DNA from: an uncultured Eubacteriales bacterium | GTDB taxonomy: Bacteria > Bacillota > Clostridia > Christensenellales > Aristaeellaceae | Assembly: GCA_902765395.1 (NCBI GenBank) | Contig: CACWZP010000017.1 | Coordinates: 1-63,422, forward strand | Length of the DNA stretch: 63,422 bases | Direction: 5' to 3' | In this document: piece by piece, positions 1 to 63,422 of the stretch | Layout: every line of letters begins with the position of its first letter | Position numbering within the stretch: the first letter of the stretch is position 1 | The notes under the pieces: model-generated | What the model was told of the DNA's origin: nothing | Seen by the model: only the letters and a program-made list of their open reading frames with translations | Database searches by the model: none | Made by a program: the position numbers and the translations under genes

Positions 1-1
1 G

Positions 2-220
2 TCCGCCGTGGAGACCATCGCCTACTACGGCGGCCGCGCCGTGGGCATCGCCTCCATATTCGCCACCGTGGACACCATCCAGGGCCTGCCCGTCACCCGG
101 CTGTTCGACCCGAACGACCTGCCGGGCTACACCTCCTACGACGCCCACGCCTGCCCGCTGTGCCGGGCCGGCCAGAAGCTGGACGCCATCGTCAACAGCT
201 TCGGGTATTCCAAGCTGTAA
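2..220 (+). CDS. pyrE: Orotate phosphoribosyltransferase, C-terminal part (5' end outside window)
   Basis: The reading frame is open from the window edge, so only about the last 72 residues are present. They match the C-terminal end of clostridial PyrE: a stretch starting SAVETIAYYGG, then a CPLCRAGQKLDAIVNSFGYS tail with a Cys-x-x-Cys pair, which is typical of this PyrE group. PyrE joins orotate and PRPP to make OMP in cytosolic pyrimidine synthesis. The gene ends at a TAA followed 16 bases later by a strong terminator, so it is probably the last gene of a pyr operon lying to the left. The GTG at position 8 is internal and not the start. Assignment rests on the tail only. Confidence 0.8.
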   Translation, partial: SAVETIAYYGGRAVGIASIFATVDTIQGLPVTRLFDPNDLPGYTSYDAHACPLCRAGQKLDAIVNSFGYSKL

Positions 221-236
221 AGGCCAACCCAAAAGA

Positions 237-265
237 AGCCCCCGGCATATGCCGGGGGCTTTTTC
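237..265. terminator. Rho-independent terminator after pyrE
   Basis: AGCCCCCGGC and GCCGGGGGCT form a 10 bp stem around a short AT loop, followed by TTTTT on the plus strand. It closes the pyrE transcript; the next gene is convergent. Confidence 0.9.
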
Positions 266-300
266 TATGCTCATATCAGATAACGCGGCCCTCTTTGCGC

Positions 301-1191
301 TCACATCAGCTTCTCCAGCGCCGCGCCGATGTCGCCGTCGATCAGGATCGACTTCTCCCGGATCTCCTCCGGGGCGCAGGCCTCGCCGTAGTTCACACAG
401 GCATAGGTGGCGTCGGGCCACTGCCAGGTCATGCGCATGAAGGGGATCTTGATGATGCCGGGGGTGTTGCCGCCCACGCCCAGCTCCATGAAAAGCACAC
501 GCTTCTCCCGGTGCGCCTCCAGGAAATCGCTGTAGAGCTTCGCGTGGCGGCGCCAGCCCTCGTCCTCCACAAAGGTGTCGTCGGCGCGCAGGTTCATGGA
601 CATGGGCCGCCCGCACCGCGGGCAGCGCGGCACCAGCTCTGTCGGCACGGTCATCCTCGGCGTCACGCCTTCGGGGAGGGTCAGATCGCCGTCCTCCGCG
701 ATGACATACCCCTGGGCCTCCACCATCCTGCGCACGGTCGCCTCGTTGTCATAGGTGGCCTGGTGGCAGGGCTTGGAGCACTGCCACAGGCCGTAGTCGC
801 CCTGGGTGTAGAACAGGCGCTGCCTGTCGAAGCCGGCGCGCTGGAAGCAGTGGTCCACGTTGGTGGTGAGGACGAAGTAATCCCGGCCCTTCACCAGCGC
901 CAGCAGTTTTTCGTACACCGGCTTCGGCGGGGCCATGTAGCGGTTGATGTGGATGTACCGGCTCCAGAACGCCCACTGCTCCTCCAGCGTGCCATAGGGA
1001 TAGAAGCCGCCGGAGTACATGTCGTCAAAGCGGTACTTCGCCTGGAAATCGCTGAAATACTTCTCAAAGCGCTCGCCGGAGTAGGTATACCCCGCAGAAG
1101 CGGACAGCCCCGCCCCCGCGCCCAGGATGATCGCCTCCGCGTCCCGCAGCGCCCCGTGCAGGCGGGTCAGTTCTTCATCGTATCGCGCCAT
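301..1191 (-). CDS. Sir2-family NAD-dependent protein of the macrodomain-associated (SirTM, class M) type
   Basis: 296 residues. The Rossmann NAD motif GAGAGLSASAGYTYSG is at 24-39 and TTNVDH at 109-114. A zinc ribbon is formed by Cys138, Cys142, Cys190 and Cys193. Where deacetylase sirtuins have the catalytic His of the HG motif, this protein has Gln130 (TQGDYG). That substitution, with the GERF segment after the glycine loop, is the hallmark of class M sirtuins, known as protein mono-ADP-ribosyltransferases rather than deacylases. The usual partners (macrodomain, GcvH-L, lipoate ligase) are not next to it. It is the last of three minus genes, 12 bases behind the hydrolase gene. GGGGGG stands 5 bases before the ATG. 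Family is sure; ADP-ribosyltransferase activity is inferred. Confidence 0.8.
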   Translation of the reverse strand: MARYDEELTRLHGALRDAEAIILGAGAGLSASAGYTYSGERFEKYFSDFQAKYRFDDMYSGGFYPYGTLEEQWAFWSRYIHINRYMAPPKPVYEKLLALVKGRDYFVLTTNVDHCFQRAGFDRQRLFYTQGDYGLWQCSKPCHQATYDNEATVRRMVEAQGYVIAEDGDLTLPEGVTPRMTVPTELVPRCPRCGRPMSMNLRADDTFVEDEGWRRHAKLYSDFLEAHREKRVLFMELGVGGNTPGIIKIPFMRMTWQWPDATYACVNYGEACAPEEIREKSILIDGDIGAALEKLM

Positions 1192-1203
1192 GTTGTCCCC
1201 CCA

Positions 1204-2100
1204 TCACAGGATTTTTATGCTCTTCAGGAAATCCCCCACCGCTTCGGCGTACATGGCCGGGTCGGTGAGCACGGAATTGGCGTGCTTCGCGCCGGGGATC
1301 AGCACCAGCCGCTTTTCGCCCCGGGCGGCGTCGTACATCCTCTGGCTGTGGTCAGGGGTGATGAAGTCGTCCTCCGCGCCGTGGATGAACAGTATGGGCA
1401 CCCGGCTTTCGGCCAGGCTGTCGATGGGCCGCATCTGGCCGAAGCCGTAGCCGTAGCGCAGCTTCGCGCAGGCGCTGGCCACGCGCACCAGCCCGCCCGG
1501 CAGCTTCATGGCCCTCAGGCCGCCCACCAGCACGGGCGTGATCTCCGCAAAGCCGCAATCCGCCACGGCGAAGTCCACCGCCGGGGCGTACTTCAGCACC
1601 GCCACCGTGGTGGCCGCGCCCAGGGATTCCCCGTGCAGGCCCAGCGCCTTCATGCCGCCAAACCGCGCCCGGGCGTCGGCGATGATCGCGTTCAGATCTT
1701 CGCTTTCCCGCACGGAATAGGTGCAGAAGGTGGGCGCGTTCAGCCCGTGGCCCCGCAGGTCATAAACGATCAGGTTGAAGCCCAGGTCGAGGTACAGCTT
1801 GCCGTATTTCAGCGCGCCGAAGCGGTTGTCGGTGTAGCCGTGGGAGATGATGACATACCTGTCCGACGGCGCCGGACTGCACACCATCTGGCAGTGCAGC
1901 GCGTAGCCGTCGCCGCTTGTGACGGTATAATCCCGCTTATCCAATCCGTCGTACCAGCCCAGGTCATAGTGCTCCTCCTGCCAGGCCCGGGCCTCCTCCA
2001 AGGTCTGGCGCTTGCCGGTCATGGAGAAGCGGGCCAGGTAGAAGCCAAAGCCGACCACTGCCGCCGCCAGCAGCGCCAGGACGATCCAAATCGCGATCAT
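1204..2100 (-). CDS. Membrane-anchored alpha/beta hydrolase
   Basis: 298 residues. An N-terminal hydrophobic segment (about residues 2-22) probably anchors it with the hydrolase outside or at the membrane. The fold shows an HGYTDN oxyanion-hole motif, the DLRGHG strand-loop, the nucleophile elbow GLHGESLGAA, an acid loop HGAEDDFITP and the His in GAKHANS, so the Ser-Asp-His triad is complete. This is the common clostridial family of serine aminopeptidase-like or esterase-like hydrolases; the substrate cannot be read from sequence. It lies between the kinase-like gene (1 base gap) and the sirtuin gene (12 bases), so the three are surely one transcript. Confidence 0.8.
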   Translation of the reverse strand: MIAIWIVLALLAAAVVGFGFYLARFSMTGKRQTLEEARAWQEEHYDLGWYDGLDKRDYTVTSGDGYALHCQMVCSPAPSDRYVIISHGYTDNRFGALKYGKLYLDLGFNLIVYDLRGHGLNAPTFCTYSVRESEDLNAIIADARARFGGMKALGLHGESLGAATTVAVLKYAPAVDFAVADCGFAEITPVLVGGLRAMKLPGGLVRVASACAKLRYGYGFGQMRPIDSLAESRVPILFIHGAEDDFITPDHSQRMYDAARGEKRLVLIPGAKHANSVLTDPAMYAEAVGDFLKSIKIL

Positions 2101-2101
2101 A

Positions 2102-2710
2102 TCACTTGTCCATCACCGCGATGATGGCATCCGCGGCGCCCTCATAGCCCAGGGTGGAGGTATTCAGCATCAGGTCGTAGTTCTTTGGGTCGCCCCAGAC
2201 CTTGTCGGCAAAGAACTTGTTGTAGTTCTTGCGCTGGGCGTCCCGGCGCTTGATGTAGGACTCGATGCGGGTGGTCTCCACGCCGTCCACCTTGCGGGCG
2301 CGCTCGATGCGGTCCTGGATGTTGCTGGCGTAGATAAAGGCGTTCACGAAGGGCACGTGGGCCTCGGTCTTCAGGATGCGCGCCGTGCAGCGGCCCAGGA
2401 AAATGCAGGGCCCCTTGGCCACCAGCTGCTGCACCAGCCGGGACTGGGCCGAGAACACGCTGTAGGCCTGCTCCATCTTGTAGCCGGGGGTGGAGACGTT
2501 GGACATCATGGCGATGTCGGACAGTATGCCGCCCACGCCCTTTTCGTCAAACTCCTCGATCACGCCCAGCTCGATGCCGTATTCCTTGCCGGCCATGGTC
2601 AGCAGGTTGCCGTCATAGAACTCCATGCCCAGCTTTTCCGACAGGATGCGGGCCACCTCGCGGCCGCCGCTGCCGTATTCCCTGTCGATGACGATGCTCT
2701 TTTTATTCAT
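2102..2710 (-). CDS. Cytidylate kinase-like family protein
   Basis: About 202 residues. It opens MNKKSIVIDREYGSGGREVA, the P-loop variant of the cytidylate-kinase-like family (short Cmk relatives frequent in Clostridia), followed by LGMEFYDGNLL. The family resembles CMP kinase but lacks a proven substrate. Motifs FLGRCTARIL and KRRDAQRKNYNKFFADK fit the lid and core region. A longer frame would start at 2737, but the ATG at 2710 has a good AAAGGAGG a few bases upstream and matches family starts, so it is preferred. It is first gene of the minus operon with its own promoter at 2767-2795. Nucleotide phosphorylation is inferred. Confidence 0.75.
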   Translation of the reverse strand: MNKKSIVIDREYGSGGREVARILSEKLGMEFYDGNLLTMAGKEYGIELGVIEEFDEKGVGGILSDIAMMSNVSTPGYKMEQAYSVFSAQSRLVQQLVAKGPCIFLGRCTARILKTEAHVPFVNAFIYASNIQDRIERARKVDGVETTRIESYIKRRDAQRKNYNKFFADKVWGDPKNYDLMLNTSTLGYEGAADAIIAVMDK

Positions 2711-2766
2711 TCCGGATGCCTCCTTTGATGGTCGCATGTTAAGTTTCGCCTTCGTTGTTTACTTAT

Positions 2767-2795
2767 ATTATACACAATGCCGGGCGGGTTGTCCA
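2767..2795 (-). promoter_or_regulatory. Promoter of the kinase-hydrolase-sirtuin operon
   Basis: On the minus strand TGGACA (2790-2795) and TATAAT (2767-2772) are 17 bases apart, placing the start about 45-50 bases upstream of the ATG at 2710. Confidence 0.7.
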
Positions 2796-2856
2796 GCAAA
2801 ATAAGCCGTCGCCACTTCCGAAGGCCAGGGGCTTTGTTAATATTGTATTCCCGTAC

Positions 2857-2907
2857 TTGACAATACTTGAATCCTTGTATACAATGATACAAAACGCCTT
2901 CGGGCGT
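2857..2907 (+). promoter_or_regulatory. Promoter of the citrate synthase operon with a leader hairpin
   Basis: TTGACA (2857-2862), 17 base spacer, TACAAT (2880-2885). Just inside the transcript, ACGCC and GGCGT enclose a TTCG-type loop (2894-2907), a compact, very stable hairpin near the 5' end. It may protect the mRNA; no regulator site is obvious. Confidence 0.75.
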
Positions 2908-2933
2908 ATCGAACCCACGGGAGATGAGAACCT

Positions 2934-4310
2934 ATGCTGGAAATGTCCGCGAAAACCAATCTGCTGGAGCAGCGCCAATACAAGTATTCGCTGCAGGATG
3001 TGCCGAACCCGAACCTGTATCGGGACATCTACCCCTATGATGAGATTCCCCGCATCGCCTTCAACCACCGGCGCGTGCCCATGGGCATGCCGGAGGACAT
3101 CTGGATCACGGATACCTCCTTCCGCGACGGGCAGCAGTCCGTCGAGCCCTATTCGGTGAAGCAGATCGTGGATCTGTACAAGCTGATGGCCCGTCTTGGC
3201 GGCCCCTACGGCGTCATTCGCCAGACGGAGTTCTTCGTCTACAGCGAAAAGGACCGTCAGGCCATCCAGGAGTGCATGGACCTGGGCTATCGGTTCCCGG
3301 AGATCACCACCTGGATCCGCGCCACCCGGGAGGACTTCAAGCTGGTGAAGGACCTGGGCATCCGCGAGACGGGCATACTGGTGTCCTGCAGCGACTATCA
3401 CATCTTCAAGAAGATGCAGATGACCCGCAAGCAGTGCATGGATTACTACCTGAAGACCGTGGCGGACGCATTCGATTCCGGCGTCATGCCCCGCTGCCAT
3501 TTGGAAGACATCACCCGGGCTGACTTCTACGGCTTCGTGGTGCCCTTCGTGAACGAGCTGATGAAGATGAGCCAGGACGCCGGCATCCCGGTGAAGATCC
3601 GCGCCTGCGACACCATGGGCTACGGCGTGCCCTATTCCGAGGTGGCCCTGCCCCGCAGCGTGCCCGGCATCATCTACGGCCTGCAGCACTATTCCGACGT
3701 GCCCAGCGAGATGCTGGAGTGGCACGGCCACAACGACTTCTACAAGGCCGTCACCAACGCCTCCACCGCCTGGCTGTACGGCGCCTGCGCGGTGAACTGC
3801 TCGCTGCTGGGCATCGGCGAGCGCACGGGCAACATCCCGCTGGAGGCCATGGTGATGGAGTACGCCAGCCTGCGCGGCAGCCTGGACGGCATGGACACCA
3901 CCGCCATCACCGACATCGCTCGCTACTTCCGGGACGAGATCGGATATGACATCCCGGTGATGACCCCCTTCGTGGGCCGCCAGTTCAACACCACCCGTGC
4001 CGGCATCCACGCCGACGGCCTGCTGAAGGACGCGGAGGTGTACACCATCTTCGACACCCGCAAGATACTCAACCGCGCCCCGGCGGTGATGATCGGCAAG
4101 GCCAGCGGCCTGGCGGGCATCGCCTACTGGATCAACGAGAATTACCAGCTGGCGGGCGACGCGGCCATGGACAAGCATTCCGACCTGGTGGTGGCGCTGA
4201 AGCAGTGGATCGACGGCGAATATGAGGACGGCCGCCAGACCACCCTGTCCACCGCCGAGCTGGAGACGAAGATCGAAGAGCTGTCGAACGGCGCTCTAAA
4301 AAGGCTGTAA
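2934..4310 (+). CDS. Re-citrate synthase (HMGL-like fold)
   Basis: 458 residues. The core carries the HMGL-like TIM-barrel metal site: DTSFRDGQQS near residue 63 (Arg-Asp pair), and the HGHND motif of the strand holding the two metal His, then GIGERTGNIPLE. It resembles homocitrate and isopropylmalate synthases, but the 458-residue length, the opening with PNLYRDIYPYDEIPRI, and above all the neighbours aconitase and isocitrate dehydrogenase point to the Re-face citrate synthase known from Clostridium kluyveri. It would condense acetyl-CoA and oxaloacetate to citrate. No Si-type citrate synthase is present here. A TGAGAA-type weak site precedes the ATG at 2934; a second ATG three codons later is possible. 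Homocitrate synthase is the main alternative. Confidence 0.8.
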   Translation: MLEMSAKTNLLEQRQYKYSLQDVPNPNLYRDIYPYDEIPRIAFNHRRVPMGMPEDIWITDTSFRDGQQSVEPYSVKQIVDLYKLMARLGGPYGVIRQTEFFVYSEKDRQAIQECMDLGYRFPEITTWIRATREDFKLVKDLGIRETGILVSCSDYHIFKKMQMTRKQCMDYYLKTVADAFDSGVMPRCHLEDITRADFYGFVVPFVNELMKMSQDAGIPVKIRACDTMGYGVPYSEVALPRSVPGIIYGLQHYSDVPSEMLEWHGHNDFYKAVTNASTAWLYGACAVNCSLLGIGERTGNIPLEAMVMEYASLRGSLDGMDTTAITDIARYFRDEIGYDIPVMTPFVGRQFNTTRAGIHADGLLKDAEVYTIFDTRKILNRAPAVMIGKASGLAGIAYWINENYQLAGDAAMDKHSDLVVALKQWIDGEYEDGRQTTLSTAELETKIEELSNGALKRL

Positions 4311-4322
4311 GGAGGCGTCAAC

Positions 4323-4970
4323 ATGGACTACAAGACCGTATCCCTGTCCGACCAGGTGTTTGAGCACCTGGAGTCGAATATACTCAGCGGCGTCTATGAG
4401 CGCGGCCAGATCATCACCGAATTGCAGCTCTGCTCGGAGCTGGGCGTCAGCCGCACCCCCATCCGCGAGGCGCTGCGCCGCCTGTTCCAGGAGCATCTGA
4501 TCGAGGACACTCCCCGGGGCACCATGGTGCTGGGCATCACGCCCAAGGACTTCCGCGACATGTCGGAGATCCGCCTGCGCATCGAGGAGCTGGCCGTGCG
4601 CGGCTTCGTGAAGCACGCGTCCGCCGACGACCTCAAGGCCCTGAACGAGGCCGTGGACTTCCAGGAGTTCTACCTGGCCCGGGGCGATGTGGACCAGCTG
4701 AAGTCCCTGGACGGCCGCTTCCACGAGATCATCTACGCCAGCTGCGGCAGCATGATCCTGCGGGACACGCTCTCGCCGCTGCACAAGAAGATCCAGCAGT
4801 ACCGGCGCAACGCCCTGCGCACGCCGGAGCGGGCCGCCTGCTCCGTGAAGGAGCACCGGGAAATCCTGGAAGCCATCCAGCTGCGGGACGCCGACCTGGC
4901 CGCCGAGCGGATGCAGCAGCACATTCAGCACGCGCTCCAGCGCGGCATGAACGAAGTGGAGGAAGCATGA
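4323..4970 (+). CDS. GntR-family regulator, FCD subfamily
   Basis: 215 residues. An N-terminal winged helix (about residues 5-75) shows the GntR signature LSDQVFEHLESNILSGVY and the recognition helix region ELGVSRTPIREALRRL. The C-terminal all-helical FCD domain has RLRIEELAVRG and the metal-ligand His positions in RFHEIIY, KEHREIL and QQHIQHAL. FCD domains sense small carboxylates through a bound metal. The gene sits 12 bases after citrate synthase and one base before aconitase, so it is an embedded regulator of this operon, probably responding to citrate or a related acid (inferred). GGAGG stands before the ATG. Confidence 0.85.
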   Translation: MDYKTVSLSDQVFEHLESNILSGVYERGQIITELQLCSELGVSRTPIREALRRLFQEHLIEDTPRGTMVLGITPKDFRDMSEIRLRIEELAVRGFVKHASADDLKALNEAVDFQEFYLARGDVDQLKSLDGRFHEIIYASCGSMILRDTLSPLHKKIQQYRRNALRTPERAACSVKEHREILEAIQLRDADLAAERMQQHIQHALQRGMNEVEEA

Positions 4971-4971
4971 C

Positions 4972-6897
4972 ATGGGCATGACCATCGCACAGAAGATCAT
5001 CAAGAATCACCTGGTCTCCGGGGAGATGATCCCCGGGAAGGAAATCGCCCTGAGAATCGACCAGACGCTGACCCAGGACGCCACCGGCACCATGGCCTAT
5101 CTGGAGTTTGAGACCATGGGCATCGAGCGGGTGCGCACGGAGCTTTCCGTGGCCTACATCGACCACAACACCCTGCAGTGCGGCTTTGAGAACGCCGACG
5201 ACCACCGCTACATCCAGTCCGTGGCGAAGAAGCACGGCATCCGCTTCTCCCGCCCCGGCAATGGCATCTGCCACCAGGTGCACCTGGAGCGCTTCGGCGT
5301 GCCGGGCAAGACGCTGATCGGCTCCGACAGCCACACCCCCACCGGCGGCGGCATCGGCATGCTGGCATTCGGCGCGGGCGGCATGGACGTGGCCGTGGCC
5401 ATGGGCGGCGGCGCGTACTACATCACCATGCCGAAGATGTTCAAGGTGAACCTCACCGGCAAGCTGCGGCCCTTCGTCACCGCCAAGGACGTGAGCCTTG
5501 AGATCCTGCGCATACTGTCCGTGAAGGGCGGCGTGGGCGCCATCATCGAGTGGGGCGGCGAGGGCGTGAAGACCCTATCCGTGCCCGAGCGCGCCACCAT
5601 CACCAACATGGGCACCGAGCTGGGCGCCACCACCTCCATCTTCCCCTCCGATGAGATCACCCGCGAATTCCTGAAGGCCGAGGGCCGGGAGGCGGACTGG
5701 GTGGCGCTGGAGAGCGACGCCGACGCGGCATACGACCGGATCATCGACATCGACCTCGACACCCTGGAGCCGCTGATCGCCTGCCCCCACAGCCCGGACA
5801 ACGTGAAGAAGGTCTCCGAGCTGAAGGGCGTGAAGGTGGACCAGGTTTGCATCGGCTCCTGCACAAACTCTTCCCTGATGGACATGCTCAAGGTGGCGGC
5901 GCTCCTGAAGGGCAGGACCATCGACCCCTCCGTGAGCCTTTCCATCTCCCCCGGCTCCAAGCAGGTGCTTTCGATGCTGGCCTCCTCCGGCGCGCTGAAC
6001 GACATACTGGCCTCCGGCGCGCGGGTGCTGGAGTGCGCCTGCGGCCCCTGCATCGGCATGGGCTTCAGCCCCAACAGCGCGGGCGTCTCCCTGCGCACCT
6101 TCAACCGCAACTTCCTGGGCCGCAGCGGCACCGCCGACGCCGGCGTGCACCTGGTCAGCCCGGAGACCGCCGTGGCCGCCGCGCTGACGGGCACTGTCAC
6201 CGACCCGCGGCTGCTGGGCGAGATGCCCGAAATCGCCATGCCCGAGGCCTTTAGGATCGACGACACGGCGGTGATCCTGCCCGCGTCCCCCGAGGAGGCG
6301 AAGGATGTCGAGGTCGTGCGCGGCCCCAACATCAAGCCCTTTCCGCAGAGCAAGGCCGTGGGCGACACCATCGAGGCCCCGCTGACGCTGAAGGTGGGCG
6401 ACAACATCACCACCGACCACATCATGCCCGCGGGCGCGAAGATCCTGCCCTACCGCTCCAACATCCCGCACCTCTCCCAGTTCTGCTTCGGCGTGTGCGA
6501 CGCCAGCTTCCCCGAGCGGGCCAAGGCCGCGGGCGAGAGCATCGTGGTGGGCGGCAGCAACTACGGCCAGGGCTCGTCCCGGGAGCACGCCGCGCTGGTG
6601 CCCATGTACCTGGGCGTGCGGGCCGTGATCGCCAAGAGCTTCGCCCGCATCCACGTGGCGAACCTGATCAACGCCGGCATCCTGCCGCTGACATTCAAGA
6701 ACCCGGACGACTACGACGCCCTCAGCCAGGGCGACGCGCTGGCCCTGAAGAGCATCCACGCCGGCATGGACGCCGGGGAGATCGTCCTGGAGGATTTGAC
6801 CACCGGAAAGTCCTTCCCCCTCGCCTGCGATTTCACCGAGCGCCAGAAGGACATGCTCAAGGCGGGCGGATTGCTGGCGTATACCGCTACGCTATGA
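4972..6897 (+). CDS. acnA: Aconitate hydratase
   Basis: 641 residues, the length of the short clostridial aconitase group. Iron-sulfur ligands are seen in CIGSCTNSS (one Cys of the cluster) and CACGPCIGMG (two Cys). Substrate-site motifs GSDSHTPTGGG and, in the C-terminal swivel domain, GSNYGQGSSREHAA are intact. It interconverts citrate and isocitrate in the cytosol. It begins ATGGGC one base after the regulator gene, so it is cotranscribed with citrate synthase. Its TGA lies inside a perfect 16 bp inverted repeat (6891-6927). Homoaconitase or isopropylmalate isomerase activity is unlikely given the neighbours. Confidence 0.9.
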   Translation: MGMTIAQKIIKNHLVSGEMIPGKEIALRIDQTLTQDATGTMAYLEFETMGIERVRTELSVAYIDHNTLQCGFENADDHRYIQSVAKKHGIRFSRPGNGICHQVHLERFGVPGKTLIGSDSHTPTGGGIGMLAFGAGGMDVAVAMGGGAYYITMPKMFKVNLTGKLRPFVTAKDVSLEILRILSVKGGVGAIIEWGGEGVKTLSVPERATITNMGTELGATTSIFPSDEITREFLKAEGREADWVALESDADAAYDRIIDIDLDTLEPLIACPHSPDNVKKVSELKGVKVDQVCIGSCTNSSLMDMLKVAALLKGRTIDPSVSLSISPGSKQVLSMLASSGALNDILASGARVLECACGPCIGMGFSPNSAGVSLRTFNRNFLGRSGTADAGVHLVSPETAVAAALTGTVTDPRLLGEMPEIAMPEAFRIDDTAVILPASPEEAKDVEVVRGPNIKPFPQSKAVGDTIEAPLTLKVGDNITTDHIMPAGAKILPYRSNIPHLSQFCFGVCDASFPERAKAAGESIVVGGSNYGQGSSREHAALVPMYLGVRAVIAKSFARIHVANLINAGILPLTFKNPDDYDALSQGDALALKSIHAGMDAGEIVLEDLTTGKSFPLACDFTERQKDMLKAGGLLAYTATL

Positions 6898-7167
6898 TTA
6901 ATCGGGAGACACCCGATTAATCATAGCCATGAATTGCGCCTTCGGCGCGTGAACAGACGCTTCGCGTCATGAGTTGCCCTTCGGACGTGAATTGCGCCCA
7001 GTGCCGCTTCCCAATCCGCAGGATTGTGAAGTCGGCAGTCCGGCTAAAGCCGGACCAGCTTTGCCAGCGGCAAAGCTGCCTTGGCGCATTGGAAAAGGCG
7101 CAATTCCAATCATGCGCGAGGCACAAATCACGACTGCGAAGCAGTCAATTCATGGCGCGAAGCGCCA
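6891..7167. repeat. Array of short hairpins between aconitase and isocitrate dehydrogenase
   Basis: This gap has no gene. It begins with a perfect 16 bp inverted repeat, GCTATGATTAATCGGG (6891-6906) and its complement (6912-6927), that includes the aconitase stop. Then follow hairpins at 6936-6948 (GCGCC/GGCGC), 6956-6968 (GACGC/GCGTC), 7038-7055 (GTCCGGC/GCCGGAC), 7056-7078 (CAGCTTTGCC/GGCAAAGCTG), 7088-7110 (ATTGGAA/TTCCAAT), 7132-7146 (GACTGC/GCAGTC) and 7153-7167 (TGGCGC/GCGCCA). Several are joined by a spacer like ATGAATTG, which reads on the plus strand at the left and on the minus strand at the right, so the array is itself arranged head to head. Confidence 0.85.
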
Positions 7168-7205
7168 ATTCATATAATCACATACTATACCAGGAGGCAA
7201 CTATC

Positions 7206-8318
7206 ATGAATCAGTACATCGACGCCGCCGTCAACCACTACCGCGAACTTCTTGAGGCGCAGCTGGAGCGGGTGGCGCGCATGGAGAACGCCGCTCCCGC
7301 CAAGGACTTCACCGCCCTGCCCGTGGTCACCATCGGCGTGATCGACGGCGACGGCATCGGCCCGATCATCTCCGCGCAGACCACGCGGGTGCTGGAAACC
7401 CTGCTGAAGGACGAGCTGGCCTCGGGCAGCATCGTGATGAAGCACATCGAGGGTCTGACCATCGAGAACCGCCTGGCCAGGGGCGAGGCCGTGCCGAAGG
7501 AGATCCTGGAGGAGGTCAAGACCTGCGACGTGTTCCTGAAGGGCCCCACCGAGACCCCCAAGGGCGGCACCATGGAGAGCGCCAACGTCACCCTGCGACG
7601 CGAGCTGGACCTGTACGCCAACGTGCGGCCCGTGTCCGTGCCGGAGAAGGGCATCGACTGGACCTTCTTCCGCGAAAACACCGAGGGCGAATACGTGCTG
7701 GGCAGCAAGGGCATCGAGGTGCCCGGCAAGCTGACCATGGACTTCAAGGTCACCACCGAGCCCGGCACCCGCCGCATCGCCCGCATGGCCTTTGAGTACG
7801 CCAGGAACAACGGCAAGGACATGGTGGCCATCGTCACCAAGGCCAACATCATGAAGAAGACCGACGGCCGGTTCTCCGAGATCTGCCACGAGGTGGCCAA
7901 GGACTATCCCGGCATCGCCGCCGAGGACTGGTACGCCGACATCGTCACCGCCAAGCTGGTGGACGAGCGGGTGCGCAGCCGGTTCCAGGTGTTCGTGCTG
8001 CCCAACCTGTACGGCGACATCATCACCGACGAGGCCGCCCAGATCCAGGGCGGCGTTGGCACCGCCGGCAGCGCCAACCTGGGCGACCAGTACGCCATGT
8101 TCGAGGCCATCCACGGCTCCGCGCCCCGGATGATCGAGACCGGCCGCGGCGACTACGCCAATCCCTCCAGCCTGCTGCGGGCGGCCGCCATGCTGCTGCG
8201 CCACATCGCCCGCTACGACAAGGCCGACGCGCTGGACAGGGCGCTGGACACCGTTCCCCACGACGGCGACACCGCCAAGGGCTTCGCCGACCGGCTGATT
8301 CAGGCCATCGAGGGGTAG
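7206..8318 (+). CDS. icd: Isocitrate dehydrogenase (isocitrate/isopropylmalate dehydrogenase family)
   Basis: 370 residues. The GDGIGP motif is at 48-53. The isocitrate-binding block SANVTLRRELDLYANVRP (about 125-142) has the Ser and Asn that contact isocitrate, which isopropylmalate dehydrogenases lack. Catalytic Tyr-type ENTEGEY, Lys in VTKANIMKKTDG, and metal Asp in NLYGDIITDEAAQ follow. It makes 2-oxoglutarate, the precursor of glutamate; cofactor preference was not assigned. A longer open frame from 6969 reads through hairpin DNA; the ATG at 7206 has AGGAGG 8 bases upstream and begins the true homology. It ends with TAG, the only TAG terminator I found among intact genes of the window. 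Confidence 0.88.
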   Translation: MNQYIDAAVNHYRELLEAQLERVARMENAAPAKDFTALPVVTIGVIDGDGIGPIISAQTTRVLETLLKDELASGSIVMKHIEGLTIENRLARGEAVPKEILEEVKTCDVFLKGPTETPKGGTMESANVTLRRELDLYANVRPVSVPEKGIDWTFFRENTEGEYVLGSKGIEVPGKLTMDFKVTTEPGTRRIARMAFEYARNNGKDMVAIVTKANIMKKTDGRFSEICHEVAKDYPGIAAEDWYADIVTAKLVDERVRSRFQVFVLPNLYGDIITDEAAQIQGGVGTAGSANLGDQYAMFEAIHGSAPRMIETGRGDYANPSSLLRAAAMLLRHIARYDKADALDRALDTVPHDGDTAKGFADRLIQAIEG

Positions 8319-8345
8319 AAAACTTAATAGAAGCATGTATATAAT

Positions 8346-8473
8346 GGGAACGATCTCTTCCGCCTCCGCTTCGCGGAGGCACCTTCCTCTTTAGGGGAAG
8401 GCTCAAGGGTTGCCTTCCCCCTTTAGGGGAAGGTGGCTTGCCGCACAGCGGCAAGACGAAAGAGGTCGTTCCC
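8346..8473. mobile_element. MITE-like element with 17 bp terminal inverted repeats
   Basis: The left end GGGAACGATCTCTTCCG (8346-8362) matches the complement of the right end (8457-8473) at 15 of 17 positions. Inside are hairpins CCTCCGC/GCGGAGG, CCTTCCCC/GGGGAAGG and CTTGCCGC/GCGGCAAG. AAT flanks both ends and may be a 3 bp target duplication. It is 128 bp with no coding capacity, so any movement would need a transposase elsewhere. It occupies most of the gap between icd and argC. Confidence 0.7.
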
Positions 8474-8499
8474 AATTTCGATGCAGCATGAATACTAAA

Positions 8500-8550
8500 T
8501 GAATATTTATGCGTTTTTAACTTGAATAAACGGGTATTTTGGCGTATAAT
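8500..8550 (+). promoter_or_regulatory. argC operon promoter with possible ArgR box
   Basis: TTGAAT (8522-8527), exact 17 base spacer, TATAAT (8545-8550). Upstream, AATGAATATTTATGCG (about 8500-8515) has one good TGAAT half of an ARG box and a poor second half; further TGAAT copies lie at the -35 and near 8488. An arginine repressor site is likely in this place but the match is imperfect. Confidence 0.65.
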
Positions 8551-8584
8551 ACACGCATATCCATGAATGAACTGAGTGATGACC

Positions 8585-9511
8585 ATGACGAAGGTATTCA
8601 TCGACGGCAGCGCCGGGACCACCGGGCTGCGCATACGGGAGCGCCTGGAGGCCCGGAAGGACATCGAATTGATCCTCCTTCCCGACGCGCTGCGCAAGCA
8701 GCCCGAGGCCCGCAGGGACGCCATCCACGCGGCGGACATCGCCTTTTTGTGCCTGCCCGACGACGCGGCCCGGGAGGCCGTGGCCCTGGCGGGCGGCTGC
8801 GACACCGCCATCATCGACACCTCCACCGCCCACAGGGTGGCCCCCGGCTGGGTCTACGGCATGGCGGAGCTGCCGGGCCAGCGCCAGCGCATCGCCACTT
8901 CGAAGCGGGTGGCCAACCCCGGCTGCCACGCCAGCGGCTTCATCGCCCTCGTCGCGCCCCTCGTGCACGCGGGCGTGCTGGACAGGGACATGAAGCTGTC
9001 CTGCTTCTCCCTCACCGGGTACTCCGGCGGCGGCAAGAAGATGATCGCGGACTACGAGAACGACGGGCGCGATCCCCTGCTGGACGCCCCGCGGCAGTAC
9101 GGCCTTAATCAGGCCCACAAGCACCTGCCGGAAATGGCGGCCGTCTGCGGCCTTGCCAGCGCCCCGGTGTTCTCCCCCATCGTGGCCGACTTCTTCAGCG
9201 GCATGGAGGTGTCCGTGCCCCTGTTCGGCGAATGGGTGGACGGCGGCATCCAGCGCGTGCACGAAGTGTTCGCCGCGGCCTATCCCGGGCCGGTGATCCG
9301 CTTTGTGGAACAGGCCGACGAATCCGGCTTCCTGTCCGCCGGGAAGCTGTCCGGGCGGGACGACATGGAGGTCACCGTCACGGGCAGCGACGAGCGCATG
9401 CTGCTCACGGCCCGGTTCGACAACCTGGGCAAGGGCGCGTCCGGCGCGGCCATCCAGAACATGAACATCCTCATGGGCATAAGCGAGACGGAGGGACTGG
9501 TCCTTGGCTGA
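8585..9511 (+). CDS. argC: N-acetyl-gamma-glutamyl-phosphate reductase, type 2
   Basis: About 308 residues, the short type-2 ArgC. The N-terminal VFIDGSAGTTGLRIRERL is the NADPH-binding opening of this subgroup. The catalytic Cys is in ANPGCHASGFIA, and the second domain has CFSLTGYSGGGKKMI and GLNQAHKHLPEM. It reduces acetylglutamyl phosphate to the semialdehyde in arginine synthesis. Three in-frame starts occur (8576 GTG, 8579 ATG, 8585 ATG); 8585 fits family proteins, which begin one residue before KVFIDG. The Shine-Dalgarno is weak. First gene of the arginine operon. Confidence 0.9.
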   Translation: MTKVFIDGSAGTTGLRIRERLEARKDIELILLPDALRKQPEARRDAIHAADIAFLCLPDDAAREAVALAGGCDTAIIDTSTAHRVAPGWVYGMAELPGQRQRIATSKRVANPGCHASGFIALVAPLVHAGVLDRDMKLSCFSLTGYSGGGKKMIADYENDGRDPLLDAPRQYGLNQAHKHLPEMAAVCGLASAPVFSPIVADFFSGMEVSVPLFGEWVDGGIQRVHEVFAAAYPGPVIRFVEQADESGFLSAGKLSGRDDMEVTVTGSDERMLLTARFDNLGKGASGAAIQNMNILMGISETEGLVLG

Positions 9512-9980
9512 TACGAGCGACATCCGCATACTGCCCATGCGGGAGGAGGATTACGACGCCGTGCGGGCGCTGTGGATGACCATCCGCGGCTTCGGCATCC
9601 GGGCGCTGGACGACTCCCGGGAGGACGTGGCCCGGTTCATCCGCCGCAACCCCACCACCAGCGTGGTGGCCGTGGCGGGCGGGCGCATCGTAGGCTCCAT
9701 ACTCTGCGGCTCGGACGGGCGGCAGGGGGCGCTGTACCACGTGTGCGTGGCCCGGGAATACCGGCGGCGCGGCATCGGCACCCGCATGGTGGGCTGCTGC
9801 ATGGAGCAGCTGCGCCAGATGGGCATCAACAAGGTGTCCTTGATCGCCTTCAAGGGCAACGACGTGGGCAACGCCTTCTGGCGGCAGATCGGCTGGAAGT
9901 GCAGCGACGTGAATTACTACGAATTCGTCCTCAACGAGGACAACATCACCCGATTCATAGGAGACGACAATGATGATTGA
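9504..9980 (+). CDS. GNAT-family N-acetyltransferase in the arginine operon
   Basis: 158 residues, single GNAT domain. The acetyl-CoA loop is VAREYRRRGIGTRMV (about residues 80-96), with a preceding beta strand GALYHVCV and the C-terminal NAFWRQIGW motif. It starts at TTG overlapping the argC stop by 8 bases, with GGAGGG 8 bases upstream, and overlaps argJ by 11 bases, so translation of the three is coupled. Its place suggests a role as an additional acetylglutamate or acetylornithine-related enzyme, but substrate cannot be read; a ribosomal-protein-type acetyltransferase is an alternative. Confidence 0.75.
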   Translation: MADTSDIRILPMREEDYDAVRALWMTIRGFGIRALDDSREDVARFIRRNPTTSVVAVAGGRIVGSILCGSDGRQGALYHVCVAREYRRRGIGTRMVGCCMEQLRQMGINKVSLIAFKGNDVGNAFWRQIGWKCSDVNYYEFVLNEDNITRFIGDDNDD

Positions 9981-11217
9981 CAGGATTCCCGGCGGCGTGA
10001 CCGCGGCCAAAGGCTTCAAGGCGGCCAGCTGCGCGGCGGGCATCAAGTACGCCGGCCGCACCGACATGGCCATGCTCTACAGCGACGCTCCCTGCGCCGT
10101 GGCGGGCACCTTCACCACCAACGTGGTCAAGGCCGCGCCGGTGCTGTGGGACCGCCGGATCGTGTATGATGTGAAGTCCGCCCGGGCGGTGGTGGTAAAC
10201 GCCGGCATCGCCAACGCGACCACCGGCGAGGCGGGCATGGAAACCTGCCGCCAGACCGCCGACTGCGCCGCCAGGGCGCTGGATATCCCCGCGGACAGCG
10301 TGCTGCTGGGCTCCACCGGCGTCATCGGCCCGAACCTGCCCATGGACAGGATTTCCGCGGGCGTGACCGCCCTGGCCGCGTCGCTGTCGGACACCGTCGA
10401 GGCGGGCACCGACGCCAGCCGCGCCATCATGACCACCGACACCGTGAACAAGGAGTTCGCCGTCACCTTCCAGCTGCCCGCCGCGAACGGCGAGGGCAAT
10501 GTGACGGTCACGCTGGGCGGCATGAGCAAGGGCTCCGGCATGATCCACCCCAACATGTGCACCATGCTGGGCTACGTCACCACCGATTGCGCCATTGACC
10601 AGGCGCTGCTGCAGAGGGCGCTGAGCGCGGTGATCCAGGACACCTTCAACATGATCTCCGTGGACGGCGACACCAGCACCAACGACACGCTGCTGGTGAT
10701 GGCCAACGGCCTGGCGGGCAACGCCCCCATCACGGAGGAAGGCGAAGCTTACGCGCTGTTTGTGGAGGCGCTGACGAGCGTATGCCGCGACCTGGCCGTG
10801 AAGATGGCCGGCGACGGCGAGGGCGCCACCCATCTACTGGAGATGAAGGTCACCGGCGCGGACACGAAGGAGCACGCGCGGATGCTCGCCAAGAGCGTGA
10901 TCGGCTCCAGCCTGGTGAAGGCCATGGTGTTCGGCAAGGACGCCAACTGCGGCCGCGTGCTGTGCGCGCTGGGCTACGCCGGGGTGGAATTCGACCCCGC
11001 CGTGATCGAGCTGTACCTGGTGGGCGAAAGCGGCACCGTGTGCTTCTGCAGGGACGGCGCGGTGCAGGCCTTCGACGAGGACGCGGCGCTCCAGATCCTG
11101 TCGGAGAAGAAGGTCTCCTTCACCTGCGACATGCGCATGGGCGGCGAGGAAGCCACCGCCTGGGGCTGCGACCTGACCTATGACTACGTGAAGATCAACG
11201 GGGATTACAGGACATAA
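9970..11217 (+). CDS. argJ: Glutamate N-acetyltransferase / ornithine acetyltransferase
   Basis: 415 residues. ArgJ is made as a precursor that cleaves itself before a Thr nucleophile. Here the motif is KGSGMIHPNMCTML with Thr198; the residue before the cut is Cys where most family members have Ala. FTTNVVKAAPV near the N-terminus and the oxyanion motif GSTGVIG are typical. It recycles the acetyl group from acetylornithine to glutamate and, if bifunctional, also uses acetyl-CoA. AGGAGA lies 7 bases before the ATG. Third gene of the operon. Confidence 0.92.
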   Translation: MMIDRIPGGVTAAKGFKAASCAAGIKYAGRTDMAMLYSDAPCAVAGTFTTNVVKAAPVLWDRRIVYDVKSARAVVVNAGIANATTGEAGMETCRQTADCAARALDIPADSVLLGSTGVIGPNLPMDRISAGVTALAASLSDTVEAGTDASRAIMTTDTVNKEFAVTFQLPAANGEGNVTVTLGGMSKGSGMIHPNMCTMLGYVTTDCAIDQALLQRALSAVIQDTFNMISVDGDTSTNDTLLVMANGLAGNAPITEEGEAYALFVEALTSVCRDLAVKMAGDGEGATHLLEMKVTGADTKEHARMLAKSVIGSSLVKAMVFGKDANCGRVLCALGYAGVEFDPAVIELYLVGESGTVCFCRDGAVQAFDEDAALQILSEKKVSFTCDMRMGGEEATAWGCDLTYDYVKINGDYRT

Positions 11218-11239
11218 CAGAGTTAAGAGTTGAGAGTTT

Positions 11240-11288
11240 AGAGTTCAGATTCAGTTTGCCGCAACAGCCGTATTCCCATCTGAACTCT
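11240..11288. repeat. Inverted repeat between argJ and argB
   Basis: AGAGTTCAGAT (11240-11250) and ATCTGAACTCT (11278-11288) form a perfect 11 bp stem with a 27 base loop, preceded by GAGTT-type microrepeats. It ends before the argB ribosome site and so could tune the argJ-argB junction. Confidence 0.6.
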
Positions 11289-11306
11289 CATCGACAAGGA
11301 GACAGC

Positions 11307-12194
11307 ATGGAAAAGAACTTCTCCAATTTGGAACGGGCGCAGGTGCTGGTCCAGGCGCTGCCCTATATCAAGCGCTACAACGGCAAGATCGTCGTGGTGA
11401 AGTACGGCGGCAACGCCATGATCAACGAACAGCTGAAGCACCAGGTGATGGAGGACATCACCCTGCTGTGGCTGATCGGCGTGAAGGTGGTGCTGGTGCA
11501 CGGCGGCGGGCCGGAGATCAGCGAGACCATGCAGCGGCTGGGCAAGAAGGCCGAGTTCGTGGACGGCCTGCGGGTCACCGACCGGGAGACCGTGGACATC
11601 GTGCAGATGGTGCTGGCCGGCAAGATCAACAAGACGCTGGTGAACCTGCTGGAAATGAAGGGCGGCCGCGCCATGGGCATCTCCGGCATGGACGGGCGGC
11701 TGATCGAGGCCAGGATGCGCGACGAGCGCCTGGGCTACGTGGGCGAGATCACGAAGGTGAACATCAAGCCCGTCACGGACCTGCTGGAGAAGGGCTACAT
11801 CCCCGTGATCTCCACGCTGGGCTGCGACGCGCAGGGCAACACCTACAACATCAACGGCGACACCGCCGCGGCCTGCGTGGCGGGGGCGCTGGGAGCCGAG
11901 AGGCTCATCATGCTGTCCGACATTCCGGGCCTGCTGCGCGACAAGGACGATCCCACCACGCTGATCCCGGAGCTGACCATCCAGGAGGCCGCGAAGCTGC
12001 GCAACGAGGGCGTGATCTCCGGCGGCATGATCCCGAAGGTGGAGTGCTGCGTGGACGCCATCCGCGCGGGCGTGCACAAGGTCATCATCATGGACGGCCG
12101 GGTGCCCCACTCCATACTGATGGAGATCCTCACCGACGAGGGCGCGGGCACGATGGTCATGGGCGGCGTGCGGCCGGAAAAGCACGAAATCTGA
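11307..12194 (+). CDS. argB: Acetylglutamate kinase
   Basis: 295 residues. The amino acid kinase fold shows KYGGNAM near residue 33, VHGGGPEIS, the acetylglutamate site DGLRVTD and GKINKTLV, the INGDTAAA strand and the ISGGMIPK motif. It phosphorylates acetylglutamate with ATP. The N-terminal helix before KIVVVKYGG (about 25 residues) is of the kind that supports hexamers and arginine feedback control in other ArgB proteins, so inhibition by arginine is likely. The ATG at 11307 has AAGGAG 6 bases upstream; an earlier in-frame start at 11256 lies in the hairpin leader and is rejected. Confidence 0.93.
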   Translation: MEKNFSNLERAQVLVQALPYIKRYNGKIVVVKYGGNAMINEQLKHQVMEDITLLWLIGVKVVLVHGGGPEISETMQRLGKKAEFVDGLRVTDRETVDIVQMVLAGKINKTLVNLLEMKGGRAMGISGMDGRLIEARMRDERLGYVGEITKVNIKPVTDLLEKGYIPVISTLGCDAQGNTYNINGDTAAACVAGALGAERLIMLSDIPGLLRDKDDPTTLIPELTIQEAAKLRNEGVISGGMIPKVECCVDAIRAGVHKVIIMDGRVPHSILMEILTDEGAGTMVMGGVRPEKHEI

Positions 12195-12213
12195 CCCAAT
12201 GGAGGGAATCTAT

Positions 12214-13380
12214 ATGAGCAACACCATGCAGCTGGACAAGACCTATATCGCCGGCACCTACGCCCGCTTCCCGGTGGAACTGGCCGGGGGCAAGGGCTCG
12301 CTGGCCTGGGACGTGAACGGCAAGGAGTACATCGACCTGGGCAGCGGCATCGCCGTGAACGGGTTCGGCATCTCGGACGACATCTGGCTCAAGGCCGTCA
12401 CCGAGCAGCTGGGCAAGCTCCCCCACGCCTCGAACCTCTACTACACCGAGCCCTGCGCCAGGCTGGCGGAGATGCTGTGCCAGCGCACGGGCATGAAGAA
12501 GGTGTTCTTCGGCAACTCCGGCGCGGAGGCCAACGAGTGCCTGATCAAGGCGGCGCGCAAGTACGCCGCCGAGAAGCACGGCGCCGACTGCTTCACCATC
12601 GTCACCCTGGTGAACAGCTTCCACGGCCGCACGCTGACCACCCTGTCCGCCACCGGCCAGGACCACTACCACGAGCTCTACCAGCCGCTGACCCCGGGCT
12701 TTGCCCACATCCCCGCCGGGGACCTGGACGCCCTGAAGGAACTGGCGAAGACCACGAAGATCGCCGCCGTGCTGATCGAGTGCGTGCAGGGTGAGGGCGG
12801 CGTGGTGCCGCTGGACAAGGCGTTCGTGGAGGGGCTGGCGGCCTACTGCGCGGACAACGACGTGCTGCTGGCGGTGGACGAGGTGCAGACCGGCAACGGC
12901 CGCAGCGGCCAGCTGTATTCCTACATGAACTACGGCATCACCCCCGACATCGTCTCCACGGCCAAGGGCCTGGGCGGCGGGCTGCCCATCGGCGCGTGCC
13001 TGCTGGGCGAAAAGGTGAAGGACGTGTTCGGCCCCGGCGACCACGGCTCCACCTTCGGCGGCAATCCCGCAGCCTGCGCCGGCGGTGTCAGCATCCTCAG
13101 CCGCATCGACGAGGCGCTGCTTCAGGGCGTGCGCCAGCGCAGCCGGTACATATTTGACCAGCTCACCGGCGCCAAGGGCGTGGAATCCGTCAGCGGCATG
13201 GGCCTGATGATCGGCATCAAGCCCGTCAAGCCCGCCCGCGAGGTGGTGGGCAGGTGCATCGAAAACGGCGTGCTGTGCCTGACCGCCAAGGACCGCGTGC
13301 GGCTGCTGCCCGCGCTGAACATCCCCATGGAACAGCTGGAGAAGGCCATTGCCGTGCTGAAGGCCGCGCTGGCGGAATAA
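12214..13380 (+). CDS. argD: Acetylornithine aminotransferase
   Basis: 388 residues, class III PLP aminotransferase. Visible are GNSGAEANECLIKAAR, the FHGRT motif, the Asp of VDEVQTG that contacts the PLP ring nitrogen, and the Schiff-base Lys in TAKGLGGGLPIGA. HGSTFGGNP closes the active site. It converts the acetylglutamate semialdehyde to acetylornithine using glutamate. GGAGGG 7 bases before ATG 12214 decides the start over the upstream ATG at 12199. Last gene of the arginine operon, followed by a double hairpin. Confidence 0.92.
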   Translation: MSNTMQLDKTYIAGTYARFPVELAGGKGSLAWDVNGKEYIDLGSGIAVNGFGISDDIWLKAVTEQLGKLPHASNLYYTEPCARLAEMLCQRTGMKKVFFGNSGAEANECLIKAARKYAAEKHGADCFTIVTLVNSFHGRTLTTLSATGQDHYHELYQPLTPGFAHIPAGDLDALKELAKTTKIAAVLIECVQGEGGVVPLDKAFVEGLAAYCADNDVLLAVDEVQTGNGRSGQLYSYMNYGITPDIVSTAKGLGGGLPIGACLLGEKVKDVFGPGDHGSTFGGNPAACAGGVSILSRIDEALLQGVRQRSRYIFDQLTGAKGVESVSGMGLMIGIKPVKPAREVVGRCIENGVLCLTAKDRVRLLPALNIPMEQLEKAIAVLKAALAE

Positions 13381-13422
13381 CTGAAAAAAGGGCCTCCCGT
13401 TCAGGGAAGCCCTCTCATATTG

Positions 13423-13452
13423 AAGGCTTTCCCTTGAGGGGAAGCCTTTTTT
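13423..13452. terminator. Terminator of the arginine operon
   Basis: AAGGCTTTCCC and GGGGAAGCCTT pair over 11 bases with one G-U, then TTTTTT. A second hairpin GGGC..GCCC lies just before it (13390-13412). The minus gene ends 9 bases further on, so it may work both ways. Confidence 0.85.
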
Positions 13453-13460
13453 GTCCTCGC

Positions 13461-14582
13461 TTAATTCTCCATCTCCCGGCCCTTTTCCAGCAGGCTGATG
13501 ATGGGCAGGTGCTGGGGACAGGCGCGCTCGCATTGGCCGCATTGCACGCAGTCGCTGGCGCGGCCCTTGCCCATGGTCACGTTGTTGTACTCCCGCACGG
13601 TTCGGAAGTGGGGGCTGCCCTTGCGGCGGTTGGCCACGGTGAAGATGTCCGGGATCGGGATGCCCATGGGGCAGCCCTCCACGCAGTAGCGGCAGCCCGT
13701 GCAGGGGATGGACTGGTCGGCGTTCAGCACCTCCTGGACCCGCCGGATCACGTCCAGATCCGCCGCATCCATGGGCTTGAAATGGCGCATGTAGCCCAGG
13801 TTGTCCGCCATCTGCTCAAAGCTGCTCATGCCAGAGAGCACCGTGATGATGTTGTCCAGGCTGGCGATATAGCGGATGGCCCAGGACGCACAGGAGGCAT
13901 TCGGGTCGGCGGCCTTCAAGATGTCGCGCACGCCGGGGATGGGATCGGCCAGGATGCCGCCCTTCACCGGCTCCATCACCGTGACGGGCACGCCGTGGGC
14001 CTTGCAGATCTCCCAGTTGCGCCTCGAGGCCACGCCCGGGTTCTCCCAGTCGGCGTAGTTCATCTGCAGCTGCACGAACTCCACGTCCGGGTGCTTCGTG
14101 AGCAGCTCCTCCAGCAGCTCCGGGTCGGCGTGGAAGGAGAAGCCCCAGTGCCTGACCAGTCCCTTGGCCTTCTGCTCCCTCACGAAGTCCCAGATGCCGT
14201 ACTTATCATACACCTCGATGTTGTTGCGCTGGATGGCGTGGAGCAGGTAGAAGTCGAAATAGCCCGCGCCGGTGCGCTGAAGGCTGGTCTCGAACTGGCG
14301 CTTGGCGGCCTGCTCGTCCGGGCTGCCCAGCCAGGCGTTCAGCTTGGTGGCCACGGTATAGCGCTCACGGGGATAGCGGTCGGCCACGGCGGCTTTGAAG
14401 GCGGCCTCGCTCTCGCCGTCGTCGTAGACATAGGCGGTGTCAAAGTAGGTGCCGCCCGCCTCCAGGAACGCGTCCGCCATCCTTGTGACCTGGGGAATGT
14501 CGATGGTGCCGTCGGGGTTCTTGGGCAGGCGCATCAGCCCGAAGCCCAGCTTGAAGGTGTCCTTTCCCAGATAATCGCTCAT
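13461..14582 (-). CDS. Aldo/keto reductase with C-terminal 4Fe-4S ferredoxin domain
   Basis: 373 residues. The N-terminal AKR barrel has GFGLMRLPKN, the catalytic DTAYVYDDGESE (Asp, Tyr), ATKLNAW (Lys) and HAIQRNN (His). From about residue 285 follow two cysteine sets, CTGCRYCVEGCP and CVQCGQCERACP, typical of two 4Fe-4S clusters. This clostridial family joins NAD(P)H-type reduction with electron transfer; the carbonyl substrate is unknown. It lies 42 bases downstream of the L,D-transpeptidase gene on the same strand, with GGAGGCAAAC before the ATG. Confidence 0.88.
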   Translation of the reverse strand: MSDYLGKDTFKLGFGLMRLPKNPDGTIDIPQVTRMADAFLEAGGTYFDTAYVYDDGESEAAFKAAVADRYPRERYTVATKLNAWLGSPDEQAAKRQFETSLQRTGAGYFDFYLLHAIQRNNIEVYDKYGIWDFVREQKAKGLVRHWGFSFHADPELLEELLTKHPDVEFVQLQMNYADWENPGVASRRNWEICKAHGVPVTVMEPVKGGILADPIPGVRDILKAADPNASCASWAIRYIASLDNIITVLSGMSSFEQMADNLGYMRHFKPMDAADLDVIRRVQEVLNADQSIPCTGCRYCVEGCPMGIPIPDIFTVANRRKGSPHFRTVREYNNVTMGKGRASDCVQCGQCERACPQHLPIISLLEKGREMEN

Positions 14583-14624
14583 GTTTGCCTCCTGTATTGA
14601 TCGTCCATGAGAGCGCTCCGCGCG

Positions 14625-16352
14625 TCACGACTGCGCGTCTTCCAGCATCACCAGCTGCAGCTCCTCCCGCAGCGCCCACCCCTGGTGGCCCTTGTATTGG
14701 ATCAGGCACCAGCTGTCGTCCATCTCCAGCACCTCCACCTGCGTGCCCTTGGGCAGGTGTCCCAGCAGCTCGGCGGCGTCGGTGTTGTCGTCGTAGACGC
14801 CCGCGCTGGCCTTGGCCGTGGCGTAATCCACCTGCGCGGCGGCATCCGCGGCGGCCCTGTCCTCCCCGCTTGGGATCGCGTCCTCCGGGCCGGTCCAGAA
14901 GCGCAGGTAGGCGTTCATCAGGTAGCCCTCCGCGCCCCCGTAGCGCACCTGGGTCCACTCGGCGTACTGCCGCTCCACCCGCAGGCTGGCGCCGTCCTCC
15001 ACCGTGGCCAGCACGTCGCTGTCGGCATTGGGCTCCGCGCGCAAGTTCAGGGAGAGGGCCTGGCCGTGGGTGTCCACGGTGGCATAGTTCACCAGCTGGG
15101 AGATGTCCGTGGCCTGTTCATTGGCGGCCAGGTATTCCGCGAAGACCTCGCTGGGCTTCCTGGCCCCGGCCAGCACGTCCTCGGTCGTGCAGCCCACGGT
15201 GTAGACCCGGCCGTCCTCCGGGGAGGTGTACACCAACTGGACAAGCTGCCGGTCGGCGTTCTCCTTAAAATCGTAGGTCGCGCCGTCGAAGGTTTCCCGC
15301 AGCCTGCCGGCCTCGTAATCGATGGCCTTCTGCACCTCGGGGGTCGCCTCGCCGGTGACCTTGTAGCCGTAGACCTTCTGGAACCGGCTCACGGCCTCTG
15401 ACACGCCCACGTCGTACACGCTGTCCAGCTCGCCCTCGTCATAGAGCCTGAGCACCGCCAGATTCTCCTGCAGCTTGCGCACGGCGGGACCGCCCATGCC
15501 CGCCGTCAGCGCCACGTTCATGGCCGTGGGGGCGTCGGCGGCAAATATCTTCTGCCGGAATTCCTCGGTGGCCGCGCCGGTGAGGGCGTCGCCCACCATG
15601 TACTGGGCCACGCGCACGGCATTGACGGTGGCGCTGTCGTATTCGCCGGTCATCTCGCCTTCGAAGATGCCCAGGTCCCGCAGGCGGTACTGCAAATCCA
15701 GCACCTTCTGGCCCACGCTGCCCCGGCTCAGGGCCCCGGGCTCGTCGGACATGCCCAGGAAGCTGTCGTAGGAGAAGCCGCGGCTGATGTCGAAGCTCTC
15801 CTGGAACAGCAGCTGGCGCAGGTCCTCCTTGCGCTCGCCGCTCTTGGTGATGCGCACCGCCGTGCCCGGCAGGCAGTTGTCCGATATGAACTGGGCGTCC
15901 TGCCAGCGCAGGCGCACGCAGCCGTGGGAGGCGGGAAAGCCGAAATCCTTGAGCGCCCGGGCCTCCACCGAAAACAGCGACTTGTCCGTGTAGGGCAGCG
16001 AGTGGAACAGCAGCACGTTGCGGATGCGGGAGGGATAGCGCACGAAGCGGCGGAACTGGACGATGTAGTACCAGGGCTTGCGGTACTTGTCCAGGTCCTG
16101 CTCCATGATGAAGGTGCCGGTGGGGGTGGAGTCGCCCATGCCGGTGGAGCACAGCATCTGCCGCACGATCTCGTCGGTCTTGTTCTCGTAGATCGTCACG
16201 ATCTGGCTGCTGATGTCCACCTCGATGCGATAGGGCATGTCCTTCGGCCCGTCGGCCCGGGCGATGCCGGATAACGGCGCCGCCGTGAGAACAAGCGCCC
16301 ATATCGCCAGCAGCGCAAGCAAACGTCGCAATTTCATGGATCTCAACCTCAT
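14625..16352 (-). CDS. Exported L,D-transpeptidase (YkuD) with peptidoglycan-binding and SH3 repeats
   Basis: 575 residues. A signal peptide covers about residues 1-33 (ending ARADG). The YkuD domain follows at once (about 38-170), with the catalytic HGCVRL motif, Cys145. Two peptidoglycan-binding-like repeats (about 205-260 and 275-330) are seen by GSVGQKVLDLQYRLRDLG and MGGPAVRKLQENLAVLRL. Two bacterial SH3 modules (about 425-485 and 500-565) end the protein. It would make 3-3 cross-links or anchor proteins in the wall. The order with the catalytic domain first is unusual for the family, which often ends with it. Start could also be five codons later. Confidence 0.87.
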   Translation of the reverse strand: MRLRSMKLRRLLALLAIWALVLTAAPLSGIARADGPKDMPYRIEVDISSQIVTIYENKTDEIVRQMLCSTGMGDSTPTGTFIMEQDLDKYRKPWYYIVQFRRFVRYPSRIRNVLLFHSLPYTDKSLFSVEARALKDFGFPASHGCVRLRWQDAQFISDNCLPGTAVRITKSGERKEDLRQLLFQESFDISRGFSYDSFLGMSDEPGALSRGSVGQKVLDLQYRLRDLGIFEGEMTGEYDSATVNAVRVAQYMVGDALTGAATEEFRQKIFAADAPTAMNVALTAGMGGPAVRKLQENLAVLRLYDEGELDSVYDVGVSEAVSRFQKVYGYKVTGEATPEVQKAIDYEAGRLRETFDGATYDFKENADRQLVQLVYTSPEDGRVYTVGCTTEDVLAGARKPSEVFAEYLAANEQATDISQLVNYATVDTHGQALSLNLRAEPNADSDVLATVEDGASLRVERQYAEWTQVRYGGAEGYLMNAYLRFWTGPEDAIPSGEDRAAADAAAQVDYATAKASAGVYDDNTDAAELLGHLPKGTQVEVLEMDDSWCLIQYKGHQGWALREELQLVMLEDAQS

Positions 16353-16522
16353 CGGCCCCCTGTCCCGCCCGGAAGGCAGCGGACATGGGCTCGCATAATA
16401 TTCTGATAATACTATATCATATTCCTGTCATTTTTACAACGTGTTTTTGCTTCTGCGATTCCAATGCTTCGGCGGAGCCCGATGGGCTCCGCCGCTCGCT
16501 TCATGCAGTTTTTCCGGCCGCG

Positions 16523-17845
16523 TCAGACGGGGCCGTCGATGGTGTCGTAGATGGCCCGCACGGCCTCCTCGTACTTCTCCTCGGGCACGCCGATCAGCAG
16601 GTTCAGCTTGCCCGCGCCCTGGTTGATGGTGTTGATGGGCATGCCCGCCCGGGCCAGCGCCTGGAGCACCCGCACGTTGGCGTCGCAGGACTCCGTGCCC
16701 TTTTCGCCGATGACGGCGATCATCGAGAGCCGCTCCGTCAGGCCCAGGTAATCCGGGTCCAGCTTCCGCTGGATCTCCTCGAACAGCTCGTCCTTGCAGG
16801 GGGCCAGCAGGTCGCTGCGGATCACCAGCGTCACGGTGTCGATGCCCGTCAGGCACTGCTCGAAGGGCAGCCGGCGGTTCTTCAGGATGTCCAGCATCAC
16901 GGCAGTGAAGCCGGATTCGTCCGAGACCATCACCTTCTCCACCTGGATGACCGACATGCCCACCCGGCCCGCCACGCCGATGATGGGATACTTCGTCTCC
17001 CCCTTCGGCAGCTTGCGCACGATGGTGGTGCCGGCGTCCTCCGGGCGGTCGGTGTTGCGGATGTTGATGGGGATGTCCATGCCCGTCACCGGCATCACCG
17101 CGTCCGTGTGCAGCACCGACGCGCCCATGTAGGACAGGGTGCGCAGCTCGCGGTAGCTGACATACGGCACGGTCTTGGCCCGGGGCACGATGCGGGGATC
17201 GGCGGCCAGCAGCCCGGACACGTCCGTCCAGTTCTCGTACAAATCGGCCCCCACCGCCGCGGCGGCCAGGCTGCCCGTCACGTCGCTGCCACCCCGGGAC
17301 AGCGTGCGCACGCGCCCGTCCATGTCTGCGCCGTAGAAGCCCGCGATCACCGCGTTCTGCAGGGGCCGCAGCGCCGCGCCCATGGTGCGCCGGGTCATGG
17401 CGGCGTCCAGGCGGCCGTCCGCGTCGAAGCACACGCACCACTCCGGGTCCACGAAGGTGTAGCCCAGCCACGCGGCCGCCAGCCGGGCGCTCAGGTACTC
17501 GCCCCGGCTGACCACCCAGTCCGGGTTCACCTCGCCCCGCAGGTGCTCCCGCAGCCGCGCGATCTCCGCCTCCAGCGGGAATTCCAGCCCCAGGCCGTCC
17601 ATGATCTCCCGGAAGCGGCCGTGCACCAGCACCAGCGTCGGCTCGCAGCTCTCCCCCGCCGCGGCCCGCTCCACACAGCGCGCCAGCAGGTCGGTAACCT
17701 TCTCATCCCCGTCGAAGCGCTTTCCCGGCGCGGAGACCACGATGAACCGCCGCCCGGGGTCCGCCTCCACGATCCGCCGCATCTTTCTGAACTGTTCCGC
17801 GTCGGCCAGGGAGGTCCCGCCGAACTTGGCTACCACCGTTCTCAT
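16523..17845 (-). CDS. lysC: Aspartate kinase
   Basis: 440 residues. The N-terminal VAKFGGTSLADAEQF contains the KFGGTS motif; SRGGSDVTG and GFYGAD belong to the kinase core. From about residue 310 two ACT domains follow (VGMSVIQVEKVM; MIAVIGEKGTES), the site of allosteric control by lysine or threonine. It starts the aspartate family pathway, and the diaminopimelate it helps supply fits the neighbouring wall enzyme. No lysine riboswitch core (GCCGAAG-like) is visible in the 600 base upstream region. Gene order does not show which end product inhibits it. Confidence 0.9.
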   Translation of the reverse strand: MRTVVAKFGGTSLADAEQFRKMRRIVEADPGRRFIVVSAPGKRFDGDEKVTDLLARCVERAAAGESCEPTLVLVHGRFREIMDGLGLEFPLEAEIARLREHLRGEVNPDWVVSRGEYLSARLAAAWLGYTFVDPEWCVCFDADGRLDAAMTRRTMGAALRPLQNAVIAGFYGADMDGRVRTLSRGGSDVTGSLAAAAVGADLYENWTDVSGLLAADPRIVPRAKTVPYVSYRELRTLSYMGASVLHTDAVMPVTGMDIPINIRNTDRPEDAGTTIVRKLPKGETKYPIIGVAGRVGMSVIQVEKVMVSDESGFTAVMLDILKNRRLPFEQCLTGIDTVTLVIRSDLLAPCKDELFEEIQRKLDPDYLGLTERLSMIAVIGEKGTESCDANVRVLQALARAGMPINTINQGAGKLNLLIGVPEEKYEEAVRAIYDTIDGPV

Positions 17846-18493
17846 AGGTATTCACGCACCTGTTCTGGTCTTTTATAGTGTATTTCCGAATGAAGTATGT
17901 GCGGCTCTGGATGTTTTGGCGCACCTCGGAGACTTCAAACACGCCCATTGATCCATCCCGGGCAGATGACCGCCCGGCGGACAGCCCTATTGTATCGCAT
18001 TTCACCCTTCATTTCAACAGGAAAACGCATCGTCGGAGCAAGTTCGACGCGTTTTCGGAATTCCGAATCCGAAAAGTGCCGGATTTCAGCATGTATTATC
18101 CGGATTTTTAATTCCATTCCCGGAATTCCAATATTCCAAAATGTGCCAAATCCCTTGTGTCGCAACGGGTTTGACAGTTCTGACCAGGTCAATAGTAATG
18201 TAAGGGGTATATATCTAAGGATATATACCCCTTCGTAGGGGCAAAAAATACTCGGTTCCTCTACAGTCCTGACGCTTTACAGGCACAAAAGCGGCGCTTG
18301 TATCAAAAAACATAACAGACCTCCGGCCTCAAGGCCTTCGGTCTGGCGGGTGAAATTTTGACTATAGACAACGGGACAGCGCGTCCTGTCGCGAGGCAGG
18401 ACGGAGCGGAGCGTTGCCCTCCGCGCGGGGCGCGGAGAATGACGGTTGAAGCTTTGAAGAACGTCCATGCGGACAGGAAAGGAAGGTGCCACC
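17846..18493. other. Long gene-free interval left of the ClpP island
   Basis: 650 bases with no convincing gene. The left part (17850-18170) is AT-richer with GGAATTCC-type words and holds a possible minus -10 TATAAA (17872-17877) for lysC. Then come the dyad promoter at 18171-18199 and the perfect hairpin at 18202-18233. The right part (18330-18450) has GC-rich hairpins, AGACC/GGTCT (about 18310-18340), CGTCCTG/CAGGACG and CTCCGCG/CGCGGAG, of the dispersed intergenic type. Confidence 0.6.
18171..18233 (+). promoter_or_regulatory. Possible promoter and operator of the ClpP island, followed by a perfect hairpin
   Basis: TTGACA (18171-18176), 17 bases, AGTAAT (18194-18199). The spacer holds GACCAGGTC, and TTGAC/GTCAA arms frame the region, so a repressor dyad overlaps the promoter. 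Directly after it, AAGGGGTATATATC (18202-18215) and its exact complement (18220-18233) form a 14 bp stem with a 4 base loop and no T run. The transcript would have a leader of about 290 bases before the first gene. Confidence 0.5.
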
Positions 18494-19084
18494 ATGGCGA
18501 ACATCGACAACACCCCCCACATCATCCGCGAGACCAATGCGGGCTACGACATCCTCGACATCCGCGACGAGATGCTGAGGAACCGCGAAGTCGAGTGCGT
18601 CGGCGTCATCGACGCGCAGATGCTGAACTCCATTGCGCGCCAGCTGCGCTTCCTGGCCAGGGAATCGGCCACCGAGCCCATCACGCTGTTCGTCAACAGC
18701 GACGGCGGCGAGGTGAACAGCGGGCTGGCGATCTACGACGTGATGAAGGCCATCCCGTGCCCCATCCGCACCGTGTGCGTCGGCCGAGCCGCCAGCATGG
18801 GCGCCGTGCTGTTCGCGTCCGGCGACCAGCGCGACATCCTGCCCCACGGCAGCGTGCTGATCCACGACCCGCTGATCCCCGGCGGCATCGGCGGCAGCGC
18901 GCTGCAGATCCAGGAGATCAGCGAAGACCTGCTGCGTGTGCGGCATATGCTGGCCGAAATCCTGGTCCGGCAGACCGGAAGGTCACTGGAGGAAATCTTC
19001 GCCAAGACCGCCCGCGACACCATCTTCACCGCCGACGAGGCCGTGGAGTTCGGCCTGGCGGACCGGGTCATCGACACCCTGTGA
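18494..19084 (+). CDS. ClpP-family serine protease
   Basis: 196 residues, the usual ClpP core length. The catalytic triad is complete: Ser101 in GRAASMGAV, His124 in LIHDPL, and Asp175 in KTARDT. The oxyanion strand VNSDGGEV is intact. No Clp ATPase gene is adjacent. The N-terminal axial loop region (about 30 residues before VIDAQ) differs from housekeeping ClpP, and it is the type of ClpP found in mobile elements and phages. ATG 18494 follows GGAAGG; an earlier start at 18467 is less likely. The next gene, 25 bases on, is a conjugation-type ATPase with the same GGAAGG leader, so the two are cotranscribed. Confidence 0.85.
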   Translation: MANIDNTPHIIRETNAGYDILDIRDEMLRNREVECVGVIDAQMLNSIARQLRFLARESATEPITLFVNSDGGEVNSGLAIYDVMKAIPCPIRTVCVGRAASMGAVLFASGDQRDILPHGSVLIHDPLIPGGIGGSALQIQEISEDLLRVRHMLAEILVRQTGRSLEEIFAKTARDTIFTADEAVEFGLADRVIDTL

Positions 19085-19109
19085 CGACAGAGAAAGGAAG
19101 GTGGATCCC

Positions 19110-20402
19110 ATGATCCAGAACCAGAGCACCGATACCCTGCGCATCCTGGCCGAGGGCGCGCTGATCAGCAACAACACCCGCCAGACAGGCATCAACAACA
19201 ACGACCTGATCATCGGGCCCTCCGGCGCCGGCAAGACGCGCGGCTACGTCATGCCGAACATCCTGCAGGCCAACGAGAGCATGATCGTGGCCGACACCAA
19301 GGGCAGCCTCTACGGCGAGATGGCGCCCTACCTGCGCCAGCGGGGCTACCGCGTCGTGTGCGTCGACATGAAGGACACGATGTCGTCCTTCGGCTACAAT
19401 CCCCTGGATTACATCCACAGGGATTCGATCACCGGGCGCTGGGACGAGCAGAACATCCTCAGTGTCTGCGCCGCGCTCGCGCCGGTGGAGAACGCCCGCG
19501 ATCCCTTCTGGGACCTGTCCGCCCGCGCGCTGCTCTGCGCGCTGGTGGGCTATGTGCTCGAATGCCTGCCCGAGAATGAGCACAACCTCCACTCGGTCAT
19601 GGACGTATTCAACATGCCCGAGGACTATCGCCGCGAGCTGTTCCAGGCCCGCCTGGACGAATGCCCAGAGTCCTTCGCGGTTCGGCAGTACCGCATGTTC
19701 CTCGAACTGTCCAAGGCCAAGGCCACGATGGGCTGCGTGGTCGGCATACTGGGCGAAAAGCTGAGCCCCATGGCGCTGGAGGGACCTTTGCGGATGTTCA
19801 CCGCCGCCGAGCGGCTGAGCTTCAGCGACCTCGGGCGCAGCCGGATGGCCGTGTTCCTGAACGTCAGCGACACGGACCGCTCCATGGACAGGCTCACCAA
19901 CCTGTTCTATGCCCAGGCGCTGCACGAGCTGTGCGAGAGCGCCGACCACTATCCGGACCACCGCCTGCCGGTGCCGGTGCGCATCTACCTGGATGACTTC
20001 GCCACGAACGTGTACATCCCGGACTTCGACAAGATCATCTCGGTGATCCGGTCGCGGGAGATCTACGTGAGCGTCATCCTGCAGAGCATCTCGCAGCTGG
20101 ATTCGCTGTACGGCAAGTCCGCCGCCTGCACGATCCTGAACAACTGCGACAACTGCCTGTACCTGGGCGGCCAGGACGTGGATACCGCGCACTACATCGG
20201 CGTCAAGGCCAACTGCCGCATCGACCGCGTGCTGAACATGCCCCTCTCCGAGGCATTCCTGTTCACCCGCGGCCAGCTGCCCCGGAAGGTGTCCCGGTTC
20301 GACGTGAGCCGCCACGGCATGTACGTCGCCATGCTCGAGGCCTTCAATGGCATGGGCATGGAGCCGGACATCCCGTTGGACACCGACAGCCTGCCCTTCT
20401 GA
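19110..20402 (+). CDS. VirD4/TraG-type coupling-protein ATPase lacking a membrane anchor
   Basis: 430 residues. Walker A GPSGAGKT is at 36-43, ADTKGSLYGEMA after it is a T4CP signature, the Walker B strand RIYLDDFAT is near 291-299 (Asp-Asp instead of the usual Asp-Glu), and the ILQSISQLDSLYG segment matches the family's motif with the conserved Gln. The C-terminal part FTRGQLPRKV also fits. Known VirD4/TraG proteins are about 600 residues with two N-terminal membrane helices; here none exists and the Walker A is only 36 residues from the start, so the protein should be soluble. ATG 19110 with GGAAGG upstream decides the start. No relaxase or other type IV gene is nearby. Confidence 0.8.
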   Translation: MIQNQSTDTLRILAEGALISNNTRQTGINNNDLIIGPSGAGKTRGYVMPNILQANESMIVADTKGSLYGEMAPYLRQRGYRVVCVDMKDTMSSFGYNPLDYIHRDSITGRWDEQNILSVCAALAPVENARDPFWDLSARALLCALVGYVLECLPENEHNLHSVMDVFNMPEDYRRELFQARLDECPESFAVRQYRMFLELSKAKATMGCVVGILGEKLSPMALEGPLRMFTAAERLSFSDLGRSRMAVFLNVSDTDRSMDRLTNLFYAQALHELCESADHYPDHRLPVPVRIYLDDFATNVYIPDFDKIISVIRSREIYVSVILQSISQLDSLYGKSAACTILNNCDNCLYLGGQDVDTAHYIGVKANCRIDRVLNMPLSEAFLFTRGQLPRKVSRFDVSRHGMYVAMLEAFNGMGMEPDIPLDTDSLPF

Positions 20403-20483
20403 AGGCTGCGTCCCGAACCCGCAGGGGGCCGATCCCCGGAAAGGCCCCCCTCTCCCCATCAACCCTGAACAGGAGGTATCGCC

Positions 20484-21563
20484 ATGAACATCCACGAAAA
20501 GTGGCCCCTAACCGCTTCCGACGACACCCTGCTCGCGTTCCGGCTGGCCTCTGCCCCGCTGCTGCGGGAGAACGGCCTGTCCGTGTTCCTTCACCCCAGG
20601 GACGCGGCCATCCAGCCCGCGGAAGTCTGCGGCCAGCAGCGGGACGACGGCAATCCCACCACGCGCACGCTGTGGCACGAGCCGGGCCGCAGGCCCTTCT
20701 CCAAAGTGGTGCTGGCCATCTGCCGGGGCAGCGGTCGCAACCGGCGCGTGCTGCTGGTGGTGGAATGGGCGCTGAAGACGAACCGGCCGGAAGTGGAGAC
20801 CTTCGACGACCCGGTGCGCCGGCTCAGGGTGCCCTTCGACGCCTTCCTGGGGCGGGACATCGACGGCAAAAACGGCGCGGACCTCGTCTTCAACGCCGTG
20901 CTGGAACAGCTCGGCCTCGTGCTGGAGCGCGTCCGCACCGACGGCCGCCAACCGGGCCTCAGCCTCGACCTGAAGAGCATCCAGCCCAGGAGCGCGCTGT
21001 ACTCGAGCCTGGTGGCGGAGCACGCCCTCGTGCCCGTGGACCCCGATCGGCTCCCCGACGAGTTCACAAAGCGCGTCAAGGGCTGCGATGAAACAGGCCT
21101 GACCGCGATCCCCACCCCCTGCGGCGACCGCTGCGGGCTCTGCCTGGGCGTGTGCTGTGACAAGCGCGGACGGCTGATCTTTGCCCCCTTCGCCACGCAG
21201 GAGGACTGGAGCCGAGCCTGCAGGCCGGTGACACTGCCCACCCTGCGGGGCGTGCAGTCGCTGAAGCAGCGCATCGCCTGCCTGAACAGTTCCTCCGGGA
21301 TCGACCGGGATCGCGGCAGTCTGGCCAGGCGCATGGCCGACATGCCGCTGATCGACCTGTTCAAGGGCAATGACGGCGAGCTGCAGCGGATGCGGCAGCT
21401 GCTGATGCCCAGGACGGCGGAGACCGTGGGCGAGGCCGCCCAGGCCATCCGGGACGCCTGTGTCGCCACGGGCGTCAGGCTGGACGCACGGCTCATCGAC
21501 GCGCTGGAGCAACTGACCATGCTGCTCATGCGCATGCAGAGAGGAGGTACGCCCCATGAGTGA
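20484..21563 (+). CDS. Unknown protein with a cysteine cluster
   Basis: 359 residues, not recognised. A cluster of Cys213, Cys217, Cys220, Cys224 and Cys225 (within CGDRCGLCLGVCC) may bind a metal. The N-terminal half is rich in Arg and mixed alpha/beta by composition, and the C-terminal 100 residues look helical. The segment LDLKSIQ (161-167) recurs in the next protein. A GC-rich hairpin (GGGGGCC/GGCCCCC, about 20424-20449) lies between it and the ATPase gene, without a T run, so readthrough is likely. AGGAGG is 9 bases before the ATG. It overlaps the next gene by 8 bases. Confidence 0.65.
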   Translation: MNIHEKWPLTASDDTLLAFRLASAPLLRENGLSVFLHPRDAAIQPAEVCGQQRDDGNPTTRTLWHEPGRRPFSKVVLAICRGSGRNRRVLLVVEWALKTNRPEVETFDDPVRRLRVPFDAFLGRDIDGKNGADLVFNAVLEQLGLVLERVRTDGRQPGLSLDLKSIQPRSALYSSLVAEHALVPVDPDRLPDEFTKRVKGCDETGLTAIPTPCGDRCGLCLGVCCDKRGRLIFAPFATQEDWSRACRPVTLPTLRGVQSLKQRIACLNSSSGIDRDRGSLARRMADMPLIDLFKGNDGELQRMRQLLMPRTAETVGEAAQAIRDACVATGVRLDARLIDALEQLTMLLMRMQRGGTPHE

Positions 21564-21939
21564 ACAGCAGGTGCCCGTCCTCGCCATAGCGAACGTCGTC
21601 AACCCGGCGCTGCTGGCCGAGATCGCGAACGACGACCCGGAGCCGCAGGAAGAGCGGCCCCCGGTCGACCTGAAGTCGATCCAATTCGACCGGTTCTTCG
21701 ACAGCGCCATCGTCCTCACCGGAAGCCCGTTCCTGGCCTGGCTGCGGGAGGCGTGTGTGAACAAGCTGCTGGAGATCCCGGGCGTCAACGACCAGCCGCC
21801 CAACCTGTTCCGCTGCTTCAGGCACCTGGGAACGCCCGACGGCCGCGACGGCGAACAGCTGGACGCCAACCTCTACCTGCTGCTGGCGGAGCCGCTGGCC
21901 AGGAGCGCGGACGCCCTCCAGCGGCTCCGTCGCCGGTGA
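21556..21939 (+). CDS. Unknown small protein, last gene of the ClpP-ATPase operon
   Basis: 127 residues, not recognised. It has an acidic, Pro-rich N-terminal third and a mainly helical remainder. VDLKSIQFDRFF (38-49) shares DLKSIQ with the preceding protein, which may be a common binding motif or chance. The ATG overlaps the previous stop (8 bases) and AGAGGAGG lies just upstream, so translation is coupled. It ends at a strong bidirectional terminator shared with the convergent helicase gene. Confidence 0.6.
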   Translation: MSEQQVPVLAIANVVNPALLAEIANDDPEPQEERPPVDLKSIQFDRFFDSAIVLTGSPFLAWLREACVNKLLEIPGVNDQPPNLFRCFRHLGTPDGRDGEQLDANLYLLLAEPLARSADALQRLRRR

Positions 21940-21947
21940 ACGAACGC

Positions 21948-21986
21948 GAAGAGGGCCTTCCCGGTGGGAGGGCCCTCTTCATTTTT
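21948..21986. terminator. Bidirectional terminator between convergent island genes
   Basis: GAAGAGGGCC and GGCCCTCTTC with the TCCCGGTGGGA interior form a long stem (21948-21980), followed by ATTTTT on the plus strand. It separates the operon from the helicase gene ending at 21999. Confidence 0.85.
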
Positions 21987-21998
21987 CGCCTGAAGCGG

Positions 21999-24167
21999 TC
22001 ATACGATGTGGATGCTCTCGCCCTTGGGATCGACGGTATAGCCGTCGAACAGCACGCCCGAGTAGTGGTCCAGCAGCCAGAACAGGGTTTCGCGGACGCG
22101 GCTGTCGCGAGCCTGCCTCTGCGCCGCGGTGCCCTCCCCCGCGCCCGTTCGCAGCAGCTTCATCAGCTCGCCCTGCGGCGCAAGGGAGATGGTCATGGCG
22201 TTGCTCTGGCCGCCCTTGTTCTCCTTGAAATAGCGCATGCGCAGCGCCTTGCGAACCAGGAAGCGCTTGATCTGCACGTTGTCCCGGGTGTCGCTCCGCT
22301 TCCGGCCGTTCGCCCCCACGGCGTGCAGGCAGTCCAGCTCGAAATAGCGCAGCTGCTTCACCGCCAGGGCGTAGGCGTAGAGAGGCAGCGCCTCCTCCAG
22401 CGCCTCGGGCATCCGATACCGCCACATCGGCTCCAGTGTCTCCAGGGACAGCATGGGGCCCTCGAAGTCCCGCCGGGGCAGGCCGCGCCCCTCCAGCTCG
22501 TCGCCGCACTGGATCGAAATGCCCGCGCCCGTCAGCCGCCGCAGGCTCTCAAGCACGTCGGCCTTGAGGCCCTTGGCCTCGCCCCGGACGGGGATGTCGA
22601 TTCCCTCGTCGCCGGTGAGCACCGCGCACAGGTGGCGCAGCGTGAACCTGCGGGAGCGGCGGCTGTGCAGGGTATAGAGCGCGTCGGCCACGTCGATGTC
22701 GAAGGAGGTCAGCGCGCCGGAGACGGAGAAGGTCAGCCAGGCGTCCTTGATCGGGCGGACGCGCCTGGCCTCGCCGGGCTTCACCTCGCCCCGGCGCAGC
22801 AACTGGGCCACCATGGTGCTGTTGAAATCGCCATAGGCGATGTCCTCCCGGCGGGGCAGGGCGTCGTCCGGGGCGGGCGCGTCATCTGTCCGGGCAGGCA
22901 CGGCAGCCGTCGAAGGGGCAGGGTTAGGCGCTTGGGAACCCGGGGCCATCAGCTGCTCCAGCATTGCCAGCGCTTCCTCCGGCAGTTCATCCGCCGCGTC
23001 CTTGTCGCTGGCCGCGGGTTCGGCCCGCGTCCCGGCCGGCACATCGACCGGTTCGGTCTTGGCCTTCATCGTCGCCGCCGCAGGCGACACAGTTCCCCCG
23101 GTTTCGTCGGGCAGAAGCTCCGCCGGGAAGCCCTCGTCCTCCTCCAGGAAGGCGTCGTAGCGGGCATAGTAATCCAGGCGCACCGCCCCGTCCATGCCGT
23201 AGCGGTTCTTCAGCACCACCAGCTCGATCCGCCGGGGCAGCCGGCTCTTCTCCTGCTCGAGGTCGAAGCCCTTCTTCCCGCGCGGCTGGGGATCCTGGCC
23301 CTTCTCGCCGACGGTGTGCACGGCGGTATACTGCAAGCCCATCAGCACGCTGGCGGAGAACTCGATGCCGCCGGACTCCTTGAAGGCGTCCTCCTGGATG
23401 GGCTTGTTGTAGTTGGTACGGCTGATGGAGCTGACCACCAGCACGCAGAAGCCGTCGTTGGCCAGCTGGGTGAGGCTGCGGATGCTGTCGTCCACCTCCT
23501 GGCGCTCGCTGATCGCCCGGCCGGTGCCCCGGTACAGCATTTGCAGGTAGTCCACCACCACGAAGGGCGCCACGCCGTGCGCTTCCCGGAAGGCGGTGGC
23601 GTCGTCCTTGATGAACTCGGCGGAGATGGCGCCGCCCTCCCCCACGCCGTCGATGATGTGGAAGGGCTGCACATCCCCCGGCCCGGCCAGGCAGTAGGGC
23701 TCCTCCCGGCCGGCGACGCTCACCGTGCGCAGCTCACCCCGGACGGCCCGCACAGCCTCGCGATAGGCGGCGTAGTCGGCCGCGCTCCACCGGGCGGTGT
23801 GCCGGGAATCGAACAGGTCGGCGGCGGTGAAGCGGCACTTCTCCCCCTTCTGGCGGCACAGGGCGAAGTGGTGCCGGGTGATGAGCCGCGCCGTCACCCG
23901 GTCGGCGGGCATCTCCGTGGAATAGTACAGCACGGGCGTGCCGTGGCGGCAGATGTAGTCGCCGATGCCGATGGCCAGCGTGGACTTGCCCACGCTGGTC
24001 ATGCCGCCCAGCACCACCAGCCCCGGCTGCATGCCCCGCAGGATGCCGTCCAGGCGCGGGATGCCGGTGTCCAGCCCGGGGGTGCGCGTCTTCAGCGCGT
24101 CCTCGCCGAAGAAGCGCTCCAGCACCTGGGATACCGGCTTGCGATGGGTGCCCTGCCTGTCCTCCAT
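21999..24167 (-). CDS. DnaB-type helicase domain fused to a long C-terminal region of unknown type
   Basis: 722 residues. The N-terminal 330 residues are a RecA/DnaB helicase core without the DnaB N-terminal domain: RTPGLDTGIPRLDGILRGM, Walker A GGMTSVGKST (54-63), Walker B FVVVDYLQM with Asp206, and SSISRTNYNKP matching the DnaB sensor motif. Residues about 345-430 are a low-complexity Pro/Ala/Glu linker. The C-terminal 290 residues (from about 440) look like a compact DNA-binding or replication-initiator domain (IKDAWLTFSVSGALTSFD onward, two helix-rich halves), but no family is certain. AGGAGGA before the ATG at 24167 fixes the start. It may be expressed after the ATP-grasp gene, 82 bases upstream. 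Confidence 0.75.
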   Translation of the reverse strand: MEDRQGTHRKPVSQVLERFFGEDALKTRTPGLDTGIPRLDGILRGMQPGLVVLGGMTSVGKSTLAIGIGDYICRHGTPVLYYSTEMPADRVTARLITRHHFALCRQKGEKCRFTAADLFDSRHTARWSAADYAAYREAVRAVRGELRTVSVAGREEPYCLAGPGDVQPFHIIDGVGEGGAISAEFIKDDATAFREAHGVAPFVVVDYLQMLYRGTGRAISERQEVDDSIRSLTQLANDGFCVLVVSSISRTNYNKPIQEDAFKESGGIEFSASVLMGLQYTAVHTVGEKGQDPQPRGKKGFDLEQEKSRLPRRIELVVLKNRYGMDGAVRLDYYARYDAFLEEDEGFPAELLPDETGGTVSPAAATMKAKTEPVDVPAGTRAEPAASDKDAADELPEEALAMLEQLMAPGSQAPNPAPSTAAVPARTDDAPAPDDALPRREDIAYGDFNSTMVAQLLRRGEVKPGEARRVRPIKDAWLTFSVSGALTSFDIDVADALYTLHSRRSRRFTLRHLCAVLTGDEGIDIPVRGEAKGLKADVLESLRRLTGAGISIQCGDELEGRGLPRRDFEGPMLSLETLEPMWRYRMPEALEEALPLYAYALAVKQLRYFELDCLHAVGANGRKRSDTRDNVQIKRFLVRKALRMRYFKENKGGQSNAMTISLAPQGELMKLLRTGAGEGTAAQRQARDSRVRETLFWLLDHYSGVLFDGYTVDPKGESIHIV

Positions 24168-24249
24168 AGCGCGTCCTCCTCCGTCACCGGGCTATCAATG
24201 ATGGGGCCCGGAGCCGTCCCTCCGGCACCCCGGTTCAATCAAAGCGCCG

Positions 24250-25437
24250 TCACTCCGCCCCCTGCACCCAGGTGATGAAGGCCTGGGCTTCCTCAAAGGT
24301 GCGCAGCTTCGCGGTATACATATACCTGCCCATCTGGGGCCAGTTCATGGGCGGCATCTCCTCCTGCATCACCATGTCTGCGCCGTAGCGGGCCATGATG
24401 TCCTCGTGGCCGCGGGCATAGCGGTGGCCGTCCTTGCGGCTGGCGTAGACGCAGTAGAAGTGCTCATCCGGCTCGGGCAGCCTGCGCGCGTCGAAGGCCA
24501 CCATGTCGGCGTAGATCTGGTACACGTCGGTGGAGTGGGCGAAGTCCATCATGTCCGGGGTGTAGCCGCCCGCGGGCCGCATGTTCACCTCCAGGGCCAC
24601 GAAGTCCCCCACGCCGCCCAGGCCCTTCCTGGCCACAGTCAGCCGGAAGAACTCCAGGTGCACGAACCGCCGGTCCACGCCGAAGGCCTTCACCGTGCGC
24701 CGTCCCAGCGCCCGCAGGCCCTCGGGCACGTCCGGACAGGTGTAGTACATCAGGTCCAGGTCCTTGTTCACGATGTCCATCACCGGCGGCCAGACCGTCA
24801 TGCTCTCGAACAGCGGCTCGCACTTCGAGTCCAGGATGGCGTCGTAGGAGCAGATGTCGCCGGTGATGAACTCCTCCATCACGTAGGGCGCGGCGGGCAG
24901 GTGGTCGTAGAACCGGTCGAAGTCGGCGTCGTTCTCCAGCTTCCAGGTGTCCGTGGCGCCCACGCCCACGTCCGGCTTCACGATCACCGGATAGCCCACC
25001 TCGCCGATGAACGCCCGCCCGGCTTCCCGGGTGGAGACCACGTGCTGTCGGGCGGTGGGGATCCCGGCCTCGATATACAGCCCCTTCATCAGCGACTTGT
25101 TCTTGATGAAGCCGATGCGGTCGGATCGGATGCCGGTCAACACGTTGAAATCCGTGCGCAGCCGGGCGTCATGCTCCAGCCAGTATTCGTTCATGGATTC
25201 GATCCAGTCGATCTTGCCGTACTTAAAGGCGAAATAGGCCACGGCGCGGTACACCTGGTCGTAATCCTCCAGGCTGTCCACCCGGTAATACTCCGTCAGC
25301 GCCGCCTTCAGCGGAGCCTCCAGGCCGTCGTAGGGCGCGTCGCCGATGCCCAGCACGTTGATGCCGTTGCGGCGCAGGCGATCGCAGAACTGCCAGTAGG
25401 TGTGGGGAAAATTCGGGGAGACAAACACGAAATTCAT
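24250..25437 (-). CDS. ATP-grasp ligase of unknown substrate
   Basis: 395 residues. It opens MNFVFVSPNFPHTYWQFCD, then a preATP-grasp domain, the ATP-grasp core with PVIVKPDVGVGATDTWK (about 150-170), EEFITGDICSYDA, and the metal ligands in the late strand VALEVNMRPAGGY. ATP-grasp enzymes join a carboxylate to an amine or thiol through an acyl phosphate. The neighbouring esterase, 15 bases upstream, suggests a ligase-hydrolase pair acting on one conjugate, but the compound is unknown. AAAGGGAAATG is the ribosome site region. Confidence 0.8.
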   Translation of the reverse strand: MNFVFVSPNFPHTYWQFCDRLRRNGINVLGIGDAPYDGLEAPLKAALTEYYRVDSLEDYDQVYRAVAYFAFKYGKIDWIESMNEYWLEHDARLRTDFNVLTGIRSDRIGFIKNKSLMKGLYIEAGIPTARQHVVSTREAGRAFIGEVGYPVIVKPDVGVGATDTWKLENDADFDRFYDHLPAAPYVMEEFITGDICSYDAILDSKCEPLFESMTVWPPVMDIVNKDLDLMYYTCPDVPEGLRALGRRTVKAFGVDRRFVHLEFFRLTVARKGLGGVGDFVALEVNMRPAGGYTPDMMDFAHSTDVYQIYADMVAFDARRLPEPDEHFYCVYASRKDGHRYARGHEDIMARYGADMVMQEEMPPMNWPQMGRYMYTAKLRTFEEAQAFITWVQGAE

Positions 25438-25452
25438 AGCATCATTTCCCTT

Positions 25453-26208
25453 TCATTGGTCGCCTTTGTTTGCTTCGCCGAGCAGGAAGGGCAGGAAGTA
25501 GCGCATCTGCTTGAACCACCAGGGCCAGTCGTGGTTCACGTCGAAGCCCCAGAAGTCGCACCAGGCGTGGATGCCCTTCTCCCGGAACACGCTCTCCAGG
25601 AACTTCAGCGTGCGCACGCCGTCCTCCTCCCAGGCCCCCTGGCCGCAGCAGAGGATCATCTTCCGCTGGTTGTAGAGGCTGATGTAGGGATGGTCGGCAG
25701 GCATGTTGGGCAGGAAGCGCTCCGGGGAGCTCTCGTACAGCGTGGAATCCATCCAGCCGTCGAAGAAGTAGTCCGCGTCGTACACGCCGGACAGGGCGAT
25801 CACGCCGCGGAACAGGTCCGGCCGCCGCAGGAAGGCGATCACCGCGTGGTCCGCGCCCATGCTGAACCCGGTGACGGCGGGGGTGTCGGGGTTGATCTCC
25901 CTGATGGCAGGCAGCGCCTCGTCCACGATATAGCGGAAGTACTGCTCCTGCCGCAGCGCGCGCCAGGCGTTGTTGCCGCCCCGGTCCGACCAGCTCTCCC
26001 GGTCCACGGTGTCCACGACGAACAGCTGGATCTTGCCGCCCTCGATGTAGTCCGACAGGCAGTCGATCATGCCGAAGTCCTCCAGGTTGTGGCACATGGA
26101 GTCCTGGGTCGGGAAGCACAGAAGCGGCACGCCGCCCCGGCCGTAGACCATCATGTGCATGTCGCGCATCAGCGCCTGGCTCCAGCGAATCAGTTCTTCT
26201 CTGTACAT
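25453..26208 (-). CDS. Esterase-like alpha/beta hydrolase (putative esterase family)
   Basis: 251 residues. The family (esterase D-like) is seen from the strand MHMMVYGRGGVPLLCFPTQ, the nucleophile elbow TGFSMGADHA, the Asp in DYFFDGW region and the His near the end in VNHDWPWW. No signal peptide, so cytosolic. The longer frame to 26247 starts in poor context; ATG 26208 has GAGGTTATTGAC upstream. It leads a two-gene unit with the ATP-grasp gene. Confidence 0.78.
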   Translation of the reverse strand: MYREELIRWSQALMRDMHMMVYGRGGVPLLCFPTQDSMCHNLEDFGMIDCLSDYIEGGKIQLFVVDTVDRESWSDRGGNNAWRALRQEQYFRYIVDEALPAIREINPDTPAVTGFSMGADHAVIAFLRRPDLFRGVIALSGVYDADYFFDGWMDSTLYESSPERFLPNMPADHPYISLYNQRKMILCCGQGAWEEDGVRTLKFLESVFREKGIHAWCDFWGFDVNHDWPWWFKQMRYFLPFLLGEANKGDQ

Positions 26209-26363
26209 GTCAATAACCTCGCATATGGGATGGGGATATTTTATCACCCCTCGCCGCCATTGTCCAGTGCATAAATGGCCTTTGCAGCCGAATCGCCCCC
26301 CTGCCTTCGATCTGCGTCAAAAAAAAGCGAACAAACCGCGAATGAAAACAAACTCAATTTCAA

Positions 26364-26409
26364 TTGACATCACCACAGTAATATGATAGAATTTTTGCAA
26401 ATGGTGCAA
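26364..26409 (+). promoter_or_regulatory. Promoter and operator-like dyad of the mgl operon
   Basis: TTGACA (26364-26369), 17 bases, TAGAAT (26387-26392) with a TG extension at 26384-26385. Just downstream, TTGCA (26395-26399) and TGCAA (26405-26409) form a dyad with a 5 base centre, placed as a repressor site at the start of transcription; the regulator is not in the window. Confidence 0.75.
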
Positions 26410-26493
26410 TTTATTATGTTTTGGTTTGTGCTTTTTGGTTACTGCACGGCTTGTCCGTGTCAAATAACGACCTGAAAAGGAGAGTGTGTCCCC

Positions 26494-27750
26494 ATGAAAA
26501 AGATCCTGTCCCTGGTTCTGGCCGCTCTGATGCTGCTTGGCATCGTCGGCGCGATGGCGGAAGCCAACGATCAGAAGCCCGTCATCTGGTTCAACCGTCA
26601 GCCCTCCAACTCCACCACCGGTGAGCTGGACATGGATGCCCTGAACTTCAACGGCAAGACCTACTATGTCGGCTTTGACGCCAAGCAGGGCGCTGAGCTG
26701 CAGGGTCAGATGATCGTGGATTATCTGCTGGCCCACGGCGAGGGCCTGGACCGCAACGGCGACGGCATCATCGGCTACGTGCTGTGCATCGGCGACGTCG
26801 GCCACAACGACTCCATCGCCCGTACCCGCGGCGCCCGCAAGGCTCTCGGCACGGCTGTTCCGGATGCCGCCCAGGGCAAGACTGAGATCGAGACCATCGA
26901 CGACGTCGATTCCGCCCCGATCGGCACCAACACCGACGGTACCGCCACTGACGTTCAGGATGGCTCCATCGAGATCGATGGCACCACCTACATCGTGCGC
27001 GAGCTGGCCTCCCAGGAGATGAAGAACAGCTCCGGTGCCACATGGGATGCCCCCACCGCCGGCAACGCCATCGCCGCCTGGGAAGGCTCCTTCGGCGATC
27101 AGATCGACGTGGTCGTTTCCAATAACGACGGCATGGGCATGGCCGTGTTCAACGCCTGGTCCAAGGAAGCCGGCGTTCCCACCTTCGGCTATGACGCCAA
27201 CAGCGACGCCGTCGCCGCCATCGCCGACGGCTATTGCGGCACCATCTCCCAGAATGCCGACGTGCAGGCCTACCTGACCCTGCGCACCCTGCGCAACGCG
27301 CTGGACGACGCCGACATCATGGTGGGCATCAGCACCCCCGACGCCGCCGGCAACGTTCTGACCGACGACCTGTACTACTATGACGACGCCACCCGCTGCT
27401 TCTACGCTCTGAACGGCGCCGTGACCGCCGACAACTACGAGGCATTCCTGGATGCTACCGCCGCCAACCCCGCTTTCAGCAACCAGCTGAGCGAGGACGA
27501 TGCCGCCACCAAGAAGGTCTGGCTGAGCATCTACAACAGCGCTGACAACTTCCTGAATGCCACCTATGTGCCGCAGCTGAAGAACTACGCGGCGGCCCTG
27601 AACCTGGATGTGGAGTACGTCCTGGGCGACGGCCAGACCGAGGCGAACCTGATCGACAAGCTGGGCAACCCCTCCGAGTACGACGGCTTCGCGATCAACA
27701 TGGTGAAGACCGACAACGCGGCCTCCTATATGGCCAAGCTCATGCAGTAA
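26494..27750 (+). CDS. mglB: Galactose/glucose-binding protein (MglB type), circularly permuted
   Basis: 418 residues; signal peptide about 1-23 (AMA-EA cut), no lipobox Cys. The mature protein starts with VIWFNRQPS, TYYVGFDAKQGAE and the calcium loop DRNGDGIIG (86-94), which in E. coli MglB lie near residues 88-142. It continues through GHNDSIAR, GATWDAP, SNNDGMGM, FGYDANSD and GTISQNADVQ in normal order. After the usual C-terminal end (about 325) a short linker leads to VWLSIYNSADNFLNATYVPQ and YDGFAINMVKTDNAA (342-408), which match the start of normal MglB. Sugar ligands are all found: Asn34, His104, Asp106, Arg110, Trp184, Asn210/211, Asp234, Asn254, plus Asp351 and Phe353 from the moved part. 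The first gene of a three-gene transporter; RBS AAAAGGAG. Confidence 0.9.
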   Translation: MKKILSLVLAALMLLGIVGAMAEANDQKPVIWFNRQPSNSTTGELDMDALNFNGKTYYVGFDAKQGAELQGQMIVDYLLAHGEGLDRNGDGIIGYVLCIGDVGHNDSIARTRGARKALGTAVPDAAQGKTEIETIDDVDSAPIGTNTDGTATDVQDGSIEIDGTTYIVRELASQEMKNSSGATWDAPTAGNAIAAWEGSFGDQIDVVVSNNDGMGMAVFNAWSKEAGVPTFGYDANSDAVAAIADGYCGTISQNADVQAYLTLRTLRNALDDADIMVGISTPDAAGNVLTDDLYYYDDATRCFYALNGAVTADNYEAFLDATAANPAFSNQLSEDDAATKKVWLSIYNSADNFLNATYVPQLKNYAAALNLDVEYVLGDGQTEANLIDKLGNPSEYDGFAINMVKTDNAASYMAKLMQ

Positions 27751-27845
27751 TCTGAACCCCAGCCCGGTTTAGAGGACGGGTCATCAGGTGATCCCTCGCC
27801 TGATGACCCTATCTCTATGACGGGAAGAAGCTGCGAAAAGGCGGG

Positions 27846-29363
27846 ATGACAACAATGGCAGAACGGGAAGCAAGGAATATTCTGTCGATCCGCGGTATGT
27901 GCAAATCCTTCGGGCGCAACCGCGTTCTGGATCACATCAACATGGATGTCAAGGAAGGCACCATCATGGGGCTGATGGGCGAAAACGGCGCCGGCAAGTC
28001 CACCATGATGAAGTGCCTGTTCGGCACCTATCAAAAGGATGAGGGCACCATCCTTCTGGACGGCAAGGAAGTCAATTTCTCCGGCCCCAAGGACGCGCTG
28101 GAAAACGGCGTGGCCATGGTGCACCAGGAACTGAACCAGTGCCTGGAGCGCAATGTGCTGGACAACCTGTTCTTGGGCCGCTATCCGCTGACGCCCCTGG
28201 GCATGGTGGATGAAGCCCGTATGAAGAACGAAGCGTCGGACCTGTTCCGCAAGCTGAACATGACCGTGAACCTCACCGCGCCCATGAAGACCATGTCGGT
28301 CTCTTCCCGGCAGATGGTGGAAATCGCCAAGGCCATCTCCTATAACGCCAAGCTGATCGTGCTGGACGAGCCCACGTCCTCGCTGACGGTCCGCGAGGTG
28401 GCCAAGCTGTTTGAAATGATGCGGAACCTGAAGGCCCAGGGCATTTCGCTGGTCTACATCTCCCACAAGATGGACGAGATCTTTGAAATCTGCGATGAGA
28501 TCTCGGTGCTGCGCGACGGCAAGATGGTGCTGACCAAGAAGACTGGAGACACGGATATGAACGAGCTGATCGCTGCGATGGTCGGCCGCGCGCTGGACAA
28601 CCGCTTTCCGCCCGTGGACAACACTCCCGGCGACGTGGTGCTCTCGGTGCAGCACCTGTCCACCAAGTTCGCGCCCAATCTGAAGGACATCACCTTCGAC
28701 GTGCGCGAGGGCGAGATCTTCGGCCTGTACGGGCTGGTCGGCGCCGGGCGGTCGGAGCTGCTGGAGACCATGTTCGGCGTGCGCACCCGCGCGGCCGGGC
28801 GCGTTTACTATAACGGGCGGCTGATGAACTTCACCAGCTCCAAGGATGCCATGGATCACGGCTTCGCCATGATCACCGAGGAGCGCAAGTCCACCGGCCT
28901 GTTCCTGGAGGGCGACCTCACCTTCAATACGACCATCACCAACCTGTCCCACTACTACACGGGCATCGCGCTGTCCAACGACAAAATGGTGAAGGCCACA
29001 GCCAACGAAATCAACATCATGCATACCAAGTGCATGGGTCCCTCCGACTCCATCACGGCGCTGTCGGGCGGAAACCAGCAAAAGGTCATCTTCGGAAAAT
29101 GGCTGGAACGGGATCCCGCCGTCTTCCTGATGGATGAACCAACGCGAGGCATTGATGTCGGCGCCAAGTATGAAATCTACGAGCTGATCATCAAGATGGC
29201 AAAGATGGGCAAGACGATCATCGTCGTCTCCTCTGAAATGCCGGAAATCCTGGGCATCACCAACCGCATCGGCGTCATGTCCAACGGTCGGCTCGCCGGC
29301 ATCGTCGATACCCGGCAGACCAATCAGGAAGAGCTGCTGAGACTGAGCGCGAAGTATCTGTAA
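27846..29363 (+). CDS. mglA: Sugar ABC transporter ATP-binding protein (MglA type)
   Basis: 505 residues, two ABC domains. Domain 1 (about 10-250): Walker A GENGAGKST, signature SVSSRQMVE, Walker B LIVLDEPTSSL. Domain 2 (about 260-500): FGLYGLVGAGRSEL in the Walker A place, LSGGNQQKV and FLMDEPTRGID. This is the normal MglA/RbsA architecture, in which site 2 is the regular ATPase. It follows the binding protein after 95 bases and leads directly (14 bases) to the permease. Two Met codons (27846 and 27855) are possible starts. Confidence 0.93.
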   Translation: MTTMAEREARNILSIRGMCKSFGRNRVLDHINMDVKEGTIMGLMGENGAGKSTMMKCLFGTYQKDEGTILLDGKEVNFSGPKDALENGVAMVHQELNQCLERNVLDNLFLGRYPLTPLGMVDEARMKNEASDLFRKLNMTVNLTAPMKTMSVSSRQMVEIAKAISYNAKLIVLDEPTSSLTVREVAKLFEMMRNLKAQGISLVYISHKMDEIFEICDEISVLRDGKMVLTKKTGDTDMNELIAAMVGRALDNRFPPVDNTPGDVVLSVQHLSTKFAPNLKDITFDVREGEIFGLYGLVGAGRSELLETMFGVRTRAAGRVYYNGRLMNFTSSKDAMDHGFAMITEERKSTGLFLEGDLTFNTTITNLSHYYTGIALSNDKMVKATANEINIMHTKCMGPSDSITALSGGNQQKVIFGKWLERDPAVFLMDEPTRGIDVGAKYEIYELIIKMAKMGKTIIVVSSEMPEILGITNRIGVMSNGRLAGIVDTRQTNQEELLRLSAKYL

Positions 29364-29377
29364 TTGGAGGGAAAGCA

Positions 29378-31033
29378 ATGGCAATTGACAAGAGAATCCT
29401 CTCCGTGGAAGAGGAGCAGAGGCTGCTCGCCCCCATCGACGAGCGGGTAGGCGCGATTCAGGAGAAGATCAACGCGCTGCGCAAGGACGGCACGGACAGG
29501 GTCGTCGCCCTGACGAACCACATCGCCATCGTCCGCGAAAACGCCAACTATACCAAGGGCGAGAAGGCCAGCATGATCGCTGCCGACAGGCAGGCCCTGG
29601 CCGAGGCCAAGGCCGTGGAGGCGGGCAACAAGGGCCAGGTGAACAGCCTGATCGACGAAGCCGTCAAATATCTGGACGCCAACTATGACTCGGCCTATTA
29701 CAGCAGGATCGCTGCGTCCTGCGAGGCCCAGAAGGAGACCGAGCAGGCTCGCTACGCCGAAGAGCTGGCCCAGCTGAAAAAGCAGCACGAAGCGGACCTG
29801 GCCAAGCTGACCAACGCCGCCGAGATCAAGGACGAGAAGTACGTCTTCAAGAACAAGCTGTTCGACGCCAAGCTGAAGCACGACTCCACGCTCCAGGAGA
29901 TCAAGGACCGCCAGCACGACGCCTTCACCCACCGCTATCACCTGATCGACCTGCTGCGCCTGTCGAAGTTCAGCTTCGTCGAGAAGCAGAAGCAGAAGTG
30001 GGAGAACTACAAATACACCTTCAACGTCAAGCAGTTCCTGCTGAAGAACGGCCTGTACATCGCCATACTGTTCGTGTTCGTGCTGCTGTGCATCCTGACG
30101 CCCATCATCAAGCACACCCAGCTGCTGACCATGAACAACATACTGAACATCCTGCAGGCGGCCTCGCCGCGCATGTTCCTGGCGCTGGGCGTCGGCGGCC
30201 TGATCCTGCTGGGCGGCACGGATCTGTCCGTGGGCCGCATGGTGGGCACCAGCATGGTGCTGTCCACCATGATCATGCACAAGGGCATCAACACCGGCAT
30301 GCTGTTCGGCAAGGTGTTTGACTTCTCCACGCTGCCGGTGGGCCTGCGCATCGTGATGGCGCTGGTGGTCTGCTGCTGCATCACCACGCTGTTCGCAGCG
30401 CTGGCGGGCTTCTTCACCGCGCGGTTCAAGATCCACCCCTTCATCTCCACCATGGCAAACATGCTGATCATGTTCGGCCTGATGACCTTCGCCACCAAGG
30501 GCGTTTCCTTCGGCGCCATCGAAATGACGATCCCCAAGATGATCATCCCGAAGATCGCCGGCCAGTTCCCGTCCATCATCCTGTGGGCCATCGCGGCCAT
30601 CATCGTGATGTACTTCATCTGGAACAAGACCAAGCTGGGCAAGGACATGTACGCCGTGGGCGGCAACCAGGAGGCCGCCGCCGTGTCGGGTATCTCGGTG
30701 TTCAAGGTGACCATCATCACCTTCATCATGGCCGGCATCCTCTACGGCTTCGGCTCCTGGCTGGAGTGCATCCGCATGGTGGGCTCCGGCTCCTCCTCCT
30801 ACGGCCAGGGCTGGGAGACCGACGCCATCGCGGCCTGCGTCGTGGGCGGCATCTCCTTCAAAGGCGGCATCGGCAAGATCCAGGGCATCGTCGTGGGCGT
30901 GCTGATCTTCACCGCCCTCACCTACTCCCTGACTATCCTGGGCGTGGACACCAACCTGCAGTTCGTGTTCTCCGGCATCATTATCCTTTCCGCCGTGACC
31001 ATCGACTGCCTGAAGTACGTGCAGAAGAAGTAA
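29378..31033 (+). CDS. mglC: Sugar ABC permease (MglC type) with a large N-terminal coiled-coil extension
   Basis: 551 residues against about 335 in normal MglC. Residues 1-215 have no membrane segment and are rich in Glu, Lys, Ala and Gln (EEEQRLL, QEKINAL, LAQLKKQHEADLAKLTN), a long coiled coil. From about 228 the normal permease begins (GLYIAILFVFVLL), with ten or so helices, the GGTDLSVGRMVG motif near 300 and the family EAA-like cytosolic motif AVGGNQEAAAVSGI. It forms the galactose or galactoside channel with mglA and the permuted binding protein. The extension is cytosolic and may contact the ATPase or the wall-facing side is excluded by topology (inferred). GGAGGG precedes the ATG. 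Confidence 0.9.
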   Translation: MAIDKRILSVEEEQRLLAPIDERVGAIQEKINALRKDGTDRVVALTNHIAIVRENANYTKGEKASMIAADRQALAEAKAVEAGNKGQVNSLIDEAVKYLDANYDSAYYSRIAASCEAQKETEQARYAEELAQLKKQHEADLAKLTNAAEIKDEKYVFKNKLFDAKLKHDSTLQEIKDRQHDAFTHRYHLIDLLRLSKFSFVEKQKQKWENYKYTFNVKQFLLKNGLYIAILFVFVLLCILTPIIKHTQLLTMNNILNILQAASPRMFLALGVGGLILLGGTDLSVGRMVGTSMVLSTMIMHKGINTGMLFGKVFDFSTLPVGLRIVMALVVCCCITTLFAALAGFFTARFKIHPFISTMANMLIMFGLMTFATKGVSFGAIEMTIPKMIIPKIAGQFPSIILWAIAAIIVMYFIWNKTKLGKDMYAVGGNQEAAAVSGISVFKVTIITFIMAGILYGFGSWLECIRMVGSGSSSYGQGWETDAIAACVVGGISFKGGIGKIQGIVVGVLIFTALTYSLTILGVDTNLQFVFSGIIILSAVTIDCLKYVQKK

Positions 31034-31053
31034 GGGATCCTTCCGGACATAAA

Positions 31054-31083
31054 GAGGCGCCCCGCCACTTGGCGGAGCGCCTC
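31054..31083. terminator. Terminator between mglC and the amino acid permease gene
   Basis: GAGGCGC..CCGCCA pairs with TGGCGG..GCGCCTC, a long GC stem between convergent genes. T-rich CTCTTTCTTCTT follows on the plus strand. Confidence 0.8.
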
Positions 31084-31095
31084 AACTCTTTCTTC

Positions 31096-32769
31096 TTACG
31101 CCTCTTCGTCATCCCCGGGACCATGGGGTTCTTCCTTCCCGCTGCTTCGCCCGCGCAGCAGCGCTTCATGCTTTTTGGTGAACAGCCGCTGGATGCTCAC
31201 CATCACGCCCAGCGCGATGAACACCACCAGGAACATGATCGTGCCCTCCAGCCGCAGCGTCTCGCGAACCGTCTGCACCGTCTCCGCCGTCATCAGCTTC
31301 TTGCCCATCCACATCATCACCGAGTACAGCAGCAGCGCGAACAGCACCACGCCGGCGGCCGACGCGCCCGCGGTGGCCGGCACGTTGGAGCGGGCCATGG
31401 TGCGCAGGTAGAACATAAAGCCCACCAGGCACCACAGCGACAGCAGCAGGTAGGCGTCCGAGCCCATCATGTCGATGGCCGTCAGCCTCGGGATCAGCTG
31501 CGCCACGGCGAACGCCACGGAGAACCCCAACCCCAGGATGCCCGTCACCACGAAGCGGCGGTTGCCGGTTTTGCGGGCCAGCCGCCAGGCGGAGGCGGAG
31601 GTGTAGCCAAAGGCGATGATCGCGCCCAGGGAGGTCAGCTCCATGAAGCAGGTCAGCGCGCTGCGCCCGAAGATGGAGATGACGATGGAGACCAGCATGA
31701 TGAACAGGATGCTGTAGGTGGTGCCCTCGAACCGCTCGGACAGGATGTGGTCCTCGGCCATGGTGGAGAGTACGCGGGTGGTGGCGCGGTAGGCCGCGAT
31801 CATGCCCGTGAGTATGGCGGCCAGCGCCGCAATGGCCATCAGCAGAAGGCCCCCGGTGCCCAGCGCCGACTGGGCGGCGTTGAACGTGGGCACCGCGGCG
31901 ATGCCGTCCAGGCTGCCCAGGTCGGCGATGTAGGCCTGCCAGTTGGCGTAGCCGTCCGGCACGGAGGTGATGCCCATCAGCGTCAGCGCCGCGTACATCA
32001 GCCCGCTCAGTGCGACCGCCGCCAGGATCAGCCATTTCGACCGCTGGATCTTGAAATCGAAGTGGGCCGTCTCCAGGGAGATCACCTCAAAGCCCACGAA
32101 GGCCCAGGGCGCCAGCATCACGATGGTGAAGATCGAGAAGGCCCTGCCTCCGCCCTGGATGCCGAAGGCGCCGGTCAGGCCGCCCAAGTCCAGCTTCGGC
32201 AGGCACACCGCCGCCACCGCCGCGACGCACACCAGCATCACCACCGCCAGGATGGTCTGCAGCTTTTGCAGCAGGGGCTTGGCGTTGATGAACAGCAGCG
32301 CGATGATGGCCAGCGCAATGATGGACGCGCCCACCTCGCCCATGAAGATGCGGTTCCCTGCGATTTCATAGGAGTAATAGCCGATCTGCAGGCTACGGCC
32401 GAACATCATGCGGATGACCAGGAACAGCGACGTGGCGTTCATGAACAGCACCGTCAGGTAGGACAGCGTCAGGAACCAGGCGCACAGGAACGCGTGGTCC
32501 CCGCCAAAGGCCTCCTTGGTGTAGGCGTAGACGCCGCCCGTGCCGGGCCTGCGCCGCATCAGGAAGAAGAAGTTCGCGCCGATGACCAGCACGATCGCCA
32601 TGCTGATGGCTATGGAGATCACCGTACCCATGGGGCCGGCCACGGGCAGGAAGGTGGAGCCCGGCATCATGAAGGCGCCCCAGCCGATGATGCAGCCGAA
32701 GGCGATCGCCCAGACATCCAGTGGTGACAGGTATCTGTCGTATTCGTTGATGATTCTGTTGTCCTCCAT
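31096..32769 (-). CDS. APC-superfamily amino acid permease
   Basis: About 557 residues with some twelve membrane helices. The first helix carries the APC signature IAFGCIIGWGAFMMPG; GGVYAYTKEAFG and the broken helix PWAFVGFEVISLE are also typical. The C-terminal tail (about 35 residues) is charged and cytosolic. Substrate cannot be read; acidic or polyamine-like amino acids are transported by relatives. Three Met codons lie at the start; GGGGGG upstream of the third (32769) fits best. A TATAAT with TG extension (minus, about 32817-32822) precedes it. Confidence 0.85.
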   Translation of the reverse strand: MEDNRIINEYDRYLSPLDVWAIAFGCIIGWGAFMMPGSTFLPVAGPMGTVISIAISMAIVLVIGANFFFLMRRRPGTGGVYAYTKEAFGGDHAFLCAWFLTLSYLTVLFMNATSLFLVIRMMFGRSLQIGYYSYEIAGNRIFMGEVGASIIALAIIALLFINAKPLLQKLQTILAVVMLVCVAAVAAVCLPKLDLGGLTGAFGIQGGGRAFSIFTIVMLAPWAFVGFEVISLETAHFDFKIQRSKWLILAAVALSGLMYAALTLMGITSVPDGYANWQAYIADLGSLDGIAAVPTFNAAQSALGTGGLLLMAIAALAAILTGMIAAYRATTRVLSTMAEDHILSERFEGTTYSILFIMLVSIVISIFGRSALTCFMELTSLGAIIAFGYTSASAWRLARKTGNRRFVVTGILGLGFSVAFAVAQLIPRLTAIDMMGSDAYLLLSLWCLVGFMFYLRTMARSNVPATAGASAAGVVLFALLLYSVMMWMGKKLMTAETVQTVRETLRLEGTIMFLVVFIALGVMVSIQRLFTKKHEALLRGRSSGKEEPHGPGDDEEA

Positions 32770-32897
32770 ATCCATCCCCCCGCCGCGTATAAGCGCCATT
32801 TGGAACCATTAATGCGATTATAACACACAAAGCCCCGTTTGAAAAGGGAAAGAGGCCCGCAAATCGCCATAATTCTGCCATCCCGTCCAATTTATGG

Positions 32898-32926
32898 TTG
32901 ATTCATCGGCCCGTATCAGTTATAAT
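32898..32926 (+). promoter_or_regulatory. Promoter of the GGDEF-EAL gene
   Basis: TTGATT (32898-32903), 17 bases, TATAAT (32921-32926); start about 60 bases before the ATG at 32990, which has AAGGGGTGA upstream. Confidence 0.75.
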
Positions 32927-32989
32927 CAATTATGTGAAGATTTCACTTTCGTTAACGATCAAGGCCGTGGCACCACGGGAAAGGGGTGA

Positions 32990-35413
32990 ATGAGCGTGCT
33001 CTATTCAAGCGCGGGCCTGCTGGCCCTCATCATTCACCTGATCATCAACCACGACGTGCTGCGCAGCCCTTCGGGGAAGGAGATCCTGCCCGCCCACCGG
33101 GCCTATCGCTCCTTCCTGTTCGTCATCACGGCCTACTATATCACGGACATCCTGTGGGGCCTCCTGTACGAGCGTCGGCTCACCCCCCTGACCCACCTGG
33201 ACACCGCCGTCTATTTCGCGTCCATGGCCATATCGATCCTGCTCTGGACGCGCTTCGCCATCGCCTATATGAAGGAGGAAAGCGCCTTCGGCCGCATGCT
33301 GGCCATCATCGGCTGGCTGATCTGCGGCTTCCAGATGCTGTTCCTGGCGGTGAACTTCTTCCTGCCGGTGCTGTACTCCTTCGACGCGGACGGCAATTAC
33401 CACGCCGAGGCGGCGCGATACATCACCCTGGCCGTACAGATCGCCATGTACCTGATGACGTCCGTCTACGCCATCTTCGTCGCGACGCGCAACACCGGCA
33501 CCATGAAGCTGCGCCACCGCACCATCGCCATCTCCAGCCTGGCCATGGCCGGGTTCATCGGCGCGCAGGCGCTGTACCCGCTGCTGCCGCTGTACGCCAT
33601 CGGCTGCCTGCTGAGCACCTGCGTGCTGCACAGCTTCGTGCTGGAAAACGAAAAGGAGGAATACCGGGACAAGCTGGAGGAGCGTTTGCACGAGAACATC
33701 CTCAAGGGCAACTACTACGACCTGCTCACGGGCCTGCCCGGCATGTCCTATTTCTTCGAGCTGGCCCAGTCCGCCCGCGCAGGCATCAAGCGCAGCGGCG
33801 GCAGGTGCTGCCTGCTGTACATGAACCTGAGCGGACTGAAGTTCTACAACCAGAGCCACGGCTTCGCGGAGGGCGACCGGCTGCTGCGCTCGTTCTCCCA
33901 GCTGCTGGTCTCCGCCTTTGGGAACGAAAGCTGCAGCCGCTTCGGCCAGGACCACTTCGTGGTGCTGACGGCGGAAGAAGGCCTGGACGAGGCCCTGGAT
34001 GCCCTGTTCAAGGCCTGGGACGACCTGAACGGCCACGACTGCCCCGCCGTGCTGGTGGGCGTCTATCCGGACAGCGTGGACAACGTGGACATCAGCACCG
34101 CCTGCGACCTGGCCAAGATCGCCTGCGACGCCATCCGCCACACCTACGTGTCCTCCGTCAAGTACTACGACACCGCCATGCTGGCCAGCGCCGAGCGCCA
34201 GCAGTACATCGTCTCCCACCTGGACCAGGCCATCCAGGAGCAGTGGATCCAGGTCTACTACCAGCCCATCGTCCGCGCCGCCAGCCGCCAGGTCTGCGAC
34301 GAGGAGGCGCTGGCCCGCTGGATCGACCCCCGGCGCGGCTTCCTCTCCCCCGCCGATTTCATCCCCATCCTGGAGGAGGCGAAGCAGATCTACCGGCTGG
34401 ATCTGTATATCGTGGACCGGGTGCTGGAGAAAAACCGCCGGCTGAAGGAATCCGGGCTGCACCTGGTGCCCCAGTCCGTCAACCTGTCCCGGTCGGACTT
34501 TGAATCCTGCGACATCGTGGAGGAGATCCGCCGCCGCGTGGACGACGCCGGGCTCGACCGCAGCCTGCTGACCATCGAGATCACCGAGAGCATCATCGGC
34601 GGCGACTTCGATTTCATCAAGGAACAGGTGGAGCGCTTCCGGGCGCTGGGCTTCCCCGTGTGGATGGACGACTTCGGCAGCGGCTACTCGTCCCTGGACG
34701 TACTGCAGAGCATGCCGGTGGACCTGATCAAGTTCGACATGCGCTTCATGCAGCAGTTCAACCACGGCGACAAGAGCAAGATCATACTCACCGAACTGAT
34801 GAAGATGGCCGTGGGCCTGGGCATCGACACCGTGTGCGAGGGCGTGGAGCGGGAGGACCAGGTGGAATTCCTGCGGGACATCGGCTGCTCCAAGCTGCAG
34901 GGCTTCTACTACGCCCGGCCCATGCCCATGGAGCAGATCCTCGAGCGCTACCGGACCGGCCAGCAGATCGGCTTCGAGAACCCCGCGGAGTCCGGCTACT
35001 TTGACGCCATCGGCCGCATCAACCTCTACGACCTGGCGGTCATTGCCAAGGAAGAGGAGGATGCCTTCCAGCACTACTTCAGCACCGTGCCCATGTCGAT
35101 CATCGAGGTGCAGGAAGGCGAGACGCGCTTCGTCCGCAGCAACCACGCCTATCGGGACTTCATGTGGCGCGCCTTCCGGCTGGACATCTCCGAGCTGAAC
35201 GCCGATTACCACGCCACGAGAGAGGGGCCCGGGCAGCCCTTTGTGGACGCGCTGCGCCAGTGCTGCGACGGCGGCAGCCGGCTGGTGTTTGAAAACGCCC
35301 TGCCGGACGGCAGCACCGCCCATGTCTTCATGCGCCGCATCGCGGAAAACCCCGTCACCGGCACGGAGGCGGTGGCCGTGGCCGTGCTGGCCATCACCGA
35401 CCCCGACAGATAA
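32990..35413 (+). CDS. Membrane-bound GGDEF(degenerate)-EAL cyclic di-GMP phosphodiesterase
   Basis: 807 residues. About seven membrane helices fill residues 1-215. A GGDEF domain follows (about 240-390) in which the active loop reads FGQDHF (318-323) instead of GGDEF, so it cannot make c-di-GMP. The EAL domain (about 405-660) is complete: EAL at 439-441, NLSRSDF, ESIIGG, DDFGSGYSS, the Lys of LIKFD, EGVE and QGFYYARPM. It should hydrolyse c-di-GMP. A C-terminal part of about 120 residues (from 690) has a PAS-like look (SIIEVQEGETRFVRSNHAYRDFMW). The N-terminal helices suggest that an external signal controls the activity. Next gene is 26 bases downstream. Confidence 0.9.
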   Translation: MSVLYSSAGLLALIIHLIINHDVLRSPSGKEILPAHRAYRSFLFVITAYYITDILWGLLYERRLTPLTHLDTAVYFASMAISILLWTRFAIAYMKEESAFGRMLAIIGWLICGFQMLFLAVNFFLPVLYSFDADGNYHAEAARYITLAVQIAMYLMTSVYAIFVATRNTGTMKLRHRTIAISSLAMAGFIGAQALYPLLPLYAIGCLLSTCVLHSFVLENEKEEYRDKLEERLHENILKGNYYDLLTGLPGMSYFFELAQSARAGIKRSGGRCCLLYMNLSGLKFYNQSHGFAEGDRLLRSFSQLLVSAFGNESCSRFGQDHFVVLTAEEGLDEALDALFKAWDDLNGHDCPAVLVGVYPDSVDNVDISTACDLAKIACDAIRHTYVSSVKYYDTAMLASAERQQYIVSHLDQAIQEQWIQVYYQPIVRAASRQVCDEEALARWIDPRRGFLSPADFIPILEEAKQIYRLDLYIVDRVLEKNRRLKESGLHLVPQSVNLSRSDFESCDIVEEIRRRVDDAGLDRSLLTIEITESIIGGDFDFIKEQVERFRALGFPVWMDDFGSGYSSLDVLQSMPVDLIKFDMRFMQQFNHGDKSKIILTELMKMAVGLGIDTVCEGVEREDQVEFLRDIGCSKLQGFYYARPMPMEQILERYRTGQQIGFENPAESGYFDAIGRINLYDLAVIAKEEEDAFQHYFSTVPMSIIEVQEGETRFVRSNHAYRDFMWRAFRLDISELNADYHATREGPGQPFVDALRQCCDGGSRLVFENALPDGSTAHVFMRRIAENPVTGTEAVAVAVLAITDPDR

Positions 35414-35439
35414 TCACATCAACGCTGGAGGATACAGAC

Positions 35440-36321
35440 ATGCGCTATGCGTACAAGGTTCCCGAGGAAAAGCAGATCCGGGTCATCATCGATTCCGACA
35501 CCGCCTGCGAGGCGGACGATCCCTTCGCCATCGCCCACGCGCTGATGAGCTCCAAGCTCATCGTGCGCGCCCTGGTGGCGGAGCACTTCGCCGCCCCCGG
35601 CTCCATGAAAAAGAGCCGCGAGGCCATCCGGCGCCTGCTGGATGCCATGCACCGGGAGACGAACCTGCTGGACGGCGAGGAGTGGCCTCTGGACGGGAAC
35701 CGGCCCATGTCCGAGGGCGTGCGGTTCATCATCGACGAGGCCCTGCGCGAGGACGCGCGGCCGCTGTTCGTGCTGTGCCTCGGCGCGCTCTCCAACCTGG
35801 CCCGGGCGTTCCGGGAGGCGCCGGAGATCATCCGTCGGATGACCGTGGTCACCATCGGCGGCCACGGCTACGACGTGTCCCCCATCCCCTTCCGGGAGTT
35901 CAACTTCGGCAACGACGTGGACGCCGCCAACGCCCTGCTCACCTCCGGCGCACAGATCTGGCAGGTGCCCGTGCCCGCCTATGGCAGCATCCGCACGGGG
36001 CTGGCGGAGCTTCAATACCGGGTCGCCCCCTGCGGCGACGCCGGGCGGTATCTGTTCGACCAGATGGTGGCCTACAACGAATCCCCCGCCGCCGGGTGGA
36101 CCCCCGGCGAGAGCTGGTCCCTGGGCGATTCCCCCGCCGTGGCCGTCACGCTGGACCCCTCCTGCGGCCGGTTCCACACTCAGGCCGCCCGGTTCGTCAA
36201 CCCGGACACCACCTATTCCGATCGCCAAACGGGCCAGTTCGTGCGTCTGTACGACACCGTGGACTCCCGCTACGTGCTGGAGGACTTCTTCGCCAAGCTG
36301 GCGATAAATTACCTGGATTGA
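35440..36321 (+). CDS. Nucleoside hydrolase (inosine-uridine family)
   Basis: 293 residues. The calcium-binding Asp cluster is in IIDSDTACEADDPFAI (DSD and DD), and the second cluster in NFGNDVDAANALL. The family cleaves the N-glycosidic bond of ribonucleosides. The insert ACEA between the two Asp groups marks a separate subgroup whose substrate may not be a common nucleoside. Gene follows the phosphodiesterase by 26 bases with TGGAGG before the ATG, so it is likely in the same transcript, though the functional link is unclear. Confidence 0.82.
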   Translation: MRYAYKVPEEKQIRVIIDSDTACEADDPFAIAHALMSSKLIVRALVAEHFAAPGSMKKSREAIRRLLDAMHRETNLLDGEEWPLDGNRPMSEGVRFIIDEALREDARPLFVLCLGALSNLARAFREAPEIIRRMTVVTIGGHGYDVSPIPFREFNFGNDVDAANALLTSGAQIWQVPVPAYGSIRTGLAELQYRVAPCGDAGRYLFDQMVAYNESPAAGWTPGESWSLGDSPAVAVTLDPSCGRFHTQAARFVNPDTTYSDRQTGQFVRLYDTVDSRYVLEDFFAKLAINYLD

Positions 36322-36337
36322 ACCAGGCCAATCAAAT

Positions 36338-36371
36338 GCGCCCCGCGTTCACCCATGTGAGCGCGGGGCGC
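36338..36371. terminator. Bidirectional terminator between nucleoside hydrolase and tex
   Basis: GCGCCCCGCGTTCAC (36338-36352) and GTGAGCGCGGGGCGC (36357-36371) form a 15 bp stem with one mismatch around a 4 base loop; AT-rich bases flank both sides. Confidence 0.85.
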
Positions 36372-36382
36372 GTATTATTCCA

Positions 36383-38536
<2,154 letters not shown>

Positions 38537-38555
38537 GCCTGTCTCCTGTCTGTCG

Positions 38556-39269
38556 TCACTTCAAAAGATTCAGGGTAATGAGCTCCGCCGTTTGGCGCTG
38601 CTGTTCCTCGGCGGTGATGGCGGCCGCGCCGTCGCCGGCCTGCGCGCCGTAGCTGCCGAACTGGGCATGGTTGCCGCCCTCGATGGCTTCCTTCACGTAA
38701 TCATCCGGCGCGAACCGGTCGCCCGCGGCCACCTTGTCCATGTTCAGCACGCCGTCCTCCGTGCCGTATATCGAGACCAGCGTCAGGCCGTCGTCCAGCT
38801 CCCGCGTGGGATAGGCGGCCAGCAGCGCCACCCCGTTAAGCTCCTCCGGGTGTCTGGCGGCGTAGTCCGCGGCCATGGCCCCGCCCAGGGAGTGCCCGGC
38901 GATGGACCAGCGCTCGTAATTGTATTGGTTCATCACGGCGTCCGCGCTGTTTAAGCCGAAGAACGCCAGGCGGAACGGCATCTTCACCAGGCACACGTCC
39001 ATGCCGCCCTCGGCGATGCGGCGCAGCAGCGGCGCGCAGGCAGTCTCTTCCACCTTCGCGCCGGGATAGAAGATCAGCGCGTCCGTCTCGGAAGGGCCGT
39101 CGAAGCGCCAGCCGTAGCCGGTCTTCTCCACGGTCACCGACCCGCCCGAGGCCAGCGCCGCCAGAGCCGTTTCATCCGCGTGGTAGTAGACGCCCGCGTA
39201 GATGAAGAACGCGACGGCCAGCGCCGCAAGGACGCCCACGGGAACGAGCCACTTCAGCCTCTTTTTCAC
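38556..39269 (-). CDS. Membrane-anchored alpha/beta hydrolase
   Basis: About 237 residues from a GTG at 39269. An N-terminal membrane segment (VPVGVLAALAVAFFIYAGV) is followed by the hydrolase core: FYPGAKVE, nucleophile elbow AGHSLGGAMAADYA, acid strand SIYGTEDGVLN, and a His in GGNHAQFGSY. Triad complete. A longer open frame goes to 39356, but GGAGGGGGA 10 bases before GTG 39269 supports the shorter form (inferred). Family of small secreted or outward-facing hydrolases; substrate unknown. Upstream of tex in a probable operon. Confidence 0.72.
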   Translation of the reverse strand: MKKRLKWLVPVGVLAALAVAFFIYAGVYYHADETALAALASGGSVTVEKTGYGWRFDGPSETDALIFYPGAKVEETACAPLLRRIAEGGMDVCLVKMPFRLAFFGLNSADAVMNQYNYERWSIAGHSLGGAMAADYAARHPEELNGVALLAAYPTRELDDGLTLVSIYGTEDGVLNMDKVAAGDRFAPDDYVKEAIEGGNHAQFGSYGAQAGDGAAAITAEEQQRQTAELITLNLLK

Positions 39270-39484
39270 CTTCCACACTTCCCCCTCCGCGCGGGACACC
39301 CATTCGCGCGATAATCGTCTGATTGTATTATAGCACAGCCGCGCGCGTTTTTCCACCGTGCGGCGGGATTCCTATACCGCGCCGGAGCCGTCCGGCAAGC
39401 TGTCTGTCAATAAACAGCGCCCTGTAAACCAGCTGCAGGGGCGTCAATGCGACGCCCCTGCAGCCGGTTCATTCTGCGTTTGTT

Positions 39485-39997
39485 TCAACCGTTTTTCTTC
39501 GCCCAGGCCGCGACCCTGTCCTCGCTCCTGGCCGCCTCCGCGCCGTGGATGGACAGCCCAGGCAACACCGTGGCGCCCTTGCAGATCTTCTTCAGCTCCC
39601 GTTCGCTTCCGCCCAGGCCGCTGCCCTCGTTGGTGCAGAAGGGCACGATCCTCTTGCCGGTCAAATCATAGTGCTCCAGGAACGTGTACACGCACATCGG
39701 CATGGTGCCCCACCAGTTGGGATAGCCCACGAAGATGGTGTCGTAGCCGTCGATGCTCCCGGGATACCGCTTCAACTCCGGCCGGGCGTGCTCGCGCAGC
39801 TCCGCCTTGGCCTCCTCGATGCAGACCATGTAGTCCGGGCTGTACTCTCTCACGGTCTCGATCTCGAACAGGTCGCCGCCCACGGCCTTCTGGATGAACT
39901 CCGCCACGCGCTCAGTGTTGCCCTTGGCCAGGTCCACGATGGAACCGTTCCAGTAATTCTGTCCCTTGCGGGAATAGTACACGATCAGGTTTGCCAT
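39485..39997 (-). CDS. Flavodoxin
   Basis: 170 residues. NLIVYYSRKGQNYWN holds the FMN phosphate loop (SRKGQ); the two ring-binding loops are seen in VGYPNWWGTMP and CTNEGSGLGG. This resembles the flavodoxin_4-like clostridial group often made under stress and able to serve in reduction of quinones or nitro compounds. ATG 39997 with GGAGGACG upstream is preferred to the longer frame. It is 79 bases behind the LysR gene on the same strand, so it may be that regulator's target. Confidence 0.85.
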   Translation of the reverse strand: MANLIVYYSRKGQNYWNGSIVDLAKGNTERVAEFIQKAVGGDLFEIETVREYSPDYMVCIEEAKAELREHARPELKRYPGSIDGYDTIFVGYPNWWGTMPMCVYTFLEHYDLTGKRIVPFCTNEGSGLGGSERELKKICKGATVLPGLSIHGAEAARSEDRVAAWAKKNG

Positions 39998-40076
39998 GTC
40001 ATCGTCCTCCATTTGATTATAGGCGCAAAAATCCCCTAAATCAATTCGGATTCCGGGGGTTTTCAATAAGTACAGC

Positions 40077-40946
40077 TTATATGAAATGCCGTTCGAGGCA
40101 GGACACGAACTCCCACTGCAGCGGGGAATCCCGCTCCTCCAGCCAGAAGGCGAACATCTTGCGGGTCACGGGGGCCTCGCCCCGCGTCAGCGGCACCAGC
40201 GCCGTCCCCGCCGCCGCCAGGTCGCGGTCGCAGGGCAGCCAGCCCACGCCCGCCACGGCGTTCATGCAGGCCTCCTCCACGCTGTCCACGAACAGCAGGT
40301 CGCCCCGCACGGTCACCACGTCCCGCCAGTAGGACGCCTCGCTGGCCCGCTGCTGCGGCGTGGACACCACGATGCACAGCTCGTCCCGCAGTGCCTCCAG
40401 CGACACTGAGGCCTGCCCGGCCAGCGGGCTGTCCTGGCGCAGCATGGCGTAGAGCGGCTGGTCGCCCAGCTCCTCGTTCACGAAGTGGTCCGCCAGCGCC
40501 CGGCGCTGGTCGTTGACAACCATGTCCAGCCGGCCCGCCATCACCTTCTGGAAGATGTCCTCGTGGGTGCCGGAGACCAGCGTCATCTGCACATAGGGAT
40601 GGGCGGCCACGAAGTCGCTCACGGCATTCTGAACGGTCTTCCCGCTGAACCCCGTCAGCACCCCGATGCGCAGCTGCCGGCGCTCGCCCGTGCCGATGCG
40701 GCGCACCTCGCGGACGGTGGAATCCACCTCCGCCACGTGGCGCTTCGCCCGCTGGAAGAACCACTCTCCCGCGGCTGTGACGGCAAAGCGCCTGCCCTTG
40801 CGCTCCAGCAGCCGCACCCCCAGCTCGTCCTCCAGCGCCCTGATCTGCTGGCTGATGGCCGACTGGGAGATGTGGCACAGCTCCGCCGCCTCGGAAAAGC
40901 TGCCCGTCTCCACCACGGCGACGTAGTACTTCATCTGGCGTATCAT
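40077..40946 (-). CDS. LysR-family transcriptional regulator
   Basis: 289 residues. The N-terminal winged helix (MKYYVAVVETGSFSEAAELCHISQSAISQQIRALEDELG) is an ideal LysR signature, followed by the linker helix and two periplasmic-binding-like halves from about residue 90. GGAGG stands before the ATG and TATAAT (minus, 40974-40979) about 30 bases before. It transcribes toward the flavodoxin gene and away from the secreted-protein gene at 41078, so either may be controlled. Co-inducer unknown. Confidence 0.92.
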   Translation of the reverse strand: MIRQMKYYVAVVETGSFSEAAELCHISQSAISQQIRALEDELGVRLLERKGRRFAVTAAGEWFFQRAKRHVAEVDSTVREVRRIGTGERRQLRIGVLTGFSGKTVQNAVSDFVAAHPYVQMTLVSGTHEDIFQKVMAGRLDMVVNDQRRALADHFVNEELGDQPLYAMLRQDSPLAGQASVSLEALRDELCIVVSTPQQRASEASYWRDVVTVRGDLLFVDSVEEACMNAVAGVGWLPCDRDLAAAGTALVPLTRGEAPVTRKMFAFWLEERDSPLQWEFVSCLERHFI

Positions 40947-41033
40947 TCAGGAACACCTCCGCATTGTAACCACATTATAACACATTTCTCCCCTCCGTGG
41001 AAACGCTCACGGGTCGATTTTGGCCGCGCGATG

Positions 41034-41042
41034 TGGTATAAT
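41034..41042 (+). promoter_or_regulatory. Extended -10 promoter of the secreted tandem-domain protein
   Basis: TGG followed by TATAAT (41037-41042), with no good -35; the start would be about 30 bases before ATG 41078. It sits between divergent genes, close to the LysR start. Confidence 0.6.
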
Positions 41043-41077
41043 TGAGCCGCTGTATTTCAAGCAAAGGAAGATGCGCC

Positions 41078-41848
41078 ATGAAAAGAACGATGAACCTCGT
41101 CCTCGCGCTGGTCCTGCTGGCGATCTGCTTTGCCTTCGGCGCCCGGGCCGAGGCGCTGGAGGACTACTGCGGCACTTGGGCGGCCGACGGCGCCGCCGTG
41201 GAGATCTGGACGGAGGACGGCGAAGGCCAGTGCCGGGCCGTGTTCGTGGACGACAGCGGCGAGGCCGAGATCTGGCAGTACGGCAGCTGCTGCCGCGACG
41301 AGAGCGCGCCTGGCCTGCAGTGCCTCAGCGTCACGCGCACCCGGGAGCGCCTCGACCCGCTGTTCGACAGCCTGGAGGAGCTGAGCTGGTCGATGAACGA
41401 CTTCGCCACCGCCAGCCTGGAGCTGTCGAATGGCAGCCTGCTCTTCACCGATGAGACCATGGACGCGCCCATCGCGCTGACCCGCTTGGACGACGCACCC
41501 GCCAGCGAGCGCACCCGGGCCCTTGCATACCTGGGCAAGTGGTCGGGCGAAGCCGGCGAGCTGTGGGTGGAGGATCACGGCGTGTGCTGCCAGTTCACCG
41601 TCACCGTGCCCGTGGACGAGGTCACCCGCCACCGCTGGACCTACACCTGCGTCTACGACGCCGAAAGCGGCGCCATGGAGACCAAGAGCATCTCCCCGCT
41701 GGGGATCATCACCCTCGAGGCGGACGGCACCAGCGAGGTGGAGGAATACAACGACGCCGAGCTGGCCACGTTCACCCTCAGGGATGGAGGGATGATCTGG
41801 AGCGCCCTGGACGTAGGGGAAGCGGTGCTGGAGCGCGCCGCGGAATGA
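41078..41848 (+). CDS. Secreted protein with two related domains, function unknown
   Basis: 256 residues. A signal peptide ends about residue 24 (AFGARAEA). Two similar halves follow: YCGTWAADGAAVEIWTEDG.. near 30 and YLGKWSGEAGELWVEDHG.. near 150, each with a Trp-rich strand and Cys pairs (QYGSCC; YTC). The pattern (GTW start, antiparallel strands) resembles lipocalin-like barrels found in gut Clostridia, but no named family is certain. ATG 41078 has AAAGGAAG upstream. It leads to the nitroreductase gene 44 bases further on. Confidence 0.65.
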   Translation: MKRTMNLVLALVLLAICFAFGARAEALEDYCGTWAADGAAVEIWTEDGEGQCRAVFVDDSGEAEIWQYGSCCRDESAPGLQCLSVTRTRERLDPLFDSLEELSWSMNDFATASLELSNGSLLFTDETMDAPIALTRLDDAPASERTRALAYLGKWSGEAGELWVEDHGVCCQFTVTVPVDEVTRHRWTYTCVYDAESGAMETKSISPLGIITLEADGTSEVEEYNDAELATFTLRDGGMIWSALDVGEAVLERAAE

Positions 41849-41892
41849 TCCACAGCCCTGCTGACCGGGATTTTACAGAGGGAGGCACCGCT

Positions 41893-42627
41893 ATGAACGA
41901 GGTCATACGACAGCTCTTCGAGCGCAAATCCGTGCGCGCGTTCACGGAACAGCCCATCGACGAGGGCATCGTCCGCACGATCCTGGAGGCCGCGGCCATG
42001 GCCCCCACCGCCGGGAACCAGCAGCTGTACACCATCCTGCGGGTGACCGACCCGGCGCTGAAGGAGCGGCTGGTGGAATCCTGCGACCACCAGCCCTTCA
42101 TCGCCCGCGGGCAGCTGGTGCTGGTGTTCTGCGCGGACTGCCTGAAGTGGTACGACGCCTTTTCGAGCGTCGGCTGCCAGCCCCGCCGGCCCGGGCCGGG
42201 CGACCTCATGCTGGCGGTGGACGACGCGCTGATCGCCGCCCAGAACGCCGTGGTCGCGGCCGAGGCCTTCGGCATCGGCTCCTGCTACATCGGCGACATC
42301 ATGGAGAACATCGAAGTCCAGCGGGACATCCTCGGCCTGCCGGAATACGTGTTCCCCGCCGCGCTGCTGGTGTTCGGCTATCCCACCGAGCAGCAAAAGG
42401 CGCGCCGCAAGCCGGAGAGGGCCGACCTGCGCTTCATCGTGCAGGAGAACCGGTATCACCGGATGGACGAAGGCGAACTGCGCCAGATTTTCCTGAAAAA
42501 AGCATCCGGCGGGAATTACGAGGAATGGATGGCGGCCTTCTGCAAGAGGAAGTACAATTCCGATTTCGCCCGGGAGATGAGCCGCTCCGTCGGGGAATAC
42601 CTGAAGCAATACCAGAACGAAACCTGA
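41893..42627 (+). CDS. Nitroreductase-family FMN oxidoreductase
   Basis: 244 residues. The start RKSVRAFTEQPIDEGIVRTILEAAAMAPTAGN is the FMN-binding signature, and GIGSCYIGDIMENIEVQ and FPAALLVFGYPTE follow. The C-terminal stretch (from about 195) with a helical dimer arm ends LKQYQNET. Family members reduce nitro groups or flavin-like compounds with NAD(P)H. GGAGGCACC before the ATG decides the start; the longer reading frame through 41539 is a shadow. Confidence 0.9.
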   Translation: MNEVIRQLFERKSVRAFTEQPIDEGIVRTILEAAAMAPTAGNQQLYTILRVTDPALKERLVESCDHQPFIARGQLVLVFCADCLKWYDAFSSVGCQPRRPGPGDLMLAVDDALIAAQNAVVAAEAFGIGSCYIGDIMENIEVQRDILGLPEYVFPAALLVFGYPTEQQKARRKPERADLRFIVQENRYHRMDEGELRQIFLKKASGGNYEEWMAAFCKRKYNSDFAREMSRSVGEYLKQYQNET

Positions 42628-42653
42628 CAACACGACAGAACGGAGAAGAAGAA

Positions 42654-44009
42654 ATGTCCAACCGCTCAGACGCAAACCGCACAACCGACCCCATTGAAAC
42701 CCGCGAATTGAAACCCAACGCGCTGGCCCTGCTGCCCATCGTCATATTCCTGGCCATCTACCTCGGCAACGGCATCTACTTTGAATACATACAGCCCATC
42801 GAAGGCAGGATGGGCTTTTACATCATGTCCGTGGTGGTCGCCTTCGGCATCGCGCTGATCGTGGCGTTCATGCAGAACAGGCGCCTGTCCTTCGACGAAA
42901 AGATCCACGTCTGCGCCCAGGGCATCGGCGACGACAACATCACCACCATGCTGCTGATCTTCCTGCTGGCCGGGGCCTTCAGCGGCATCGCCCGGGCCAC
43001 CGGCGGGGCCGTCAGCGTGGCCAACATGCTGCTGAACGTGATCCCGTCCCGCTTCGCGGTCTCGGGGCTGTTCATCATCGCCTGCCTGATCTCCATGGCC
43101 ATGGGCACCAGCGTAGGCACCATCACGCTGCTGGTGCCCATCGCGACGGAGGTGGCCCAGAACGGCGCGCTCTCGCTGCCGCTGTGCGTGGGCACGGTGG
43201 TGGGCGGCGCGATGTTCGGCGACAACCTCTCCGTGATCTCCGACACCACCATCGCCGCCACCCGCACCCAGGGCATCGAGATGAAGGACAAATTCCTGAC
43301 CAACATCAGAATCGCCCTGCCCGCGGCGCTTGCGACGCTGGCGCTGCTGATCGTGCTGTCACTGGGAAGCAAGGACGCCCCCATCGGCCATTTCGACTTC
43401 AACGTCTGGCTGGCGCTGCCCTACTTCGCGGTGCTGGCGCTGGCGCTGCTGGGCATCAACGTGTTCGTGGTGCTGCTGATCGGCGTGGGGCTGTTCCTGG
43501 TGGTGGGGCTGTGCCTGGGCCAGGTGGGCTACGCGGACGCCTTTTCGGCCATGGGCGACGGCACCGCCGCCATGTTCGAGACCATGATCGTCACCGTCCT
43601 GGTGGCCTCGATCTCCGCGCTGATGAAAGCCCACGGCGGCTTCGAGGCGATCCTGAAGTTCATCCGCGCTCACTTCAACGGCAGGCGCGGCGGCATGGCG
43701 GGCATCGCGCTGCTCACCGCGTTCATGGACATCGCCACCGCCAACAACACCGTGGCCATCGTCATCGCCGCGCCCATCGCAAAGGAGATCAGCCAGGAAT
43801 TCGGCGTGTCCGGCAAGGTGACGGCCTCGCTGCTGGACACCTGCTCCTGCATCGCCCAGGGCATCATCCCCTACGGCGCCCAGCTGCTGATCGCGGCGGG
43901 CCTGGCGGGCATCAGCAGCTTCTCCATCATGCCCTGGCTGTTCTACCCCTTCCTGCTTTCGGTGTTCGTGGTCATCTCCATCGTCCGCGCGGGCTCGCGC
44001 AAGGATTAA
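42654..44009 (+). CDS. nhaC: NhaC-family Na+/H+ antiporter
   Basis: 451 residues with about eleven membrane helices. The core repeats show GGAVSVANMLLNVIP, AMGTSVGTITLLVPIA, VGGAMFGDNLSVISDTTIAATR and a second set GGMAGIALLTAFMDIATANNTVAIVIA. The conserved charged region FGDNLSVISDTT identifies NhaC rather than NhaD. A weak AGAAGAAG leader before ATG 42654. It would exchange sodium for protons. Shares direction with the nitroreductase (26 bases apart) and with MATE. Confidence 0.88.
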   Translation: MSNRSDANRTTDPIETRELKPNALALLPIVIFLAIYLGNGIYFEYIQPIEGRMGFYIMSVVVAFGIALIVAFMQNRRLSFDEKIHVCAQGIGDDNITTMLLIFLLAGAFSGIARATGGAVSVANMLLNVIPSRFAVSGLFIIACLISMAMGTSVGTITLLVPIATEVAQNGALSLPLCVGTVVGGAMFGDNLSVISDTTIAATRTQGIEMKDKFLTNIRIALPAALATLALLIVLSLGSKDAPIGHFDFNVWLALPYFAVLALALLGINVFVVLLIGVGLFLVVGLCLGQVGYADAFSAMGDGTAAMFETMIVTVLVASISALMKAHGGFEAILKFIRAHFNGRRGGMAGIALLTAFMDIATANNTVAIVIAAPIAKEISQEFGVSGKVTASLLDTCSCIAQGIIPYGAQLLIAAGLAGISSFSIMPWLFYPFLLSVFVVISIVRAGSRKD

Positions 44010-44039
44010 CGCTTCAGTTGAAATCTCTGGAGGCCATTC

Positions 44040-45377
44040 ATGAACCAGCTTTTGACCGAGGGCAGCTTCCGGCGCAGGATCATCGGCTTTGCCGTGCCGA
44101 TCTTCATCGGCTACCTGTTCCAGCAGCTCTACAACACGGCGGACTCGCTGATCGTCGGGAACTACCTGGGCGAAAACGCACTGGCGGCGGTCAGCTCCAA
44201 CGGCGCGTTCATCTATCTGTTCGTGGGCTTTTTCATGGGCTTTGCCACCGGCGCGGGCGTGGTGATCGCCCGGCACATCGGCGCCGGCGACGCCCACCAC
44301 ACCTCCCTGGCGGTACACACCACCGTGGCCATGGGCCTGGTGTTCAGCGCCATCGTGTCGGTGGGCGGCGTGCTGATCACGCCCTCGGTGCTGCGCTGGA
44401 TGGGCACGCCCCCGGAGGTGTTCACCGAGTCCAGCAAGTACCTGAAGATCTACTTCGCCGGCGGCACGGGCCTGGTGATGTACAACATCCTGGTGGGCAT
44501 CCTGCAGGCCTCCGGCGACAGCCGCCATCCGCTGGTCTACCTGATCGTCAGCTCGCTGGTGAACGTGGCGCTGGACGTGCTGTTCGTGGCGGGGTTCAAG
44601 ATGGGCGTGGAGGGCGCGGCCTATGCCACCATCATCTCCCAGTTCCTGAGCATGGTGCTGGTAGCCGTGCGGCTGATGCGCAGCGACAGCGCCATCCGCG
44701 TGGACGTCCGCCGGATCCGCTTCGACGGGGAGAGCCTGCGCTTCATCGTGCGCAACGGCCTGCCCACGGCGCTGCAGGCCTGCGTGATCGACCTGTCCAA
44801 CCTGCTGATCCAGTCCTACATCAACTCCTTCGGCGGGCTGGCCATGGCGGGCATCGGCGCGTCCACCAAGGTGGAGGGCTTCGCCTTCCTGCCCGTGACC
44901 GCGTTCCAGATGTCGCTGACCACCTTCGTCTCCCAGAACATGGGCGCGAAGCAGTATGACCGCGTGCGCCGGGGCATCCGCTTCGGCCTGACCTGCGCCA
45001 TCGCCATCATCGAGCTGCTGGGCGCGGTGCTGTTCCTGCTGGCGCCGCAGATCGTGGGCCTGTTCAACCGCAACCCGGAGGTGGTCGCCTTCGGCGTGGG
45101 CCGCGCGAGGGTGTGCGCGCTGTTCTACTGCCTGGTGGGCTTCTCCCACGTGGCCTCGGCGGTGATGCGCGGGCTGGGCAAGCCCGTGACGCCCATGGTC
45201 ATCATGCTCACCTGCTGGTGCGCGGTGCGGATACTGGTGCTGTTCACCCTGGGCCAGGCCCTGCACGACATCCGGCTGGCCTACTGGATCTACCCCTTCA
45301 CCTGGGCGCTGTCCAGCGCGGTCTACGCCGTGCTGCTCAAGCGCATCCACGTGGACCAGCTCTCCGGCGCGGTTTGA
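44040..45377 (+). CDS. MATE-family multidrug efflux transporter
   Basis: 445 residues, twelve membrane helices. IGYLFQQLYNTADSLIVGNYLG and VSSNGAFIYL in the N-lobe and the repeated pattern in the C-lobe (LAMAGIGASTKVEGFAFLPVTAFQMSLTTFVSQNMGA) are MATE features. It uses ion gradients, perhaps sodium, made by the adjacent antiporter (inferred). GGAGGCC before ATG. 30 bases from nhaC, so likely the same mRNA. Confidence 0.9.
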   Translation: MNQLLTEGSFRRRIIGFAVPIFIGYLFQQLYNTADSLIVGNYLGENALAAVSSNGAFIYLFVGFFMGFATGAGVVIARHIGAGDAHHTSLAVHTTVAMGLVFSAIVSVGGVLITPSVLRWMGTPPEVFTESSKYLKIYFAGGTGLVMYNILVGILQASGDSRHPLVYLIVSSLVNVALDVLFVAGFKMGVEGAAYATIISQFLSMVLVAVRLMRSDSAIRVDVRRIRFDGESLRFIVRNGLPTALQACVIDLSNLLIQSYINSFGGLAMAGIGASTKVEGFAFLPVTAFQMSLTTFVSQNMGAKQYDRVRRGIRFGLTCAIAIIELLGAVLFLLAPQIVGLFNRNPEVVAFGVGRARVCALFYCLVGFSHVASAVMRGLGKPVTPMVIMLTCWCAVRILVLFTLGQALHDIRLAYWIYPFTWALSSAVYAVLLKRIHVDQLSGAV

Positions 45378-45423
45378 CGCGGTTCCACGGCAGCGCTGCT
45401 CCGGCAGTCAGCCACAGACATGA

Positions 45424-45466
45424 GAACTCCCGGCCATGGGCCTTCGCCCGAAGCCGGGAGTTCTTT
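45424..45466 (+). terminator. Terminator of the nitroreductase-nhaC-MATE unit
   Basis: GAACTCCCGGC (45424-45434) and GCCGGGAGTTC (45453-45463) enclose an inner GGGC/GCCC hairpin, then TTT. Confidence 0.8.
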
Positions 45467-45516
45467 ATGTGTCGTATTAGTCAGCCGTGCCGCTCCTCAG
45501 GACTATTGTCAAATAA

Positions 45517-45585
45517 GGAACTTCGACTCCGCTCAGGATGACAAATGCAGCGGTGTCATCCCGGGCGAAGCGAAGGATCTTTTTT
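45517..45585. repeat. Intergenic palindrome of the dispersed CTTCG..GGATGACA type
   Basis: GGATGACA and TGTCATCC form a stem, extended by CTTCG..CGAAG arms, followed by T(6). Such TTCG-rich, TCAGGATGACA elements recur in genomes of this kind. It lies between the MATE gene and the glycosidase (minus) and could add a second terminator. Confidence 0.6.
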
Positions 45586-45601
45586 CCAATTGAGGTCTGT
45601 A

Positions 45602-48211
45602 TTACAGCTCGATCTGTGCGCAAACGCGCTCGTCCAGGCAGGAGCCGCCCGCATAGACCCGGTAGGTGCCCGGCTCCACCAGCTTCCGGCCCGCCGTCTC
45701 CATGTAGATCTCCAGGTCGCCGGGGTTCACGGTGAATTCGGCGCTCCGGCGCTCGCCGGGAGCCATGTCGTGCAGGCGCTCAAAGCCGATCAGCCGCCGA
45801 ACGGGATGCGCCGTGCCGGAGGGCGACACGCGCCGGATGTACAGCTGGGCCACCTCGTCGCCACACACATCGCCCGCGTTTCTCACGTTCACGCTGACCC
45901 GCAGGCCGCCGTCCGCCTTTTCCACGCGCAGGCCGTCGTATTCAAAGCGGGTGTAGGACAGCCCGTGGCCGAAGGGGTACAGCACCGGCTTGTCAAAGTA
46001 GCGATAGGTGCGCGGGTGGTGGATCAGGTCGTAATCCTCCATCGGCGGCAGGTCGTCGTCGCCCAGGTACCAGGTCATGGGCAGCCGCCCCGCGGGGTTG
46101 GCCTCGCCGAAGAGGGCCGCCGCCAGGCCGTGGCCCAAATCCTGGGAGCCGGTGGCGTTCAGCAGGATGGCCGGCACGTGCGCCTGCATCCAGTTGACGG
46201 CATAGGGATAGTTGGCGATCAGCACCACGGCCACGTTGGGGTTGGCCGCGTACACGGCCTCCAGCAGCCGCTGCTGGGAGGGGATCATGTCGATGGTGCT
46301 GCGGTCGATCTCCTCCTTGGCGTTCACCACGGGGTTGCAGCCCAGGGCCACGACCACCTTCTTCGCCTTCTTCGCCAGCGCCACGGCCCGCTGCACGCCG
46401 TCGGAGACCACCTCCACCGTCAAGATGTCGGCTTCCTTCTCGGAGCCGGCCCAGGCGGTGGACTCGTTGCCGCCTTCCTTGGTGTTGCTCTCGGCCTCGC
46501 GCCGCCGGAGGGGATCGGTCCTCAGCCGCCCGTCCTCCAGGTACACGTTCCGGTTGCCGAAGCAGTACAGCCGGACATCCCCCGGCCGATCGTCCCAGTA
46601 CTCCGTCAGCTCCACGCAGTTGGCGTTGCGCGGGCTGGGCGTGCGCAACGCGCCGGCGGTGCCGATGGTGAAGCTGTCGGTGACGAACCAGGCGAAGGGA
46701 TCGTCGGAGGCCAGGCTGACCTTCCCGGCCCCGTCCACGGTCAGGTACTTTTTGTACGCGGGCGCATAGAGGAAATTGCTGCCGCAGCCCCAGTTGGTCT
46801 GCTCGAACAGAACCGCGTCCTCCGCCCGGTCCACCGGCACCAGCTCCGCTGGCCTGGCCGTCTTGGCGGCCTCCCAGTTCTCCGGCACGGGCTCGCTGGC
46901 GCCCAGGTACTTCTTACCGACCTTCAGCCGAATCAGGTTCAGTCCGCTGTCATAGGGCACTTCCCGGCGCATCCGCTTCTCCATGCCCGCCTTCAGCGTC
47001 ACCCTGTAGAGGGGCGTGCCACCGTACCAGTCCATGTACCAGCTGCCGCCCACGTGGCCGATCAGGGCGATGTCGTCGTCCTTCTTGAGCGGCAGGAAGC
47101 CGCCCTCGTTCTTGAGCAGCACGTTGGATTCCTCGCTCATGCGCAGGGAGACGCGTTTGGCCTCGTCCGTGCCCACGTCCGCCATGTCCAGGTCGGCGTA
47201 GGGGTCCGCCGGATCGAACGCGCCCTGGCGCAGCAGCTCCGTGATGGTGCACAGCACGGACCTGTCCAGCTCCTCCTCCGAGATCAGCCCGCGCTCGAAG
47301 GCCTCCCTGGCCGCCTTCGACACCTCCGCGGGGGTGTCCAGCATGGCGTCCACGCCCGCCTTCACGCCCTCGGCCAGGGTCTCGGCGTGGGTGTCGAAGT
47401 AGCGGTGGAAGTTCACGGTCTGCAAAAAGTCGCCGCCGTCGGTCATGGCGTACCGGATGCCCCACCGATCCTTCAGGATGTCCCGCACCTCGTGGTTCAG
47501 CATGGCCGGCAGGTGGTTGATCTCGTTGTAGGAGGTCATCACGCCCTCGGCGTGGCCCTCCAGGGCGCAGTAGCGGTAGGGCTCCAGCTCGTAGTCGTAC
47601 TTCACCTTGTCGCTGATATCGAAGTTGTCGTAGCAGCGGCGGTACTCCTGGTTGTTGGCGTAAAAGTGCTTCAGCACCGCGGCGGTGCGCACGCGGTCGC
47701 CCCGCTGGCCGGGGGAAAGGGGCGAGCCGTCCAGGTTGTGCTCGTCCTGCATGCCGCGGATGTAGGCGGAGGCCATCTTGCCGGTCAGGTACGGGTCCTC
47801 GCCGTAGCCCTCCTCGTTCCGGCCCCAGCGGGGATCGCGGCACAGGTCGATGGTGGGGCCCAGCCGGCCGTTGCCGCCCTTGCCCACGGCGTTGCAGAAG
47901 GCGCGGGACTCGCGCCCGGTCACGTCGCCCGCCCGGAAGATCAGCTCCCGGTCGAAGGTGGCGGCCATGCCGATGGGCTGGGTGAAGGAAGTGGTGGGCG
48001 TGGGCGGATAGTGCTCGCCCTGGCCCGCCCGCGCCTGGACACCGTGGGCGCCCTCGCCGCCGCAGGTGGAGGCCGAGATGCCCAGGCGCTCGTTGCGCAC
48101 GCGCAGGGTGAACCAGGCGCACTTTTCCTCGACGGTCATTTGGGAAAGCAGATATTGCGCGCGCTCCTCGTCGGTGCGCTTCATGTCGTACAGCGGTGTG
48201 CTCCTGTCCAT
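45602..48211 (-). CDS. Glycoside hydrolase family 3 (beta-xylosidase/beta-glucosidase type)
   Basis: 869 residues, no signal peptide. Catalytic barrel: GIDLCRDPRWGRNEEGYGEDPYL (N-half), KHFYANNQ, and the nucleophile strand YAMTDGGDF where the Asp of TDGGD is the expected nucleophile. The second domain has NVLLKNEGGFLPL and SQDLGHGLAAALFGEANPAGRLPMTW. A C-terminal fibronectin-like domain follows. Between the two catalytic halves (about 460-620) is an inserted region with beta-type sequence (FGNRNVYLEDGR). The enzyme splits terminal sugars from oligosaccharides in the cytosol; specificity open. TTGCCG-17-TATAAT (minus, 48267-48272 and 48244-48249) is the probable promoter. Confidence 0.88.
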   Translation of the reverse strand: MDRSTPLYDMKRTDEERAQYLLSQMTVEEKCAWFTLRVRNERLGISASTCGGEGAHGVQARAGQGEHYPPTPTTSFTQPIGMAATFDRELIFRAGDVTGRESRAFCNAVGKGGNGRLGPTIDLCRDPRWGRNEEGYGEDPYLTGKMASAYIRGMQDEHNLDGSPLSPGQRGDRVRTAAVLKHFYANNQEYRRCYDNFDISDKVKYDYELEPYRYCALEGHAEGVMTSYNEINHLPAMLNHEVRDILKDRWGIRYAMTDGGDFLQTVNFHRYFDTHAETLAEGVKAGVDAMLDTPAEVSKAAREAFERGLISEEELDRSVLCTITELLRQGAFDPADPYADLDMADVGTDEAKRVSLRMSEESNVLLKNEGGFLPLKKDDDIALIGHVGGSWYMDWYGGTPLYRVTLKAGMEKRMRREVPYDSGLNLIRLKVGKKYLGASEPVPENWEAAKTARPAELVPVDRAEDAVLFEQTNWGCGSNFLYAPAYKKYLTVDGAGKVSLASDDPFAWFVTDSFTIGTAGALRTPSPRNANCVELTEYWDDRPGDVRLYCFGNRNVYLEDGRLRTDPLRRREAESNTKEGGNESTAWAGSEKEADILTVEVVSDGVQRAVALAKKAKKVVVALGCNPVVNAKEEIDRSTIDMIPSQQRLLEAVYAANPNVAVVLIANYPYAVNWMQAHVPAILLNATGSQDLGHGLAAALFGEANPAGRLPMTWYLGDDDLPPMEDYDLIHHPRTYRYFDKPVLYPFGHGLSYTRFEYDGLRVEKADGGLRVSVNVRNAGDVCGDEVAQLYIRRVSPSGTAHPVRRLIGFERLHDMAPGERRSAEFTVNPGDLEIYMETAGRKLVEPGTYRVYAGGSCLDERVCAQIEL

Positions 48212-48379
48212 GTGATCCCCTCCGTGGCTGTGTTTTCCCCTGTATTATAGCGCCGATCAACGGAAGCGGCAATAGATATTTCACGCAAATCCAAAGCAGA
48301 TCCTGCGAAAAGGCCCGACCGCGCGCCGCGCACATTAATGCAAACTTTTCACCAGCGCAAAGGGATGTTCCAGATGGCG

Positions 48380-48446
48380 TGTTATAATCAGGGTACAGCG
48401 GAGTTCGGCCTCTAAATCCTTCGCTATACAAAACAAAACCAAGGAG
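48380..48446 (+). ncRNA. Candidate preQ1-I riboswitch with extended -10 promoter
   Basis: TG then TATAAT (48383-48388) sets a start near 48395. There, AGCGGAG (48397-48403) and CTTCGCT (48419-48425) form a 7 bp stem with a GU, loop TTCGGCC..AAATC, followed by an A-rich tail ACAAAACAAAACC that runs into the AAGGAG ribosome site (48441-48446). The compact stem plus A-rich tail on the site resembles preQ1 class I, and the gene behind it is a queuosine-precursor transporter. Not all consensus bases are present, so it is a candidate. Confidence 0.55.
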
Positions 48447-48454
48447 ATTTTTTT

Positions 48455-49180
48455 ATGCGCAAACGGTTCCAACAATTCATTTCCGACACATCCCTGCTCC
48501 TCCGGTCCATCCCCTCCCCCGTGGTCACCTGCTTCGTGCTTTCCGTGGTGCTGATGAACCTGCTGGCCAACAAGACCATCTACCAGAAGGGCTTTTTCGC
48601 CGTGGACGGCGGCATCGTCGTGTCCTGGGCGTGCTTCCTGTGCATGGACATCATCACCAAGCACTTCGGCGCGAGCGCCGCGACCCGGGTATCCATATTC
48701 GCGCTGGCCATGAACCTGTTCTGCGTGGGCATCTTCGCGGTGGTCAGCGTCATCCCCACCGAGACGGACTATTCCGCCTTCAACGGCATCTTCGGCGGCA
48801 GCTGGTTCATCGTGCTGTCCAGCTCGCTGGCGTTCCTCGCCTCCGCCGTGGCCAACAACGCGCTGAACGCGGCCATCGGCCGGATGTTCCGGGCCAACCC
48901 GGACGGCCGCGCGGCCTACTACACCCGCAGCTACGTGTCCACGTTCATCGGCCAGTTTGTCGACAACATGGTGTTCGCCTCGCTGGTGTTCATGCTGTTC
49001 GCACCCATCTACTGGGGCGGCTTCAGCTGGACCCTGCCCCAGTGCGTCAGCTGCTCGCTGATCGGCGCGTTCCTGGAGCTGCTGATGGAGGTCGTCTTCT
49101 CCCCCATCGGCTACGGGGTAACCCGGCGCTGGCGTCAGCTGGACGTGGGCGGCGCGTATCTGGCGTCGCACGCCGCATGA
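48455..49180 (+). CDS. Queuosine precursor transporter (VUT/YhhQ family)
   Basis: 241 residues, about six membrane helices. VLMNLLANKTIYQKGFF, CMDIITKHFGASAATR and the late YVSTFIGQFVDNMVFASLVF are the VUT (YhhQ) signatures; SNNALNA-like SAVANNALNAAIGRMF is also present. It imports queuine-type precursors such as preQ0 or preQ1. The candidate riboswitch upstream fits control by preQ1. It overlaps the next gene by 4 bases (ATGA). Confidence 0.88.
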   Translation: MRKRFQQFISDTSLLLRSIPSPVVTCFVLSVVLMNLLANKTIYQKGFFAVDGGIVVSWACFLCMDIITKHFGASAATRVSIFALAMNLFCVGIFAVVSVIPTETDYSAFNGIFGGSWFIVLSSSLAFLASAVANNALNAAIGRMFRANPDGRAAYYTRSYVSTFIGQFVDNMVFASLVFMLFAPIYWGGFSWTLPQCVSCSLIGAFLELLMEVVFSPIGYGVTRRWRQLDVGGAYLASHAA

Positions 49181-49842
49181 AGGCGCTGATCACCGGCGCT
49201 TCCCGGGGCATCGGGAGGGCCGTGGCCGAGCGGTTCCTGGCGCTGGGGCACGAGGTGCACGGCCTCGATTTGCTCGGCGCCGCCATCGAACATCCCTGCT
49301 ACAGGCACCACGTCTGCGACATCCGGCTCAAAGAGGCCCTGCCGGAGATCGACGGCGTGGAGATCCTGTTCAACAACGCGGGCATCCAGCAGGGCGAGGA
49401 CGACATCGCCACGAACCTGACCGGCGCGATCCACGTGACCGAGAAGTATGCCATGGGCAACCCGGCGCTGAAGTCCATACTGTTCAACGCCTCGGCGTCC
49501 TCTGTCAGCGGCCAGGAGTTCCCCCGCTACGTGGCCAGCAAGGCCGGCCTGGTGGGCTACATGCGCAACGTGGCCATCCGCGTGGCGCCCCGGGGCGTCA
49601 CCTGCAACGCCATCAGCCTGGGCGGCGTGATCACCGACTCCAACGACGCGGTGATGAACGACCCGGAAATGTGGCGGGCCATCATGGACGTGACGCCCAT
49701 GAAGAAGTGGGCCACGCTTTCAGAGGTGTGTGACTGGGTGGTGTTCCTCACCACGGCGAACCGGTCCATGTCCGGGCAGAATATACTGATCGACAACGGT
49801 GAAAAGGATCTCAACCCCACCTTCGTCTGGCCGGGGTATTGA
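49177..49842 (+). CDS. Short-chain dehydrogenase/reductase
   Basis: 221 residues. NAD(P) motif TGASRGIGRAVAE at 6-18, NNAG at about 70, catalytic Ser in FNASASSVSG, and YVASKAG with the Tyr and Lys. It lacks the first part of some SDR proteins but is complete as a classic short form. ATGA overlap couples it to the transporter. A link to queuosine metabolism is not known; the substrate is open. Confidence 0.85.
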   Translation: MKALITGASRGIGRAVAERFLALGHEVHGLDLLGAAIEHPCYRHHVCDIRLKEALPEIDGVEILFNNAGIQQGEDDIATNLTGAIHVTEKYAMGNPALKSILFNASASSVSGQEFPRYVASKAGLVGYMRNVAIRVAPRGVTCNAISLGGVITDSNDAVMNDPEMWRAIMDVTPMKKWATLSEVCDWVVFLTTANRSMSGQNILIDNGEKDLNPTFVWPGY

Positions 49843-49850
49843 AGATGAAC

Positions 49851-49887
49851 AAAAGGGGCTGTCTCAAGATTTGAGACAGCCCCTTTT
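49851..49887. terminator. Perfect bidirectional terminator after the SDR
   Basis: AAAAGGGGCTGTCTCAA and its exact complement (17 bp arms) with a 3 base loop, flanked by A and T runs so it serves both convergent genes. Confidence 0.95.
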
Positions 49888-49904
49888 GCCGACGGAATCC
49901 CGGA

Positions 49905-51347
49905 TCAGGCCGCGTTCGACAGCCCGGTCTCTTCCTCCTCCGCGGCCTCGGGCAGCCACGGCACCGCGGCCACGTTCAAATCGCCCAGCCAGCTGTTGCC
50001 GTTGCCGCGGATGGTCTCCTCCAGCGTGTTGATGATCACGCCGCGGATGCGCTGCACGGTGGTGCCGCCCGGCTGCATGATGGAGCCGGTGCTGCTGATC
50101 ACGTAGTGCAGGCCGTAGGCCTCGCCCAGGTACAGCATCTCATGCCCCCGGAAGAACAGGATCGTGCCGACGGGCAGCGCGTCCAGGGTGTCCGCCTTGG
50201 CGTCCTCGTCCAGCTCCGAAAGGTCCGCCTTCAGCGCGGGCATGGCCGACTGCCAGGTGGTGTTCCGGGGCAGCTCCAGGCCGAAGCACTTGTAGATGTT
50301 GCGTATGTACTGGGAGCAGTCCGGCACGGCCAGCATGCCGCCCCAGCCATAGGCGTCGCCCAGCATGGTGAAGGCCACGTTCAGCACGTTCTCCGTCGTC
50401 AGCGGCAGATAGCCCAGGCTGTAATCGCAGTGCTGGGGGATCAGCGCGATGGTGGTGGCGTAGTTGCCCGCCTCGTCCCGAACGGGCAGCCAGACGGCGG
50501 TGTTGTGATAGGCGGCGCGGTTGGTGAGGGCCGGGTCGTAGTCCTTCTCCTGCACCAGTTTGAGCGTGGTGCCCATGGTCAGCATCCGCTGGGAGGACGC
50601 GCTGTTCACGTTGGCGGCGTCCAGGTAGAACTTGCCGCCGGTCACCACCAGCAGCTCCTCCCGGGGGATCTGCCAGGCGCCCAGCCATTCCACACGGTCC
50701 TTGCACAGGGCGATGTTCTCCGCCTTGATCCAGCCGCACACGCACCAGGTGTCGCAGTAATACCAGCTGCCGTCCGCCGTCTGGGCGCGGATGACCACCG
50801 GCTCGTTCACGCGGACATAGGAATTCTGCAGGGTGTCGAAGTCGTTGTCGCCCGCCATGTCGGTGATCAGCAGGTCCGTGGGCACGGCGCGGACGTCCGC
50901 CAGCGTCACGCAAATGCCGTAGCGGGCCTCCTCCTTGTCGGTCACCTCCGCGTCGTCGATGTTCGCCAGCACCTCGGCCACGTCCGAATAGCGCACCTGC
51001 TCGCCGTCCGCGCGATAGTAGCCGCTGGCCATGTACTCGGACAGCGCGCCCATGGCCTGCTTGACCAGCTCCCCGCGGTAGGCCGAGCCGTCATAGGGCG
51101 CGTACGTCTGCAACAGATCCGTCATGCAGCACTCCTCCCGCGCCAGGCAGGCGGCGTTCATGGCCTCGATGTCGGCGTCTTCCGCCAGCACCTCGTCCGA
51201 GTGGCGCGCCTTCTTCGCCCAGTAGGCCGCGTCGGTCATCTCCTCCGTCACTTCGGGCAGCAGCGCCGTCTCCGCCATCGCTGGCAGCGAGGCGAGCAGC
51301 AGCGCCGCGATCAACAGCGCGATCGCCGCGAATTTGATTCGATTCAT
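49905..51347 (-). CDS. Exported NlpC/P60 peptidase with SH3 domains
   Basis: 480 residues. Signal peptide to about residue 26 (LPAMAETA). After a helical region come SH3-like segments (near 150-230: DVRAVPTDLLITD, and PVVIRAQTADGSWYYCDTWCVCGW) and the C-terminal NlpC/P60 domain. Its catalytic Cys is in YGWGGMLAVPDCSQYIRNIY, the His in YGLHYVISS. It resembles gamma-D-glutamyl-diamino acid endopeptidases (YkfC type) of peptidoglycan turnover or recycling. Start ATG 51347 with AGGAGGAAAGG upstream. Confidence 0.85.
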   Translation of the reverse strand: MNRIKFAAIALLIAALLLASLPAMAETALLPEVTEEMTDAAYWAKKARHSDEVLAEDADIEAMNAACLAREECCMTDLLQTYAPYDGSAYRGELVKQAMGALSEYMASGYYRADGEQVRYSDVAEVLANIDDAEVTDKEEARYGICVTLADVRAVPTDLLITDMAGDNDFDTLQNSYVRVNEPVVIRAQTADGSWYYCDTWCVCGWIKAENIALCKDRVEWLGAWQIPREELLVVTGGKFYLDAANVNSASSQRMLTMGTTLKLVQEKDYDPALTNRAAYHNTAVWLPVRDEAGNYATTIALIPQHCDYSLGYLPLTTENVLNVAFTMLGDAYGWGGMLAVPDCSQYIRNIYKCFGLELPRNTTWQSAMPALKADLSELDEDAKADTLDALPVGTILFFRGHEMLYLGEAYGLHYVISSTGSIMQPGGTTVQRIRGVIINTLEETIRGNGNSWLGDLNVAAVPWLPEAAEEEETGLSNAA

Positions 51348-51469
51348 GTCCTTTCCTCCTCGAAGCGCGGGCGCCTGTTTCCGCCCGCTGGTCTCATTGT
51401 ACCCCATTCCGCGGGATTTTTCCACTGTTTTTTCCGGCAAATCAAAACTTCGATATAATACAGCCTTCC

Positions 51470-51498
51470 TTGACACGTTTTTATACTCAGTGTACAAT
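51470..51498 (+). promoter_or_regulatory. Promoter of the sodium symporter gene
   Basis: TTGACA (51470-51475), 17 bases, TACAAT (51493-51498). About 30 bases of leader precede ATG 51533. Confidence 0.8.
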
Positions 51499-51532
51499 TC
51501 AAATACGATAGAATACCTGGAGTGAAATACGC

Positions 51533-52933
51533 ATGGAAAAGAAGCGCGCCCAGTGGGGCAGCAAAATCGGCTTTATACTCGCGGCAGCGGGCTCTGCGGT
51601 GGGGCTTGGCAACATCTGGAAATTTCCCGGCAGGGCCTATGAGGGCGGCGGCGGGTGCTTTATGCTGATCTACCTGTGCATGGTGGTGTTCCTCGGCGCG
51701 CCGCTGATGCTCACGGAGCTGTCCGTGGGCCGGGCGAGCCAGACCAACATCGTCAGCGCGTTCAAAAAACTGGGCCACAAGGGCTATTCCTGGGTGGGCT
51801 GGATCGGCGTCGGCGGCGCCTTCGTCATCACCTGCTACTACAGCCACGTGGGCGGCTGGGTGCTGCGCTATGTGTTCGGCTACGCCACCGAGAGCCCGAA
51901 GATCTACGCGGACTCCCTGGGCTACTTCTACGAGATGCTGGGCCGCCACGCGGACGGCACCACGGCCTTTCCCTGGGCGGCCATACTGTTCGCGGCCGTG
52001 TTCATGGTGGTCAACGCCGTGGTCATCATCCGTGGCGTGGAGAGCGGCATCGAAAAGTTCAACAAGATCGGCATGCCGGCGCTGTTTTTGCTGCTGCTGG
52101 TGCTGCTGGGCCGCGCGGTCACGCTGGACGGCGCCCGGCCCGGCATCCGCTACCTGCTGTCGCTGGACTGGAGCAAGGTCACCTTCAACACCTTCCTGTC
52201 CGCGCTGGGCCAGGCCTTCTATTCCCTGTCCATCGGCATGGCCATCATGATTACCTACGGCTCCTACCTGCCCAAGACGGAAAACATCGCCCGCAACACC
52301 GGCCTGGTCTGCGCCATGGACACGCTGGTGGCGGTCCTGGCGGGCTTCATCATCGTGCCCGCCGTGTTCGCCACCCTGGGCGAGCAGCAGATCGGCAAGG
52401 GCGGCGGCTTCGCCTTCGTGTCCCTGGCCAAGGTGTTCGAGCAGATGCCCGGCGGCACGTTCTTCGGCGCGCTGTTCTATCTGCTGCTGCTGTTCGCGGC
52501 GCTCACCAGCTGCATGTCGCTGGTGGAGGGCATCGTGGCCTTCCTGACGGAGCACTTCTCCTGGCCGCGCAAGGGCACGACCATCGCCGTCTGCGCGGTG
52601 ATGTTCCTGATCGGCTGCCTGTACACCTGCTCCCAGGCGGCCTATCCCATCAAGGGCATCTGGTTCGACGCCGCCACCGGCGTGTCCACCCCCGCCTTCT
52701 GCGACGCCATGGAGTTCCTCACTGACCGCATCATGATCCCCGTCTGTGCCCTGGGCTGCTGCATATTCGTGGGCTGGGTCTGGAAACCGGAGAGCGCCGT
52801 GGCGGAGGTGGAGCAGAATGGCGTCCGCTTCACCCTGGCGAAGGTCTACTCCCTGATCATCAAGTACGTCGCGCCGCTGGCCATACTGACCATACTGGTC
52901 ATGAGCTTCGCCACCGGCATGACGCTGAGCTGA
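51533..52933 (+). CDS. Neurotransmitter:sodium symporter family (SNF) transporter
   Basis: 466 residues, about twelve helices. GSKIGFILAAAGSAVGLGNIWKFPGRAYEGGGG contains the sodium site and signature (GNIWKFP); GQAFYSLSIGMAIMITYGSYL is the second unwound-helix region. Bacterial members import amino acids (such as tryptophan, tyrosine) with sodium. Substrate open. Ends in front of a terminator shared with the NptA gene. Confidence 0.9.
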   Translation: MEKKRAQWGSKIGFILAAAGSAVGLGNIWKFPGRAYEGGGGCFMLIYLCMVVFLGAPLMLTELSVGRASQTNIVSAFKKLGHKGYSWVGWIGVGGAFVITCYYSHVGGWVLRYVFGYATESPKIYADSLGYFYEMLGRHADGTTAFPWAAILFAAVFMVVNAVVIIRGVESGIEKFNKIGMPALFLLLLVLLGRAVTLDGARPGIRYLLSLDWSKVTFNTFLSALGQAFYSLSIGMAIMITYGSYLPKTENIARNTGLVCAMDTLVAVLAGFIIVPAVFATLGEQQIGKGGGFAFVSLAKVFEQMPGGTFFGALFYLLLLFAALTSCMSLVEGIVAFLTEHFSWPRKGTTIAVCAVMFLIGCLYTCSQAAYPIKGIWFDAATGVSTPAFCDAMEFLTDRIMIPVCALGCCIFVGWVWKPESAVAEVEQNGVRFTLAKVYSLIIKYVAPLAILTILVMSFATGMTLS

Positions 52934-52968
52934 CCGGCACCCTCGGCGTGTCGACAAATGAATACAAA

Positions 52969-52995
52969 AGATCCGGGCCCGCGCGGCCCGGATCT
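52969..52995. terminator. Bidirectional terminator between the symporter and the Na/Pi gene
   Basis: AGATCCGGGCC and GGCCCGGATCT, 11 bp perfect arms with a 5 base centre, then TCATTTTAT on the plus strand. Confidence 0.85.
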
Positions 52996-53016
52996 CATTT
53001 TATCGACATATGACCG

Positions 53017-54834
53017 TCACTGCACGGCTTCGTCCTCGACGCTGAGGGGCCGCTCTTCGCTGCTCAACACGTCATATTTCGCCAGGAATTCGTCGTAGAT
53101 CTGCTGGTACTGCCGCTGGCTGAGCTCCTGGGCCTTCAGCGCATGCACGTGGATGTCCGCGCTTGCCTGGGTCTCCCTGCGCACCACGCCGGAGACGGCC
53201 ACGCAGTGGGACGCGATCCTCTCAAAGCTGTTCAGCAGCTCGGTATAGACGGTGCCCTGGGTCAGATTGCACTCACCCCGCGAAAGCCTGCCGATGTGGC
53301 GGGCTTTCAGTATCTCGCACAGATAGGACAGCGCGGCGGCGCTCGGCTTGATCCGCATGGCGGTCTGCATGTCCTGCTCCTGATAGGCGGTTATGGTGCT
53401 GTTGACCAGGTCCCGCTCGGCATCGATCACCACGTTCAGATCCCGCCTGGCGTCCTCCGAGAAGGTGATGTTCTGATCGTTGATCTCGTTGGTCACGCGG
53501 GCGATGTTGGAAGCATAGTCGCCGATGCGCTCCAGGTCGCCCACGACGCGCAGCAGCATGGTCACTTTCCGGGTCTGCCGCGAATCCATCTGCTGTTTGG
53601 ACACCTGAATCAAATACTCGCCCGTCTTGGACTCGTACTTGTCGATCAGGTCCTCCTTCCGCTGGACCTTGTCATACTTGCTTTGCGAGAATTCTTGGAT
53701 CAGGTTGAGGGCTCTGCCCACATTTTTGCGGACCTTCCTGGACATGCCGTCCACCACCCGCTCCGCCTGGCCGAGGGCCAGGGCCGGCAGGTTCAGGAGG
53801 CGCTCCTCCAGCAGGTCGAAGTCCGCGTTGTCCGCGATGTCCTCCAGGTCCTCCGCCGAATCCTTGACCAGCAGCATGAGCAGCTTCTCCATCGCTTTTA
53901 TGAACGGGAACAGGAGCACGGCGTTCATGATGCGCACGGCGGAGTTGACCAATGCGATCAGCACCGGGCTGACCGTCATGTTCATGAACGAGAAGGAGAA
54001 TATCGCGTTCAGGGCATAGAAGCCCACCCCCCACAGCACCATGCCGAACACATTTTCAAGCAGGTAGGCCAGCGCCGTGCGCACGCCGTTCTTGTTGGCC
54101 CCGATGGCCGACAGCATCACCGGGCAGGCCGCGCCCACGCCGATGCCCAGGATCACCGGGAAGGCGGTGGCGAAGGTCAGCGCCCCGGTGACGGACAGGG
54201 CCTGCACGATACCGATGGAAGCCGAGGCACTCTGCAGGATGGCGGTCATCACGATGCCCAGCAGGATGCCCAGGAACGGGTTGGAGAACATGGTGATGGT
54301 GTTGGTGAAGGCGGGGCTGTCCTTCAGCGGCGAGACCGCCGCGCTCATGGTCTGCATGCCCACCATCAACACGGCAAAGCCCATCAGGATGTTGCCCAGG
54401 TTCCTGTACACGCTGCGCTTGGAGAGCATCCGGCACAGTATGCCCGTGATGGCGGCCACGGCGCTGATGGTCGACGACGAGAGCAGCTTGGCGATGCCGG
54501 CCGAACCCTCGATATAGGACAGGCACAGAATCCAGCCGGTGATGCTGGTGCCGATGTTGGCGCCGAGGGTGATGGCAATGGCCTGGACAAGCTTCATCAG
54601 GCCGGAATTGACAAAGCCGATGACCATGACCGTGGTGGCCGAGGAGGACTGGATCACGGAGGTGACCCCCGTCCCCAGCAGGATGCCCTTCACGGGGGTG
54701 TTGGTCATCTTGTACAGGAACGTCTCGAGCTTGTTTCCGGCGACGCTCTTCAGCCCGTCCCCCATCAGGGACATTCCGAACAGGAACAGCGCGACACCAC
54801 ACAGCAGGGAAAGGATCATGCTTATGATTTGCAT
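53017..54834 (-). CDS. Na/Pi cotransporter with C-terminal PhoU-like domain
   Basis: 605 residues. Two homologous membrane halves carry QSSSATTVMV (about 68-77) and ILQSASASIGIVQ, the NptA family repeat motifs. From about 360 a helical cytosolic domain follows with ERVVDGMSRKVRKNVG and LERIGDYASNIAR, the PhoU metal motif. It takes up phosphate with sodium and may sense phosphate status through the PhoU part. AAGGAG 6 bases before ATG. Downstream (15 bases) of the broken binding-protein gene on the same strand. Confidence 0.92.
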   Translation of the reverse strand: MQIISMILSLLCGVALFLFGMSLMGDGLKSVAGNKLETFLYKMTNTPVKGILLGTGVTSVIQSSSATTVMVIGFVNSGLMKLVQAIAITLGANIGTSITGWILCLSYIEGSAGIAKLLSSSTISAVAAITGILCRMLSKRSVYRNLGNILMGFAVLMVGMQTMSAAVSPLKDSPAFTNTITMFSNPFLGILLGIVMTAILQSASASIGIVQALSVTGALTFATAFPVILGIGVGAACPVMLSAIGANKNGVRTALAYLLENVFGMVLWGVGFYALNAIFSFSFMNMTVSPVLIALVNSAVRIMNAVLLFPFIKAMEKLLMLLVKDSAEDLEDIADNADFDLLEERLLNLPALALGQAERVVDGMSRKVRKNVGRALNLIQEFSQSKYDKVQRKEDLIDKYESKTGEYLIQVSKQQMDSRQTRKVTMLLRVVGDLERIGDYASNIARVTNEINDQNITFSEDARRDLNVVIDAERDLVNSTITAYQEQDMQTAMRIKPSAAALSYLCEILKARHIGRLSRGECNLTQGTVYTELLNSFERIASHCVAVSGVVRRETQASADIHVHALKAQELSQRQYQQIYDEFLAKYDVLSSEERPLSVEDEAVQ

Positions 54835-54849
54835 AGGGTTTCTCCTTCG

Positions 54850-55803
54850 TCATTGATTGCTATTGTTCATCCGAACCCAGCCATTGGCCGGGATAGGCTT
54901 TTCTATCCGCGATGGCATTGCGGCAAGCCCATGGCCGTTGCGCCTGGTTTCCCTGTCCTCCGCTTCCCGGATCAGCTCCTCCAGGGTCTCGAACAGCCGC
55001 TCCGGCGTGGAGAGCGTGCGGCTGAAGATGCTCACCGGGTAGTACTTGTTGTTCAGGGAGTGGATGTAGTTCGGCTCGTTCTCGCTGAGCTCCAACTGCG
55101 ACGCGTTGAGCTGGGCCAGGAGCTCAGGCTTCGCCTTGCTGACGCACAGGTAATAGTCCGACTCGCCGAAGGCATAGAGCAGCCGCGCGTGCGAACGCCC
55201 GTAGGCGCCGTCGCCCTCGGCGGCCAGCACGTCCACCTCCTGGCTGTCGAAGGCCTCGAACAGGGGCGCGTAATCCCGGAAGAGCACCACCTCGGCCTCG
55301 ACGCCCCGGCTCTGCAGGAACTCTTTCAGCGTCGTCGCCATCGCACTGTCCAGCACGCCGATCCGCCTGCCCTGCAGCGTGGCGGGGTCGGACGTGAGCG
55401 CCTCGTCCGTGTCGTGGGCGATCAGGTTGAAGCTCTCGTTGCCCATGGGCGCGTCCGGGTAGCCGATCAGCGCCTCCCGATCCTCTCGCCGGGCCAGGCC
55501 GGCCAGGAAGTCGATCTCCCCGTCCAGGAGCATCTAGTACAGGTCGCCGAACTCGCCCTACACGTACTCATATCTCCAACCGGTGTATTCCGACAGCTTC
55601 TGATAGTACTCATAGGCATAGCCGGTCTTGACGGCGCCGTCCCGGGCGCCTTCCTCAAACACCTCGTTTTCATAGTAGCCGACGCGAACCCGGTTTTCCC
55701 CCGTCTCCGACGCGAAGGCGTGCGAAGGCGCAAGCGCCGCAACGAGAAGGATCGCGCAGAGCAGCACTCGCCAGATCCTCCCGAATATACCTCGTCTCAC
55801 CAT
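54850..55803 (-). pseudogene. Solute-binding protein with two in-frame amber codons
   Basis: The frame runs from ATG 55803 (GGGGAGGTTTT upstream) through a signal peptide (LLVAALAPSHAFA) and the opening of a SBP_bac_3-type domain (RVGYYENEVFEEG, GYAYEYYQKLSEYTGW), then meets TAG at codon 82 (55558-55560), seven codons GEFGDLY, and a second TAG at codon 90 (55534-55536). The same frame goes on with LLDGEIDFLAGL, GRRIGVLDSAMATTL and DVLAAEGDG, exactly the rest of the domain. Both TAGs fall where relatives have ordinary residues. So it is either a pseudogene with two point mutations or is read through. It lacks any further domain and ends 15 bases before the Na/Pi gene. Confidence 0.75.
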
Positions 55804-56150
55804 AAAACCTCCCCGTCGGCATCGCCGAGTCTGGAAACAGACTTCCAGTCCTATTATATCAGTATAGATCGTCCAAATCAACCGTTTATGTAGACATATA
55901 GCGCACATCCCGGGCGACAAAATTCCCCGTAAAGCGCGTCGCCGCACGGCGATCGAGCGCGAGCGGCCCGTCAAACGCCCTGCCGGGGCATGGCCCGTCG
56001 GGCCTTCCCCCCCGCGCTGCGAACCGCCCCGCCGCCCGCTTCCCCACGCAAAAAGCGCCCGAAAACAGGTGTTTTCAGGCGTCTTCCGGGTTTGGCGGAG
56101 CATAATACGATCAAATCCGAACCATCAGCTGGTTCGGATTTGAAAGCGTT
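55804..56150. other. Gene-free interval with tRNA 3'-end repeat and hairpins
   Basis: No gene is seen. It holds a minus terminator (56050-56082), a second copy of the tRNA 3' end (56090-56104) and a perfect 13 bp hairpin CAAATCCGAACCA / TGGTTCGGATTTG (56112-56142). Confidence 0.6.
56050..56082 (-). terminator. Terminator downstream of the tRNA-like gene
   Basis: On the minus strand ACGCCTGAAAAC and GTTTTCGGGCGC pair around ACCT, followed by TTTTT. Confidence 0.75.
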
Positions 56151-56162
56151 TGGTGGAGCATA
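56090..56162. repeat. Direct repeat of the tRNA 3' terminus (two copies)
   Basis: GTTTGGCGGAGCATA (56090-56104) and GTTTGGTGGAGCATA (56148-56162) differ at one base and are 58 bases apart. On the minus strand they read TATGCTCCRCCAAAC, the acceptor end and CCA of the tRNA-like sequence. Duplicate tRNA ends are the usual scar of integration. Confidence 0.7.
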
Positions 56163-56230
56163 CCGGATTCGAACCGGTGACCTCTACAATGCGAATGTAG
56201 CGCGCTAACGAAGCGTCGTAACTACACCCC
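56151..56230 (-). tRNA. tRNA-Ala(CGC)-like sequence with normal 3' half and abnormal 5' half
   Basis: On the minus strand the anticodon arm CTACA-TTCGCAT-TGTAG has anticodon CGC (Ala, codon GCG), followed by variable AGGTC, T arm CCGGTTCGAATCCGG, and ATGCTCC-A-CCA. GTTAGCGCGCTACA also fits the D arm end. Before it, GGGGTGTAGTTACGACGCTTC replaces the expected GGAGCATTAGCTCAGTTG: the first 7 bases can pair with the acceptor only through three G-U pairs, and the D stem does not form. Length is 80 bases. It is best seen as a tRNA-Ala split at an attachment site by the element with the adjacent recombinase, or else a divergent tRNA. Confidence 0.5.
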
Positions 56231-56251
56231 AATTTCCCGATAAAAAAGGGG

Positions 56252-57892
56252 TTATCCCACCTTCGTTGCGCGGCAGTCTTCTGCTTCCACCACTGTTACA
56301 CTCTCGCCCTCGCCCAGAGTTTCAAAATCTGAAAGCGTAACAAAGAAATGGATCGTTAGATGATAATGACGGTCGACCTCGATCCGTTCGATGATCTTCG
56401 CCAGAATCATTTTCTTTTCTTCGATGCTCGCATCGTCAAACACTTCCGCCCAGTCGCTGATGTTCTTATACTGGCTGGAGAGATAGTCGAGCTTTGCTTC
56501 CTCGTTTTCCCTCTCTCGCCGGCACTCGACAAGCGCATCCTCACAAGCCTTGATCGCGGCCTTGTTTTCACAAAGCATCGATTGCAGCGTGTCCGTGTCC
56601 AGCGGGCTCTCCCCCGTGATTGACTTGAGGATTTCCTGCTTCAACGCTTCCTGCTGCTTTTCCAGCTTTTGGAGATTTCGCTCTTCGGCTTTCTGGCGTG
56701 CCTGCGTTTTGCTTCGCATCTGACGCCGCGCTTGCTCTTTCCAGACTGTATCAACGGACTGCTTCATACTGGTGAAATAGTCGTGGACGATTTCCAGCAC
56801 AGCAGTTTCAATCTTCTTTGCGGAATAAACGGTCAGGCCGTCACATTCCTTCGCGTCGATTGAACCGTTGTAACAGCGGTAAATAGGCCGGTGATAAACA
56901 TGGGTCGGAAGATGCTTGGTGCAGTAGCCTCCAACCAGCTTGTGATGACAATGACCGCACCAGAGCAACCCGGACAACATGGACGCCCCATAGACGGAAG
57001 TCTTGGTCTGTCCTTCCGGCACTCTACCATCCTCCTCACGACGCACCTCAGTATATCGGTCTTGCAGCCGCTTCTTGAGAGCATACTGCGTGAATTGGAA
57101 GTCATCGTCTGATACCAGCCTTAGAGTCTCATTGGGTTCGGACAGAACATCGTTCATGTGCATCCTGCCGGTGTAAACCGGGTTCTTCAGCATGGTCATG
57201 ACCGTTGCTCGCGTCCAGGTTTTGTTCGGGTCAGGGAAATGCTCGTTCAGGTAATTGGCAATTCTGGTTGTCCCCATGCCTTGCCTGCCAGCCATCTCGA
57301 AGATCAACTGCACCTGACTGCCGGCTACGGGATCGATTTCCAGATCGTATAACTCTCTGTTCTTCTTCCCCGTTCTGCCTTTGCGAACGAGCTTGTATCC
57401 ATATGGGCACTTCCCGCCGCGCCAGATTCCATCCTGGGTCATCTGCGTATGCGCAGCTTTTACTCGGACTGAGGTCTTGGCGCTCTCGCCGCTGGCTTGC
57501 CAGAAGCGAATGAAATTCAGTAGCTTATCAACTTGGCTGTCAAGACGCTGCTGTCCCTCGCGCGTGCTCCATACCTCGATCCCGTGCTCGATAAACCACT
57601 GCACCAAAAAAGGCGTTTCGTCCTCCCTACGCCCCAGCCGGTCGAACATGAACACAAGCAGAACATCAAACTCCTTGCGCTCCGCCATTGCACGGATCTC
57701 CAGGATAACATCCCGCTTGTTTGCCGACACCTTATAGCCGGAGACGCCCTTTTCGAGGCGCTCCCCGTAGAACACCCAATCCTCCTGCTGCTCAATGAAC
57801 GCTTCGCATTCTCGCCGCTGCATCGGGATGTCGTCCTTCGGGTCTACCTGGCCCAACGTTGAAACTCTATACAAGCACAATACTTTTTTCAT
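56252..57892 (-). CDS. Large serine recombinase
   Basis: 546 residues. The N-terminal catalytic domain has LYRVSTLGQ with Ser11, MQRRECEAFIEQQ and FDRLGRREDETPFLVQWF (Arg pair). The recombinase domain (about 165-270) and the zinc beta-ribbon (CGHCHHKL..C..C near 320-360) follow, and a coiled-coil from about 390 to 490 with EERNLQKLEKQQEALKQE. This is the phiC31/TnpX type that integrates and excises elements. Its 3' end is about 25 bases from the abnormal tRNA, so the att site probably lies there. Codon choice is less GC-rich than the left 55 kb. Start ATG overlaps the previous gene by 4 bases. Confidence 0.93.
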   Translation of the reverse strand: MKKVLCLYRVSTLGQVDPKDDIPMQRRECEAFIEQQEDWVFYGERLEKGVSGYKVSANKRDVILEIRAMAERKEFDVLLVFMFDRLGRREDETPFLVQWFIEHGIEVWSTREGQQRLDSQVDKLLNFIRFWQASGESAKTSVRVKAAHTQMTQDGIWRGGKCPYGYKLVRKGRTGKKNRELYDLEIDPVAGSQVQLIFEMAGRQGMGTTRIANYLNEHFPDPNKTWTRATVMTMLKNPVYTGRMHMNDVLSEPNETLRLVSDDDFQFTQYALKKRLQDRYTEVRREEDGRVPEGQTKTSVYGASMLSGLLWCGHCHHKLVGGYCTKHLPTHVYHRPIYRCYNGSIDAKECDGLTVYSAKKIETAVLEIVHDYFTSMKQSVDTVWKEQARRQMRSKTQARQKAEERNLQKLEKQQEALKQEILKSITGESPLDTDTLQSMLCENKAAIKACEDALVECRRERENEEAKLDYLSSQYKNISDWAEVFDDASIEEKKMILAKIIERIEVDRHYHLTIHFFVTLSDFETLGEGESVTVVEAEDCRATKVG

Positions 57893-58134
57893 GATGCTTC
57901 ACTCCGTTTCTTCAAGGAACAAAGCAGCATATCTGCAACGTCTTTCCGTATCGTCGGATTCTCTTCCCGACTGAAGATCAACGTCGCCGTGCAGCCGTTC
58001 CTAGTCTTGATGGTGCGGAGATTAGCATCAGTTGCTAACGTGTCTATTCTATTGTCAAGGTACATGTCTCCATGCCCTAATGATACACCATAATCCTTGT
58101 CTTTGCAAGGCTCTTTGGGAAAAACAGGATTCAA
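57889..58134 (-). CDS. Small unknown protein encoded just before the recombinase
   Basis: 81 residues beginning at TTG 58134 with AGAAGGAGG seven bases upstream; a longer frame to 58200 would start in a hairpin and lacks a ribosome site. It has VSLGHGDMYLDNRIDTLATDANLRTIKTRNG and looks like a small soluble protein; no family recognised. The TCATGA overlap with the recombinase means translational coupling, so it may be a recombination-direction or excision factor (inferred). Confidence 0.6.
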   Translation of the reverse strand: MNPVFPKEPCKDKDYGVSLGHGDMYLDNRIDTLATDANLRTIKTRNGCTATLIFSREENPTIRKDVADMLLCSLKKRSEAS

Positions 58135-58284
58135 TTTGTGACCTCCTTCTATATGAAAACAGACGCCTTTCAACAGCGTCTGGAAATGTGGTTTATTCAA
58201 TTCTCATTTAAGGGATATTTGGATAATGAAATCATCAGCCGGGAGCTGATGGAAAATGGTTTTAAGTGAAAGGAGAGGTTCAAT

Positions 58285-58482
58285 GTGTTAGGGATTATTA
58301 TTGTTATGCTGCTGTTCTCCTGTCGTCGCCTCTTCTGGGGTGACTTTGGATGGGGAGCTCCATTCGGCAGCTGGTGGATGCACCATCCTCCTATGGGAGG
58401 CCCGATAAAACAACCCATGAATGGCCAGATGGGAAGGCCCATGGGCAGCCCTGGTGGGCATATAGGTGGACATTCAAGATAA
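58285..58482 (+). CDS. Small Met/Pro/Gly/His-rich protein with one membrane segment
   Basis: 65 residues from GTG 58285, with AAAGGAGAGG seven bases upstream. Residues 1-12 are hydrophobic (MLGIIIVMLLFS), then Trp, His, Pro, Met and Gly fill the rest (WWMHHPPMGGP, MNGQMGRPMGSPGGHIGGH). It might be a membrane-attached peptide with metal-binding groups (Met and His); no known family. It ends at a bidirectional terminator. Confidence 0.55.
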   Translation: MLGIIIVMLLFSCRRLFWGDFGWGAPFGSWWMHHPPMGGPIKQPMNGQMGRPMGSPGGHIGGHSR

Positions 58483-58488
58483 ATAAAC

Positions 58489-58512
58489 TGGAGTCGGTAT
58501 CTGCCGACTCCA
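58489..58512. terminator. Bidirectional terminator between small convergent genes
   Basis: TGGAGTCGG (58489-58497) and CCGACTCCA (58504-58512) around TATCTG; ATTTGT follows on the plus strand and GTTTATTT on the minus strand. Confidence 0.75.
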
Positions 58513-58525
58513 ATTTGTAATTTGA

Positions 58526-58738
58526 CTATTTACCCCAGCCAATAAACTCTGCAATTTCTGCTTCGCAGTTCCAGCTATAGCGATCATCTGATTTCATCTT
58601 ATTTAGTGTGGCAGTTGCGGTTGCCTTATCAGCGAACAGCATTACATCGCTGTCCTTCCCAACAACCCAGCCTACTGGTCCTTTGTCATGTGTAATTCTG
58701 ATCCCATACTTCGTCGTCGTTGTGTTCGTTGTTGCCAT
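58526..58738 (-). CDS. Small unknown protein
   Basis: 70 residues starting MATTNTTTTKYGIRITHD. It has a single compact alpha/beta look with WVVGKDSDVMLFADKATATATLNKM and EAEIAEFIGWGK, and no membrane segment. A GAAGG is very near the ATG, so start is approximate. It is not recognised. Between a terminator and another small orphan. Confidence 0.5.
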   Translation of the reverse strand: MATTNTTTTKYGIRITHDKGPVGWVVGKDSDVMLFADKATATATLNKMKSDDRYSWNCEAEIAEFIGWGK

Positions 58739-58928
58739 ATCCTTCTGCCTTTCCAACCAGACAATATCGCTGGCTATTATGGCTGCTTGAAGTCGCAGCA
58801 GAAGCGATTATATCAAAAAATGGCATAATCTGTCAAAGCCAAGAGCTAGGAGAGAAGATAAATGGAGCTGACCCTCTGCTTCGAGAAAAGCACAGGGTCA
58901 GTAGTGTTCTGTCTATTCTGTATTCGAC

Positions 58929-59159
58929 CTAATCGTCTATGTTTCCATCTTCCGTCACGTAGATCGTCCCATCGATGGAGTCACGATCAATCGAGATTTC
59001 TGGCCAAATCTCTTCACTGGTTCCCTCGGGTACTTCGTAGACCTGATGGTTGCTGGGCTCTACATTCAGAAAGTGTCTGAGAGCGTTCCCGACGAATTCC
59101 TTGAAGGCGGGATTGTTCTCTACTTCATCAAAGATGTCCCGATTAAGCTTGATTGCCAT
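58929..59159 (-). CDS. Small acidic protein, unknown
   Basis: 76 residues, strongly acidic (EGTSEEIWPEISIDRDSIDGTIYVTEDGNIDD). The N-terminal half has helix-like NRDIFDEVENNPAFKEFVGNALRHFL. AGGAGGCG before the ATG supports it as real. The charge pattern is of anti-type or scaffold proteins in mobile elements, but no family is certain. Confidence 0.55.
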   Translation of the reverse strand: MAIKLNRDIFDEVENNPAFKEFVGNALRHFLNVEPSNHQVYEVPEGTSEEIWPEISIDRDSIDGTIYVTEDGNIDD

Positions 59160-59207
59160 AAAGCGCCTCCTATCTGTAATCGGTGTGAATCAAGGCAGCA
59201 GAAATCG

Positions 59208-59951
59208 TCAGTCAAAGACGAAGCCCTCCGACTTCTTCATGATGACGCTGTTGTATTCCAGCCGGAAGGCGTAGCCTTCCTTCAGGTTGACCTCGACGGA
59301 GGTGTTGTACATGGCCAGGACGGCTTCAAAGTCCGTGTCCTTGAAGTCGTTGGTAGCGTCCTCGGGGTTTGCATAGGTGCGCACGCGGGAAGGCGCTTCG
59401 CCGTTGAAGTAGATCGTGTACTTGCCGGCGGGAATCTCCTCGCCGATGATGTAGATGCCCGTGGGGATGGACGTACCTTCCGGGGCGGTGTAGTCGTATT
59501 CCACGGGGACAGCGTTGCCGGTACGCTCGATGGACGCCGCGGAGCGGTAGATCACGAAGTAATCCCCGTCGAACAATTCGACCTTCACGGAGCTGCCCTC
59601 CTGCACGCGGCCCTCGTCGCGGGGCAGGTCGCCCAGGTACAGGCGGCTCACGTCGTAATCGTACATCTGCTTGGTGTCGTAGATGTACCAGTTGGTATAG
59701 GTGTCGTCTGCCTCCGCGGGAACGAAGCCCACGTCGTAGATGCCCTGAGCGATGTCCTTTCCCACCACATACTGGCCCGGCTGGAGGACGCGTGCGCCGG
59801 CCTCCGGTCGGGTGGCAATCTCCGCGTCCAGCTGTTCCTTGATGCCGATCAGCTGGTCGTAGCTGTAGCTGGTGAAGTCGAAGTCGGCCTCGGCCATGGC
59901 GGTGGGGACGACCAGCATGAGCAACAGAATCAACGCAATAAACTTCTTCAT
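59208..59951 (-). CDS. Secreted protein with two related beta domains
   Basis: 247 residues. Signal peptide (MKKFIALILLLMLVVPTAMA-EA). After a short helix (YSYDQLIGIKEQLDAEI) come two similar parts: LQPGQYVVGKDIAQGIYDVGF and IPTGIYIIGEEIPAGKYTIYF, each a beta-sandwich-like unit, ending in a NSVIMKK tail. It resembles Clostridia exported proteins with the same GQYxVGxDIxxGxY repeat. Binding role unknown. A small-protein operon lies 50 bases upstream (60003-60923) on the same strand. Confidence 0.7.
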   Translation of the reverse strand: MKKFIALILLLMLVVPTAMAEADFDFTSYSYDQLIGIKEQLDAEIATRPEAGARVLQPGQYVVGKDIAQGIYDVGFVPAEADDTYTNWYIYDTKQMYDYDVSRLYLGDLPRDEGRVQEGSSVKVELFDGDYFVIYRSAASIERTGNAVPVEYDYTAPEGTSIPTGIYIIGEEIPAGKYTIYFNGEAPSRVRTYANPEDATNDFKDTDFEAVLAMYNTSVEVNLKEGYAFRLEYNSVIMKKSEGFVFD

Positions 59952-60002
59952 GGAAATTCCTCCTTCATTTTCACAGCCCCGACGGAGCTGTAAGTCGGTG
60001 TG

Positions 60003-60143
60003 TCAGTCGGCCAGCTGTCTACGCAACGCCATACCAATCAGGATGATGACTGCATCATCAAGCGGGCCGGGGCAGGCGTCGATCGGCGAGACGAGATAGA
60101 GAATCATGAATATCAGAATCGCGGCACGCATGAAATCATCCAT
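60003..60143 (-). CDS. 46-residue DUF1232-like membrane peptide
   Basis: MDDFMRAAILIFMILYLVSPIDACPG.. contains the YLVSPID core of the DUF1232 (YkvA) family in a much shortened form, with one membrane segment. GGAGG is nine bases upstream of the ATG. It is too short for the usual 110-residue family, so it may be a minimal variant. It lies 16 bases behind the four-helix gene. Confidence 0.6.
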   Translation of the reverse strand: MDDFMRAAILIFMILYLVSPIDACPGPLDDAVIILIGMALRRQLAD

Positions 60144-60159
60144 GATTGCAACCTCCTTC

Positions 60160-60702
60160 TTACGGCCGGGACTGAGGCAGGTCGGCCGTGTCTTTCGTCC
60201 TCCGTCTGACGATGAACATCCAGACGGCGCAGGCAGCGATGATGGCTGCCAGCGGATAGTACAGATGGTGTGCAATGGCCCAGACCCGGTCGCCGCTGGG
60301 CATGATGCCCCGGTCGACAAAATCCCAGTTGACGATGTAGAACGCGCCGCCCATCAAGAGATCGAGTATCAGCGTCAGCACTGGCTTCCCCCGCCAGGCC
60401 GCCAGCATCACCAGCAGGGCCAGTCCCGGGATCAGGCACATCAGCACACCGTAAAACGTGCCCATGCCGCCGGAGCCAAAGAATGCCTCACCGCCCTGGA
60501 AGTACACCCTTGCGTACTTGAAGAGTGACATGTCCATGATCTCCCCAACAGTGATGTCCACCCCGTCAAAGGGTTTGTCGTCGACCTGGTCTGACATGTA
60601 ATCGCGGTAGTCCTGAGTCGCCGAGATGAACGGCAGGAAGAAGCCCACGATGGCGATGAGCGCCACGATCATGGCGATCAGCCGCGGCAGTTTGTTGTTC
60701 AT
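60160..60702 (-). CDS. Four-helix membrane protein, unknown
   Basis: 180 residues. Membrane segments are near 7-25 (LIAMIVALIAIVGFFLPF), 80-100, 105-125 and 145-165. Between the first two lies an acidic external loop (DYMSDQVDDKPFDGVD). No family recognised. ATGA overlap with the upstream gene means coupled translation. Confidence 0.65.
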   Translation of the reverse strand: MNNKLPRLIAMIVALIAIVGFFLPFISATQDYRDYMSDQVDDKPFDGVDITVGEIMDMSLFKYARVYFQGGEAFFGSGGMGTFYGVLMCLIPGLALLVMLAAWRGKPVLTLILDLLMGGAFYIVNWDFVDRGIMPSGDRVWAIAHHLYYPLAAIIAACAVWMFIVRRRTKDTADLPQSRP

Positions 60703-60923
60703 GCGTATCCCTCCCCACTTGCCTGAGTGTCCTCACTTGCCCGGCCAAAGCTGATGGAGAGCTTCCCCAGGCGGATGTCCAGCCGGAAGTCCCGTTCCAT
60801 CATTCGACTGGTGAGATCGTGCCCATAGTCGATGATTTGCGGCAGGCAGGCGATCAGCTCCAGTCCCAGCGCGACCAGCAGCCCGCCCCCACCGATCTCT
60901 CTCTTCTGAATCCTGTGCTCCAT
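60699..60923 (-). CDS. Small membrane-associated protein, unknown
   Basis: 74 residues. LLVALGLELIACLPQI is a short hydrophobic segment, followed by a basic and polar C-terminal part. AAAGGGGG is upstream of the ATG. It starts the small operon that runs to 60003. Possibly a subunit of a membrane complex with the next protein (inferred). Confidence 0.55.
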   Translation of the reverse strand: MEHRIQKREIGGGGLLVALGLELIACLPQIIDYGHDLTSRMMERDFRLDIRLGKLSISFGRASEDTQASGEGYA

Positions 60924-61053
60924 GTTACAGCCCCCTTTCCTCTGGCTTGGTTTCAGTATATAACGCGCATTTATCCATCTGGTTTTGGCGGTGCAAATGA
61001 AAACCGGAACCGCTATCGGCCCCGGCTATGGGAAACCATGTTCAGTTTTGCTT

Positions 61054-61465
61054 TCATTGTTCTGCTGCTTTGTTTCGAATTGACTGCGGGCAAAGCGGTT
61101 TTGACTCGTCAAAGGCATAGGGTGAATCAGTGCGGCAAGGTTCAAGCTGGTCGTATATCTCCTCGGCCTTGATATAATCCCCATTATTCGTATAGACCTG
61201 TGTAAGAAAGAGATAAGCGTCAAAGCGCAAGCGCCGGTACGAGGCGATCTCCATGTTTTCTTCGCAGAGCCGGATTGCTTCCTGGATTGCTCCAATGGCA
61301 TCGTCGACCAGCCCCATTTCATAGTAAATGGGCGCGCACTGATCCAGCAGATGATCCGCGTAAGCCATTGCAGAATCGCGGGAGGTGTCTGCGATGCGCG
61401 TCGCTTCTTCCAGACAATGCAGCGCTTTCTCAGAGTCGCCTGTCGCCTTGACATCTTGTGTCTGT
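61054..61465 (-). pseudogene. 5'-truncated TPR-repeat protein fragment
   Basis: The downstream part of the minus frame encodes a TPR-like protein (EKALHCLEEATRIADTSRD, DDAIGAIQEAIRLCEENM, YIKAEEIYDQLEP). Homology-like sequence stops near 61460; upstream codons of the same frame are nonsense, so the N-terminus is missing. It probably belonged to a larger regulator or sensor. Confidence 0.6.
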
Positions 61466-61660
61466 CGAAACCTATAACGAGGCCAAAGCGAACGAAAAAG
61501 CGGACTGATACCGCCGCGCCCGAAACCGGGCAGGTGGCAAAGACCGCTTCCGAGGCGACGATTGTGGCGCAGACCGTCCCCGGAGCGACCGCAACGGAGG
61601 AAACCAAACCGGCGCGGATGTGTCAAGGCTGGCGAAGAAAGACAGCTAAAAACCCCTTCT
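61466..61660 (+). pseudogene. Fragment of an Ala/Thr-rich linker, frameshifted
   Basis: On the plus strand VETYNEAKANEKAD in one frame passes into DTAAPETGQVAKTASEATIV in another, as in the extended linkers of secreted proteins. Neither end is intact. It directly abuts the TPR fragment. Confidence 0.35.
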
Positions 61661-61678
61661 CCGACATCAGAGAAGGGG
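61648..61678 (-). terminator. Stranded minus terminator
   Basis: CCCCTTCTC and GAGAAGGGG around TGATGTCG, then TTTTTAG on the minus strand. No minus gene lies upstream of it now, consistent with loss of one. Confidence 0.55.
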
Positions 61679-61777
61679 CAATCTATACTCTGATAATACG
61701 ATCGTGAATGACTGTCTGGATCGACGCGGGTACGTCGAACGTGTACTGGCCGCCATAACACCTCTGTCAAATTGTCA

Positions 61778-61786
61778 TGGTATACT
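61778..61786 (+). promoter_or_regulatory. Extended -10 of the PAP2 gene
   Basis: TGG then TATACT (61781-61786), about 50 bases before ATG 61836; no clear -35. Confidence 0.45.
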
Positions 61787-61835
61787 ACCTACAACACAAA
61801 AAGGGTCATCCTGACCCGGAAAAGAGGAGAGCAAC

Positions 61836-62732
61836 ATGAACAGAAAAACCATCATGGCCATGCCCGTGAAATACTTCTGGGCAATGGTCGTCGCCTGCGC
61901 TGCGGGCATCGTCGCAGGTTCCTTCTTTGATTTCAATATCAACGTGGCGCTGGCCAACAAGACCATTATCGGCGCCTTCTTCGCCACCTATGGCTCTTAT
62001 TTTTCTTACTGCCTCTATCCTGCCGCGGGTGCATGCCTGTTTGTCGGGCTCCGGAAGAAGGGCAGCCGCTACAACGCCCTCGCGTGGACGCTCTTGGTCG
62101 TGGGCTGGTTCATGGCGGTCTATTATTCCAACAGCTACAACGGCTCCAAAGTTCGTGAACTGTTCGGATACGTTGCCGGGGAGTCCGCGCCGATCAAGAG
62201 CGTGTTGAGCTGGTTGTTCTGGGTGGCCCTTTATGCCTGGGTCGCTCCAGTGGTCGTGAAGCTGGCGGACGATTCCGACCCCGACAGATTGATCGCCGTC
62301 GGTGCGGCTATTCTGGTGGCGGGCATCGTGGCGGACAACGTGAACCTGTGGCTCAAGCAGGTGGGTTCCCGTCCGCGGTACAAATACCTGATCACACTGG
62401 AAGACCCGAAGTCGGAATATCGCAACTGGTGGCAGATGACACCGAATCTGGCGGGCAGCAACGACAATTTCAAGAGCTGGCCAAGCGGCAACATGACCAT
62501 CGCCAGCATGATGTTTGCCCTGCCGATGCTGACCGATTGCCTCAAGAGCCGGAGCGAGGGTAAAAACCGAGCCTCATTTATCGCCGCCTGTGCGTTTGTA
62601 CTGCTATACGGCTACAATCGCATCCACATGACCAACCACTTCCTTACCGACGTATGCTTCGGTACGCTGATTACCTATCTCATCTATGCAGGAATCAGCA
62701 CATCCTTCCTCCGCGCGACAGAGAAGAAATAA
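61836..62732 (+). CDS. PAP2-superfamily membrane protein with altered active-site motifs
   Basis: 298 residues, six or so helices. The three PAP2 signature blocks are present: Lys174-x6-Arg181 (KQVGSRPRY, with Tyr after the Arg instead of Pro), PSG at 216-218 followed by Asn219 instead of His, and Arg262-x5-His268-x3-Asp272 in NRIHMTNHFLTDV. The nucleophile His and its Asp remain, but the general-acid His is lost, so activity may be changed or absent. Relatives dephosphorylate lipid phosphates. AAGAGGAG before ATG. Confidence 0.82.
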   Translation: MNRKTIMAMPVKYFWAMVVACAAGIVAGSFFDFNINVALANKTIIGAFFATYGSYFSYCLYPAAGACLFVGLRKKGSRYNALAWTLLVVGWFMAVYYSNSYNGSKVRELFGYVAGESAPIKSVLSWLFWVALYAWVAPVVVKLADDSDPDRLIAVGAAILVAGIVADNVNLWLKQVGSRPRYKYLITLEDPKSEYRNWWQMTPNLAGSNDNFKSWPSGNMTIASMMFALPMLTDCLKSRSEGKNRASFIAACAFVLLYGYNRIHMTNHFLTDVCFGTLITYLIYAGISTSFLRATEKK

Positions 62733-62814
62733 AAAACGATCCGCGACGTGTTGTCCGTTTCCTTCCATAGGTGACTATCCAGGTTTATCCTGCCTGTTTG
62801 TACGTCTTTCTTAT

Positions 62815-63422
62815 GTGAAGACACTGCCCATCTCCTACAGTGAAGCGTTTACGGCGGATCCCATGTCCCAGATGGAAATGGATGCTCTGGTTGGAAAGAC
62901 CATCGGTGAATTGCGTGAAGCCGGTTATGACGACAGTGAAAGTGGCACGGAAGGCGATGATATCGTCTATGTCATGAGAAACGGTCTGTTTGAGTATTCC
63001 TGCATCGTAGATGCGGACTTTGACGCCTATGAAAAGGCACAGGAAGAATGGCCTGATGGCGGAAATGATTTCGTGATCAAGAGCGTGAGCTTCCATGGCA
63101 TCACAAGTGAGGCCATTTTTAAGAGATACCATACCGATGGCAGCGTCGAAGAAGATCCCGATCCCTTTGAAGGATACGCTGAACTCATGACAGATGTTCA
63201 GCAGATGATTGATAGTGTTCAGAATGGCGAAGAAGTAAATATTGATGAATACTTCAGCGGGCTAAAAGATAAGTATCCAAACCTTGTGGAAGCCATTGAT
63301 ATGTATTTGGAGATGTACAAGATGGGTCTATCCCAAAATCTGTGTAAACAGCAGAAAGCAGTGCAAAACGCCAAACAGTTAAGAGAGAGCGGGCAGCGGA
63401 TTTATCCGATGTCCGCTTGTGT
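62815..63422 (+). CDS. Unknown acidic protein, open to the window edge
   Basis: The frame is open to the end, at least 200 residues from GTG 62815 and acidic (MSQMEMDALVGKTIGELREAG, GDDIVYVMRNGL, FEGYAELMTDVQQMI). GC is lower than in the left of the window. The frame has no stop upstream for over 70 bases, and no ribosome site stands before the GTG, so the true start may be elsewhere or the gene may be a 5'-truncated remnant. No family named with confidence. Confidence 0.5.
   Translation, partial: MKTLPISYSEAFTADPMSQMEMDALVGKTIGELREAGYDDSESGTEGDDIVYVMRNGLFEYSCIVDADFDAYEKAQEEWPDGGNDFVIKSVSFHGITSEAIFKRYHTDGSVEEDPDPFEGYAELMTDVQQMIDSVQNGEEVNIDEYFSGLKDKYPNLVEAIDMYLEMYKMGLSQNLCKQQKAVQNAKQLRESGQRIYPMSAC

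Follow-up and report, generated by a model that had tools for sequence, protein, structure and literature searches.

A circularly permuted, TpMglB-2-like sugar-binding protein encoded beside an extended MglC permease in an uncultured Eubacteriales bacterium

Genes and features of the mgl locus

The window analysed here, meaning the whole stretch of 63,422 nucleotides of contig CACWZP010000017.1 (assembly GCA_902765395.1, an uncultured Eubacteriales bacterium), carries an mgl operon in which the gene for the binding protein, mglB, is followed directly by mglA and mglC (Table 1). Promoter-like sites occur four times in 26200-31200, against a mean of 1.5 in shuffled sequence. About 2-8 kb upstream of the operon, the region 18467-24167 encodes a ClpP-like protease, a TraG/VirD4-type coupling protein and a DnaB-like helicase-domain protein, and looks like part of a mobile genetic element.

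Table 1. Coordinates of the features at the mgl locus
Feature	Position	Strand	Basis or remark
Promoter-like site TTGACA-17-TAGAAT, ~100 bases 5' of mglB	26364..26392	+	Consensus scan only, 11/12 matches
mglB, open reading frame, 418 aa	26494..27750	+	No internal stop
Signal peptide, residues 1-22, AMA then E	26494..26559	+	Translation read by eye
MglB-like main part, residues 27-318	26572..27447	+	Corresponds to E. coli MglB from ~82 to its end
Moved segment, residues 339-418, PF18610	27508..27747	+	Corresponds to normal MglB N-terminus; carries D351 and F353
mglA, ATP-binding subunit	27846..29363	+	NCBIfam MglA, 658.7 bits (equivalog cut-off 828); Pfam ABC_tran
mglC, whole open reading frame, 551 aa	29378-31033	+	Profile matches, Pfam and NCBIfam
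mglC N-terminal extension, residues 1-212	29378..30013	+	No Pfam match
mglC permease part	30014..31033	+	PF02653 on 254-539; NCBIfam MglC on 216-551, 265.5 bits (cut-off 386)
GGDEF and EAL protein, 807 aa	32990-35413	+	Pfam; first ~240 and last ~160 residues without Pfam match

Chain order and published precedent

In the mglB product, PF13407 covers residues 19-271 through profile positions 71-255 of 258, the first 70 positions being missing, and PF18610 lies at residues 339-409. The best PDB sequences in a phmmer search are three constructs of TpMglB-2 (Tp0684 of Treponema pallidum; PDB 5JX2, 6BGC and 6BGD), with which the permuted order is common end to end: 5jx2 (E 2.5e-94) matches in two stretches, residues 27-128 and 154-416, in identical order. 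Identity to TpMglB-2 is 44-46% in VIA alignments, and the window protein has about 25 additional residues near 129-153 that are absent from TpMglB-2. Entries 6BGC and 6BGD reportedly come from a 2018 structure paper. Ordinary MglBs are matched more weakly, with E 4e-24 and worse (2ipm and 2ipn about 1e-21), over parts of residues 18-272, and the canonical MglB equivalog NF011924 gives 90.6 bits in two stretches, below its cut-off of 420. Canonical MglB (GGBP of E. coli and Salmonella) is a related two-lobed protein with a largely common ligand set and operon partners of the same kind, but its N-terminal segment stands at the start of the chain, whereas the window protein has it at the C-terminus.

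The permuted order is genuine and well conserved. A sequence-only reading of the window had proposed it, with the moved part starting at residue 342; the order was borne out by the Pfam layout, the order of the TpMglB-2 matches and the profile alignment to MglB N-termini described below, and the moved part does lie at the C-terminus, with a start nearer 339. The same reading held that no natural permutation had been described in this family, which fails because PMC4990184 (PLoS One 2016) already reports a crystal structure of TpMglB-2 whose topology was termed circularly permuted. The claim of a first natural permutation is thereby corrected: the window protein is TpMglB-2-like, with the same rearrangement as published since 2016.

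According to the available part of that paper, TpMglB-2 binds D-glucose (ITC and DSF), changes conformation as seen by ultracentrifugation, its lobes closing with D-glucose, and has tp0686 as its putative partner permease. Treponemes and Gram-positive bacteria, the latter often gut commensals, were found to have the permuted topology too, and the name "Type Ic / Cluster Bc" was proposed for the group. Horizontal transfer of the protein was suggested, as was a permutation that serves tethering, which the authors treated as a commonality among most members and not as a defining feature. Among the matches listed from non-subscription literature, no other permuted substrate-binding protein appears by title, and a search for Tp0686 of the same scope found PMC4990184 alone.

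Predicted fold and sugar-contact positions

An AlphaFold model made without an alignment reached a pLDDT of 34.8 and was set aside. In a better model, residues 25-318 align to 82-306 of 2fvy (VIA), and a connecting stretch at about 319-339 lies ahead of the moved strands. Normalised by query length, the TM-score to 5jx2 reaches 0.73, and the superposition on TpMglB-2 is only 3.2-3.4 Å. Low-confidence stretches are 14-21, 37-42, which adjoins ligand position N34, and 177-182, which adjoins W184.

The glucose contacts in Table 2 of PMC4990184, mapped via the phmmer alignment to TpMglB-2, correspond to N34, H104, D106, R110, W184, N211, D234, Q253, D351 and F353, and all ten positions are invariant in 39/39 aligned members, window included. 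Nine carry the TpMglB-2 letter; the tenth, Asp351, agrees with E. coli (D14), in contrast to Asn311 of TpMglB-2, and the sugar preference may differ from that of TpMglB-2. One entry in the ligand list of the earlier reading needs correction: the equivalent of E. coli N256 and Tp Q215 is Gln253 and not Asn254. A calcium-type loop (D86, N88, D90) and D205, the equivalent of Tp D166, are common with TpMglB-2 and invariant in the 39 members at the sequence level. Sequence, predicted fold and aligned members support a natural circular permutation in which the sugar ligand positions are kept.

Alternative explanations

The authors of PMC4990184 themselves raised, and left open, the possibility that the moved part derives from another gene, so that the C-terminal 80 residues would have converged on the N-lobe. 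In keeping with this, a profile of the segment (39 rows, 83 columns) matched only three TpMglB-2 sequences in the PDB and no ordinary MglB up to E 10; the origin test was therefore made profile against profile with hhalign. The reference sets were 13 MglB-like proteins of ordinary order (322-353 bits to NF011924, 0/13 over the cut-off of 420), 23 of 25 RbsB ORFs (L138 and L143 were not recovered) and 10 XylF ORFs chosen from 25 loci. The segment scored 23.6 against the whole MglB profile (E 0.0055) and 24.0 against the MglB N-terminus only (E 0.0011, 65 of 83 columns), and the low hhalign probabilities, 6.6% and 20.4%, again suit a foreign origin. In whole-profile controls of 200 shuffles each, the maxima (MglB 29.1, RbsB 23.0, XylF 31.7) lay above the real scores (23.6, 11.7 and 15.8), and the question is not settled by whole-profile scores alone. 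However, the segment aligns at the expected place, the N-terminus of the 13 MglB-like proteins, and none of 600 column shuffles reached 24.0 in the N-terminus-only control, which is cleaner but, with a maximum of 22.8, narrow. Without the N-terminus the MglB score falls to 11.6, and the low RbsB and XylF matches are short, over 12 and 9 columns, and lie elsewhere. Overall the margin is moderate. We consider an origin in another gene unlikely; the profile comparison gives moderate support to the segment being MglB's own N-terminus, which would make this a true permutation, and it adds evidence on a point the available text of the 2016 paper left open.

An assembly or binning error could also rearrange a gene; the source assembly is a 53-contig draft, and the majority of the relatives fetched are titled MAG or uncultured. 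In one scan of genome contigs a relative was encoded at 434 loci; the analysis used the best 80, and in all 80 the window order is present as one BLAST match (query start 1-27, end 416-418). These loci are separate records, the complete chromosome of Claveliimonas bilis among them, and the solved TpMglB-2 structures have the permuted order too. Relatives of identical order, which the sequence-only reading had proposed to look for, are thus present; for the family as a whole the assembly-error reading is refuted, with a negligible chance left to it. A third alternative, that the protein binds another hexose or acts mainly as a sensor rather than in glucose import, draws on the chemoreceptor role also known for E. 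coli MglB (PMC4990184, available part) and on the GGDEF/EAL gene about 2 kb downstream of mglC. It is set against ten invariant glucose-contact positions and the importer genes directly adjoining mglB, and we hold it to be quite improbable.

Distribution and lipid anchoring

By isolate names, many close relatives come from rumen, omasum or rabbit gut. The permuted protein was found in 5/28 genomes of the same genus (own genome included), in 0/8 from the family's other genera and in 0/24 from the rest of the order, and PF18610 in 2/398 genomes sampled across the phylum; horizontal transfer is compatible with this patchy spread. Permuted MglBs of Lachnospiraceae and Oscillospiraceae (Claveliimonas bilis, locus L051; Flavonifractor; [Ruminococcus] torques) share both chain order and gene order with the window.

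The earlier reading also noted that a lipid-anchor Cys is lacking. Read by eye and for this anchor type only, the window protein indeed has no lipobox Cys, unlike TpMglB-2, yet this is nothing special in the source genome. Searches for its substrate-binding proteins gave 14 and 22 matches (G000 loci L089-L124; L121 and L124 are a single gene), with 24 distinct genes having a readable signal peptide. By eye, a clear lipobox with linker was present in 2/24 (L090 and L111), the lipobox was unsure in L094 and L104, and the remaining 20/24, window protein included, have an AxA-like site, in some cases along with a Cys within the hydrophobic stretch; Lgt is present. Because only 2/24 readable proteins have a clear lipobox, a missing lipobox Cys is usual for the substrate-binding proteins of this genome.

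Among the best 80 of 434 loci, a lipobox pattern rule gave 50 with a lipobox, 27 without and three unreadable. For the tree, labels were assigned by eye (L029, L031 and L055 ambiguous, L022 lipobox), and L016 and L036, cut off by a contig end, were left out; of the 79 rows, 49 have a lipobox, 27, the window protein among them, have none, and three are ambiguous. In the Lachnospiraceae/Oscillospiraceae half a lipobox is present in 43/50 rows, with six none and one ambiguous, unlike the window protein, and the lipobox proteins there mostly have a long linker (by eye). The starred branches force at least five changes of the lipobox label. As far as lipid anchors go, the anchor-free members weaken the 2016 idea that the permutation serves tethering, and the repeated switching between anchored and anchor-free forms speaks against tethering as the factor that maintains this order.

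Proposed function

Computation shows the chain order, a predicted fold, conservation of the ligand positions and the gene order. The mglB product is very probably a circularly permuted member of the TpMglB-2 group that is secreted, binds glucose and feeds the ABC importer encoded by mglA and mglC just downstream. By analogy with TpMglB-2, from which the detailed strand path, glucose binding and closure are taken, the chain would begin with strand 4 of the normal N-lobe, pass into the C-lobe, return to the N-lobe through an extra fourth crossing and end with the three N-lobe strands that stand first in an ordinary MglB. Both lobes would still form one sugar cleft closing on D-glucose, and operon and family suggest that the sugar would be transported, being handed to MglC.

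The extended MglC permease

The N-terminal extension of MglC is charged, proline-poor and devoid of membrane-like stretches by hydropathy and composition. It has no match in Pfam, its best PDB match has E 0.061, and a simple periodicity test gave no support for a plain heptad pattern. From the topology of the permease family, it is probably cytoplasmic. Over 68 rows it is nearly gap-free, with a mean pairwise identity of 0.56 versus 0.80 for the permease part.

An mglC match is present in 71/80 permuted loci (best 80 of 434), and none of the 71 starts beyond residue 20 of the 551-residue window MglC; the extension is therefore included in each, those of Lachnospiraceae and Oscillospiraceae among them wherever a permease match is present. 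The other 9/80 loci run to the contig end on that side, with mglA missing or cut in 8/9. In ordinary-order mgl operons, the best permease match lacked the extension in 9/9 (9 of 12 genomes fetched); a permuted operon fetched alongside them (G128) has it. A search with the extension alone found 2/398 genomes across the phylum, identical to the two PF18610 genomes, and 4/60 relatives, all within the five with the permuted protein. In the fifth, G014, mglB lies at 5772-7028 of contig 282, and the public contig of the same number and position (L010) ends at 7311.

Every Bacillota locus analysed that retains its permease has the extension, and the ordinary-order mgl permeases fetched are without it. 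That permuted MglB and extended MglC are two halves of a distinct transporter subtype, with both changes travelling and perhaps also working together, we judge about as likely as not. In the available text of PMC4990184, "coiled" has 0 occurrences and "permease" 2, and by title no MglC with an N-terminal coiled coil appears among the matches listed from non-subscription literature. Relative to that available text, the extended MglC is an added, constant partner feature that should ease functional tests of the rearrangement in harmless gut bacteria, and the extension is the part deserving a second look. At one locus (L084), a single open frame of 1113 residues contains both the mglA and the mglC match and may represent a fusion.
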